Of a stretch of 64,000 nt of DNA, positions 1 to 64,000 are shown one piece after another. The notes below the pieces were generated by a model. It had not been told where the DNA came from. It saw only the letters and a list, made by a program, of their open reading frames with translations, and ran no database searches. The stretch's first letter is position 1; the number at the start of each line of letters is the position of its first letter. The stretch is taken from the NCBI GenBank assembly GCA_963855995.1, contig OY979729.1, positions 10,062,115-10,126,114 of the forward strand, written 5' to 3'. The DNA comes from Muricea muricata (Eukaryota; Cnidaria; Anthozoa; Malacalcyonacea; Plexauridae). The position numbers and the translations under genes are program-made.

Positions 1-2897
1 AGGTTATAAAAAAAGAAAGATTGTTCTAAATAAATTATAAATCGGATCCCCCTTCCCCTCCTCTCCCCCTTCCCCTCTACATTCCCTCCCCTTTTCCCCT
101 TTCCCTTCCCAACCACCTCCCCCTGCCTGCAACTACGCCCCCTGCGGTATATTCATGCGCGAAACTAGAGGGGATAAAGTTTTAAACTTTTAGCGCATGA
201 AAATTTTCAATACATCTAAAACACGCTTCAAGGTGGTTTACCAAAGGAAACGTTCCCAATTACTTTTAGCCGAAATTATAAAAAAATCACTGTTTCTTAT
301 CGACTCTTACTACATCACCTATATGCATAACAGCTAAACGGAAAATAGTAAAATTTTATTGGCTCAAAGTTTTCATGGTCAATATACGAAGAAAGTCATT
401 TCGACAGATTATAACTCACAGTAATCTAGCGACCGATGGGATTATTGTTTAATTTTGCTTTTGCTACAGTGTCAGTAGATAATTGGCAGATAAAAAAACT
501 CTAGTTGCGGATCTGTTAAAATTATAAAAACATTGCGGATAAAGCAAGTTAGTGCATGTAATTTGCCTTTTGCAACTGGAGAAAACTCCCCCGCGTTCGC
601 CGCCCACGGCCAAAGACGGACGACGAAATCATTAAAATTGCATTGAATGTTTTGTTTCTCAGTCTGAATGATATTTTTCTGGTGTTATAATTTTCCATCA
701 CCGTGAATCTATGCCTAAAACACGTGATGAAATCAAGTTGAACATTGTTTAAATTGTTTAGGAAATTGTGATTGCTAAAAGGATCGTTTTGGTACGGATA
801 GGAAGTTAGGAACAGACAGAACGGTTTCTTGTGTAATAAAATCACCAGAGCGAAACTGATGTGACGATATAAATAATGGGAACTTTCGTATGGAAACTAC
901 CAGCCTTGAAAGCTCACATGCAAATATAATAATTTTATGTCTAGTACACGGGCCACAGAGAAAACGATATATTTCTTAAGAGTTATTAACGTAATGTTCA
1001 TATTCGGCTAGGTATACACACACAATAAAGTTTGAGGTGTTTAAGCCTGAAGTGATATAAGGTCGTTTTCGTCCTTAGATGAAGGAATTGATGATATGGT
1101 GTTGAAGGAATTGCGATTACTCCTCAACACCCATAACTGAATAACTATCATTCTCTTTTTGTATATTATATTGAATATACTACGATGAAAAACAAACTCG
1201 GGGAACGCAAAGCGACTTATACTGCGAAATTTCAACAAACACGTTTGCAAACTTTAAAAATTATACTTTGTACAAGAATACATACCTAGTCGAGTCGTCG
1301 TCGAGGCCGAGAAGCAACAGCTCTTGTTAAATATTATTTCCAATTGAAAGTCCCGTCCTGAAAGAAGAATTTTTTAAACAAAAATAGCTTCACACATGAT
1401 CAAACTTGCTTCTCGCTTCAACGATAACGAACAAACAAAACAAAAGTTGTGAAATTCTAAGTATGTACCACGCCGAACACGAAGCGACCCGTCGATTCGA
1501 CAAGAAATTCTGAATGTTGAAACATACAATGTACAATATGTGTAGAATACAAAAATGCACACCTTCGAGCTCTCTTCAAGGCCGACATGCAACAGTTCTT
1601 GTGGAGTCTATGTTTAAAGCTCGAGGAAACAGTAGGCTTCTTTGCTCGCCATTTTCTTCGAAGACGAAGATGCCAGTAACCACGACGTTGAAATATTATG
1701 CCGTATCTTCGCTCTAAAACGACAAATTTGAGCCAAAATTAGTTCAAAATCACCACCAATATCTCATTCAACTATTTTTGTACAAATACACATGAAATAT
1801 AGCCAAAATCAAAGACAAATTGAACACCTTTTGGCCAGAAAAGACGAATGTCAAAGCGACTTGAGGTCGCAAAGTGGAACACAATCTGTAAAGCATCTTT
1901 GCTTGCCTAAATAATAACATTCTAAGCAAAATATGAATAACATACGTCAATGCCAGCTGCGAGCTTTACTCAACGTTTGAATTTGAACATTTCGTCTTCA
2001 AATCCGCTTTGGGATTTGGGCAAGAAAATGAAGAAATCGACCAACAGGCCGCGCAACAAGAAACGCTCGTCCCGTGCTAGAGGACGACTTCAAAAAACTT
2101 GCCGCAAAAGAAAATCAGAAATCAGCATTTCTTTAAGGTGGCTCCCTACAGTAGCATAAATTGTCAGGCTTTCACGACACATCAGCTTGCAACGAAATTT
2201 GTACCGACTACACTTGAAACAGGGTAATTTAAGTGCTACTAGGAAAGATATGAAAGTGTTTCATGTGCATATCATAGAAAAATAGAAACAAAATATGCGT
2301 TACTATGGTAACTATATCGTTCTATTTTTTGCAGTTTTAATGCTTAATTTCACAATGAATGAACCATAACTTTCTTTCTCTTCGGTCAAATTTTCTGAAA
2401 TTTTTTTAGTTGTTTATTGATGTATAAAGGTCAAAGATATCAAAATTTGAAGACAGGTTTATGATTCAGATTTTGATATATTCGTGGATTTCGATTGCGG
2501 GGAAACGTATTTGTAGATTTTTTTAAATTCGAATATGTCTTACCTTATATATGGTATAACAACTGGACGTAGTTTTAAAAAAATTCACCGAAGGAAACAG
2601 CGGATAATCGAGGCTAAAATCCATAAAATCATTGCTGACGTGATAAAATTTCGACTCGACATACGAAAAACATTTCAGAATGAGCAAACGTAAAAGCTTA
2701 CGAAAATGCGTTCGGGAAATGAAAAAAACAGTTGAAAACATACACACTGTTTAGGTTTCACTACTTTCACAAACTTTTTATCATGTACAGAACACTTGGT
2801 GATTTCGCCGTAGAAAAACCTCAAAACACAACTTTTCATGTGTAGTTCATTTCAAACATTTGCCAGTCGGCGAAGCTCCACACTGATCTATATAGAC
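1..2897. other. No gene recognised
   Basis: Starts with a C/T-rich run (50-130). A short basic open frame at 1950-2159 has no recognisable domain. AAGGTGGCTCCCTACAGT at 2136 recurs inverted at 25374, so a repeat end may lie here. Confidence 0.5.
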
Positions 2898-3769
2898 CTG
2901 GGGCCGGTTGTATAAAAAAGTAGTTAAAGTTAATTGCAGTTAGCGCCCTGGCGTTAACTACCCTAGTTAAATCCCTCTGGTTAAATCCCTAACCGTAGTT
3001 AGTTAACTGCACGACTTAACTGCGTTGCACAAAACGCAGTTAGTCGGATCACAGATCAGAGATGTGTGGTCGGATAGTTAACTAATCACGTAGTTAACTT
3101 GCGTGTGGCTCGCGTGGGGCAGTTGACATAAATTAAATTAAAATAAATTAAGTATTGTTTGTTTAAAAATGGCTAACAAATTCGATTCAAATAATTGCAG
3201 AAGAATGCGCCTCATCTGTGATAAAAGCAACCGTTATACATTTTTTCGTACAAATACAAACATTCACCATTATTGAAGAAAGTAATATTTCGTTGGTTTG
3301 TAAATTTCGATCTTAAAACTGGCCAAAACTTGTCTGGATCACTGGACGTCACATGTGCTAAATTGTGTAATTTGTTTGTGTGACTCACTGACTGTATCGA
3401 GAGTGCCAAGCAGATTTGTGTAAAGATATTAAAATGTTTAGTTTGCAAACATATGCTAATGAAGAAAAGCGAAGTCAAGACATGTACTGGAAATAGATTA
3501 CTAGATATTGGGGGACTGGTCATTGTTTATAGTGTGGGTTACAATGTCACCTATTAATAATTAAACAAGCAGTTATCAAACTCATGTCATAGAGGTGGTG
3601 AAATACATGTGTGACAACTTAATGGTATCCTTTTGTAAAGCTTTTGGCTATAGGTGGCAGTTTGTTACAGAAACTACTTCAATATTTTAATGGTTTAATC
3701 AGCAAGGTTTTAGCAAGAGACATTTCTCTTTGGTGCAAACCACCATGAATAATGACTGGCCCTTACAAT

Positions 3770-4093
3770 ATTTGCAATACATGTTCAACCCAGTGCCAAA
3801 ATGCAAATTCTGTGAAGGCAAAACATTTGCTATATAGTGCAAATTTGATCATTTGAAACACATACATAAAATGAAAAACCAGATTCACACAAAATTTGCA
3901 CCTGGGTGCCAAAATGCAAATGCATCAAATGTGCACAAATCATTCAAATGTGTGGCAAATTGTTGAAGCAATATCTGTCTAAAAGAAGAATATATCAGTT
4001 TTCAAATGATCAAATTTGCACTATATAATAACAAATTTGTTGCCTGCATGGCATTTGCATTTTGGCACTGGGTTGAAAATGTATTGTAAATCT
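3770..4093. mobile_element. Foldback/MITE-like inverted repeat nested in the Harbinger element
   Basis: The left arm has AACCCAGTGCCAAAATGCAA near 3788. The right arm has its near-complement, TTGCATTTTGGCACTGGGTT, near 4055. A second internal pair (AATTTGATCATTTGAAA and its complement) makes a long hairpin. No coding sequence is present. Confidence 0.6.
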
Positions 4094-4716
4094 GATTTTT
4101 CATCCTGTGAATTGTACTATCCTTGGTTACCAGACTGCAGAGTTGGTCAGAGTTGCCCCCAAGATTTTTTGGGGAAAAGTTTTTAGTACCCCTGGGAAGT
4201 GCTTCATTATTTAAGCAATTAAAACTTAAATCTGCCCCAAATCTCTAAATTTTACTGTGTTTGGTACCTATTTGCATGGTTACTTTTGTACTGTTTTGCA
4301 CCCCTGCCCCTAGATTTTACACCCCCAAGATCTTGTAGAAAATTCTGCAGTGTGGATAAATTTATAAATAAACTCAAGTCATTTTCATCATGAAACCTAA
4401 TCTGGGTTGGCCTAGATTAAAACCAACTTGGCTAATGTTGTTAAAGTTTAAATATTTCAATCTGTATGAGTTTATTGACTATTAGATGGTACACTATATT
4501 TTTCAATATTGTGTTATACACAAGAATCAATATTTATTTGATGTGTTGTCAGATGTAACAAAAGTCAATATACAACTCATGTCACACTGTATGTATTTGT
4601 ATCATGTCTGAGGTCATATTTTCCCATGTAACCACAGTTGCCAAGCTTACAGGTATTTTGAGTTACTCAGTTACATTAAGTTGAATTACTCAATTACATA
4701 TACACACAAATTCAAA

Positions 4717-5081
4717 ATGTCTGCCCAAAAAGCAACTACTCTAAAATAAGGGAAGAAAAGAAAAGAAAACAAAATTTTAATTCAGAAGAATGCAACCTAC
4801 TGGTTAATATAGTTGAACAAAATTTAGACACATTACGGGGCCAATTTTCGAGCACAATAACAAATGCCAAAAAGCAAAAGTTGTGGGAAACTATTTACTT
4901 CCCAGATTAACAGCTATGAAAAACGTACACCAATAGAAATTCGGGAAAATAGCAAAGCATGGCCCAAATTGACAAAAAAAACCCAACAAATTCTGGGATA
5001 ATGCAGTCTCAAAGGAAAACAGGTGGACGACCTGCAGCAAGACCACCAACCACTACCACTGCTAAAATTATAAGTCTTAGG
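4717..5081 (+). pseudogene. Decayed Myb/SANT-like Harbinger protein gene
   Basis: In one frame from about 4773 the sequence reads NFNSEECNLLVNIVEQNL, then FSSTITNAKKQKLWETI. This is the N-terminal trihelix of the Myb-like DNA-binding protein carried by PIF/Harbinger transposons. Stops and frame breaks follow (for example TAA at about 4908), then a basic KTGGRPAARPP tail. It lies inside the 2901-5480 element and is clearly non-functional. Confidence 0.6.
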
Positions 5082-5296
5082 CGATGAGCCTGGTTTTGCT
5101 TTGTTAGTGGTCTCACTTCCCGGTCGATGAGTCACGCTATAAAAAGCAAGGATTTTCCGCCAAATCTATAGCGTTTTAGGAGTTCTTCAACTGAGAAATC
5201 TTCCTAGGGAAGATGACAATTAAAAACTCTAGGTAAGCGTTGCCTTTCAGTATTATCTCGCTCATGAAAGTTGATCACTCTTAATACAGCTGCCAT
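5080..5296 (-). pseudogene. Harbinger transposase N-terminal remnant with stops
   Basis: The minus strand from the ATG at 5296 reads MAAVLRV and then regions matching the intact copy at 24960-25178. It is interrupted by in-frame stops after the HLP and FIA residues. It abuts the Myb-like remnant tail to tail, so the central part of the transposase with the DDE residues has been deleted. Confidence 0.6.
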
Positions 5297-5817
5297 ATTT
5301 AACTAGGTTTTGGGAAGTTAACTATGCCATTGAGGATAGTTAACTTTAACTACTTTTTAACTGCAGTTAACACTAACTGCTTTTTTGTACAACCGACCTA
5401 ACTACGTGGTTAACGTTAACCACTATTTAACTACTTTTTGGGTAGTTAAAAAGCAGTTAAGAGCTTTATACAACCGGCCCCTGCATTTGAAGTTGTTGCA
5501 TTTCAGTGTACAAAATATATTCGTGCCAAATTCCTTGCACTGTGTTGTTTTGATTTTTTGTGGGGTTTTTTTTTTGGGGGGGGGAGAGGGAGGTGGCAGG
5601 AATGAGATGGTTATGTAGGAGGGGGAGATAGGTGTTGAGATAGTAATTTAGTTTGTAGCCTACATAGTTTTGTAATAATTTTGACCCATATTCAAGGAAT
5701 TAGAGGTTTAGATGGGAGATACAGTATTAAATAAGTTGGGCAAAGGTGGTGGGTTTGTAGTGGTAGTTGTAGTTAGGTTGGAGGGAGGCGTGCAGTGTAA
5801 TTGGAATTTGGAAGGAG

Positions 5818-5819
<2 letters not shown>

Positions 5820-5904
<85 letters not shown>
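5820..5904. repeat. (TA)n microsatellite in copy A
   Basis: An uninterrupted TA run of about 85 bp at the same unit position as the tracts in copies B and C. Confidence 0.98.
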
Positions 5905-5908
<4 letters not shown>

Positions 5909-6899
5909 TTTTGATATAGAGAGATATAGGGTGAGATGGGACAGCCATATAATTGTGTTTAGCTCTTTGTTTTGATGTTTTCATAGATATATCGGATAAA
6001 TATTTGACAGAAAATATTGTATTTAAAGCAAAGTGTAAAATTTTAGAGGTTTTGTGATTCAACATGAGGGGTACATAGACTTACTGGCATAGGGGAGGAG
6101 CAGTGAGGGTGTAAATTATTCATGGTCAGTTTGTTGCTTATCATAGCCTTGTAATAGATGAAATTTTGGAGAGTTATGATGAAGTGTTCAGAGTTATTTT
6201 TTATGAAAGGAAAGGAGACCTTTCCAGAGGGATTGAAGTCTGGATGGGTAGGGGTGGAGGTAGGGGGAACATTGGTAAAATTTTAATTTTATTGGTTGAT
6301 ATTTTTTTCATGAAATGAGACCTATTCAGGGGGAAGGGGGTTGGAATAGGGTAGGGGTAGGGGGTAGGTGCTGTGTAAAATCATAGCATAGTTCAATACT
6401 TCTAGGTTTATCAAACTTCATTTTGCAATGTTCAAAGTAACATTTGACTGATTAATTTAAAATATAAATCAATTATAATTAATATTTCATCATTTACACG
6501 TAATTGATCGTATTTCACATGAGCGAATATAGAAAAATATAGCTAATTAAGTTATTAATGTGAGTAACCAATCAACGGTCGATTTGAGCGCTGAAGCGGG
6601 AACAAGAAATAAGATTTTTGATGGTCACACGTCTAATTCAACCATCTGTGCCTTCAATCATAAAAAAAAAACGGTAAAACAATCTTGCAGAAGGCGGAAA
6701 AAAACAAGAAAGAAGTGGTATAACAGGTGTTCCCCCATTACAGGTAATAATTTATGAAAGTTGTTCTTTTTTTTGTCAAATTTTGCGATTTTGACACGCC
6801 AAAGCGGCGGTACCGAATTCACGAAGACGGTCACATGTGTTCGCTTTGAAGACTTTTTAAACAAGGTTTATCAACAAGGTTCCGACTTTTTCCTTTCTT

Positions 6900-7780
6900 T
6901 TTATCGACTACAAGATGTTGGGAATGCTTATTTAGCGTAACCTAGCGAAATTTTGTATAACTTGGGTATTTTTAGCGAATATTTTCTGGTTTTTCACAAC
7001 CCAGTACTGGTTGAATGCACGAAGGAGGCCAAATGTATTAATTTTTTAATTTTGACAACTAACATATTAAAGCAATCCTGAACAACATTGGCCTTTTACT
7101 TTATTTCCAACGGCTAAAAAGCTTAGGAAATGGTTATTTAGCGTATTTTATCAAAAATTTGTACAATTGAGGTATTTTTAGCGAGTTATTTTTGGTTTTT
7201 GACAGCCCGAAATCGAATACGAAGGTCGCAGATGTATATTATTTATAACTTTGACAACTGAGATTTAAGCATGCTTTATAACAAATATTTTGGCCTTTAC
7301 TTTATTTTCAAGGGCTACAAAGCTTAGAAAATGGTTATTTAGCGTACATTAACGAAAATTTATACAATTCATCCAGTAATTCAGTTATTTTAGTTGGTTT
7401 ACATGTAAGCATATTTTAACAGATATTTTGTACTTTTTAACTTAATATCTTTTTTAAAGAACTACAAAGTTTAGAAAATGGTTATTTAATGTAATTTGAC
7501 GAAAATTTCTTGATGCTTTTTTACAATATATTGGCCAATAATGAATATTCTTGCTTCTGACTGCAACCGAAGCGGCAGAACTGGCCGAATGCAAACAGAC
7601 GGCCAAATGTATTTATAACTTCACCGACTGACTTTAATGCATACTTTAAGAATGACTTTAACAAATATTTTTGTACTTTTACCTCTATTTGAAAAAAACT
7701 ACAAACGTTAGGACTTAGGAAGGGGTTGTTTAGTCAAATTCAACCAAATTTGTACAATTAAGGTATTTTTAGGGAAGAAT
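6900..7780. repeat. Degenerate tandem repeat inside copy A (period about 150-240 bp)
   Basis: Five units begin with a variant of ACTACAAAGCTTAGAAAATG followed by GTTATTTAGCG, near 6903, 7106, 7308, 7455 and 7698. The same array recurs in copy B (about 9535-10345). Confidence 0.7.
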
Positions 7781-8152
7781 TGAAACTAGAGCCTTTGTCT
7801 TTGAAGTTCTGCATTTGAAGTTGTTGCATTTCAGTGTACAAAATATATTCGTGCCAAATTCCTTGCACTGTGTTGTTTTGATTTTTTGTGGGGTTTTTTT
7901 TGGGGGGGGAGGAGAGGGAGGTGGCAGGAATGAGATGGTTATGTAGGAGGGGGAGATAGGTGTTGAGATAGTAATTTAGTTTGTAGCCTACATAGTTTTG
8001 TAATAATTTTGACCCCATATTCAAGGAATTAGAGGTTTAGATGGGAGATACAGTATTAAATAAGTTGGGCAAAGGTGGTGGGTTTGTAGTGGTAGTTGTA
8101 GTTAGGAAGGAGGTTGGAGGGAGGCGTGCAGTGTAATTGGAATTTGGAAGAA

Positions 8153-8154
<2 letters not shown>

Positions 8155-8240
<86 letters not shown>
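8155..8240. repeat. (TA)n microsatellite in copy B
   Basis: A TA run of about 85 bp, orthologous within the duplication to the 5820 tract. Confidence 0.98.
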
Positions 8241-8244
<4 letters not shown>

Positions 8245-8429
8245 TTTTGATATAGAGAGATATAGGGTGAGATAGGACAGCCATATAATTGTGTTTAGCA
8301 CTCTGTTTTGATGTTTTCATAGATATATCGGATAAATATTTGACAGAAAATATTGTATTTAAAGCAAAGTGTAAAATTTTAGAGGTTTTGTGATTCAACA
8401 TGAGGGGTGCATAGACTTACTGGTATAGG

Positions 8430-8669
8430 TGGTTTGCAATCGACGCCATCTTGGTTGACTTTTGAAACACATGGCAACCACAAAGTATCTATTCATTATT
8501 TCTGATCCTATCGAGCCATACATCTTTAAAGTATCATTCATAATACGCTAAAACTAACGATCAAATAGTAAATTGACACAAGTACTTCGCTGCAAACAGC
8601 TGAACTAATTTGCAGAGTCAACCAAGATGGCACCCAATGACACGAAATGACGTCATGTGCAAACCAAGA
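8430..8669. mobile_element. 240-bp MITE with 5-bp TSD ATAGG
   Basis: Present in copy B and absent from the same site in copy A (single ATAGG near 6090). The flanks are ATAGG at 8425-8429 and 8670-8674. The ends carry TGGTTTGCA and its complement, and subterminal GCCATCTTGGTTGAC is inverted near the right end. Confidence 0.85.
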
Positions 8670-10382
8670 ATAGGGGAGGAGCAGTGAGGGTGTAAATTAT
8701 TCATGGTCAGTTTGTTGCTTATCATAGCCTTGTAATAGATGAAATTTTGGAGAGTTATGATGAAGTGTTCAGAGTTATTTTTTATGAAAGGAAAGGAGAC
8801 CTTTCCAGAGGGATTGAAGTCTAGATGGGTAGGGGTGGAGGTAGGGGGGGGGTGCTAGATAGTAGTAAAATCTGGTTTGGAGAAGACAGGGGAACATCGG
8901 TAAAATTTTAATTTTATTGGTTGAAATTTTTTTTCATGAAATGAGACCTATTCAGGGAAAAGGAGGTTGGAATGAGGGTAGGGGTAGGGGGTAGGTGCTG
9001 GGTAAAATCATAGCACAGTTCAATACTTCTAGGTTTATCAAACTTCATTTTGCAATGTTCAAAGTAACATTTGACTGATTAATTTAAAATATAAATCAAT
9101 TATAATTAATATTTCATCATTTAGACGTAATTGACCGTATTTCACATGAGCGAATATAGAAAAATATAGCTAATTATTCAAGTTATTAATGTGAGTAACC
9201 AATCAACGGTCGATTTGAGCGCTGAAGCGGGAACAAGAAATAAAATTTTTGATGGCCACACGTCTAATTCAACTATCTCTGCCTTCAATCATAAAAAAAA
9301 AAACGGTAAAACAATCTTACAGAATGCGGAAAAAAACAAGAAAGAAGTGGTATAACAGGTGTTCCCCCATTACAGGTAATAATTTATGAAAGTTGTTCTT
9401 TTTTTATCAAATTTTGCGATTTTTGACACGCCAAAGCGGCGGTACCGAATTCACGAAGACGGTCACATGTGTTTGCTTTGAAGACTTTTTAAACAAGGTT
9501 TATCAACAAGGTTTCGGCTTTTTCCTTTCTTTTTATCGACTACAAGATGTTGGGAATGCTTATTTAGCGTAACCTAGCGAAATTTTGTATAACTTGGGTA
9601 TTTTTAGCGAATATTTTCTGGTTTTTCACAACCCAGTACTGGTTGAATGCACGAAGGAGGCCAAATGTATTAATCTTTTAATTTTGACAACTAACATATT
9701 AAAGCAATCCTGAACAACATTGGCCTTTTACTTTATTTCCAACGGCTAAAAAGCTTAGGAAATGGTTATTTAGCGTATTTTATCAAAAATTTGTACAATT
9801 GAGGTATTTAGCGAGTTATTTTTGGTTTTTGACAGCCCGAAATCGAATACGAAGGTCGCAGATGTATATTATTTATAACTTTGACAACTGAGATTTAAGC
9901 ATGCTTTATAACAAATATTTTGGCCTTTTACTTTATTTTCAAGAACTACAAAGCTTAGAAAATGGTTATTTAGCGTACATTAACGAAAATTTATACAATT
10001 CATTCAGCAATTCAGTTTTTCTGGGTTTTTTCTTTTGACAGACCGAAATTGCACGTTTACATGTAAGCATATTTTAACAAATATTTTGTTAAACGAAAAT
10101 TTCTAGATGTTTTTTTTACAATATATTGGCCAATAATGAATATTCCGCTTGCTTTTGACTGCAACCGAAGCGGCAGAACTGGCCGAAAGCAAACAGACGA
10201 CCAAATGTGTTTATAACTTTGCCGACTGACTTTAATGCATACTTTAAGAATGACTTTAACAAATATTTTTGTACTTTAACTACAAAGGTTAGGAAGGGGT
10301 TGTTTAGTCAAATTCAACCAAATTTGTACAATTAAGGTATTTTTAGCGAAGAATTGAAACTAGAGCCTTTGTCTTTGAAGTT

Positions 10383-11226
<844 letters not shown>

Positions 11227-12000
11227 TCAGAGAAATATAGGGTGGGATGGAGAGTGTTGGGTTGTATGCATGGGCAGGTAGGGGTGGTTAGGTTTTTACC
11301 TACCATAGTTTAATAATACTTCTGGTCTGCATCTGTCTTTCAATAATTTATTAGTCATATCACACTATATAATCACATAGGGGCTTCAGTGGTGTAGTGG
11401 TCAGACCACTCGCCTTTCACCTCTAAGGTCATCCCCAGTAAGTTGGACTCGAACCCAGTCCTCATGTGAAAAGAGTATAGTCAACGCTCTGCCGAAAGTC
11501 ATGGGTTTTCTTCGGGTACTCCGGTTTCCTCCCACAGGGAATGTTGACAGGGTGGGATAAGTAATATGGGCCCACAGTAATTGGCTCACGCTGTTGTGGT
11601 GACCCTGCTCTTGTGGCTTAGTTAATAAAAAAAAACATAGGAAATAGCAATTATATTATGACAAGCTTGTATGCAGTGCAAACCTAACTAACTGGGCTAG
11701 ATTACCAGCGTCGCTAGTCCAGGTAAAAGCGGAAAATGGGATCTTTCACTATCTGAAACTATATAAACAGAATTTGCCGTTTTGAGCAATTCACTGGAAT
11801 TCTAGGAATCCTGGTTTCAGGAACTTTTCAGTAATCCATTTGTCAGTAAACACTTTTTTTATATAAGATGTAAGAAAAAGTATTAAAGAATACGGATATC
11901 AAGATGAAAATTGTTACAAATATCGGGGTCTCTCGATCCTCGTTTATCCAAATTATTTATTATATCAATCAAATCTATTTCATTTTTTTTGTGTTTATGT
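11227..12000. repeat. Duplicated segment, first copy
   Basis: Blocks at 11228-11320, 11316-11388 and 11905-12000 recur in the same order at 12071-12165, 12459-12530 and 12637-12735. The second copy has gained an insertion (12165-12452) and lost most of the SINE body and following DNA. Confidence 0.7.
11380..11635 (+). mobile_element. tRNA-derived SINE
   Basis: The head resembles a tRNA: A-box-like TGGTGTAGTGGTCAG, then a CTCGAACCCAG block. The body has GGGTACTCCGGTTTCCTCCC. The tail has CTGTTGTGGTGACCCTGCTC and ends in an A-rich run. Related pieces lie at 12521-12634, 37290-37405, 41860-42075 and 56455-56645. Confidence 0.75.
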
Positions 12001-12164
12001 ACTTTAATTCACTGTACTATAATTTGATACTAATTTATAATACTGTAATTTGTGTTTATGTACTGTAATTCAGAGAAATATAGGGTGGAATGGAGAGTGT
12101 TGGGTTGTATGCGTGGGCAGGTGGGGGTGGTTAGGTCAGTTTTTACCTACCATAGTTTAATAAT

Positions 12165-12452
12165 TAACACTTATTGACTGAGACCGAGGTCTCAGTCAAT
12201 AAGTATTTTATTATATACTGAGTGTCAAAAGAGAAGAAAAGTACCACAAATCAATCAAACATGTGTAAAAAGGATTACCTTTTACCTGACATGGCTCCGT
12301 GAGGCTCTATGGATTTGTTATTTACCGGTGAATAAAAGTAATGTCCACCGCTTAGCTACGTTGCCAGGGAGACAGTAGAATTTCTCCACTATCACGTGAT
12401 ACGTTCTTAACCAATAAGAAACAGGAATAAATGAACTTTGACATTCAGTATA
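12165..12452. mobile_element. 288-bp foldback insertion headed by a palindrome
   Basis: The empty site is visible in the first copy near 11310. The flanks are TAATAAT repeats (12158-12164 and 12453-12459). It starts with a perfect 17-bp-arm palindrome (12169-12204), followed by TTATTATATACTGAGTGTC, which recurs inverted near the right end. Confidence 0.65.
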
Positions 12453-12520
12453 TAATAATACTTCTGGTCTGCATCTGTCTTTCAATAATTTATTAGTCAT
12501 ATCACATGATATAATCACAT

Positions 12521-12634
12521 AGGGGCTTCGGTGGTGAAGTGGTCCGACCACTCGGCTTTCACCTCTAAGGTTCCGAGTTTGATCCCCAGTTAGTTGGACT
12601 CGAACCCAGTCCTCATGTGAAAAGAGTATAGTGA
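12521..12634 (+). mobile_element. SINE head fragment
   Basis: Matches the first about 110 bp of the 11380 SINE, with a better B-box (GGTTCCGAGTTTGATCCCC), then joins a second copy of the 11905-12000 segment. Confidence 0.7.
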
Positions 12635-12872
12635 ATGAAAATTGTTACAAATATCGGGGTCCCTCGATCCTCGTTTATCCAAATTATTTATTATATCAAT
12701 CAAATCGATTTCATTTTTTTTTGTGTTTATGTACTGTAATGGATTACAGAAGACGTCATGGTCTGCGAAGGGCAAAAAGTCACCATATCTTCTTTTGCGC
12801 GTACTTTCTTATAGTTATTCTTTCATTTTACGAGTCACGAATTTTCCACATTTGATCTCATCACGAATTTAG

Positions 12873-14204
12873 GACTGGGATCAGAGAACGGAACATTTGT
12901 GGTGATCAAAACGTAAAAGAATACCCTTTTTTATCTTGGCACGCTATGAACTGAAATCTGAATGAAAAATTGAAATGTATTTGTTATTAAACAAGCAATA
13001 ATTGTTTTCATCGTTATATTTTGTAGTGATATGAGAGCATTTGCACCTCACGATATGATGTCGAAGTACGTAATTCAGGAAATTAAAATTAGAAACCTTG
13101 ACAAAATGGAACTTGCTAGCGAGAAAGGTATGAAGTCTGAATATAGTGTGTCTTAATAGGTCCTTCTTGTAATTACGTCACAACTATGTGGAAAGCGAGG
13201 CAGTGGTACTGCTGACTATTGGTGGGTCTGCCAGCCTTGTTGTTACCTGGGGATGACGTAATTAATAGAAAGGTCTTTTACGTGTTTGGAATTATGTAAA
13301 ATGTTACTAACCTTTGATAAAAAAAGACAGATTTGGCTCCTGAGTACTATAGGTATATCGACATTATTATTATTACAAATATCAAAACTATAACAGATGA
13401 AAAGAAACTGAGACATGTTGAAATTAAATATTCTTGTGGTAAAACGAGGTCAAAATTGGCGATATTTTCTAGTGTACATAGAGGGGGTGGTGTGAAGTGG
13501 GTTTTTTAAAATCTGGTCGTCTTAGTGATTTGCCTATTAAAAATGTGACTGTACCGTTTACCAAGCTCCTCATGCGGAAAGTCGCGCTATGCATTGATAA
13601 AATATACCAAGAAAAAAGTACTTCAATAGACCATACCCATAATGACGTCATTTAGTAGTTAAGCATGTAAAACTATTTAAATGTGCCAATATAATTGAAT
13701 GGTTTAAGTAACAAAAAGATTATTTGTGAAACAAATATGTTAAATTATTTGTTTCATTTAATGTCCTGGACAAATAAGGACCTAAAAAATTAACAATATT
13801 GCCATATTTAAGTAGTTTTACTCGCTTAACTACTAAATGACGTCATTATGGGTAAGGTCTATTGTTTGATGTGTAAAAAGACGGTGCCAAAGTTAGCGGA
13901 GATGATATTCATAAAAGCTATAAAGTGAATAACTGTTTGCATGTTGATTAAAAGTCACAGCATAATTTTGTGGAAACACTGCGTAAATCTATTAGTCGCA
14001 ATAATGTATTAGTACTAATGAAGATCTGAGCTTAGGGATCGAAAGCTTTGCAATAATAAGTTTTCGTGCTGTTACCACAAAACTAATAAAACTGTTATTT
14101 TTCAAAGCATTAAAAACGAGTACAAAACAAGTGAAAACGGGTGTCATTTTCCATCATCTTTCGCTCCAACTTATGTTACTTTTCTTTCAGGTGCAAATAT
14201 TTAG
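12873..14204 (+). CDS. Last three exons of an unrecognised gene
   Basis: Exons 12873-12912, 13027-13127 and 14191-14204 have good acceptors (GAATTTAG, TTTTGTAG, TTTCTTTCAG) and donors (GTAAAAG, GTATGA), and their phases agree. The joined reading is LGSENGTFVVIKT, then DMRAFAPHDMMSKYVIQEI, then KIRNLDKMELASEKGANI and a TAG stop, about 50 residues. Composition looks protein-like, but I do not recognise the family. The upstream exon should end in phase 1; I could not find it in the repeat-filled 11-12.8 kb stretch. This could also be a decayed gene fragment. Confidence 0.4.
13624..13864. mobile_element. 241-bp foldback/MITE with about 57-bp arms
   Basis: The arms 13624-13681 and 13808-13864 are near-perfect complements, starting CAATAGACC and including CCCATAATGACGTCATTTAG. 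It lies in an intron of the unrecognised gene. Confidence 0.75.
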
Positions 14205-14454
14205 CTGAGCAATTGTTTTGGAGGTTTACTTTCTCTGTACGCATTGATTTTTCGTCCTAAAATATTTTAGATAAGTGCATGTTTTGAAGGCATTAAGTAC
14301 TGGAACCCTGGGTCCCGGGCTCGTCAGATATTTAGGGTTAGAGGTAATAATAAAAAACATAAATGCATGATATAATAATAAAATAATAGCTAATCATGAA
14401 CGGACAGCGAACAATAAAGAAAGACATACGATTCTTTAGAAGATTCTTATCAAT

Positions 14455-15330
14455 GGTTTGAAGATGTCAATTAATTTCTTCGTTACTCGTTGGAAATTAC
14501 CATCCATCAAGACGCATATCTGATTACCAAATGATTGCTTAACGCTACCATTATTGTTGCTGAAAGTCGTTTCTAAAGTCATAATTTAAAGTACACTTTT
14601 CCCGCATGATCAATAGTTCCTTATGGATTCATCGTTTTCTTCCTGATTTTGGACAAGTCAGTCAGAATTTTCGTACGCAAACAATCATCTGCTATTTTGC
14701 TGTATCAATAATTCGCTAAAGTGGTTTACAACATTTTCCCTTTCTTCCGTATTAGCCGCGTCCTGACCCTTTCGTTAATTTCTTGTTCCTTTCTGAACGG
14801 CTGCTTTCTTCTCTTTCTCTTAAACACATGAAATTACCATGTACCAACACGTAATCTGGTTACCAAGTGATTACTTTACCTTGTCACATTTATTACCGCA
14901 ATTTGTCTCTAAATTCCAAAATTAATTTTCCCAATCGATGGTTCCTGAATTCCTTCCTTTGTAACCGCGGTCAGTCAGAGTTTCCATACTTTGACAATCA
15001 TCTCCTATTTTACCATTTGCTTTACCAATAACTCTCCAAATTCTATTGTGGTATGATTGAAAGATGTCAAATTATCTTCGCTACACCAAAGGTTACCAAA
15101 GGATTACCAAAGGTTACCAAAGGATTACTTCATGTTACCATATCTGTTACCGCAATTCGTCTCTCATTCTGATCAATGGTTCTTGAATTAAAATACAATC
15201 TTATTTATTTATCATTTTCTTCCCGATTTTAAACCAGTCAGTCAGCGTTTTCCATACTCAGACAATAATGACTTACTTTCCCATTTTTTGCCAATAATTC
15301 GTTAAATTCAGTAGTGGTTCATCATCCTTT
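14455..15330. repeat. Degenerate tandem repeat, about 290-bp period, three units
   Basis: Three successive units share the order AGATGTCAA, ATTACC, TCTGATTACCAAATGATT, CATCGTTTTCTTCC, CAGTCAGT and CCAATAATTCG. A short GGTTACCAAAGGATTACC run is nested in the last unit (about 15090-15130). Confidence 0.6.
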
Positions 15331-16374
15331 CACAGTTTCACTATCTTCTTTATTACTGCGTCCTATTTGTCAACAACGTCCCATATTATCCTTTCACCGA
15401 CACCTTGTTTCTTTCAACTCTAAACTCGTACTTCCTCAGTTGTACTATGATCTACCTGTGATTACATCCGTCATTATCGTTGTATTGATTGTTTGAATGC
15501 ATCCTGGCTTTTTCTCTTTAAGAATAAAGAACTTGATGAATTTATGTTTCAATATATTCTCACTTCTACTTCTAAGATTTTCGATTTTCGAGATCTTTTA
15601 TAGGACTAAAAATATTTTTACATATGGTTATATGAAAAAGTGATGTGCAGTATATTTTGTTGTTTATCGTTGTTGTATATTGTATATTGCGCTACGCTGC
15701 GTCTGCGCTACCGTTCCATTGGCTTGTGTGGTGGTTGGTGTGGTTATGGTTTCATGTCTGGCTGTTTTAATGATACGGTCGTGAATTCAGGCCATTTTCC
15801 ATTTTGATCTATTTGCATGTACGGGCGAAGCCTGCGTTGTTTTGATGCCCGCACTAGGCGTGGCAGATATTCATAGCTCGCTCCGCACATGCGGCAAAGC
15901 GATCGTAATGGAAAATGGCCTTTAGCTAGCTTAGACAGGCAGGTAGGCAGGCAGGTTTTTAATAATAAAACAGCGAGACATGAGGGATGAGGTTGTGGAT
16001 GGGGTGACGTCACGGATTCACACTTACCCTGCGCGCGCTTGCGATCGTATTGTCTTGTGTTGTCATGTCTTCGTATTGTAACTGTCCTTTACAGCACTTT
16101 GTCATATACAATCATATGCACAAAATTATTTTTGGAATTTAAAGGTTTGCTTCGAGTACTCTGGCTTGCTTTATTAACTTAAGAGAACACAGACCTCCCG
16201 TTCTTCCCTTCATTTTCTTTTGAACGTTTTCATGTCTTACTGGTAGCCTTGATGATATTCTGTCACTGATACCTTGTTCTTTCAAATTCGGGCCCTGCCT
16301 TCAGTTGTATTCCAATCTATATGATCTTTGTTTACTTAACTCTTCTAGTACGTGTCTGCTTTAAAATTATCAAA

Positions 16375-18560
16375 CTTGGCTATGGAGCAAACTTGGTTGA
16401 TAGAAGGTTGATTATGAGAGGGAAAACATTGGAAAAAAATATGATTATGAGAAGATGTCTGATAAACATTGGAAACATTAGTGAAGGAATGTGATAATGA
16501 GCAAATGTGATAATTAAGCAAGAAGATAACAAGATGGAAGATTGATTGTAAGAGGGAAACATTTGAAGAAAATTAGAATCATAAGAAGATACTGTCTGAT
16601 GAACATTTGAAACATTAGTGAAGAAATGTGATAATGAGCAAATTGATAATCAATGATAATTAAGCAAGACGATAACAAGATGGGAGATTGATTTAAAGAG
16701 GGAAAACATTTGAAGAAAATTAGAATCATGAGATGAATCTGTTGAACATGGAAACATTAATGGAGGGATGGCAATTAAAATGGGTACTCCGGCTTCCATT
16801 ATAAATGAATATCTAAATTTTCTTTTCTTCATTTGCCTTTGATTATTTACGTTTTCTTATCTCGTTAGTAAGTACGTGACATGATATTCCTTTACTTCAT
16901 TCTTAAATTCTGATTATCAAACCCAACTACGGAGCAAAACGATAACAATTGTGAAAGATTGATTGTGAGAGGAAAATATTTGAAGAAAATTAATATGACG
17001 AAAAGGGTGCTACATGAACATTGGAAATACTAATGAAGGATTGACAATAAAGATGGAACATTTCATGTAACAGACAATAGCGATCGGACAGCTGATAATT
17101 TTAGATATGTAAATATTTTAATAAATAGTAAATAGTTAAGTAATAATAATAGTCAACAGTTACGTCCACGCACCAAACGTTACTATGGAACAAACGATAA
17201 TAATGGAAAATTGATTTTGAGAGGGAAAAGGATCATGAGAAGATAATGCCTGATGCACATTGGAAACATTAATGACGGAATGGCAATTGAAATGGGTACT
17301 GCGCATTCCAGCATAGATGAGTATCTAAATCTTCCTTTCTTCATTTCTCTTTGATTATTTACGCTTTCTTATCTCGTTGGTAACTACGTGAAATGTTATT
17401 CCATTTTTCATCTACTAAGTACCTTCTGCATAGTTTCTTTGTACTTCGAAATGGTTTTCAAACTTAACTATAGAGCAAAATGATTAAAAATTTGGAAGAC
17501 TGTTTGTGAGAGGAAAACATTTGAAGAAAATTAGGATCATGAGAAGAGCGTGTATTGAACATTGGAAATACTAATGAAGGAATGACAATAAAAGTGGACC
17601 ATTTCATATTAACTCTTTACGGAACTTTAAAATTGTGGAAGAGACAATAGCGGCGGACAGCTGATAAACTTTAGATAGTATAATAATGATTAAACATATG
17701 TAAATATTTTAATAAATAGTAAATAAGTTTTGAAGTCCACGCATCAAACATTACTATGGAACAAACGTTAATAATGGAAGATTGATTTTGAGAGGGAAAA
17801 TTTAAAGAAAATTTGGACCATTTGAAGATAATGCCTGATGAACATTGGAGACATTAATGAAGGATTGCAATTAAAATGGGTACTGCGCCTTCCAGTATAA
17901 ATGAATATCTAAATTTTCTTTTTTTTTTTTTTTCATTTTCCTTTGGTTATTTACGCTTTCTTATCTCGTTGGTAACTACGTGACATGGTATTCCATTTTT
18001 CCTGTACTAAGTACCTTCTGTATAGTTTCTTTGTACTTCGAAATGGTTGTCAAACTTAGCTATGGAGGAAAACGATTACAATTATGGAAGACTGTTTGTG
18101 AGAGGAAAGCATTTGAAGAAAATTAATATCATGGGAAGAATCAGTTTAAACATTGGAAACATTAATGAAGCAATGTCAATTAAAACTGGTACTCCAGTCT
18201 CCACTATAAATGAATATTTAAATTTTCTTTTCTTTATTTTCCTAATAATATTTACGTTTTCTTATCTCGTTGGTAGCTGTGTAACACGATATTCCTTTGC
18301 ACAATTCTTCTTCTAAATACCCGCTTTAGAGTTTATTTGAATTTCGAGTTGATTATCCCTTACTATGGAGCAATACAATTACAAATACGGAAGATTGATA
18401 GCGAGAGGACAACATTTGAAGAAAATTAATATCATGAGAAGATAATATTCGATGAACATTATTAACGAAAAAATGACAATCAAAATGAGACATTTCAAAA
18501 TGACTCTATATAACATGGCAACCGTGGAACAGACAACAGCAATCGGACAGCTGATAAATT
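16375..18560. repeat. Complex tandem array, about 290-bp period, seven to nine units
   Basis: Units begin near 16380, 16669, 16929, 17185, 17470, 17752, 18060 and 18365 with CTATGGAGCAAA-type sequence. They continue with GATTGATTGTGAGAGGAAAA, TTTGAAGAAAATT, GAACATTGGAAACATTAATG and CTTATCTCGTTGGTAACTACG. Short open frames in it are by-products of the repeat. Confidence 0.75.
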
Positions 18561-18721
18561 TTCTATAGTTTATTATTAAATTAAATATATTAAACCAGTT
18601 TTTAAGGCCGTCCATCCCATCGCTCTTGCCTTTCCGTTGCTTAATGCTTTCAGTTAGCATATATAATTTCGATTTCATGCATGATCTAAAACGTGTACGG
18701 GGAGGAAAATCGTCAAAACGA

Positions 18722-19490
18722 GAGCCAGATGCCCGGTCACCAGTGCCAGATGACCAGATGTCAGGCGACTAGTGCCAGATGTCAGGCGACCAGTGCCAGA
18801 TGTCAGATGACCAGTTCCAGATGACCAGATGTCAGATGACCAGTTCCAGATGACCAGATGTCAGATGACCAGTTCCAGATTCCAGACGACCAGTGTCAGC
18901 TGTCAGACGACCAGTGCCAGATGACCAGATGTCAGACGACCAGTGCCAGATGACCAGATACCAGACGACCAGGGCAGATGACCAGATGTCAGACGACCAG
19001 TGCCAGATGACCAGATGACCAGATGTCAGATGACCAGTTCCAGATTCCAGACGACCAGTGCCAGCTGTCAGACGACCAGTGCCAGATGACCAGACGACCA
19101 GTGCCAGATGACCAGATACCAGACAACTAGGGCAGATGACCAGATGTCAGACGACCAGTGCCAGATGACCAGACAACCAGTGCCAGATGCCAGATGACCA
19201 GATGTCAGACGACCAGTGCCAGACCGATGCCAGACGACCAGTGCCAGCTGTCAGACGACCAGTGCCAGATGACCAGATGCCAGACGACCAGTGCCAGATG
19301 ACCAGATGTAAGACGACCAGTGCCAGATGACCAGATTCCAGACAGCAAGTACCAGATGTCAGACGACCAGGGAAGATAACCAGATGTCAGACGACCAGTA
19401 CCAGACGACTAGATGCCAGACGTACAGTACCAGATGACCAAATGCCAGATAAGCAGTGCCAGATGACCAGATGCCTGACGAATGACAACA
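18722..19490. repeat. CCAGATGA/CCAGACGA minisatellite
   Basis: About 770 bp of CCAGATGACCAGATGTCAGA and CGACCAGTG variants in a mixed higher-order pattern of roughly 11-, 18- and 29-bp steps. Confidence 0.95.
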
Positions 19491-19494
19491 AGGT

Positions 19495-22045
19495 GACACA
19501 AATGGTAAAAGGTAATTAGTATAGAATCCTGGTGGTCAGAATTAAAGTTGAATAACTAAGCTGAATTTAAGTGGATTTTGTCTGGAAAACGGTTAGATTA
19601 AGTTAGTCATTGATGTCTTTCGTCGAGAGCAACCGGTTAAAGAATCGGATATAAGTCTATGATATTTATTAACTTTCCGACAAAGGGCCTTGAAGGGCTT
19701 TCGCTTAAAGCGCTCGAAACGGAGTTGTATAAAGGTTTTATGTTATGGAGGTTGCATAATATTCGATTACAAAACTAATATATGCTGCTCATTAGATATT
19801 AGTTCAGACAATTGGCAAAATTTAGGGGTTGTGCTTGAAGCAACTGGAGGAAAGAGAGTTTTTCTCGATTTCCTAAGGTTCTCTTCCAGGCAACCGTGCT
19901 CAACCACCAGGATTTGCCTGCTTTAACATAGGTTATTATAATTATAGTGCATGATTTACCACAGTATGTACATGTGTTGAAGTCATTCAGTAACATTACT
20001 CAGGAATGTCTCGAGTGATATAAGATGGAAGTAATTCAGGCTTGGTAAAAATTAAATAAGAAATGTGAGAAATACATGCATAGTTATACTCCTCATCAAA
20101 TTAGGTCATTACACACTAGGACGTAATGTTAATTAATAACCTTCATACACATAGCTACTCCTCAAATGCACGACATACGTACATTCTTGCATAAATCATG
20201 TTAAAAACAGTCACATAAATATGCATTGCTACTCTTAAAATCCACGTATCAAAAACATATAGTGATGATGTAAAATGAAATAACAAAATGAAAATGCACG
20301 CGCAGAAACCAAGCCTGGTAGAAAAGAAAGGACTATTGAAATGATATAGAGGAGTAATGGCAAACATGGCGGATTTTGATGAATAAAAAAGTAAAACAGC
20401 AATGACTGCGCGGCATCCATGAACTTCTATATATTAACATTTCAATAACGACAGAGGTCGCTTATATTGAATTTGATATATGCTGATATTCTGTCGTAGG
20501 TTTTTATATTTGGCATTATAAACCCTTCAAACAAGTTTAAGCTATCATTTTGATTTTGTGCTCTCCTTGCTTGTATGAATTTGATTATAACTGAAAAAAT
20601 TGCATTACTAAAATGAACATGACATTATAATCTGATTAAAAAATCAACGCCATCACTGGCAAAAAAATAGTAGGATTAAACTTATGAAGGGTTTATAAGG
20701 TTTGTTGGAGATAAGGTCATAGACTGCCTGTTGGTATATAATTTTAGAAAACGTTAACGAAATACCTCTTATATTTCAATCCAGTTGATTCATTTTGTAT
20801 TCTTTTTGAGAAAATTCGAATCAAACTTGACAAATTCAGAAACAACAAAACCCAACAAGAAAGATACCTAACCTTATTTTGTTACAAAAAGAGTCAGAAA
20901 TGCATGATATCATTTTACTTTGGCAAGCAATGTCTCATATGATATGACCTCATTAGACAAATCTCCTCAAACCGAAAAATTCCTTGAGCATGACTACGTT
21001 ACTGACTGACTTACATGTCCATACGTTAATGACTGATGAACAATTTAAATCATTACTTGCGTTCGGTCTGTATATCTAATGACTTTCAGGATTGCTGAAA
21101 GGGTAAAAAAATTAAACGCAAGCGTACGTTCAATGAACGTATGGGGTCAACAGGGAAAAAGGGAATTGAAATTAAGATGAACAACAAGGGTCTGAAAGGG
21201 TAGAATGGGCATAAAACAAGGTGCATGAAAAAAGGTGTACATCAATAGTTTAATAATGAATGGAGGAGCTTCTGATTGAGAAAAATGGAACTACCTGAAA
21301 ATGAATGTAAAAGCTTCTGAGAAAAGGTCCTTTGTCGGGAAGTTACAGGTAGTTGTATGTTTCTCAATCAAGTATAGCTTTCTTTTTATTGCGGCTAATT
21401 ACACCTTTCAGAAGAATCTTGGTGGCGAGGGTTAAAGCTGAGTAATGTCAACACGACTTAAGCAGTTCAATTTTTACCACCAAATTTTCATTAGAATTAC
21501 AAAGAGCATACCATTTCGTTGATGAACAATTTTGAAAGGACAAATTACGTTACTCAGCTTTAATCTTAAACTTATTTTGATTTTTGAACAAAAATGCATG
21601 TTAGCAGTGCATGAATTAGGAGTGCATGTTATAATGTAAGCGGTACAAATGGTACCTAGGTTAAGTTTCAGGTACGCGAGTGTTGGACACAGAAGGATTG
21701 GTGGACGTCTTTTTTGGTAACGTATATGGGCCCGGGTGGGGGCCCCAACCCTTAAGTCCCAATTCGGTCGGGTACTAACATTGCCTTTCAGGTTTCGACA
21801 ACGACAGTTCATCGTCAGGTGATCAGAATCGAAAAATACTAAGAGATCAGTTAGGATTTTTATAACTATAAAATACATGACTTAAAAAACTATGTATGGT
21901 CGGTTTCTATTTAGTCGAAACTTTCGTGTTTACGGCGACCGTTAGAACTAAATCGAAACCAGGCTACATTGCACACACCACCAAGATTAGTGAGCTCCAT
22001 ATATATCTGGAGTAGGAATTCTAGTCAGTCGGCCTTAAGAAAGGT
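19495..22045. other. No gene recognised
   Basis: AT-rich DNA with only short open frames. A TTTCGACAACGACAGTTCAT block lies near 21793. Confidence 0.45.
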
Positions 22046-22194
22046 AAAGTCAAAGATGGCGGAAATTAAAGGAGCTATAGGGCGCCAATCTCAGTCCTCT
22101 GCGCGGTTAACATAGCAACATATCTCTATTTTGATCGCGCAGAGGATTAAGATTGACGTCTTATAGCTCCTTTCTACCATCTTCGGCTTTTGCA
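22046..22194. mobile_element. Foldback element
   Basis: The left arm AAAGGAGCTATAGGGCG and the right arm CTTATAGCTCCTTT, plus GATGGCGG/CCATCTTCGG and CCTCTGCGCG/CGCGCAGAGG, pair across a loop of about 40 bp. Confidence 0.65.
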
Positions 22195-24042
22195 CTGGCT
22201 TGAGTTCTTATTCATGGTATATATGGAGCTTATGCTAACAAGTATATATGGTCAGCACTTGTTTCCATCCACCAAAGTCCAAACTGACCGTGTCGTCTAT
22301 TTGGTAGATAGATAGCGTAAATAATTTTAATATGTAGACTATTTTAGTATAATTAGATAATTATCGATAATTTTTGCTTATTAATACGTAATTAGACAAA
22401 TTAGATATTGCCGGAACACCCTTCGGGGAATATTATAATAATAAATGTAATATGTAGTGTGTATCTCTACAAGTGCTGACCATAGTATTATAGAACGCGG
22501 ATCAGATATACAGACCATCAGGCTATATGGAATTCTGGGATTAAACAAATATAGAGTAAAAACAAAATGGCGAATCCGGAAAAAGAACAATAAAATAGAA
22601 TGTGCGTGTTCGTTTAAGACCAGTTTTCTGAGCCTGAATGTTTCTATGTTGAGTTAAATGTTAGCTCAACATAGTATTATTGAAAGTTATATGTAAAAAA
22701 TATAAAAAAGAAATCCGTGATTCTTCACATATACTTTCAGAATTCGGCAAACATTAATCTTCGATTCAATCCAAGTAAGGAGCACTTCTTGCGTCATTCT
22801 TAGGCTGTTGAGAAAAACAAAATTATTATTTATCCGGCGTATAAGCTACACCATACAGGCATACTGTCTTTGAAAAAAAAATGGACGGAAAAAAAAATGA
22901 CACAAATTTACTGACATCAACAACAAATAGCAACAGAAGAGAAGCCATATGACCCACCCTGATCATCTAACAAACCGATGCAAGACCTCCTCATACCAGG
23001 TACCCTGTAAATGGTCTATACGTATGTACTATTTCTGTATGTAATGTGTTGTTTTTTCATTGGCAAATTTATATAAATAAATAAATAGATAAATAATTGC
23101 ATGTATCGAGGGTTTTTACCGTAATTAAGGCCTGACAATTTAAACAATACACAATGAGGCAAGTCGTCTAGCTAGTATATTGTTTGAATTGCATTCCGTA
23201 TGACTGAAATGTACGTACAGTATATATAAATCAGGCCTTAGTTTAGGTTTCCCGCGTTAAAAAAAAAGGGTGGCCATGTTTGGGACCATGCATTTTAGTT
23301 CACAAATTATACGAATTCTCATTGGACAGACCTAAGGATAAAAACTTTGCATCAGTGATGAATGATGATCAATGGTTCCAATTTCACCATCCACATCTAC
23401 ACATCAGGCTTAATTTATTGTTTAGCCTGCGTATCAAGCCATAATGATTATCATTTCTGTAAAAGTTCTTATGCTTGTGCAATTGTGCAGCCATGAGCGT
23501 GTGACCAAATAGGTTTTAATGGTTACCTGGTTAGATTCCTGGTCCACCCGAAGACAAGAATATTATATTGACGTGGAGGTGATGGAACATAAAATGTGTA
23601 ATTATCACCTATCATTTATCAATGATATATGATGTTATATAACAAGAAAATATCAATACATATAGTGCTGCTAACATTTCCTAAGTTTAATTTAATAACT
23701 TTTTTTATAAATAGTTCAGCAACGTTTGTTCGATGATGATTTGACGGGTTTAGCCATTCTATGAATGATAAAGAAACTTCAGTCAAAATCTGAAAACGTC
23801 AGCTTCAATTTATGTAGCATAATTTTGCATGGTTCTTATAAAAGAAATATATGAAACTATTTTGTTTAAGTATTTTCTATCTAATAAGTCATTTGTCTTT
23901 ATGCAGATAATCCTTATTGACATTTACCCGTGGGTTTTTTGAAGTCAAATTTAGCTTTGGCGGAAATCATATATATTGGTCAAAGAAGATGCGGGCGTTT
24001 GCGGGCTGGACTTTGATTTGAGGGTGAAATTTATAGCACAGT
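22195..24042. other. Non-coding, small hairpins and a possible LINE/SINE tail
   Basis: A 10-bp-arm hairpin (CTATGTTGAG, 22644-22674). An ATAAATAAATAAATAGAT run near 23075-23095 could be a retroposon tail. The 23127-23240 foldback lies within. No gene seen. Confidence 0.4.
23127..23240. mobile_element. AGGCCTGA foldback element, copy 1
   Basis: The ends AAGGCCTGA and TCAGGCCTT enclose imperfect arms containing TTGTTTGAATTGCATT. Same family as 31760-31892. Confidence 0.6.
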
Positions 24043-24266
24043 CATAGAATAAGAATACATAGAAGGGCCACTCGCGTCGGAGCCTTTGAAGTTTTTGAAG
24101 CCGCGCATGTCGCATTACGCACGTTATTAGCATTTTCTCAGCCAGTCAATTGCATTTTCTGGCCAATAGGAATGCTGAACTGGCTGGTGACAGCCAGTAA
24201 ACTGCATAAACATAGGGTGACATGTTGTACTGCTGAGTGGCCCTTTTATTCATTTCTTATTCTATG
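24043..24266. mobile_element. 224-bp MITE with TIR CATAGAATAAGAA and 7-bp TSD
   Basis: TIRs CATAGAATAAGAA (24043) and the complement ending 24266 are flanked by GCACAGT on both sides (24036-24042, 24267-24273). The interior has AAGGGCCACTC inverted and AGCCAGTCAATTGCATTTTC. Related copies lie at 31107-31292, about 47850-48040 and about 61105-61275. Confidence 0.75.
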
Positions 24267-24911
24267 GCACAGTCACAGTTGCACAGTGCATGCAGTGATA
24301 CAGTATTTTTTTTTTATTTGTGATTTTACAAGATTGCATTGTATTTTGTAAGGCGATATCATAGAATGTGTGATTTCCGTGTATTATCTATTCAAAGCCA
24401 TGTTGTACATGGATATGTTGGAAATAAATCTGCAACATTTCCTCTGCAGGTAAAATATATTATATATACCGGTAAAAAACATTAAATGCTACAGAATTTA
24501 TTTTTATACATGTAGAGTATAAAGCATTAGTGGGTCGTAGATAGTAGTAATGTAGTATTTGAAATGTCATACATGAAATATCCACACTACATATATGTAT
24601 CTCCAAGGTTTAAAATCTGTATCTTCAATGATTAGCATATACTAAATAAATCAATTGATCCCTATTCAACAACAGGGTGTAGTAGGCTGGATCTGCTATA
24701 AGTGTAGTTAGACAGGCTGTCGTGTTAGGCAGAGTTAAAACCTTTGGCTATCTCTGTGGTCGATGCTGTCTCACTAATATCTTCAGCATAATTCTAATCT
24801 TCAAATTTTCCACATTAATGCATGCTCAAGGTGCTAGAATAAAATGAACATTATTTTAGCAAATGATTAGTGGCCAAAATTGATCTTGGGTGGTATATGT
24901 CCTCCTATACG

Positions 24912-25362
24912 TCCTGCAGCAAGACCACCAACCACTACCACTGCTAAAATTATAAGTCTTTAGTGATGAGCCTGGTTTCGCTTTGTTAGTGGTCTCACTT
25001 CGCCGTCGATGAGTCGCGCTATAAAAAGCAAAGATTCTCCGCCAAATTTATAGCGTTTTAGGAGTTCTTTATCTGAGAAATCTTCCCAGGGAAGTTGACG
25101 ATTAAAAACTCTAAGTAAGAGTTGCCTTTCAGTATTATCTCGCTCATAAAAGTTGTTCACTCTTAATACAGCCGCCATATTTAACTAGGTTTTGAGAAGT
25201 TAACTATGCCATTGAGGATAGTTAACTTTAACTACTTTTTAACTGCAGTTAACGCTAACTGCTTTTTTGTACAACCGGCCTAACTACGTGATTAAAGTTA
25301 ACCACTATTTAACTACTTTTTGGGTAGTTAAAAAGCAGTTAAGAGCTTTATACAACCGGCCC
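24912..25362. mobile_element. 5'-truncated Harbinger copy
   Basis: The last about 450 bp match 5030-5480 of the full element, including the TAGTTAAC-rich subterminal DNA and the right TIR ending at 25362, followed by CTG. The left TIR is missing. Confidence 0.75.
24960..25178 (-). pseudogene. Harbinger transposase N-terminal fragment (72 aa, truncated)
   Basis: The open frame begins MAAVLRVNNFYERDN and continues through DFSDKELLKRYKFGGESLLF and ARLIDGEVRPLTKRN. This pattern (D-[FY]-S-D-x-E-L-x-x-R-[FY]-x-F, then LxPxTxRxxA) is typical of the N-terminus of HARBI1-like PIF/Harbinger transposases. A stop follows directly and no catalytic DDE region is present. Only the 3' end of the element (24912-25362) remains. 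Confidence 0.7.
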
Positions 25363-25394
25363 CTGCCCTGGAACTGTAGGGAGCCACCTTAATA

Positions 25395-25510
25395 GATCAT
25401 TTTTTCCCGGTCCGGTTTCCCACTGAATCCTGTAATCTAATTGGCTGACGAGCGGTCCGGGTTTTCCCTGTACGGACCGCTAGCCGGACCGCTAACGGTT
25501 TTCCGCAAAC
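25395..25510. repeat. GGTCCGG-rich repeat, copy 1
   Basis: Contains CCGGTCCGGTTTCCCACTGA and a run of AGCGGTCCGG motifs. It matches the reverse complement of 40695-40810. Confidence 0.6.
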
Positions 25511-27529
25511 AGTAGAAAACCTTAGATTTGACTACGAGGACGACTACGACTGGTCGCGACTGCCTACTGCGCGAAGAAGTAGCCGTCGTCGTCTTATCTG
25601 ATAGGACAATTTTCCCCAATTTGGCCTCCTATCCGGTAAATAACATTAACATTTAGTCTCGTTCAAATCTTGCCAAGGTTTTTTTCTAAAATTTTAGCTT
25701 GAAATAAGGACCAAAGATTGGTTAAAGCGAAGGAATTTACAGTTTACACAGAGTTGTCGGTAGTCTGGTTCAGACCTCATTAAAGGCAAGACCAAAGATA
25801 AAGGGTTAGTTGAAGTCAGTAGTTTACGTCATAAACTCAAGCATGCAAAATTCGATGAAAAAAAAACTCTCTGGAAAAACTCTTGGTGGAAAATAGTTTA
25901 GTGTGAAATATTTTGAAATTTTTTTATATCCTAAATTGAATACTTGTCCCGATTGTTGGGCTTTTCTATCTGATATTTTCAAGGATATTTTTTAACATAA
26001 TGTGTAAGAATTTTTAAAACTTTTTTCGACGTTGTTTTTTGTTCTTCTTGTCACAGTGCTTCCTTGATAAGATATTTCAGATATTTTTATAATAATAAGA
26101 TATTTTGTTAATTTGTTTTGCCCACTGATTTCCTACTGAAAACTATATCTCCGAAAAGTCCTAGCTTGAATTTTGACAGAAATTTAGATGCATGGGAGAA
26201 AAACATTCGACTGTCGTCTACAATTCCCAAGAAAGAAAGGTAAAATTTATCTTATTCATGTCGGTATATTGAACAGTTGATCTGCCTTAACATTGTGGTA
26301 CCGCCCATGGCAACGTGAAAGTTTTGGCCAATAAACATCAAGTTTCATAATACGAAACAAACACGTACAAAACGCATGTGCACTCTCAATTGTACGTGGT
26401 GGCACTGATTATTTTTTCGGATTTTCCCTCTTAATTATTGCTGTAGTTAAGTAGTATTCGTATGTTTATTATCGAAAGCAAATACTCAGTTGGTTTGTCA
26501 ATTACAAATATGCCTGAATGGTGTAAGTGGGTCAAAGATCAAGAGTAGTCAAGAGCGTAGGATCGATTGCCCGGTAGGCGTCAGGTGGTAGTCATGATAT
26601 GGCAACTTTGTGACAATTTTGTTGCAACAAATCTAAGTTGTGAGATTTTTAGGTTCGTGTAAAGCATTCTGCATCTCGCTGATGATCAGTGATCGAATCG
26701 GTCTTCCTTTTATGTCTCATATTCTTATTTTAACATCGAAGAATTGACAAAACTGTCAAAAGGTTGTTTTTTTGCAAACTCTGTTAATCAACTAATCTTA
26801 TCTCATTCAAGCAAGAGCTATAGTCAGGCCGAAACTATTGTTATTACTTACACGCGTGACACTGGAAAGCAGCCCTTGTTACAATGCTGAAGTATCATTG
26901 CTGCCTGTCTATTAGAATAAACAGCTTTAACTGCTTGTTAGAAAGGTGTGCAGCCTTCGCAGTTCCTTATTTTTTTGTTTAAAATTTTAACCAAGAAGCT
27001 GATTATAATAATATCAGTAATACAGGTAGAAAAATACACAACAGCGGCAACTCCGAATAAAGACAGCATTTTGATTCAATATTTTGGGAGTACAAAAAAA
27101 CTTTAAGTAAATCTTAAAAGCCGTGTCTTTTAATGAAAGGATTCAAGTGGCGGCAACCATGGTGGCGCCCCGTATAATGGGTCCTGATATTTTTTCTCGT
27201 TGGTCCGAATGATGGCCTACGGGCTACGAAGCATTTTTCAAGCATTTAAAAAGATTGTTGTATAATAATCAGTACACAACATGCAATGAAGCACGAAATT
27301 CCGCCATCGCTTCCTAATCGCCACAAAAATTACTAAATACCGATTCGCATAATAGGCCGAAACCGCTTAACCCGCCCCCGCAGAAGAGGGTGACCCGACC
27401 CCTCCTGAAATATTTGACACATAACTTCTCGTCACGTGATATCCAGCTAAGCTTGTGTCAATGAGAGTCCTGGGATCGAGCGACCTGCCCAGCTTCGTCG
27501 CCATATTTCTGAACTCGGAAAGAATATTG
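25511..27529. other. No gene recognised upstream of TAOK
   Basis: Presumed upstream region of TAOK. A donor-like AAAGGTAAAAT at about 26238 could close an alternative first exon. No TATA box is assigned. Confidence 0.35.
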
Positions 27530-27622
27530 AGTTTGGAAAATAACAATGTTTTGAATGAATTTCGCCTTGAAAGTACTAGCTTTAGTTGATGTCTCCACGC
27601 CTGGCTCTCCTTGAAAAGAAAG
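27530..27622 (+). other. TAOK: Possible TAOK 5'UTR exon ending in a strong donor
   Basis: The sequence ends in AAAG followed by GTAAGATA at 27623, a strong splice donor, in a short stretch richer in GC and CpG than its surroundings. The first coding exon has an acceptor (TATTTAG) ending at 31383, so at least one upstream non-coding exon is expected. A similar donor at 26240 (GTAAAAT) is an alternative. The 5' boundary is a guess; an ATG at 27591 would be out of frame with the kinase. Confidence 0.35.
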
Positions 27623-28941
27623 GTAAGATAAAATACTTTATTTATATCGAATTTGAGGCGCCATCACACCACTGCGACGTAATAAACAACCTCTATTGAT
27701 GAAGTGGAATATTTTGTGAAATTATATACTACGTTTTGCGCTGGTTTCACTTCAACGTTCGCACTTAGAGACAAGAGTATTAGTAAATGAGATACACATG
27801 TATCGACTCTTTACTTTAGGCGCGAATTTAAGGCAATCTTCATTAGTCGTTCGGCGTTTTCGTACGAGAGCCGTTTTAAAGGAAACGAAATAAAATTGGC
27901 ATATTAGATGTGAACCCATTTCCAGCTTTCGAAGATATTTGCGTTAATACGTATGGGGTATTCGTGCATTTAAAAGCGAAAATATTCCAGCACGTTTGTG
28001 GCTACACGTTCCGAAAGCCGAATCAGAACTAGTTGTAGTTTCTTTCTCTTTATTTCCCAACTTTTTTGACAGACAATGCGACCTGCTCTTTGAATCAGCT
28101 TTATTTAACACAGTGTCTTTCAAAAAAGTATATTAATCTTTTAAGCCTGTAGCCCTGTCTTGTGTAAGATATTTTGACCTCCATTACTCTGTTAGCAGAT
28201 AATTGCAATCTTAATATATTGTTTATGAGTGTCGTGTTAAAACCTCGGTATTTTCACGCCATGCTTTTCATTATATTTACCTTTGTAATAAAAAATCGGA
28301 CATTTTGACAATGCCAGCCTGTGTTTACATGTAAGAAGCTTTTTTAAATGAAAACACCTAACTCTGTTTGTGCTGTGTATGAACTGTGTTCATTGTAGGA
28401 AGTCACAATTCTAAATGCTCTGTTTATCATTGGGTTGTGGGATAATAATTGGTCTGGGATAATAAAATAAATTATTAACTCAATGTGTCCTTAAATGTCG
28501 GCTTTTCCTGTGGGTTGTTCTGTATCCCCTTTAGTAACAACGACCAATTAAACTACATGATACAATGCTTTGAGGATTATGACTTGACATAATAAATGGA
28601 TTGCATTTGTGTGAATGGTGGACGGTATTTCTTAATCATGTGACATATTGTTATATTTTGCCTAAGTCTATGGCAGCATATTTGTTGGTCAAATCTGCTT
28701 GCAAAGAAGAATATTAATCTTATATTAACCTTATTAAAATATTTGACAAGACTGTCAAATTAACCTTAGTAAAATAATTTGTAGGGCAAGAAAACATATA
28801 TCTATATTGAACAACTTCCTAGCATGAGCCCTTCACCCCAGCATTGAAATCCAAAAAAGCTATGTTTACACAATGCATATTTATCGACCTGTGTGGGTTT
28901 TGTGAAGAAATGACTTGCAGAAAGGCTCATACGGTATCCAG

Positions 28942-29152
28942 GTAAATTTACTGTATGATCATCCAGATAAGAAAAATATCGCAACCATTATCAAATTAAT
29001 ATTTTATTTCTGACATTTCGGCTACCTATATAGCAGCAATAATGGCTGTGATAAAGGTAGCCAAAATGTCAGAAACAACTGTTGTATATGCAGCCAAATG
29101 CCAGAAACAAATAAAATACTTTCTTATCTGGATGATCATACAGTAAATTAAC
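28942..29152. mobile_element. Foldback element in TAOK 5' intron
   Basis: Arms of about 33 bp (TACTGTATGATCATCCAGAT at 28949 and its complement near 29128). An inner pair TTTCTGACATTT/AAATGTCAGAAA with GGCTACC/GGTAGCC extends the hairpin. Confidence 0.75.
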
Positions 29153-30242
29153 TTCTTGACTGTCATCTTGCAGCTCTATATGACTAAGTTTGTTGTATAT
29201 TCAACCTGAGAAAGGCAGTGTGTTAATGAGGGTCCCAATCCCTTGTCAAGTGAAAATGATAGGCATAAATCAAGAGCTAACATGAGAGTTTTCTTAGCTC
29301 TTTAACCTTGTAAAACAAGAAAAAGACTTGCATAAGAGTCTACCAGATATAAGCGGCCAAAGTCTTATTGCGTTCTCAGAGATATTTGAATGAAGCTTAA
29401 TGTTGAAGTTGATATAAAGAGAGATATCTATATCAGAGTTACCACCTGCCTTGCAGAGTGTAAGATCTCATATTTTAGTGTATGTTGCCTTTTTTGTATA
29501 GGTTCTTGTCCGTGGGGGTCCAGCATACATAGTAGTTGACATTAGATTGCATCTAAACCAGTTTGTTGACATCGTTATCTATTCCTATTTAAAGGCTACG
29601 GACTGAAAAATCCCTTTAATAAATGCAGGATGTTGTGTCATTTTTAATACTGAGTCACGTTCAATACTATTACAATGCAGTACTTTACTATCAACATAGC
29701 AGTTCCTGTTTCAGAGCTATTTTAAGAATTTCATCACTGCAAAACATTTTGCATTCTTACAACTTCATAGTAAAGCAGGCTAATCTAAATTCTTTTCATA
29801 TTTTCACTATTTATAATTTCATTGATAATTACAAATAATTATGTGTTTGTCTGTTTCTCTGTAACCATTCATGCATTTTAAGTGTCTATTTAATTCAGAG
29901 TAGCTTTGTTTCTATATAATACAGTGATGTAGAACCAGGAGATTTAGGTTTCTTATGCCATTCTTATTTAAGGTAATATTAAAGGTAGAGATTTTCCATT
30001 GACTCTGGCTATGCACACTAGATTGCTGTGTGTTTTGATGTAGACTTTGTACCTTTAAGTATTGTAAGGAATAGATCTGATTTATTCATGACAAGCTTAA
30101 GTGGACGCATGTTTGCTATTGTAAAAAACTAAACAGACATTTTCTATTTAAAGAAACTTGCCAGCATCTTTAGAATTAAAAATGTAATAATTCAATTATG
30201 GTGGCATTGTAATTACAGCATAAGAAAAAAATATTCCAAAGA

Positions 30243-30382
30243 CAACATCTTGTAAACACAAGATTTGAGCTTTTTGAAACAAGGCAACAATTTTGTCAAG
30301 CACCGTAAAAAAGAGTTGAAATATGTTTGCAAAGTTGTTGTCTTGTTTTTAAAAGCTCAAATCTTGAGTTTCCAAGATGTTG
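30243..30382. mobile_element. Foldback element in TAOK 5' intron
   Basis: The left arm CAACATCTTG..CAAGATTTGAGCTTTT pairs with the right arm AAAAGCTCAAATCTTG..CAAGATGTTG. Confidence 0.7.
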
Positions 30383-30775
30383 TTTTTCAAAGTATTTTTT
30401 TTTCTTATGTTTTATTGAATGGCCCGTTTTTCCTTATGTTTTATTGAATAGTTTTTGTGCAATTAGAAGCAATCAAAACTGTAGGATACCACCTACGCAA
30501 TAAAATCAGATCTTCAACGTTTTTAGCAAAGACAGCTTGCTGAGAAGTTAGTTGCTATAAAGAGCCTTCTCATGTTTAAGGTGGCAAAAATATGGGTATG
30601 AACGGTGATATTTCAAATGCAAACAGGGGTGCTTTATCAGATATTTATTTCTAAAGTTATTTTTAAAATCTACATGTGGTTTATCACACTGTGTTTTTGC
30701 TTATGAGTTTTTAATGCTTTTTTGAATAATGACTGAGTAATGATTTAACACAGTCGAAAACCAGAACTTGTTAAA

Positions 30776-30941
30776 AACAGGATGCAAAAATGTTGTTGGG
30801 GCAACATTGTTTAATGTTATCAACAATATTCTTCAACACTGTTAACCCTGATTGCTGGTTGATTCAGGCTTGAGAATATTGTTTAATATTCTTGACAAGC
30901 AGAAACAATATTGCCTCGACAACATTGTTGCATCCTGTTAT
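30776..30941. mobile_element. AACAGGATGCA foldback element, copy 1
   Basis: Ends AACAGGATGCA/TGCATCCTGTT; interior rich in CAACATTGTT and CAATATTGTT pairs. Related elements are at 40376-40945 and about 46755-46965. Confidence 0.65.
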
Positions 30942-31106
30942 CAACAACCTGAAACAACATGTAAATTTTGACTGTGTAGCTAAGCCACTGATCTAAAAAC
31001 CATCATGATTGTTTTTAGTGATGTAGCAGAGGTTATTGTATCATGTTACTGATGTGATGGATAGTACAGACTTGGCAGTAGCCAGCTAGTCACAGAGTTG
31101 GATTAA

Positions 31107-31292
31107 CCAGAAGGGCAACCTAAGTAAAACAATTTGTCTCCATGCACATTGCATTGCACATCTTATTATGCAGGGTCTGGGCAGTCAATTGCATTTTCAG
31201 ACCAGTAAAAACATTGAAAGAGGTTTTACAGTGTTACATGGCCAGTAAACTGCTAAAAATAGACACATAGCAGTTCTGAGTGACCCTTCTGG
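31107..31292. mobile_element. Related MITE in TAOK intron
   Basis: The ends CCAGAAGGG and CCCTTCTGG flank GCAGTCAATTGCATTTTC and CCAGTAAACTGC blocks matching the 24043 element. It lies just upstream of the first coding exon. Confidence 0.6.
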
Positions 31293-31419
31293 ATAGTTGC
31301 TGTTCTGTGCTATTGTATAATGGTATCATCTTTTCTATGTGAAAAATTGGAAACACCAAACATTCCCTCAATGATATATTTAGTTCATCGGCATCCTCTG
31401 GTATCACCCTGATGTGGCT

Positions 31420-34400
31420 ATGCCATCTGGAAAAGCTGGATTTTACAAGAATCCTGATTGTGCAGGACTGTTTACTGATCATGACCCAGAGAAACAGTTT
31501 AAAGACTTGAAGGAAATTGGACATGGAAGCTTTGGTGCTGTTTATTATGTAAGTTTAGAGGCAATGTTGAGGATGTGCTACCAGATTAATTCTTGATGAG
31601 CCTTCATGTATTTAGTGCTTGATAAAAATTGATGGTATAGGAAGGAAACATAATTAAGCTAAGCAATGATTTTAGAAGATAACATCACATTTTTTTATAC
31701 TTGTAAAGCTCTGATAATGTTAGGAAGTAAGCAAAAACCCTTACTAGTTACATGTTAATTAGGCCTGTTTCACATGTTGCATTTCAGCTGTGTCAAATGC
31801 AATTCAAACAGTAGATGAGCTGACTCACCTCGTTATCTATTGTTTGAATTGCATTTGATGTGACTGAAATGCTACATTTGAAACAGGCCTTACATTATGT
31901 CAAGTAAAACTTCCCAGTAGTGGGGAGAGGGTTGTCACACCTCCTCACAGAGGTTACATTCCTCCTAGCCCTGTCATTGCTCCACTTCCTAGTAGGCAGA
32001 GGAGACCTGTATTTGATTTCAGCTAATTTTTACACCTTAGATTCCAAACTTATTTGTGAAGATTTAGAAATTCATTGGGAAGTTCAAGACTTTTTCTTAG
32101 GACTTGCAAGTCGATTTGTAAACTAAGCATTTGATTGGCTTCATTGAGTTCAGTGGCCAAATCACAGCCTTTGTTTACGAACTGGCTAGTGCATTCTGAA
32201 ATGAACTTTGCAAGAAATTTTCGAGTATTACAATGATAGGGTAGCTGAAATTGACTGCAAAATTGGTTCGCAGTCCATTCTGCGCATCTGTTCCGCTAAT
32301 AACAAAGGGAGATTCCCAGAGTTGAATGTGCAATGACCTAAAATGATGCTCAAAGATTCACTATAAAACATTTTATGGTGGAGAGATAAAGTTTCTAATG
32401 ATTAATGACTATCAAGGCACCTAATGTTTAAAATGTAAGAATTTTGTTTCAACCTTTTCCGTGCAGGCAAAACATGTCAAGACAGGAGAAGTGGTTGCCA
32501 TCAAGAAAATGTCTTTCAGTGGGAAGCAAAGTGCTGAGAAGTGGGCAGACATTGTTAGAGAAGTGAAGTTTTTAAAACAATGTAAACATGAAAATACCAT
32601 CAGTTACAAAAGTTGTTATCTCAAAGAACATACAGCATGGGTAGGTAGCAACAGTATTTGTTGAATATGGTACAGTGTTGGTTGATGTTTTGATATATTA
32701 TAAAGCATTGCAAGGTGATACAATAGCAAAGTATGTTTCTACAAATTTTGAGGTGTTTGTAGATCAAGATCACTGCTTGGAAATTGCTTCTCCAACCTAC
32801 TGTATCTGTGTTTGCGCAATTAAAAACCTTGTCCATTTTCATACAACACTATATCTTCTATACCATCCAACGATACAAAACAACAACCACATCATATACA
32901 CAACATACCATAACATACCAAATTCTATGTAACTCAGTGTTTGCAGGAACCACTGAGTATTTTCATAAAATAACAACGGTAACTCCAATTTAGTCATAAA
33001 TCAAAGTTGAAACATTGAATCATAATGTTGTCTTTATTCGAAGTTACCGTTGTTGTGTATTTTATAACTCAATGTAGCAAATGACATTTTACCATACTAC
33101 ACCAATCCCTTTCATGCATAACATACTCTACAATGCTGTACCATAAAAATGTATTCTGGTACATATGGTATAATATTATACCATAACATGACTTACTACA
33201 CCATGTAATATGGCATAGCATACTATGCCATATATACCAGTCCTTATTACACCATACCATAGCATATGACACTCACCTTAGCATGCCATTGGTTATTGCA
33301 ATTAGTAATGATGTGGTTCTTTTTTAATAAAGCTTGTTATGGAGTACTGTGTTGGTTCATGTTCTGATGTTTTAGAAGGTAATGCCTTTCATTTGGCTTA
33401 TTTTTGCACCAAAATTCTCTTGATGAGATTTGCTAATCAAAAGTTTTTAAGAACTTCATTTGAATGCAAATTCTTTTGAAACATTCACAAAATTTTGACA
33501 GTGTTTCCTGTTTCAGTAATTTCATGGGAAAAAAAGAGGCTTTGTGTTGATTTCTCTGTCTTCTCCTCTCTCTCATTACAATATGAGCATTTTCATTCTG
33601 TTCTTTGTAGTTCACAAGAAACCTCTAGCAGAAAAAGAGATTGCAGCTGTTTGTAAAGGAGCTCTGAATGTGAGTATTTAGATGTTCAACAGATATCTTC
33701 CATCAACAAATTTTAATTTAAATTTTGCTGATTTATCTTGTTTTTAGGGATTATCATATCTCCATTCAAATGACAAAATTCATCGTGATGTCAAAGGTAT
33801 GATTGGAAATACATAGTCTATTGACTCAACCACAGTGGGTTCAAAAGCAATTGTTCACGGTTCTCATTTTCTTTTTCTTTTTTGCAGCTGGGAATATCCT
33901 TCTGACAGAAGATGGAGTGGTCAAATTAGGTAACAGATAAGATCCAACTCCAAAGCATATTGTTTGAATTTGAAATAGCGCACTGCCGATTAAACCACTG
34001 TTTTAACAGGTTTTAAACACATATTTCTAATGCTAATCCTAAAGCATTATGTTTATAGCTGACTTTGGATCGGCCTCAATTGTTTCTCCCGCCAACTCTT
34101 TTGTTGGAACACCTTACTGGTATGTACACACTGGTTACAGTTTGTGCATTTTGTTTTAGTGTAAAACTGTAAGACGGGGCTAGGAATAAATTTATATTGA
34201 AATATTTTTACTTCCAACCCAGGATGGCACCAGAAGTCATTCTTGCCATGGACGAAGGACAATATGACGGCAAGGTAGATATTGCAAAAAAATGGGCATA
34301 TTTTAAAAATTACCGGCAAAATAAAACCGCCACATTTAAAACAGACAGACAAAATTCAATACTACATGAACATAAGGTAATGGTCATGGAGAAAAAACAT

Positions 34401-37400
34401 TTAGGATTTTTAGCTCACGTGAAAACCTTGTTAGAAATGTAAATGGCTTTGCCGTGTCTAAATATGTTTATATTTGAACACAAGTGCTAGATATCTACAG
34501 TCAAATATATCAGTTCAGTGGGACAAAAAAATAAATGCATATCATGAAAACATTCATTTCTACACTATCCAAGGTCACGCCATGTTAAGAAATTGAAAAT
34601 GAAAGAAAGGCCACAGAAATAGTTTAGCAGGTCATATTTTTTCTCTATTTTGAATCCTGTTCATAAAGTGATTGGGTGATTGTGTTGATAAAATAGGATA
34701 ATTGCCAGATAGTAAACTTCGAAAATAAGGTTTCCTTGCGAGAATTCTTGAACTAGCGCAATACTTGTATCAGCTATCACTTCCTCATTCTTTAAAAACT
34801 TTGAATTCAAGTGTTATCATGAAAAAATCAAACATAATTTGTCACATTTTGAAGTTTTAATAGGAGTAATTTCGGAATTATTGTTTTGGTTTTAGGATTC
34901 TCGTGAAGAAACCTTATTTTGAAACTAAGGAGAGTATTGGAGAAATATTGATATCTGTTACTACACAGCATTTCTTGTACTGTTGATTTCGTTATCGTTG
35001 TTCAGAAAGTCTGAAACAATCACTCTCCGGTGGATAGCGCTATCCACTTTTCGAACAACCGTCCCCTGAGTGGCTATAACGTTAAAATTATTAAGATTAG
35101 GTTAGCTACGAGGCCCATAAAAGCGTCTGAAAAATGTCATGTTTTTGGAAGTTTTTTTTCATGATATTTATTGTGTTGTAGGTGGATATTTGGTCTTTAG
35201 GAATAACGTGTATTGAACTGGGTAAGTCTGATTTCACTTCCTTTTTTGCTGAGACATTACAGAAAATATGTTTCTTTTGCTGCAGAAACATTGTTTTTTC
35301 TATCAATGTTTCCCTGCTTGTCTGAATCGGGAAACGTTGCAGAAACATTAGGTCCATTTATACGCGCGAAAATAAGCCGCGGCTTATTTAAATAAGTCGA
35401 GAACACAGCCTTTTATACACCAGTTTTACTAAATTTATTAAAATAGCCCAAAACACTCGTATAAATAGACTATAATGAGGTCACCGAAGTTTTAAATACC
35501 CATTACCATGACAACAAAAGGAAAATGCCTCGCATTAGAAAAAAAGCTACACGAAAGGCCTTTGGACTTGCCTTGGTCGCGAACGAAGCGTTTTTACGAA
35601 GTTTTCCCGCGTAAAATTGCGCGCGGCCAATTTAAGACGAGGCCCGAAAGCCGCGGCTTATTTTCGCTCGTATAAATGGCCCTATTATGTTCCTTATGAA
35701 ATGAATGTGTTCCTAGTTTTCCCCAAGTTATTTCAGTGATCCTGCTTGATTTAAATTCCTTTAGCTGAACGAAAGCCTCCGCTGTTCAACATGAACGCCA
35801 TGAGTGCATTATATCACATCGCTCAAAATGATCCTCCGGCATTGACCACCGACGGATGGTAGGTTAACACTTCGCAACTAATTGAACTTCTTCTTCTGAA
35901 ATTTTGGAAAACACTGAAGACGACCTTCTGTAATTCATTTTCTGTGCTTCTGACCGGTGAAGTGTATGTAATTATAACTGAAACGATAACTTGACCGTCA
36001 TCTTTGAAGTCAAATTGAAAGCCGCCATGCATTGATAACCAGGAGCCACAAAAGTCACCCATTTTCAAACGGTGTTTTCAACCCTAGAATAGCGTTCTTT
36101 TAAGCCAGTGTTTTGAGTCCAGAAGATATATGAATTAAAACGGCGCTATTCTAGGTTCGAAAACGGCGTTCGAAATTGGATGACTTGTGGTTCCTGGTCA
36201 TCAATTTCAGATAATGACTGCTTAATTATCGATCTAGGTATAATCGTATGGAGTTCACTGGATAGTTCCGGGTGCTAATAAGGATAAATTATGTATTCAG
36301 AGCATTCATCTGAATGTTTTTGTTTTTCAGGACTGGTAGTTTCAAAGAGTTCATTAGTAAATGTCTTGAGAAGAATCCCGCTGATCGACCAAACAGTCAA
36401 GACTTGTCGTCTGTAAGTAAAGCGCGATGGATTCTACAGTCCTATTTTTAGAATTTCATACGTAATGATGTCTCGAAATCGATTTAAACTTCAAACGGGT
36501 GAAAAATATTTCTTCTTTTGATGAAAAATATTTTTAACCACCTGGAAACGCATTTTAAGAATTTCCCAAATTTCCCTGGTTGTCTCCTGTGATTCCTCAT
36601 GGTTCTTTACGGTAACAAGATATGATGTCTCCAAATCAGTTGAAACTGTTCTTTTGCCGTGGAGGGTGTGCTAAACAGGGATAAGTTAATTTTAAATACA
36701 CGAGAGGGAAATAGCAATTATTTCACTGATGGAAGTTTTCGCGTGGAAAATTTGTTCTCTTTAAAAAGTGTTCAGAAGAAGAGGGATAGAAAAAACTTAA
36801 GGGAGGATTAATAAAAGGGGATCAAACTCCTTTCCGAACCATGGAGGTCTGGCCTCTGGTCCTTCTCGTATTCCCAGTCATTTTTATTTCCTATTTTTGA
36901 AAACTTCACGTGTTGCCTTAAAATTCTTTTAAGACTTCACATTTTTCACTCGAGATTTAAAACGCTGCAATTTCAGCACGAATTCCTGACGACACAGCAC
37001 CAGAAAAACATCTTGAAAGAACTCGTTCAACGAACCAAGAGTCAGGTGCGAGCGTTGGATAACATGAACTACAGAAGAGTGAAGAAAATTTTTATGAACG
37101 ATGGAACAGCTGGTGGCGAAGACTCAAATTCATTTGATAATGATGATGATATCAGTTCTCAGGTATTTGCTTCGTCGTCAGGCAGTTTTGGACAAAATGT
37201 AGTTGTAAATCTATGCTCTAATACTGTAATACTTTCATAGAATACGCTGTTTTCTTAATCCCCTTTGCTTCCTTGTGTGGAGAGTCGACACCCTGTCAAA
37301 AGTCTCGGCTTCCTCCTCGTATGCTCTGATTTCCTCCTACAGGGAAAGTCCACAGTAATTTTCTCACGCTGTTGTGGTGACTTGTCGCGAAGATAAATAA

Positions 37401-40400
37401 ATTTTAAAATATTAAAAATTTAACGAACTAACGTTGCCAATGTGGGCGATGCAGTAAAAAGTACACAAAACCATAAGATCTTTCACCATCTACAATGATT
37501 GATATGAGCAGAATTCGAAGCAGGACCTTTCGTACGAACGAATATAGAAAGTATAGTAATGCTTTGACCCAAATAATTCGACAGTGCTGCGTGGTATGCT
37601 GTTATATTTGTTCAATGTTGCTCTCAAAATGTAAGGAATGGCTTTTCGAAGGCACAACAATGAAAAAGAAGCAGAAGGCGTGCCCCCGTACCCAGAAGGA
37701 AACATTGGCACTACTATATGCACCTGTACACTAAATTTTCCAATTTCAATAACTTAATTTTTTTTTACTTCTGTCTAACACGCTTACGAAGGGCCTTTGT
37801 TTTTGTGTGTTTAAGAGTATTATACCAGTAATATAAAATGAAGATTTTTCACTATTACCTTATCTAGATGTCTTCATTCTCAAGTACAATGTCCTCTGTA
37901 CAGCTAAATGATGACACGAGTATTAAATCTGATTTAACATCTAATAATCCTAATGGAGAGTCTGAATCATCAGAGGTGCTTATAAAACATAAATATATAA
38001 ACTTTACTTACAATAAAATTATTTGATAATTCGTAACGGAGAGTAAATTAAATTTTATTACATTAGCTTCAATAGGGAGTGATAACTCGAGATCTAAGCC
38101 TATACGTTACAACTTGTGTTAAAGTATATATCTTCGTTTGCAGCAAAAAAAACACACACATTTCAATTATCTATTAACTACTTTTTGTTCTGTTAGCGTT
38201 TAGCATGTACAGTACATTTTGTAATGCCCGCATGCCCGTGACTTTTTCGTAACTCTGGAGTTATCACAACTTAATGTTCGTATTCGTTTAAACAATAAAC
38301 ATAAATCAAAGGAAATTATTATAACTCAGTTGTTTTAAAGCACTCAGATCTGCAAACACGGCTCTTTGAGTGTCTAATGAACTAAAGATAATTTTTAAAA
38401 CTAAAACAAATTTGCTTGTTGTGTCTGTTTATTTGAAAAGTGCAATGCACAGTTTGGATAAAAGACTAAAAGTCGAACTAGCCAGGAAGAACAAAATGTT
38501 TTAGTACAGTTAGAAAGAGCATTTTAAAATTAGTAGAATTGCGAAGTTTTGTGACGAAATGTTGTAAAATACGGAAAATATAGCCTTGTGAAGTTTCCAA
38601 ATTTTGTATATATTTGTATTACGCACGGAAAAAGTTTGAGCTGAAATTGCTGCGAAGATGGTAACTTCTTCCGCGCGTAGTACAAATATATACAAAATTC
38701 ACAAACTTCGCGGGGCTGTATTTTCCGCATTTTACAACATTTCACCACCAAACTTTGCAGTTCCACTAATCTTAGGATCCTCTGTACAGTTGTAATAAAA
38801 TGTCTCGTTCTGCTTGCCCAGATCGAAGGGCGATGTCTAAAGGGGATGGACGACAGGTAGGTTTTCAAGATGGCAGATGTTTTTTAAAAATTTTAAAACG
38901 AGAACGAATCAACAATCAGACAGTTAAGCATTGCTAAATTGTGGTTAGGTTCAGGATAAGGGTTACGGCGAGCTTTAGGAATGCTATAAATGTCTAGTTG
39001 TTGATTCGTTCTCGTTTTAAGAATCTTGAAAAACAGCCGCCACCTTGAAAACCCAACTCTCGTCCATCCCCTTTAGCCATCGCCCCTATCGAAGACTAGT
39101 CCATTATGCAAATTGTCCATTGACCGTGACAAAATTTCTGAAGAAATATTCTCCAAATTATAAACAAACTGTCAAGGAATTTTTAAAATTTTACGTTAAC
39201 CGGCTTTCAAGCAACTGGCCTAGGTTGATTTAATCATAGTCTTAAATGTTTTAACCAGGTCTGTTTCTATCTTAGGCCGAAGCGAGCAACAAGAAGACAG
39301 CGAGTGTCCACAGTCACAGTAGTTCGATATCCAGTAATCACAATAGTAGTACAGAGAGCTTGCATGGGGCAACTGGAAATGAACACAAGGTGAAAGCTGA
39401 AGTTACAGAAAATCACGACCAGGAGAAAGATGATGATGTGATCAGCTTGTTTACACCTAAGAAGGTAAAAGAATGCCATCAGGGGTGTTCAAGGTTTTGG
39501 GGGCAGGAAATATGTTAGAGTTAAATACCGAGAAGGAGGGATGTATGTCATATACAACCCTCGAGGACGCGCAGGGTCCTCGAGGGTTGTATATGACATA
39601 CATCCCTCCTTAAAATTATTTATTCAATACATCCCTCCTGAAAATTATTTATTCAAGGTAAATACCGTATATACAACCCGCGGTACATCAAAGAAAACCG
39701 ACTCAAAAATAAATTAATTTGCGCTAACTTTCCCCAATGAAGTTTCGGCTATAGTTCCCATTTAGTCTTAAGCTTGAACCAAGTCCAAATCCTAACCCTA
39801 ATCTTAAGCTTAAACGAAGTCCAAACCTTAATCTTAATTTTAAACCAAGTTCTAATTATAAATGCGCTAACAACCCCTGAACTTTAATTTGTATTCTTGC
39901 CGATACTCGAAAGATGCTTTCAAGAACATTTTCTTAACCTGTTTTCCATTCAGGACGGAGAGGAGGACGAACGATTCGCGACGATACGACCGATCAACGC
40001 GATCCTGCGACAGCGCGAGCAACATCAGTCCAACGACGACTTCAGAGAACAAATGAACGTGTACAAGCAGATGCGGCAACAGCACCAGAAGCAGTTGCTG
40101 CAGCTAGAAAATAAATTGAAAAACGAAATGAACGAACACAAGAGGCAGCTGGATCGCGAATATGAGCAGCAAGTCCATCAATTTGAGAAAGAAATGGAGA
40201 AATTAAAAAGCAAACATAAAACTGATTTTGATCAGAAGGTAAGCAAGCAGAAGAGAGAAAAATTTGGTATTAATTCCATGTTGTGGAGTAACTGTAGGTA
40301 ACAGTTGATAATGGTGTACATATTAATACACATGGTGTTTGTACTATATTCGAGTACACGACCGAAAATCAGATCCTGTTGGAAACAGAATGCAATGCAA

Positions 40401-43400
40401 TGTTGTCGGGGCATCATTGTTCCTGGTTGTCAAAAATATACATATATATGTTATTTACCGGATAGACGGTCCGGATAGGGAGAAACTGTGGCCGAGCTCT
40501 TGAAAACGGCCCGAGCCCGCCGGAGACGAGGGCCGTTTTCAAGAGCAAGGGCATAGTTTCTCCCCATCCGGATCGACGCTGCCGGTAAATAATACACACC
40601 CACAATTGCAATGTACACGCAATTCAATTTTGCACACGCGAGGTTTGAAACTAAGTTGCCATAAATGGTAAAAAACAAACCATATATGGTAAGCGCTAGG
40701 AAAAACCGTTAGCGGTCCGGTTGAGCGGTCCGTATAGGGAAAAACCGGACCGCTCGTCAGCCAATCAGATTACAGGATTCAGGGAGAAACCTGACCGGGG
40801 AAAAATAATGAACGATATTCTTACACCTAACCACCACCTGCAGGTTGATTCAGGATCGACAATATTGTTCAATATTGTTGACAACTAGGAACAATTTTGC
40901 CCCATCAACATTGTTGCATCCTGTTTTCAACAACCTGGAACAACTCTTCACCGTGTCCAATTTTTACCCCGTGTATGTGGACCATGGGATTGTTTGCGAA
41001 AAATTTACCTGCAGGTACTTTCTTACCTGCACGTAAACATTGCGTTCGTTTCCCAGCATCTTGGTCAAAATAGGTCCCTATTAGACCAACTTTTGAAACC
41101 GGAAAATTTATTAGTACAGCCGGAAAGAACATCATAATTTAGTGAAATTGTAAAGTTCGGTTGGGAAATATAGTAAAATGAGAAAAATACAGTCCCAGTT
41201 TGTATACCTTTTTATTACGCGTGAAGGAGGCTTACCACTTTGCAACATAGTGGTTGGACTTTACCATGCATAATACAAAAGTAGACAAAATTCGCAAACT
41301 TCACTGGACTATATTTTCCGCATTTTCGTATATTTTCCAACAACACGTCACAATTTTACTACATTAAGGATGATCTTTCCAACTGTACTAATAAATGTTC
41401 CGATTTCAAAAGTTCGTTGAACTTCATTGCTCTGATTCACTATACTGGTCGCCAGCCACAAATTGAGCGCCAATATTATGGGGTGGCAATAACCTTGAAA
41501 CATGAAATGACTGAGGCAGAAGTCAAGAACTTGTTTGAAACTGGGAGTTCATGCATTTATGATCTTTTTTGTAAGCTGAGACAGTTTGCTACGGATGAGA
41601 AAAAGCTGACAAAGCAGATCAAGGAACAACAGGAGAATGAAATGAAAATATGCGCCACAAGACAGAAGACGGCTTATAAGAATAACAAGACGAGATTTAA
41701 AAAGGTAAACAAGACTTGAAAACATACACGAGCGAGCGAGTGGCGCTCGTGGAAAATTGCTGAGCTGTTGTAGGAAAATTGCGGTTGAAGACTTGCATAC
41801 AATAAGACATACAATAACCATGGTTTGGGAAGAACGGGTGGCGCAAGTAGTTACTGTAGTTAACCTCACATCACGGAAACCACGTCTGGTGTTGTGGTAT
41901 CTCATGCGAGTTAAGATCGTGTAGTTAATGTCTCCCGCATGTGCTTCGAGAGTTCCCTCAGGTACTCCTGGTACTCCTAACCTACAGGTTAGACAGCATG
42001 GGTCGTACAATAATTTGCACATGCCGTTGTGGTGCCCCTGCCCTTGTGGCGAAGCTTAATAAAACAATAGTAATATTAGTAATATTTCGGGCAAGCAACT
42101 CGAAAAAAATCCAGTCGCCACCCTGGACATGGCGTTGCTAGGATGGCGAATGATTTATCTTTTGTATTGATCTTTATGTGTGTGTTTTCAGGATCTTCGC
42201 GAAGGCAAGATAGATATGTCGAAATATCGTGACGAGAAAGGCAAAGTAGCCGCGGATCAGCAGCACTTTACACAAACAAAACTCAAAGAACATAAAGATT
42301 ATCTCGAGTCTGAGATCAGAAAGTTTCGAAGGCAACAAATTGAACATAGGCATAATCTTGAAACAAAGTTACTTCGAGAGGTTTGTGAACATTCAATGTT
42401 ATGAAGGGATAGGCCGAAAACCATCATTGATTGTTTTGGTAGAGCTTTTTTAATAGTAATACTTCTGTGCAATCTAACTTCTATGATTCGGTTTTGTGTG
42501 GCTGGCTTTTTTAAAAAATATCGGCATTCCTTGTGATTCGTTGTTTACAAAACATTTTTGTATTCCTGTCTTTGATAACCAACCACTCACAAAGTGTATC
42601 AGGCCATATCACGGATGTATTCATTGGCAACATTGGCTCTTTATGCTGCGTATCCAGTCCGTTCCTTTGATTGCGTATGGTTTCATTAACTGCAACTTTC
42701 CGTCTATCTAATAGTGGTGAATAGATGTTAATGTAAACTAACTTATTTCAGATCCTGTGATCTGAAATGGATTACTTTTATTGACCATTGAACAATCGTG
42801 TGGTCTGAAATGGGTTAAGTTAATTTACATGTAAGCTAACGAAGGAAGTCCATTGTAAACCTTGTAACATAAATACATAATAATCCAATCCTTGGCTAAA
42901 TGACTAAATACAGTTCGCTTCTTTTAGGAGATGGATAAGCTAGGCAGTCAAAAGGACCAGGCTCACGAGATGTTAGTTCGACATCATGAGTGTACGCAAG
43001 AAATGGAGTTTCGACATTTGGAGATGATTCAGAAGATGAGATTAGATCATCAGAAGGCACAGCAATCGACTGAATGGAGCAATCAGATGGAATACAACAA
43101 CAGAGCCGAGTTGGATCTGAAACGAAGACACATGATGGAACAAAAACAACAACCGAAGACATTAAAGGTTGGTGATCGAATTGACAAACCATTGTGTTGG
43201 TGATGTGTTACCTAGTGAGGTGCTGTGGTAGTTTGGTGGTGGAAGGGTTTGGCACTAATGATAGTGATACTGATGTGGTAGTTGTGTGCTGGTGGTAGGG
43301 TGTGGTACTGATAGGTGGCGAAGTGATTGTGTGTTGATACTGATGTGTGGTTGTGTAGTGCTGGTGGTAAGGTGGTGGTAGCATTTGTGGGTGGTGCATG

Positions 43401-46144
43401 CCTGTCAAGTGCCTGAAGCTAACTGAAATCCTTGGTCGCAACTAACAAGTGTCGTGTGGTTTGACTAATTCAAACAATGGTATTGTGTGATGGTGATGGT
43501 AATGTAATGATAAATTTGGAGTGGTGATGTGCTGTAGCTGTAATGATGCTCATAATGGTCCTGGTAAGATGTTGTGCAGAATATGGGTGCTCTTGTAGTA
43601 TTGTGATGTTTAGTCTATCGTGATTTATAATAATTTTCTATTGAGCCGGAGAAGTACATTAAAGAAATGTAGATGTCAATTTGCATCGACTTTCGTCGTA
43701 CTTTAGGGGTACTGGAAGGTTTTACCCAGAATTTTATATTTTCGTTCAGGCTCAAGAACTAAAGATCAAGAAACAATTCCATGATACGGTGAAGATCCAA
43801 TATCGACAATACAAAGCTTATCAGAAGCAAGTTCTACAGACGGCACCAAAAGAGAATCACAAAGAATTGATTGAAACTTTCAAAGAAGATAGAAATCGCA
43901 AAATGGCGGATCTCAAGATGCAGTATGACCAGAGTATTTATGATATGTTGCAACGACAATCAGTAAGTCATTTTGTTGCATGACATTGTTGCAACAGTTT
44001 GATCAGAGCTCAATTACTCGAGTGGAAATCATAATCACATGTCAAAATCCAATCCGGGAACAGTCGAGAAAAACTCGTCATTGTCGATGATGAATATTTC
44101 TCGACCGTTCTAGGATTGGATTTCAATATGTGTATGATCTCCACTTTCAGCATTTACCTAAGCACCTAAATTGCTTAGCATTAATTTTTGTTTTAAAATC
44201 TAGCCATGTCGTAGATTTGAAACTCTCTAGTGATGTAACTCATTATGATTAACACTTGCAGTTAAGATTGGATGAAGAACAGTTGAAAGAACAAGAGAGT
44301 CTTCGTTCAAAGCTGCAGAAAGAACAGGATCTTCTGAGTGCTTATCAAGCCAAGCAGGCGGAACAATTAATGAATCAACATGAAAGAGAACTGAGAGAAT
44401 TGCAAGATAGAGTATCAGTGCGGAGAGCTGTACTCGAACAGAAAGTGAGTAGCTGGAGTGTAGTTCATTTATGTCCCCTCTTATGTTAGCAAGCTTTCTT
44501 CATTAAAAATCCAAGTGTAGGATTTCTCCGATCCCTACTGGACCTCTGGGAAGAACAGTTTAGAACTGATAAAGCTATCCAGTATAAATAAAGTTAGTTG
44601 GTTTAGTTTAGGTTTCCTCCTGTAGTAACACTGGATCAATAATAGACTGTCCTTACTAGCCCTCCAGGAAGAACAGTTTAAAACTGATAGAGCTACCCAG
44701 TAGAAATAAAGTTAGTTTAGTTTAGGTTTCCTCCTGTAGTAACACTAGATCAATAAGAGATGATCCTTACTGGACCTCTAGGAAAACAGTTTAGAACTTA
44801 ATGCTACCGAATCTACCCAACTCAATTTGTTTTTTATTTTTAGATGGAGGAGGAAACCAAAAAACTGCGAAGTCTCCGCAAAGAGCGAGAACGCGAGTTA
44901 TCGAACCGTCACACGCGAGAACTCGCGGACTTTGACGTCGACGAAGCAGGAAGTTCTTCGGGACCGTGGAAACATCGCACGTCAAGCAGCCGATCTGCTC
45001 AAGAGACGAGTAATGGAACCGCAGTCAATGGCCGTAAGTCCAGCGGCTCATCACCTACAGGAAGTGCTGCAAGGTGATTCATGTGGATGAAATTATTGGG
45101 GGCGCGTTTGTATATAGATGAATTGATAAAATAAGTACGTTTAGTAATTCTATGAAATTAACTATTGCTGACGAGGCAAAGGATATGTCCCAGCACATAA
45201 AGTGACAAATGTTAAATAATTGCTGCCGCCTCCAGCCGAATTTGGGAAATTCGAAAACAAGAGGCAAGGGAAAAACAGAGGTTTATGCTCTAGGAAAGAC
45301 TTGTATTATTGTAATGAGGCACCGAACGGTACATGAAACCACTACACAGCCAAAAATGCGCATGTTGCAACAAGTGTGTTGACATCATGCAACAAACGTT
45401 TTACAAGCTGATATCAGCATGCGTTCGCATGGATTGCGACAGCTTATTGATCGTCAAAACTTGTTATCCACAGGTTTGCAGCAAGTTGTTTCAACAAGTT
45501 GTAACAAGTCTGCAAATGACAAGTTGCAACAAGCCTAATTTGAACAGACTCGTTGCAACTTGACGACATTAACAAGTTTGTTGCAAGTTGTCGACAGTCT
45601 TGTTGCCAGTTGATTGTTGAAATTTTTTATCCACAGGCTTGCTGCAGGTTGTTTAAACAAGTTGTAACAAGTCTGCAAATGATAAATTGCAAGAAACTTT
45701 GACAGACTCGTTGCAACTTGACGAATTGGACTAGTTTGTTGCAACTCTCGACAAGTTGACACAAGCCGATAAAATTGTCAAACATACAAATATGTGGTGT
45801 TTTTTTGGATGTGTAATGGAGACAGTTCAAAATCAGTTAAAGCCGAATCTTTTATGTTTCATTCCGCGTCGGCCAGTAGCTTTGGAATGGTTGGGAAACG
45901 TGATTTGAGTCTAACCAGGGATACAGCCAGGCGGAGGGGGGCATATAACCCACGGGGTATACTGTCTTCCCTATCTACAAGTCGTACAACACAAGGAGTA
46001 TCCCCGAGGCTTACATTTAAGGCCAGCGTTGAACAACGAATCCTTGATTACCGAAAAGTTGCTTTTAGGAAACGAACATTTGGGAACATGATATCTAATA
46101 TTTCGTTGTTAGTTTTACTCCGGAGACGTCCAACTTATTTCTGA
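31420..46144 (+). CDS. TAOK: TAO-family Ste20-like serine/threonine kinase, 22 coding exons
   Basis: Coding exons by GT-AG sites and phase: 31420-31548, 32467-32640, 33333-33378, 33611-33669, 33748-33796, 33888-33929, 34059-34119, 34223-34274, 35182-35221, 35765-35858, 36331-36412, 36977-37162, 37868-37975, 39276-39464, 39954-40238, 41576-41704, 42192-42380, 42928-43167, 43750-43962, 44262-44444, 44844-45033, 45837-46144. All phases join, giving about 1015 aa. Seen: glycine loop GHGSFG at residues 34-39, VAIK lysine K56, HRD at 148-150, DFG at 168-170, activation segment GTPYWMAPE at 183-191 with S180 where vertebrate TAOKs carry their activating serine. An acidic/serine-rich linker follows (about 280-437), then a long charged coiled coil (about 438-870) close to vertebrate TAOK. 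Family knowledge: TAO kinases act upstream of p38/JNK and Hippo signalling and on microtubules and actin. ATG 31420 opens the usual MPS start; the in-frame sequence upstream has no better ATG. No key residue is missing. Confidence 0.96.
31760..31892. mobile_element. AGGCCTG foldback element, copy 2
   Basis: The ends AGGCCTGTTTCA and TGAAACAGGCCT enclose long arms (GCATTTCAG..CAAATGCAATTCAAACA). It lies in TAOK intron 1, after the first coding exon. Confidence 0.75.
32960..33067. mobile_element. Short foldback element in TAOK intron
   Basis: CATAAAATAACAACGGTAAC on the left pairs with GTTACCGTTGTTGTGTATTT on the right. Confidence 0.55.
35348..35686. mobile_element. Foldback MITE in TAOK intron
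   Basis: Arms of about 38 bp: CCATTTATACGCGCGAAAAT and GCCGCGGCTTA on the left, complements on the right. The loop is GC-richer than the intron. It abuts a short relative of the AAACATTATGTTTC repeat (about 35245-35350). Confidence 0.8.
36029..36209. mobile_element. Foldback element in TAOK intron
   Basis: The arms TGATAACCAGGAGCCACAA..CCTAGAATAGCG and CGCTATTCTAGG..TTGTGGTTCCTGGTCATCA pair over about 60 bp. Confidence 0.75.
37290..37405 (+). mobile_element. SINE 3' fragment in TAOK intron
   Basis: Contains diverged TTTCCTCCTACAGGGAA and CTCACGCTGTTGTGGTGAC blocks and an A/T-rich tail matching the family 3' half. Confidence 0.6.
38490..38800. mobile_element. Hairpin MITE family (GTACAGTTAGAAAGAGC), copy 1
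   Basis: Long imperfect inverted repeat with AAATTTTGTATATATTTGTA and TACAAATATATACAAAATT near the centre. Related copies are at 41066-41425 and 54360-54741. Confidence 0.75.
38828..39085. mobile_element. 258-bp MITE with about 45-bp TIRs
   Basis: Ends GGGCGATG and CATCGCCC with CTAAAGGGGATGGACGA and GGTTTTCAAGATGGC arms. ATCGAAG occurs just outside both ends, suggesting a 7-8 bp TSD. An inner GAACGAATCAACAA pair is also inverted. Confidence 0.8.
39533..39611. repeat. Perfect 36-bp inverted repeat with 7-base loop
   Basis: The arms 39533-39568 and 39576-39611 are exact complements, beginning AAGGAGGGATGTATGTCATA. A direct partial repeat, ATACATCCCTCCT, follows near 39625. It lies in the TAOK intron between exons 39276-39464 and 39954-40238. 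Confidence 0.95.
40451..40592. mobile_element. GC-rich foldback element
   Basis: Ends TTATTTACCGG/CCGGTAAATAA with arms including GGGAGAAACT and GCTCTTGAAAACGGCCC. Confidence 0.75.
40695..40810. repeat. GGTCCGG-rich repeat, copy 2 (inverted)
   Basis: AGCGGTCCGGTTGAGCGGTC and CTGACCGGGGAAAAA match the complement of 25395-25510. Confidence 0.6.
41066..41425. mobile_element. Hairpin MITE family, copy 2
   Basis: GACCAACTTTTGAAACCGG on the left and CCGATTTCAAAAGTTCG on the right, with TTAGTACAGCCGGAAAGA and its complement. It ends about 150 bp before a TAOK coding exon. Confidence 0.75.
41860..42075 (+). mobile_element. SINE copy in TAOK intron
   Basis: Contains GGTACTCCTGG, GCCGTTGTGGTGCCCCTGCC and a GGCGAAGCTTAATAAA end, diagnostic of the family tail. 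The head is not recognisable. Confidence 0.6.
44028..44140. mobile_element. Short foldback element in TAOK intron
   Basis: ATCCAATCCGGGAACAGTCG and CGACCGTTCTAGGATTGGAT form the arms. Confidence 0.65.
44500..44810. repeat. Tandem repeat, about 118-bp period, 2.5 units, in TAOK intron
   Basis: Units share GACCTCTGGGAAGAACAGTT, AAATAAAGTTAGTT and TAGGTTTCCTCCTGTAGTAA. Confidence 0.85.
44844..45077 (+). CDS. TAOK: TAOK exon 21, long form (alternative C-terminus by intron retention)
   Basis: Exon 21 begins after an AG at 44842-44843. A strong internal donor, GTAAGT at 45034, leaves a phase-1 end that joins in frame to the acceptor at 45836/45837. If this donor is not used, translation continues for about 14 codons and stops at TGA 45075-45077, giving a protein of about 927 aa. 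The spliced form (about 1015 aa) matches the usual family length better, so I take it as the main isoform and the long exon as a possible alternative ending. The skipped 803 bp hold a TTGCAACAAG-type repeat, as expected of an intron. Confidence 0.6.
   Translation: MEEETKKLRSLRKERERELSNRHTRELADFDVDEAGSSSGPWKHRTSSSRSAQETSNGTAVNGRKSSGSSPTGSAAR
45340..45785. repeat. TTGCAACAAGT repeat in TAOK last intron, two units of about 155 bp
   Basis: Units at about 45465-45620 and 45630-45780 share AAGTTGTAACAAGTCTGCAA, AGACTCGTTGCAACTTGACG and TTTGTTGCAA. Dispersed relatives lie near 48260-48420, 52490-52670, 53600-53740 and 54780-54970. Confidence 0.75.
45837..46144 (+). CDS. TAOK: TAOK terminal coding exon (basic, Ser/Arg-rich tail)
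   Basis: The acceptor AATCAG ends at 45836 and the exon enters in phase 1, matching donor 45034. It encodes about 102 residues rich in Ser, Arg and Thr, with no recognised domain, and ends at TGA 46142-46144. Vertebrate TAOK C-termini are also low-complexity and diverge quickly, so the lack of recognisable similarity is not decisive. Phase match, strong donor and resulting total length support it. No clear AATAAA was seen within about 500 bp downstream. Confidence 0.6.
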
Positions 46145-47221
46145 GGAGGGGAGGGGGAGATTAACACTTATAGACTTTATTTCTCTGTAAACGGTATGTA
46201 TTGTGGACGTGAGATTATCGTCGTTTCCCAAGTTAGGAACTCAATCGATTCAAGTATGTTATGTATGAGACTCGACATGTTTATATACAACACTGGAAAA
46301 GCAGGCATCAAAGCTCACAATTCCATAACAATGTGTATACCTTCCTAAATTTGCGTCTTGGAGCGATTTCCACTATGTAAATTTTGATCATTTCTCATTG
46401 AATTATACGAGAGATGTTATATTTTTACCTAAACTTTAACAAGATAATCACTAATATATATATATATATATTATTATTAAGATCTGGACACATGTGAGTT
46501 GTATTTTTACTCAGAGACCTTTTTTAAAATAGAAAGTTCGAATCAATATTGTGCGATGTGTGTGCGTGTGTTACGACATATTTTTTTTTTCAACTAGTTA
46601 GAATACGAATATAATTCATTATTTACATTGATCAATCATTATGTAAAATATAGTTCTCCATCGTCACATGTGTATTGTGTTTTTGCGAAATCCACCAATG
46701 GCAATGCTTGAACTACTCAACTATTCAGGTGACGTGTGTCAGACTTCTCTAGAACATTGTTCTGCCTGTTCTGGACTGATGAAAACAGCATTGAACAATG
46801 TTTGCTGCCCACATTGTTTAATGTTGTTCCGCATTGGTACACGTGATTGCAGACACTGATTCAGGCTCAGCAGTGCTAAAAGAAATTGTCGACAACCTTA
46901 AACAATGTTGGCAGCAAAACATTGTTCAATGGTGTTTTCATCAGGCCAGAACAGGTTGTTCGTTTTTTACTGTGTGTAGTTAGGGGAGAATACAATATGC
47001 ACGTGACGATGAAGAAGCTTATTTCTGCATAAACCAAAACCAAAACAATTCTAATGATTTTTAAACCGTCTCTTCTATTGATTATGGGTAGACTTGGTAA
47101 AGCCCCGTTTACACGACCAAATTTTCGTTGATAAATTCCATGTGTCGTGTAAGTTAGACAACTCTAGTTGACAAAAATTCCCAATGTGCATAGTAAAAGA
47201 AGCAATGCCAATGGACTAATA

Positions 47222-47457
47222 TGGACAAAATTGTACAATACAGTTGGCTTCTGCGAAGGAGAGTAACAGAAGCACTTGACAAGGCTCTTGTTGGTCATAT
47301 GTTTGGCGTCCTTGCAAGATCTTACAACAATGGTCTACATTAGCCAAGAAATACTTCATGCTAAAAAAGGATGACACGACTCACATGACAGAAGCAGGAA
47401 AACTGGAAAGCAAGGAAGAACGTGACGACGGTGTTTTGGTGAGCTACTCTGCATAAC
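47222..47457 (+). other. Unrecognised protein-like open segments, possibly a broken gene fragment
   Basis: One frame from 47222 reads MDKIVQYSWLLRRRVTEAL and continues 41 codons to a TAG. Another frame immediately after reads AKKYFMLKKDDTTHMTEAG and LESKEERDDGVLV to TAA. The pieces look like adjoining parts of one protein separated by a frame break or a lost intron. I do not recognise it. Confidence 0.25.
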
Positions 47458-47473
47458 TGTTATACAGCATTTT

Positions 47474-47750
47474 CAATTAAAGTTGTCCTCCGAAAGGCGT
47501 AAACTGTGAACTATGAACGTGCAAGAGTTGATGGATCATTGTTTTTTGGGCTCTGATACCATACTCCGGGGATTACCTTGGTAGAAAGTAAATTTGCCGT
47601 CGTAATTAATTTTCTATATGCGCTCTCGATGCCCTTTCAAAGAAATAATTCTGAGTTTAAAGGTGAAAACAACTGATAGTCCGTCATCCCTCGCGCGCTC
47701 ATAGTTTACAGTTCACACTTTTGGAACATTTGGAGGGACAACCTTTATTG
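47474..47750. mobile_element. 277-bp foldback element between the genes
   Basis: CAATTAAAGTTGTCC and GGGACAACCTTTATTG ends, with GTAAACTGTGAACTATGA and its near-complement TCATAGTTTACAGTTCAC inside. Confidence 0.75.
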
Positions 47751-47849
47751 AATTAGCTATGTTCTTGTCGCATGGTCACAGAAGAGGTCCACCTAATCGT
47801 CTCGTTCTCATGCCTAACCGGCGACAAAAGGAGCCCCATAGGGCGTAAT

Positions 47850-48040
47850 AGGAACCAAACAAAAGTGCTATTCGAGTCGGAACCCTTGAAGAATGTGTCC
47901 CCACGCACATCGCATTTTCATTATGCAGATTCAATTGCTTGTTTTGGCCAATGAAAACGCTGAACTGGCTGTTTTGCCATTACTCTGGCCAGTCAATTGC
48001 ATAAAAATAAGGACACGTGTTCCACTGCTGCCCCCCCTTC
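47850..48040. mobile_element. Related MITE between the two genes
   Basis: Shares CGAGTCGGAACCCTTGAAG, TTGGCCAATGAAAACGCTGA and CCAGTCAATTGCATAAAAAT with the 24043 family. The ends are unclear. Confidence 0.55.
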
Positions 48041-48874
48041 ATACATAGCTTAGTCAGTGCCTCCTCCCCCCCCCCTCCCCCCACTCAGCCATATCGGTAT
48101 GGAAGAAGGGGATCCCTTCAGCGCCATTGCTAAGAAGAGGTAGATAAAATTAAGGAGAAGTTGGACCGCTGTACGGTCTCTACTGTGTAGTTGACGGTTC
48201 AGAACTTGCCTCGGTCTATCGCAGAGGAGAGGGGGGGGGGAGGATGAAAGTATTATCTCAGTTTGTCATGTTGCACCAGGTCTGAAAATCAGATTTGGTG
48301 CAACTTGATATTTGTACATTTTCTGCATTATATAGTACTAGGTTCTTCAAACAACTTGTATTTATCAATCTTGTGGATAAATTAAAAGTCTTGCCCCAAG
48401 GCTGTTGACAACTTGCAGCAGACGTGATATTATTTGTCTGCGATGTTTCTAAAGTCGCATACCAGCCGTGGAGTGAGACATACTACTCTTATCAGACAAA
48501 TCAAGTCTACCATTACTATGCAAACATGTATGTCATGAAAAATTCATTTGATATTGTGGACGCGTCATAATCTTGCATAATAAGATCTCTTTTCGTCTAG
48601 TCATTTCCGCCGACGTTTATTTGTTATGCACATTAACACACTATTTGGCAGTTTGCTTTCGAGTTACGAAATACACCTTAAAAGCACTTGAACTTGCGGT
48701 TAAAAAACACTGACAATTGAAACGAGCCGTGGCGGTAGAGTCGCTCTGGGTCATTTTTCATTCGTGGATAATCCAGAGTTGTGTTTTGGAAGCCACCGCT
48801 ACCACATCAAACGTTGTGTCAGAATGTATCGATTGTAAACTCACTGATCAAGGAAGAACTCCATTCTCGTCAAC

Positions 48875-51800
48875 ATGGGTGATTATCCTATTAAAGGAAT
48901 TAAAGTCATTGGTGTCGAGAAACCACAGAAAGGCAAATTTCAAGAACACTATGTACGTTACGTTAATATATCTTTGTGCCAGCTCTACGATATAGTGTCA
49001 TCGTATGTTGCGATCATATTTCAAAGACTCGAGAGTTCCGCTGTCTATTATTACCCTGAAATGGCAGATAAGAATGCCTTTATTCCTCAGTATTGCCCGT
49101 TGTCTCAATGGCGTCTATATTATCTTTGTTCTTACACCCCAATATAAATAATCGTTGTTCTATATAGCTATATCTAGACATTGCTATAGCCATATTATAT
49201 GGCTCCCTGTATAATCTAGGAACATAAAATGACCTGTAAAATATTCTGTACTATGTAACATCCATCTATCTGTGTTACCTGTCGCTATAAGCCTTTGTTA
49301 TATTCCTATACTACCTTCTTAAGTACATTGTATATAACTTTTAGGAGTATGTGATAAGAGTGACATATGAAAACGGACGTGAACATCTTATATTTCGAAG
49401 ATACAGTATGTTATTTCACTTCCATGTAAGTTTATGCTATACGGATAAAGAGTTTAATAGTTAATTTTTATCTGTCGTAGTTCCAGCATGCAATGTTTAG
49501 ACCCTGTTGTTGAAAACGTCGAAGCGAAAGTCTTACCCCCCAGAAGACTCCCTCGACTAAAACGCAAAACAAGCAGAAGATCTTGTGTCAATCGCAATGT
49601 CTAACACAGTAGGAACTAATACCATAAGACTTTCAAACCGCTAATTCGACATGGTTTCTGCCAAACATTGCGACATTTCGTGTCAAAACTAATCTTGTGT
49701 TTATCTGAATTTGTACAATCGGTTATTGAGATTAATTAAAAATGTAAAACACGGCACGTTTAGATCATGCTTCAGTGAATATTACTGATAACAGTCACGA
49801 ATAATGTTGTTGTGGGCATCATCTCTTTTCATGTTTTTTTTTTGTTCACTTTGATTAACATATTTCCCTATAATGTCACATGAGCTTAATTTACAATTAT
49901 CTAAGTAAACTTCTTATAAAAATACCAGGAAGAGCTCAGAGATTAAGCAAGCAAAATAACAACCCAAAGCCCATATTCCGTTCTGGGTTTCAAAAAAACT
50001 CTTGATGCTTGTCGACAGGCGGACAGGGCCGGTGTTCGAACCAGGTTTAGCTCGAACGCTAGCGAAGTTTGAAATATCAAACAACTCTGCAGTGAATTTA
50101 TTGAATAACAAAATTAAAGTATTTCAACCTGACAAGAACACTAATGTAGATATTTACGTATTTATTGTTAAAATCGGTCTGTTACAAATTCAATGGGATT
50201 ACGTCCTTATTTTGACTTATCGACTGGGCTTCGAAGAACTAAAAATAAAACTGGCGCTTGGGAATATGGTTTTGTTGTGCGTGGGGTGTCTGTTTGTAGT
50301 CCTAACGTGGCTAAAACCGTGAGATAGTCGTGAACTATAAACGATCCGATTGTTTTTGGCTTTGTTTTTTCGCCTTTCTTGGACATCAGTGATTTAAGAA
50401 TACTCTTTTAGGTATAATACGTTATGACAAGGCAGGTTACTGGTAATTAAATTAAATTAAACGTTCTTAAGGTAGTATAATGAATTCTTTCTTGTTTAGT
50501 CTGTGCTGAAAGAGGTGGTCAAAGGGAATTACAGTAGTGTGATTATACTTCCTGAATTGCCTGGTAAGGGAAATATCTAAGTTCCACATCGAGTTTTTAT
50601 TTGTACCGAGCTTACTCAAACACGTGTGCGGATGTGTGTGTGTGAAATACAAATCGCGATTTGTCCCAAAAATGCATTTCCAATTGTATCGCGCGTCACG
50701 TTATAAATGTTTCGCATTTCTGTGTGGCCGATTAGCGCGTTGCAAAATGTTGCATCGAGTAGGAAATGAAATAATCCCCAAGTTGATGAAAGATGGCGCA
50801 ATTAAACGCGATTGATGTGCTCCAGCTCTTGGGGCTCTGTAGACTCCGTAGCAGAACAGCTAGTTGGCGTTCTCTCATTGTCTTCGTCGCTTCTGCCATG
50901 ATGCCATCGGCCTGTTTTGCTACAACAGATAGAATGATAGTCTGCAGATATTTGATCTTTGGTTGAGGACAAACCGCATAAAAATATATGGACATGTAAA
51001 CGACTCGAGTCTTGATGTGACCTTTGTCAACTTTCACTTCCGGATCGAAACTAGAAATGAATTTAAATAGCAATGTTTACAATATACAGGTCTCTGAAAT
51101 TATTGACATACCAGGGTTTTTGTTGCGTAATAATGATATCTAACGCTTTAGGATTGAAATTAGATCTTCCAATATTAAGCTCTAACGTCAGTGTCGGTAT
51201 AGTGCAGTCAAAAGCAACTATATAGTTTCATTGCAAAACGATATAAAACAAAGTTCTACGACTACGTTTCGAACGAGTGCCCTAGCTTCGTTTGGAAATT
51301 TGCAGGATGAACAACAATAATGTATATGTAGCAAATGTATAAACAATTTATTTATCACAAATAAAAGGCAGCATATTAAGAGCAAATTTAAATTTATTTA
51401 TGTTGGTTACTGGCGGGGTGGCTAATACATCGATGCAAAAAGCCTGGATATTTTTCCACAATTGGCACAAGACTAATCTAAGCCTAAGGATAAACAGAAG
51501 ATTAGGTTTCTAATGTTTTGCAAATAAGCGAATTGGGAAACTTAACTGAAACGGCGGTGAAAATTTTAAGCCACAGTTGGCGCTAAACCAACAGTAATCA
51601 TAAACAAATGGCCCCTCTGGTGCTCTAGATGATAAAACTTTCAAGTTTTAGCAATTTCTATTAAGGCGTTGAATGCTCGCTGTAAACTGTTCTTGTATAG
51701 TGGATTAATTTAATTTAGACGCCTTGAAATAAACTTCTTTGAACAAGAATTTTTCATGTAGCCATGAAACAAGAAATGGAAATACTTGGAAAACTATTCA

Positions 51801-54800
51801 AAGAAACTGCTTTGAACAAAAGTATCTTTGTGTTAGATTATATAAGTCTGCGAAATGCACGAACTTTGTCGCCTCAGTCCTTCCAGCAACAAGGAAATTA
51901 TATTTTCAAAATTGCATACCGAGTATACACGGAAACGTCTTCTGGTAAAATGTCAAAATTTTCGACGTGTTTTCCAATTTGATTGTGACATCACCTAAGT
52001 AGGTCATGCTTGGGTTACTTCTTGTCCCAACCCCAAGGAGGCAACTGATCAATTTTAACAACCAAGCATTCAAAACAAACATTGCCCATGCATTTATATA
52101 ATTGTATTGTCTTCGCCCGAATTTATGTGGTACAATGTTACTTGCACCGTAGCATGGTCACGAAATTGAGTTCGGGCAGTTTGCGGTCGTGTTTACTCAT
52201 ACCACTTTTTCTATGACTAGCTGTTATGAAATGCTGTAATATTATCATAAATATACTCGTCTTTAAACTATCAAATTTTATATCGTCATCATGCGGATCC
52301 GGTATCGTGTAAACGAGGCCACCATATAGATTTATAATTTCATAATTACCGGCCTGCAGTATGGAACGAGATATTTTTTTTCTCTAGCTGATTCGAATTT
52401 TCCTCTTCTGGTTTCAAAGCATCTCTTTTACACCCCCGGCCTATTATCAAATTCATTACAAGAAATATTTTCATGACGTCTCGATGCTTGTCTTACACAG
52501 ACTTGTTTCAAGTGGGCTATTTTACCTGCTTGTTGCAAATTGTCAAAAGTTGTAGTAAACTTGTCAACTCATCAAGTTGCAACAAATGTGTCAAAAACAG
52601 GCTTGTTACAGCTTGTTTGCCATTTGCAGACTTCAACAAACGCGTTGGAACTTGCTAGTTTTTGGTTGTATAAATGGCGAGTTGGAGTATTTCAATTTTA
52701 TTTTGTGATATAAAGAACTTGTTTCATTTTGTTCGGAATGTTTTCGCTCTGAAGACGCTGTCTCTAATATCAATTATAAAACTGCATTACAAACTAATTC
52801 TGGTCTGGTTGAAATAGAGCCAATACAGTATATTACTGAGTACATTTTTCGAGGTTGCCAAGTTTAGTCACTTGATCTTCAATAGAGAATCAATTGAATA
52901 ATGGAAATGCCTCGAAATATGTATAGGTAATGTTTCGTTACCTTCCTGCAAACAAATTTATAAAATCTAGGCGTATAATAGTTTGGTCATAAATTCTCCA
53001 TTTCTGCCGGAAAACCAGAATAGCATCAGGATAGAAATCATGTTGTATTTTTCGCTTCACAGATCCTGAAGACTCTTTCTAATCTTCCAAACTGAGCTGT
53101 GGAAGTCATTGGGAAAGATTTCTTGATCACGTTTTATCGATATTTGCATTGAATTGCTATCGCCCCCAACCTACACCCACCTTCGGCTTCCTCAAATTCT
53201 AGACGTTCTTGCCGCATCGTGAGAGAAAAAAGACATACATACCAAAATTTCTTACCTCCCGCCATGCTGATTTTAAGAAAATTTTTGCATACTAAAATCC
53301 GGCATGCCTCTCGCAGCTAGAATTGTCAGTTTTAAATTTTGAAGATTTTTCTTCAGGAACTGCGTGGAGCGAAAAATACAACATCAATTTCAAATAGTCC
53401 TTTTTGGTACCAACTTTCGTATTTTGTGCCGTATTAAAAATTATGGACACCTTATCTTTTATTGTTATAGTTGCAAGATTTCAGCATGTCGGACGCAAGT
53501 TTCTTCGCCTCGGTATGAACAAGGAGCTGAAACAAATGACTGAATTTTGTCAGGTTAGTGCGCATGTCTACCGCGTTCCGCATGGCTGAGATGCTGCTTG
53601 CTACCAGTGGCTTCAACAAGTTGTAATAAGTCTGCAAATGGCAAGTTACAACAAACCTGACTTTAACAGGCTTGTCGCAAGTTGATGAAATTGGCAAGTT
53701 TGTTGCAAGCCGCCAAGATGACAACTTGCAGCAAATCTCCGCACTCACTGTGAACTCACTGTTTCTTTGTTTTAGAAAATCATCGTTCTTCCAAAATTCA
53801 TTGCTGAAAAAGACATAATTATGAAATTCTTTGATCAACTTGGAACGGATGTCGCTCACTCTGAGGCCTACCTCGAGTAAGTCTTCTAATTGATGCTGGT
53901 TTTCACTTTAGCTGATCTGACCGTGAGTAAAGGGCCTGGCACTAGCTACCAAATAGAAATCCATTTTGCTGTTGTAAAGCACTTATGTCTTTTATTTTCC
54001 TTCATGAAACTTGTTGAAACTTGGTGACTGTCTTTAATGGAGAAAATTATAAGACTGCAAGAAACTTAGAAACAAAGTAAATTATATTTCTTGAGGAATT
54101 TGATAATTTGGATCGAGGAATGGGTTTCTATTTGACAACTAGTGCCAGTACTTTTCCGTGTTTTCAGATCAACTGGCTGAATGTGGATATGCAGAATATG
54201 GTAATCGCTCTGTTGATTGGAAAAAATATTCTTCGAGGTCCCAGGCGGGAAGTTTGAGCTTTTTTTAGCTTCATGAAAATCACTTCTTCCCCTTCCCCCC
54301 TCGTACACCCACCCTCTCCTTTCACATACGAGAGTGTCTAAGTTTAGAAACTTGTGGTCAATGGACCATTCCCCTGTTAGACGAACTTTTGAATTCGGAA
54401 AATCAATTAGCACAGCTGGAAAGAGCATCCTAAATTTCATCAAGTTTGGTTGCAAAATATTGTAAAATGTGGAAAATATGGCCCCGTAAAGTTTGCGAAT
54501 TTTGTATACATTTGTATTACGCGCGGAAAAGCGTTGCCACTATGTGGAAATATGGTAACGCTTTTTCCCGCGTGATACAAAAGTATACAAAATTCACAAA
54601 CTTTACATTACTATATTTTCGACATTTTACAATATTTTACAACCAAACTTCACAATTTCACTAAATTTAGGAAGCTCTTTCTAATTGTGCTAAAATTGTT
54701 TTCAAATTTAAAAGTTTGTCTAATTGGGGAATGGTCCATTGCTGAGCCACATTCTTTTATTTTGAAGATGCACTGAGCCTGTTGGCTTCATAAAGTTGCA

Positions 54801-57800
54801 TCAAGTCTGTGAAAATCAAATTTGATGCGATTTGATATTTGAAGACTTGCTGCAAGTTGTTGAAGCAACTGCTGACAACTTGCAGCAGATTTGTTATCAT
54901 CAAGCCTGGACAAGCGATGTGAACGCATTCACGATAACAAGCCTGTAACAGACTTGCTTGACTGCAATTTATAGATCTCAAAAAGGCGAACAAACAAAGG
55001 ACCAAAATGACAGAGTATCGCGTAAGTTTTTCTGAAATAAATAATGAACCATAAGCTTTTCAATCAAATATTTCTGCCCGAGAGAAAACAAATGCCAATT
55101 GTATCCTGCTTTCAAATATAAGATATTTACATGCCGTTATAGTATAGCCCTGCAGAAAATTAGATCGAATAAACTTGCATGACTTGTTAATGTTAGATAT
55201 TCTTCTAATTCTACTCTTCTATTCTTTTCTGAAGAGCATAATTTTAAACTTTACCTACTAGGGGGTGTATAAATGCGCACGAAATTTCAATGCTTAAAAG
55301 TAATTTTCTCTACCAAGGTAAATTCCATGTATACCAAGTCAAAATTACAATTAAGCATTTACGTCTTGTGCGCAAAGCATTTTTAACTTATCGTTAGTTG
55401 AAGTTTTTAGTTTCTATCTTTTTCTGTTTATTCTACATTATAAGTACCAAATTAAAACAATCTATTTAAATAAAAAACTTCGTGCATCGAGGCGCTTCCC
55501 AAAATGGAGAGCGATTTCAGATTTGTCAAGCTGTTTTTACGTGAAAGAGCCTGTGTTTTTGTAAAGAAAAAAAAGAGCCAAAAAAAAAATTGCGCACAAA
55601 CCCCATACATGTGCGGCTGCTATAAGTGGGGCCACTTGGGAAACACTAACCAATTAAAAAGAAACCCTCAACGAATTAACTATGATTGGGCCTGTACTTA
55701 GCCTTTACACAGCATGTTTCCATATCTAAACGTCGCTATCAACACTAGCCGTGAGCTGTATACCTTGAATGTTGTCTTAGTGGCCCCACTTATAGCAGGC
55801 AAAACTGTAAATTTCTCTGAGCGTTTCTGCTTATCGTTTATCATTTTGTTCAATTGCAGCTCAAGCAGGTCCAGAGAATGGCGGAGAGATGGGACAAGAT
55901 AACATAGATCAGTACAGGTCTATCGCGGAATTTGGAGCCGCGGGAATGGGAGAACTCTCTGTAATCGAAGGAGAAGTGGTCACTGTAATCGAGAAGAACA
56001 CTTCCGGTAAGATTATATACACAGCTGGGAACATACGGGCTTGATTCTGAAAGTGGCGTAAAAAGGAAGCCAAGGCCTTTTGGGCGCATTTTGCGGTCTG
56101 TTATGCGAAAGGTCAATAGCGCTTACCACCGGACAGTGATATTTTTCAAACCTTCTAAAAATGTCAGAAATCCGTCCTTATCAGATCATGCCGAATATGG
56201 AACACACTTTCTGATTATTTAAATCTTAACATGGATATTAGTCTGTATTCTTTCAAAACAATATTACAGAACTACTATTTTGCGACAACGGACATTAATT
56301 ATAATCCGGAATGCCCTCTAACATTTAAAATTATTATTCAGTGATTAAAACTGTGTGTTTAAAATGTAATCTTGCACGGAGTTTAACATCCATGTTAACC
56401 TGCTGTAATTGAATGCATGGTAATTGGTCAGTGTATGTATCATGTAACTTGTCCTTATGTGGGTCCGCCGTAACTGGCTAAACGCTGTTGTGGAATCCCT
56501 GCCATATATATTGTCTTGTATTGTATTGTCCTGTGTCTTGTATTGTATTGTATTGTATTGTAATGTATTGTGTGTTGGTATGTATTATGTAGTTATAACT
56601 TACTGGCGAAGCTTATAAATAAATGAATAAATAAATAAGTAAAATAGGGAAATAATGTTCACCACTTTTGAGTTAAAGTCACTTTTCATCTCATGCGAGT
56701 TCAATATCTCTGGTGTCATTCGTTTTATGCCTTTCTGCAGTAGTTAAAAAACCCGCTATCCGTTGGATAGCTCTGTACCCTTAAGTGCAACCGTTCCTGT
56801 AGCTCTGTCAGGTTACCAGCCCATAATGAACAAAGCGTCAAAAAATTAGCTTTTAAATGCAGGATTGTTATTTTCCAGGTTGGTGGCTCGTCTCCAACCA
56901 GTCTGGACAGACAGGTTTTACTCCAGCAACATTTTTAGAACCAGTGGAAGAAAAGACTAACAAAGGGGAATGGCAGGTTGTCACCGGGCCTGACAGTAAG
57001 TAGAACTTTGTGCCAATGACATATTACAATTTGATTCTCATCATATCTATTAAAAATTGAAATCCAATTCCAATCTCGTGCGAGTGAAAAACGGTTATTC
57101 AATATCTTCTTGATACAGTTGCAACTTCTAATAACTGTATTTTCTAATCCTAATCCAATCTCTTCCCATACAAATCGTGCAGTGTTCTAACCCAGCCCTA
57201 ATCTTTTCGTATATTATTCGTATATGCTCTAATCCCAAACCAATCATTTCTCAGATATGTACAGAGCTATAAAAGACTACAATGCAGTCTGTGACGATGA
57301 AATTAGCTTCAAACATGGAGACGTGATGGAAGTCTTGGCTATGAGCAATTTCGGATGGTGGCAAGTTAGGTATAGAAATTACATCTTTGTAAAACGCTGT
57401 CTGCGTAGATCGTACTCGCAAATTCCCAGTTTTGCTCTCACTAAGCGCAGCTTGATAAGGTTTTTCTCAGTAAAACCCTAGACAAAGGACTGGAAACGGT
57501 AGGCTAAAATGCTAATGACATCCGCGATATGGCTTGTTACGCTTTACAGTTTAGAACCCTGTAACTTCAATTTAAGCATAAGTATTTAAGTATAGTATTA
57601 TTGCTTTAGACAACAATGGCAATGTGTATATACTACTGTCAAATTTTTAACCTTTTCGAGCTAGTGAGTAAACATAGACAAAAAATCACTATTGAATGTT
57701 CTGGTTAAACTTTTTTAAACAACATACCGACATAGCAGCAACATTCAGGACGGTTTTTCTTTTAGATGCGACGAGAGGGTTGGTCTATGTCCCGCATCAA

Positions 57801-60800
57801 GTCTCACGATTATCGAATCGTCACCGCTTTATGAAGTACGAGGATTATTACGTTATCTTTTTCAAAACATCGATTTACAGAACGACTAAGCGCACGTTGC
57901 GACGAGTCTGTTGGCATATAGAATCTTGTTTCTGCTTGTTAACATTTTAAACGTGTTATTTTAGGATCCAATGATTGAATATCGAAAGTCAATTTTGAAA
58001 TATTCCAAAAAATTGAATTCACAAAGAGATGCACCACCAAGAACGTAAGATAAATATTTCCAAGAAAACATTTTAGAAGCATACAAGTGTAACGTCTTTT
58101 TTATTCCATTTCCAGTTTTTTCTAGCATTGAGAAAAAGTACTTATTAAATTAAATATCCTCTATGATGTAAATTTTTGTTAAGAAGCTAAGTCACTGTTA
58201 ACGAATTACAATTACAATTTCAATAATGCTGACGATTTTCCTAACCTTTGTGTACAAAAAAGAGCAAAGTGGAATAAAATAATTGTTACTTGCATGACGA
58301 TATGTAAAACTGTCAGTGAGTCCATGGTAGTGAGGTCTAACAGGTGAACGCCACTTTATTTCTTCGGCATCAAGTAGGCCGACTACTTTCAGTTGCTCAC
58401 TCTTCCTGAGATCAACTCGTGATCAACTCGAATGTAGTACTTACCCTCTGAACACTTCGGACTGCATAACTTGTCACTGAATTCAAGAAATTCATACGTC
58501 GGTCGATGATCCACGAAATTGATGAACTGTTTGCCAAAAATATAATGTCGGCAGAGGTTAAAATCACTATTAACATCCGGCTATTTATCTCAGTAAATGT
58601 AGTCCTTTTTGGTTTTAAAACGTAGTACACTAGCTTTGATTTATTTCACAAGTTGGTCACCACCTCTAGCAGGATATTGCTTAGTAAAACATCATTTTGA
58701 TGTTAAATGACTCTTGTAATCCTCTCTATTTTAATAGTGGTTCATCAAGAAGCTGTGATAGTTTCGATAGCTTTTCTAGTGATGGTAAGACTAACTGAGA
58801 CTTGATTAATTAAGTTTTTTATTTCCTTTTAGTATAATCACCTAGGTAAAAATGAAAATTCTCCACTCTGATTGGTTTTCCTAGGGGTGATTATGACACA
58901 ATAATCACCTGAGTGTTTTTTTTTTCAAAATGGCCGCCAATCGTTTTGTCAATGTGACAGATGCTGTTTTGTGATATGAAACGTCATTTTCTCCTTTGTG
59001 ATTATACTAAATCAATTATTTGCCTCAGTCAGGCTCAGTGGTTATCGGTGAATACTCCATAATCGCTTCACCTTCGGCGAATAATTGTTAAATAACGCAT
59101 TTGTAACCCCATTGGATCCTATTTTAGGCAGTTTTCATGGCAGCACACGACAACCAGAAAGATTCACTCCTCCAGACAGGTAAAGTTGTTAGAAACATGC
59201 GAACGTTCTAATATTATTTGACAAGTACCCACACTGCAGTAACTGATTGTTTATTTTTCGCTTAACGTAGTAGTGTGAAGTACACCAAAATTATTCCAAA
59301 ACATTTGAGGTGAGATTCAAAGAGAAATGCGTTCTTTGTGTGTACCTAGTTTCACTCCTGTACAATTTAGTCATGATCTATATTCACGTGCTCTATTGAA
59401 GTTATATTTTCGCTGTTCTCCATGTCATCCAATCATGATCTAGTGATCACAGTGCTTCATTGTCTTTTCATTCGTTTGAAAATCTCGCTGTTCTTCGTGT
59501 CATTCAATCATGATCCAGAGATCAGAGTGCTTCATTGTCTTTTCATTGGTTTGAAAATCTCGCTGTTCTTCGTGTCATCCTGTCATGATCCAGAGATCAG
59601 AATGTTCCATTGTCTTTTCATTGGTTTGAAAATCTCGCTGTTCTTCGTGTCATCCAATCATGATCCAGAGATGAGAATGTTCCATTGTCTTTTCATTGGT
59701 TTGAAAATCTCACTGTTCTTCATGTCATCCAATCATGATCCAGAGATCAGAATGTTCCATTGTCTTACCATCAAATCATGATCCAGTGATAAAATGTCCC
59801 ATTGTCTTCTTATTGTTATGAGTTCACTCATCCAGTTTCTTTCATTTTTTGGCAAAATCTATCGAAAATTATATTATCCCATCATTCCAATATATGTGAA
59901 ACGGAAAATAATTAATTGTCATATTTGTATTTTTGCAGACCTGAGGAGCCCAACAATAACGATCAAGAAACCGAAAAGGTACTCTTTGAAAAATATAAAT
60001 TCTTGTGCTTTTGTGGTTGTTTTGAAAATATATTTTGACGTAGAGATCTTCTTTATCTTCGAATTCCAAACATTTCATGCGAAAGAGTTCGAATTTAAAC
60101 GGATTAATACTGTATTTTGTTGTATATTTACATTTGAAATCAGAATATGTTTTGTAATTGTACAGATAAGTTATGTGAATATTCCTGTAATAAAGGATGG
60201 TACACCACACTATCACGACGGCGAAGAGTCAGAGGTAATAGGCGTCCTTTTGAATTCCCAAAACGTCACCGCTGTTGTTATGAAATATTGTAATGTCGCA
60301 TAAAGTCGAGTTACTCGAGTCAGGTCAATGTCTTCACTAGAGTCAAGTCAATGTCTCCACTTGAATCAAGTAAATGTCTTCACTAGAATCAAGTTAATGT
60401 CTTCACTTGAGTCAAGTCAATGTCTTCACTAGAGTCAAGTCAATGTTTTCACTATAGTCAAGTCAATGTCTTCACTTGAGTCAAGTAAATGTCTTCACTA
60501 GAATCAAGTCAATGTCTTCACTAGAGTCAGGTCAATGTCTTCACTAGAGTCAAGTCATTGTCTTCACTAAAGTTTAGTCAAGTGGAGTCAATTAAATGAG
60601 CTTACTAGAGTCGAGTCGATTTCCTAAATTGATTCGTGTAAAGGTATTAATTTATATACCCCTGCCGTAACGTTTTTCAAATTTCATTTTATTTCAGGCA
60701 ATTAACGTTCACGTGATGAGAAAAGATTACGAGAAAAATGGTTTCTCTCTTCGAGAAGGCGAGGCGGTTCAGGTGATCAAAATTATGCCAGACGGTTGTT

Positions 60801-63663
60801 TCTGGAAAGTTGCGGCAATAAACCCACCTTTCCAAGAAGGATTCATCCCTTCTGATCTGCTGTGTCCAGAACTACCACATCAATTAGAGGACACTACGAG
60901 ATCTGGCAGGTCAAGTAAGGTTCAAGAGTGTTCGTTGAGGGATAACGTGGAACCGTTGAAGGTCTTGCCTAGGTTTACCGCGCCGCCATCAATGAGAAAA
61001 CCCGTTCCAGCTCCCAGAAGCAATCCACCTAAGTCGCCTACGGGTAAGTGCTTTGGTTAAACGATAAACAAGCCCAGGAACACAAATTCACAATATAGAC
61101 AACGGACACTCGAGTGAATTTTGTGTGTCTATGCGTGTTGCATTACGCATCTCATTTCGATTATGTCAGCCACTCAATTGCATTTTCTGGTCCATGAGAA
61201 CGCTGAACTGATTAGTTGCAACCAGTAAACTGCATAAAAGTAGGTCGCATGTTGCACTGCTGGGAAGCCCTACTGTCTATTTTACTATACTGTGTCCGGA
61301 ATTGCAATGGAGGATTTATGCTAAGTATGGTTTACGCTGTTAACAGTCAAAGGTTCTGTACTTATTGAAGATATTGCATGGGGAGCTTCTTAATTCAATA
61401 ACTTGTGAGAAATTCTCCAGAAAAATGATCGATTGAGTTTCCTGGGAGAAATTTCTTACAAATCGTAGATATAGAATTTACCCAATGCAAAATTCTTTCT
61501 CTGATAACTGTCTAATCCAACCTTGTTGTACAATCGATTGTGTAAACAAACGCTTCGTTTATAACTTTATTGTTTATAATTATCTAACACTATTTTGGTT
61601 TTGTATGTTTATAAATGAACGTAAAGCAGATTTTTAATTCAAAAAAAGTTTGAAAGATGCGAAATTTGGGCAATGTTATATCTCAAATTCCCCCTTCGTT
61701 ACAAATATTCTACATGCGTCACAAAATATGTAAATTTATAAATTAAATTTCAGTTACACCGAAAGGAGCACATTCAGTAATAGCCTTGGTCGATTACAAT
61801 CCTGGACAGACTGATTTGCTTTCGTTTCAAAAAGGCGATATTGGACGAGTGATAAAGAAGCCGGATACTGGATGGTGGTTTATTGAACTGAAGGGATTTG
61901 AAGGCTGGGTACCCTTGGTTTATTGGGAAGAGTGTAAGGTAATCACGAACCACGATCGTGGCTAATGTTTCGTTAGTAACACTAAGTGGTTAGTGTTACG
62001 ATAGTGTTGCTAGATAATATACTTCAAAGTTTTACGACACTTTGAAGTTTTAATCAGCCGCTTCCTAATCTAGACCGCAAAGCATGCACGGATTGGCACG
62101 GAGGGACACAGCGATAGACCACCAGTAGTGCTACGAACTTTTGAGGCTTTTCCTTGATAATGACAGAGTTATCTTCCTGACACTTTGTGTTGCTCTTCCA
62201 AACAATCCACAGATGCTTTGCGGTGCTGTTGGGATGAGGAAGAGCAGAGACTGATTTCGTATCACAAGTTCTAAACATCCATTCTTAGTAGGCCTCACCT
62301 TAGTAGGCCTCCTTTTTAATGCTCTCATCCGAGTACATCCTGCGATAATTATGGCCTATTTACTCAGAGGGGTGAACCGAGCGAGGGATTTCCCGACCAT
62401 ATCGACTGTTTTGTTGATGAGTTTTCTTCCTCGAGATATAAATTTTATTTCACAAAGGAGGTAACGCTCACAAAGGGATGTCAGTGTCGGTTACTCTCCC
62501 GCTCTGTACATCCTAGATCATTGCCCTTAGCTAGTATTATCCATTTTGGTCAAAAATTATACCTTTGGTAAAATTTCATCACTTTTGTTTTTCAAATAGG
62601 ACAGCCGTAGTAACGGAAGGACACCGGATGTAACGGTGCTAGGTGAGGGAAAATATCAATGTCTTATCAATGTCTTTTTAATTTTTGAGGTATTTTTAAT
62701 TGTATACAATCTGCTATTTCGAACCGTGTTCTGTAATACTGTCTGCTTCAACTCATGTAGGCTTGACCAGGCAGTGGTTTTGTGGGAAAATGTCGCGGGA
62801 GCAATGCGAGGTTCTGTTTGGAAAGGTAATTATAGTGCTCGATTAGCCAGGGAATGGAGGAGTTGTTCGTTTTCCGGATCTGTGACCCTAACCTCTGCTA
62901 AATCTTCGAGCCAAGTAGGAGATATTGTTTGACATGTTTGTAGGAATATATTTTATATCAATGTTTTTCATTTTGTCCACCTCAGGAAACATTCTTGCGG
63001 AAACATTATGTTTCCTATCAATGTTTCCCTGTTTGTTCACCTCTGCAAACATTGTTGCAGAAAGATTATGTTTCCTATCAATGTTTTCCCGTTTGCTCAC
63101 CTCTGCAAACATTGTTCCAGAAACATTTTGTTTCCTATCAATGTTTCCCTGTTTGTTCACCTCTGCAAACTTTGTTCCAGAAACATTATGTTTGCTATCG
63201 ATGTTTCCCTGTTTGTTCACCTTTGCAAACATTGTTCCAGAAACATTATGTTTGCTATCGATGTCTCCCTGTTTCTTCACCTTTGCAAACATTGTTCCAG
63301 AAACATTATGTTTCCTATCTATGTTTTCCCGTTTGTTCACCTCTGCAAACATTGTTACAGAAACATTATGTTTGCTATTAATATTTTCCCGTTTGTTCAC
63401 CTGTGCAAACATTGCTGTGAAAACATCGATGTTTCTCAGTTTGTCCAGTTCGCGAAACAAAATTTGCTTCTCAAGAATCAATAATGTTTCTCTACAAATT
63501 TAAAAACCGTTTGATAGCAGCTGGCAGAAAAGTGTCGCATCGTGGACAGTGGGGCGGACGTTTTATTTCCAAATTCCTCGCCCGGAGACAAACTAATTCT
63601 TTTTAGACATAGGACTGATATCGAGGGTTCTTTGAAAATAATAACTATAGAAGACAAATTCAT
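48875..63663 (+). CDS. PX - 4x SH3 - SH2-like adaptor (p47phox/Tks-related), 3' end outside window
   Basis: Exons: 48875-48952, 49345-49425, 50500-50563, 53471-53553, 53776-53876, 54975-55021, 55860-56006, 56879-56995, 57255-57369, 57766-57835, 57965-58044, 58738-58784, 59128-59179, 59939-59978, 60166-60234, 60698-61043, 61754-61938, 62600-62642, 62761-62825, 63521-63663. All 20 join in phase (657 codons so far). PX domain about 5-130: RRYS at 44-47 (phosphoinositide pocket) and a PELP PxxP loop at 71-74. SH3-1 about 170-222, SH3-2 about 241-296 (each with GWW), SH3-3 about 398-456, a proline-rich linker about 485-511, SH3-4 about 520-574, then an SH2 start at about 590. Family knowledge: PX-SH3 organisers recruit NADPH oxidase or build podosomes on PI3P/PI(3,4)P2 membranes. 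PX plus four SH3 resembles Tks4; a terminal SH2 does not. Start ATG 48875 opens directly into the PX fold. Whether this is an oxidase organiser or a podosome scaffold cannot be decided. Confidence 0.9.
50732..51073 (-). other. Unassigned 113-codon open frame on the minus strand
   Basis: Open frame in an unusually CpG-rich patch of the PX gene intron, including MAEATKTMRERQLAVLL and LRSLQSPKSW. It could be a nested gene exon or chance. No splice-consistent partner was found and no domain recognised. Confidence 0.2.
51762..51944 (+). CDS. Possible in-frame cassette exon inside the PX-encoding region
   Basis: This 183-nt open segment is flanked by AG (51760-51761) and GTAAAA (51945). It enters and leaves in phase 1, exactly like the junction between the PX exons at 50563 and 53471. 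It could therefore be included without shifting frame, adding 61 residues after the PELP loop. It also holds its own Kozak-like ATG (51764). Residues include a hydrophobic, aromatic-rich stretch (NYIFKIAYRVYTE) that I do not recognise. It could equally be an exon of a nested gene or a gene fragment in the intron. Skipping it gives a normal PX domain. Confidence 0.35.
54360..54741. mobile_element. Hairpin MITE family, copy 3 (complete, 382 bp)
   Basis: The outermost ends CAATGGACCATTCCCC and GGGGAATGGTCCATTG are exact complements. The interior matches 38490-38800 and 41066-41425, including CACAGCTGGAAAGAGC and the ACAAAATTC/GAATTTTGT core. Confidence 0.85.
55265..55385. mobile_element. Short foldback element in PX-SH3 gene intron
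   Basis: AATGCGCACGAAATT..CAATGCTTAAAAGTAATTTT pairs with AAAATTACAATTAAGCATT..CTTGTGCGCAAAGCATT. Confidence 0.65.
55614..55800. mobile_element. 187-bp MITE with about 21-bp TIR
   Basis: GCTGCTATAAGTGGGGCCAC at the left and GTGGCCCCACTTATAGCAGG at the right; unrelated interior. It ends 60 bp before an SH3-encoding exon. Confidence 0.75.
56455..56645 (+). mobile_element. SINE 3' end with TATTG and AATA simple repeats
   Basis: CTGTTGTGGAATCCCTGCC is followed by an expanded TATTG-type repeat and GGCGAAGCTTATAAATAAAT with AAAT repeats, in an intron of the PX-SH3 gene. Confidence 0.55.
59405..59790. repeat. 75-bp tandem repeat, about five units, in PX-SH3 gene intron
   Basis: TCGCTGTTCTTCGTGTCAT recurs at 59485, 59560, 59635 and 59710. 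The period is a multiple of 3, so a reading frame stays open through the array; it is not an exon. Confidence 0.9.
60305..60590. repeat. 24-bp tandem repeat, about twelve units, in PX-SH3 gene intron
   Basis: Unit AGTCAAGTCAATGTCTTCAC plus TAGA, with some units reading TTGA or GAAT. Confidence 0.92.
61105..61275. mobile_element. Related MITE in PX-SH3 gene intron
   Basis: Shares GCATTACGCATCTCATT, CTCAATTGCATTTTCTGG and CCAGTAAACTGCATAAA with the 24043 family. Confidence 0.55.
62761..63663 (+). CDS. SH2-like domain exons of the PX-SH3 adaptor, FLVR arginine absent
   Basis: Two exons (62761-62825 and 63521-63663) join in phase 0 across a 695-bp intron. The first encodes QWFCGKMSREQCEVL, a textbook SH2 beta-A/alpha-A signature (W-F-x-G-K-x-S-R-E). 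The second aligns to the beta-B to beta-D region through NSSPGDKLIL and LKIITIEDKF. At the FLVR position it reads DVLF, so the phosphotyrosine-binding arginine is a phenylalanine. The exon ends in phase 2 at an AT/GTAAAT donor. If that donor is not used, a TAA stop follows directly (63664-63666) and the SH2 would be truncated. The rest of the domain should lie beyond base 64000. Confidence 0.7.
62961..63440. repeat. 60-bp tandem repeat, eight units, in the SH2 intron
   Basis: The unit runs AAACATTATGTTTCCTATCA, ATGTTTCCCTGTTTGTTCAC, CTCTGCAAACATTGTTCCAG with exact 60-bp spacing from 63001. Frames stay open on both strands because 60 is divisible by 3. A single related unit lies in a TAOK intron (about 35245-35350). 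Confidence 0.95.
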
Positions 63664-64000
63664 GTAAATTTCTTCTTATAAATTTTTAAATAGGTTTGTA
63701 AACATATTTGCGTGTAGCCGGTCCAGATTGAATACAGGGCGGAGCATATAAATATGCCTTATGGTCCTTATTTTCCTTGATCACTGTCTATAATTATGAC
63801 GTACGATGTTTTCCATTTTTTTTTTGGTTTACTCATAAAAATAGTGAAAATATTGGGGGGGGGGAGCTCAACTTTTGGCGAAATTTAATTGACTTTAGTG
63901 GCTCTGGGGATGAGGATCGAAGGTCGATGTCATTGTGCTCGAAAAACGCCATCTTTTCAACACAACTATCAAATAGGCAGGGACGAGGCTGGTTTAATAG

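Follow-up and report, generated by a model that had tools for sequence, protein, structure and literature searches.

A predicted PX-SH3-SH2 gene of the octocoral Muricea muricata and its possible role as an organizer of NOX2

A stretch of 64,000 nucleotides in the genome of the octocoral Muricea muricata (contig C14, 10062115-10126114, hereafter the window; the genome comprises 453 Mb in 74 contigs) raises the question of what protein would combine a PX domain, several SH3 domains and the beginning of an SH2 domain, whether these parts indeed belong to one gene, and what such a protein might do. A reading made earlier from the sequence alone (the sequence-only reading) had proposed 20 exons for it and had regarded its architecture as undescribed. 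The literature that we searched agrees with the latter view, since no paper on a PX-SH3-SH2 protein was found, as judged from titles, the beginnings of abstracts and some passages. The arrangement may stand unremarked in public annotations.

Exons were joined by splice signals and phase, and past the end of the window this was continued in the stretch L009, a 30-kb piece that shares its first 1 kb with the window and was read from base 500 through its first 10 kb; L009 positions plus 63000 give the window numbering. Within the window, positions 48000-64000 were read. The predicted gene lies on the plus strand at 48875-65468 and consists of 22 exons and 21 GT-AG introns of 118 to 2907 nt, with phases that match across all 21, and a single stop, encoding 692 amino acids (Table 1). 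Its 3' end lies 1.5 kb beyond the window, such that exons 1-19 are inside and exons 20-22 outside. From position 48875 onward, the GT-AG exons with matching phases that had been claimed were retained, and they include the phase-matched plus-strand exons that encode the first 22 residues of the SH2 region inside the window. The claimed 20th exon was replaced, and the three further exons found beyond position 64000, where the sequence-only reading had advised looking, complete the SH2 domain. For exons 6 and 12-15 the basis was phase and splice signals, the only homology being that of exon 12, where the AIR-like motif ends.

Table 1 Exons of the predicted PX-SH3-SH2 gene and the rejected exon, in window numbering
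Feature	Position	Strand	Basis or remark
Exon 1, PX start (MGDYPIKGIKVIGVEK...)	48875..48952	+	aligns with human p47phox from the MGD start; PX region 1gd5 E 3.1e-8
Exon 2, PX (FRRYSMLFHFH)	49345..49425	+	gene model, PDB match of PX
Exon 3, PX (LPELP, PxxP-type stretch)	50500..50563	+	gene model, PDB match of PX
Exon 4, PX	53471..53553	+	gene model, PDB match of PX
Exon 5, PX end	53776..53876	+	PDB match of PX; Pfam PX 35-122
Exon 6, linker	54975..55021	+	splice signals and phase only
Exon 7, SH3-1 first part	55860..56006	+	Pfam, PDB match
Exon 8, SH3-1 second part (GWWLV...)	56879..56995	+	Pfam, PDB match
Exon 9, SH3-2 first part	57255..57369	+	Pfam, PDB match
Exon 10, remainder of SH3-2; Tyr300 (PLYEDPM) where exons 10 and 11 meet	57766..57835	+	Pfam, gene model
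Exon 11, AIR-like motif QRDAPPRTGSSR, running into exon 12	57965..58044	+	1 of 1000 linker shuffles fits the human AIR region as well
Exon 12, last piece of AIR-like motif and linker rich in serine	58738..58784	+	splice signals and phase
Exon 13, linker	59128..59179	+	splice signals and phase only
Exon 14, linker	59939..59978	+	splice signals and phase only
Exon 15, linker	60166..60234	+	splice signals and phase only
Exon 16, SH3-3 (divergent) with the proline-rich PVPAPR (aa 499)	60698..61043	+	SH3-3 alone: SH3_2 E 0.066; whole exon: no Pfam match
Exon 17, SH3-4	61754..61938	+	Pfam E 3.3e-13; best PDB match p47phox 1.9e-14
Exon 18, linker to SH2	62600..62642	+	in-frame stop directly 5', no ATG
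Exon 19, SH2 start (GLTRQWFCGKMSREQCEVLFGK)	62761..62825	+	SH2 E 3.1e-18, exons 19-22 joined
Exon 20, SH2 (FLIRES)	64621-64665 (L009:1621-1665)	+	outside window
Exon 21, SH2	64893-64930 (L009:1893-1930)	+	outside window
Exon 22, SH2 end and stop	65303-65468 (L009:2303-2468)	+	outside window
Exon 20 of the sequence-only reading, not an SH2 exon; open by chance, or else an alternative exon of poison type	63521..63663	+	no SH2 match; codon score

Several repeats were noticed in and near the gene. Its introns hold minisatellites at 59410-59766 (75-base unit), 60313-60581 (23) and 62956-63414 (60). The last array, whose unit is divisible by three, falls where both strands have long open frames. A palindromic, MITE-like repeat of about 380 bases occurs at 54360-54740 and again at L009:7321-7663, with 79-81% identity between the copies and between its own strands, and a shorter related piece lies at about L009:8430-8533. 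Elsewhere in the assembly, the mitochondrial contig (C74) carries cox1, the small-subunit rRNA (Rfam RF00177, E 1.4e-131) and, by eye, nad1 on one strand, and cox2, atp8 and atp6, again by eye, on the other, in what we take to be the common octocoral order. Another cox1 match of almost full length, with a single TAA inside it, is located on a large contig (C1:38414782-38416095) and is probably a nuclear mitochondrial copy.

When the joined translation was searched against Pfam, as the sequence-only reading had suggested, all three domain types were indeed recovered, namely PX (E 4.4e-6), SH3_1 in three stretches (E 2.8e-38) and SH2 (E 7.2e-17), these values being somewhat flattered because the choice of exons was guided by domain similarity. 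The PX part alone scored E 2.2e-7, and SH3-1, SH3-2 and SH3-4, taken singly and each with its best family, scored 8.4e-13, 2.0e-14 and 3.3e-13, respectively. SH3-3 alone remained under the Pfam cut-off (13.3 bits against 21.8), and exon 16 as a whole found no match there; by eye, the SH3 pattern is retained (FSLREGEAVQVI...FWKV...GFIPSDLL). The tally of four SH3 domains claimed earlier is thus better given as three clear ones and one divergent. The SH2 domain by itself covered profile positions 1-77 of 77 and is therefore complete; taken apart, exons 20 and 21 together scored E 1.4e-4 and exon 22 0.02, and exon 19 alone yielded no SH2 match in Pfam. The FLVR-type arginine is present (FLIR, residues 617-620). 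Presumably, the arginines alphaA2 and betaB5 and the histidine betaD4 are kept and the lysine betaD6 is replaced by proline; on that assumption, three of the four classical phosphotyrosine contacts are retained. With the last exons corrected, the order PX-SH3-SH3-SH3 (divergent)-SH3-SH2 holds for the complete predicted gene.

To which family does such a protein belong? According to passages of PMC8348221, the p47phox-related organizer superfamily is defined by a PX at the N-terminus with at least one SH3 domain behind it, and this is the order found here. Within it, the predicted protein shares with p47phox (NCF1) the MGD start, a PX with RR and PxxP-type stretches, the tandem SH3, an AIR-like PPR motif shortly past SH3-2 and a proline-rich stretch farther on, whereas the NCF1 type has exactly two SH3s and nothing further, and the coral gene has two extra SH3s and a C-terminal SH2. 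With Tks4 and Tks5 (SH3PXD2B and SH3PXD2A) it has in common the PX, the tandem SH3 and further SH3s, but the Tks type, with its four or five SH3s, ends in SH3, as does the five-SH3 Tks of this genome, and the coral protein ends in SH2. The Nematostella 'p47phox' of Kawahara and Lambeth (2007, PMC2121648) is described in passages of that paper as having a PX, a tandem SH3, a polybasic AIR-like region and 'multiple SH3 domains'; unlike here, SH2 is mentioned 0 times in its main text. Judged by these features, the gene is best classed with the p47phox-related organizer superfamily, as a variant in it.

The comparisons that might place it more closely pointed in different directions. Among solved structures, the best match of the PX part was p47phox, although this comparison is lopsided, since 4 of the 8 PDB sequences matched at E up to 10 were p47phox and Tks was absent from them. 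The tandem SH3 likewise found p47phox best (7yxw, 1e-20), in a match spanning both SH3s, and at E up to 1e-10 six of seven matches were p47phox, the seventh being SH3PXD2A; for SH3-4, p47phox again led the best 60 of 65 matches. Pairwise scores were nearly equal, at 319 with p47phox, 315 with Tks5, 305 with Tks4 and 293 with the partial Tks of this genome, the human p47phox sequence used here and in the tree being verified against PDB. Over the PX and tandem SH3, 90 of 271 residues (about 33%) are identical to human p47phox. In a six-row tree, four rows of which were human, the branch of the gene is very long and joins Tks loosely (82/84, not starred), six rows being too thin for deciding between p47phox and Tks orthology. 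As to the linker, an AIR-like motif (QRDAPPRTGSSR; human counterpart KRGAPPRRSSIR) starts at residue 321, about 30 residues past SH3-2, and its PPR core lies behind the tandem SH3 as RDAPPR at residues 322-327; the human AIR region was matched equally well by 1 of 1000 shuffles of the linker.

A Tks gene proper was found on the minus strand of contig C5, with PX pieces (E 5.3e-13) and a tandem SH3 (two SH3 stretches), followed by a single long open frame that holds three further SH3s (three stretches, E 6.7e-32) and has its stop behind the last of them; this model is partial, its first exon and the end of SH3-2 not being located. It is identical to human Tks5 at 128 of 227 positions, compared with 91 of 283 for the PX-SH3-SH2 gene, which, going by these predicted proteins, is a different and more divergent member of the family. 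The idea that the PX-SH3-SH2 gene is itself the Tks of this genome was rejected in view of the C5 gene. Nor is there support for the proposal that a Tks-like gene gained the SH2 as exons at its 3' end, if that gene is taken to be the Tks of this genome, which is separate and has its stop directly after the last SH3. No second copy of the PX-SH3-SH2 gene was seen in a genome search with the whole protein, the 66 matches being its own locus and distant SH2 or SH3 exons; as this search overlooked the PX exons of Tks too, there may be divergent paralogues. Exon-wise family searches miss split domains: those for PX (21 matches) and SH2 (59 matches) omit the PX-SH3-SH2 gene, and that for PX omits the C5 Tks as well. 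A tandem-SH3 query found no relatives in IMG/VR (1 of 8 scans).

By sequence similarity, the partners of a NOX2 organizer are present in the same genome: NOX2-like genes, a p22phox with a PPR tail and a candidate p67phox. Two NOX2-like genes lie about 12.5 kb apart in opposite orientation (C6:13241335-13245946, minus strand, and C6:13258492-13263310, plus strand), their exons reaching 76% identity to human NOX2; of the 39 rows found at E up to 0.01, the others, on C2 and elsewhere on C6, were taken for further NOX-type genes. The p22phox gene, on C7, has the tail EAPSQPPPRSHQVSRSTDNLYENA-stop and carries EAPSQPPPRSH. Its end, STDNLYENA, places a tyrosine in a possible SH2-binding context near the PPPR docking motif. 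The p67phox candidate (C8:9935300-9939800; MTLVENLQTWKEAV...) has N-terminal and TPR pieces and an SH3, and LEKRDYLGKSQV, with the activation segment KRDYLGKSQV, stands where the human protein has QLAKKDYLGKATV. Its matches were weak genome-wide (E 0.025 and 0.16) and clear when the search was local to the 4.5 kb (E 7e-7 to 2e-9); in Pfam, the SH3 piece scored E 3.3e-11 and the first piece was weakly TPR. A survey of 2007 reported no obvious p67phox in Nematostella (PMC2121648).

On this evidence, we assign a probability of roughly 0.55 to the reading that the gene product would be the NOX2 organizer of this animal, or share that role with Tks, the SH2 adding phosphotyrosine docking. The predicted gene, its domains and the partner genes are read from the sequence, and from them we infer every interaction and function. 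The PX, the tandem SH3 and SH3-4 with their best matches in p47phox, the AIR-like motif, the presence of the partner genes and the SH2 with its FLIRES arginine and three of the four classical contacts speak for this reading; the tree without a p47phox grouping, the nearly equal p47phox and Tks5 scores, the presence of more than two SH3s, which is a Tks trait, the replaced betaD6 lysine and the weak genome-wide matches of the p67phox candidate speak against it. Tks4 carries a PPR motif too, according to passages of PMC8348221, and the C5 Tks could instead be the organizer. We regard as rather unlikely, but still deserving of weight, that the protein is a second, divergent Tks paralogue that acts as an actin or podosome scaffold and not as a NOX organizer, its SH2 binding phosphorylated Src-family substrates or receptors and its SH3s recruiting actin regulators. 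The four SH3s, the score nearly equal to that of Tks5 and the leaning of the tree would fit such a scaffold, as would passages of PMC7663256, in which human Tks4 and Tks5 act beside Src, and the SH2 and SH3 of Src bind phosphorylated Tks4. The same proposal has to contend with the clear Tks orthologue on C5, closer to human Tks5 as given above, and with the p47phox structures as best matches of PX (in the lopsided comparison), tandem SH3 and SH3-4. The spacing of the AIR-like motif is also closer to p47phox; as passages of PMC8348221 have it, the AIR core is PPR, and the motif of Tks4 lies about 50 residues farther from SH3-2 than that of p47phox.

It seems quite improbable to us that an organizer ending in SH3-4 is followed by a separate short SH2 protein, the two being joined only in the model. 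It is true that the joined structure is a prediction in which SH2 similarity guided the choice of exons 18-22, and that intron 19 is longer (1795 nt) and houses the 60-base minisatellite. Against this, exon 18 has a stop in frame immediately 5' of it and no ATG, and the frame of exon 19 has an upstream stop at 62697 and no ATG thereafter, which speaks against an SH2 gene of its own beginning at these exons. Introns 17 and 18 measure only 661 and 118 nt, phases agree across the 21 introns, exon 17 is free of internal stops, and an AATAAA lies 117 bases 3' of the SH2 stop codon. The claim that one gene joins PX, SH3s and SH2 is, therefore, most likely correct.

The stretch that the sequence-only reading had taken for its last SH2 exon fared differently. 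LAEKCRIVDSG...EDKFM is open from 63521 to a stop at 63665-63667, and found no SH2 match in Pfam, whether by itself or joined to exon 19. If ended at its GTAAAT donor it measures 143 nt, which would put the true SH2 exons out of frame, whereas exon 19 joined straight to exon 20 reads EVLFGK-HGKHLDFLIRES and aligns with the NCK of this genome with one single-residue gap. An SH2 without the FLVR arginine, having VLFP instead by way of this exon, was likewise considered, and is ruled out by the FLIRES found downstream. Seven of 14 coding blocks reach or pass the codon score of the stretch (0.057), as do 6.5% of 1491 overlapping open intronic windows, and the stretch may accordingly be a chance frame or an alternative exon. 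That it is a real alternative exon, the inclusion of which would truncate the SH2 by the in-frame stop or by a frame shift into exon 20 and so yield an organizer without a working SH2, is a minor prospect in our estimate: its 48 open codons behind an AG and its codon usage in the range of real exons are offset by 135 further frames, each open for 49 codons or more, behind the 674 intronic AGs (three frames each), by the intronic windows that equal its score, by an acceptor poor in pyrimidine tract and by the missing SH2 match.

For the source of the SH2, eight SH2 sequences were compared pairwise. The NCK of this genome, located on C3 with three SH3 stretches and an SH2, scored highest (161; 32 of 98 identical), followed by human NCK1 (143), GRB2 (136), RASA1-C (121), SYK-C (120), SRC (107), RASA1-N (106) and one Src-family SH2 of the coral itself (97). 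In plain identity SYK-C, the second SH2 of SYK, stands above NCK (39 of 73), so kinship with NCK is a lean and not a result. A phmmer search of PDB ranked chains of RASA1, SYK, SHP2 and PLC-gamma first, with two SH2s summed, and among single-SH2 chains GRB2 and NCK1 scored highest (51.2 and 50.4 bits), in both cases among the best 60 of 156 matches. The intron between exons 20 and 21 agrees in residue and phase (0) with an intron of the coral NCK; two of 59 SH2 rows end at profile positions 32-34, one of them being NCK itself. NCK1 and NCK2 resemble the predicted protein in having SH3s and then a C-terminal SH2, and the coral NCK shares the intron position, but the NCK type, three SH3s and an SH2, lacks the PX that is present here, and SH3-4 matches p47phox best. 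Two other origins found no support: donation of the SH2 by a close paralogue, as non-self SH2 rows were only 28-41% identical (41% over a part), and an NCK fusion that brought an NCK SH3 along, as SH3-4 is p47phox-like. A cluster of SH2 and SH3 exons was also seen at C15:9582715-9708260, which suggests tandemly repeated Src-family kinase genes.

Returning to the reading of the protein as a NOX2 organizer, its working may be pictured by steps. At rest, the AIR-like segment would be held by the tandem SH3. Upon activation, the tandem SH3 would open and the PX would bind phosphoinositides; the opened tandem SH3 would then take the PPPR tail of p22phox, and p67phox or other partners might be brought in by the proline-rich stretch or the further SH3s. 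As a second key, the SH2 would dock on a receptor, a scaffold or a member of the complex that is phosphorylated on tyrosine, and would thereby place superoxide production at sites of tyrosine kinase activity. Thus, with its terminal SH2, NOX assembly may answer directly to tyrosine kinases. A stricter version, in which the phosphotyrosine read by the SH2 belongs to the NOX complex or to the organizer and tyrosine kinases gate the organizer directly, is offered tentatively, as a possibility that we would not yet favor. Candidate phosphotyrosine sites for the SH2, as suggested by sequence context, are the p22phox end STDNLYENA-stop and, in the organizer, Tyr300 (PLYEDPM), which shortly precedes the AIR-like segment.

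A transcript named 'SH3 and PX domains 2A' appears in passages of a coral settlement study (PMC3204972), and a 2026 paper on Porites states, in a passage, that to its authors' knowledge the regulation of NOX is uninvestigated in coral (PMC13069887). If gating by tyrosine kinases were true, the assembly of superoxide production would need release of the tandem SH3 and tyrosine phosphorylation together, a double logic that does not appear in the parts of the vertebrate accounts examined, where the organizer has no SH2. With NOX2-like genes, p22phox, a p67phox candidate and an SH2-bearing organizer in one genome, a link between tyrosine kinases and superoxide becomes testable. An organizer with an SH2 would bring a possible direct input from tyrosine kinases into the control of coral NOX.
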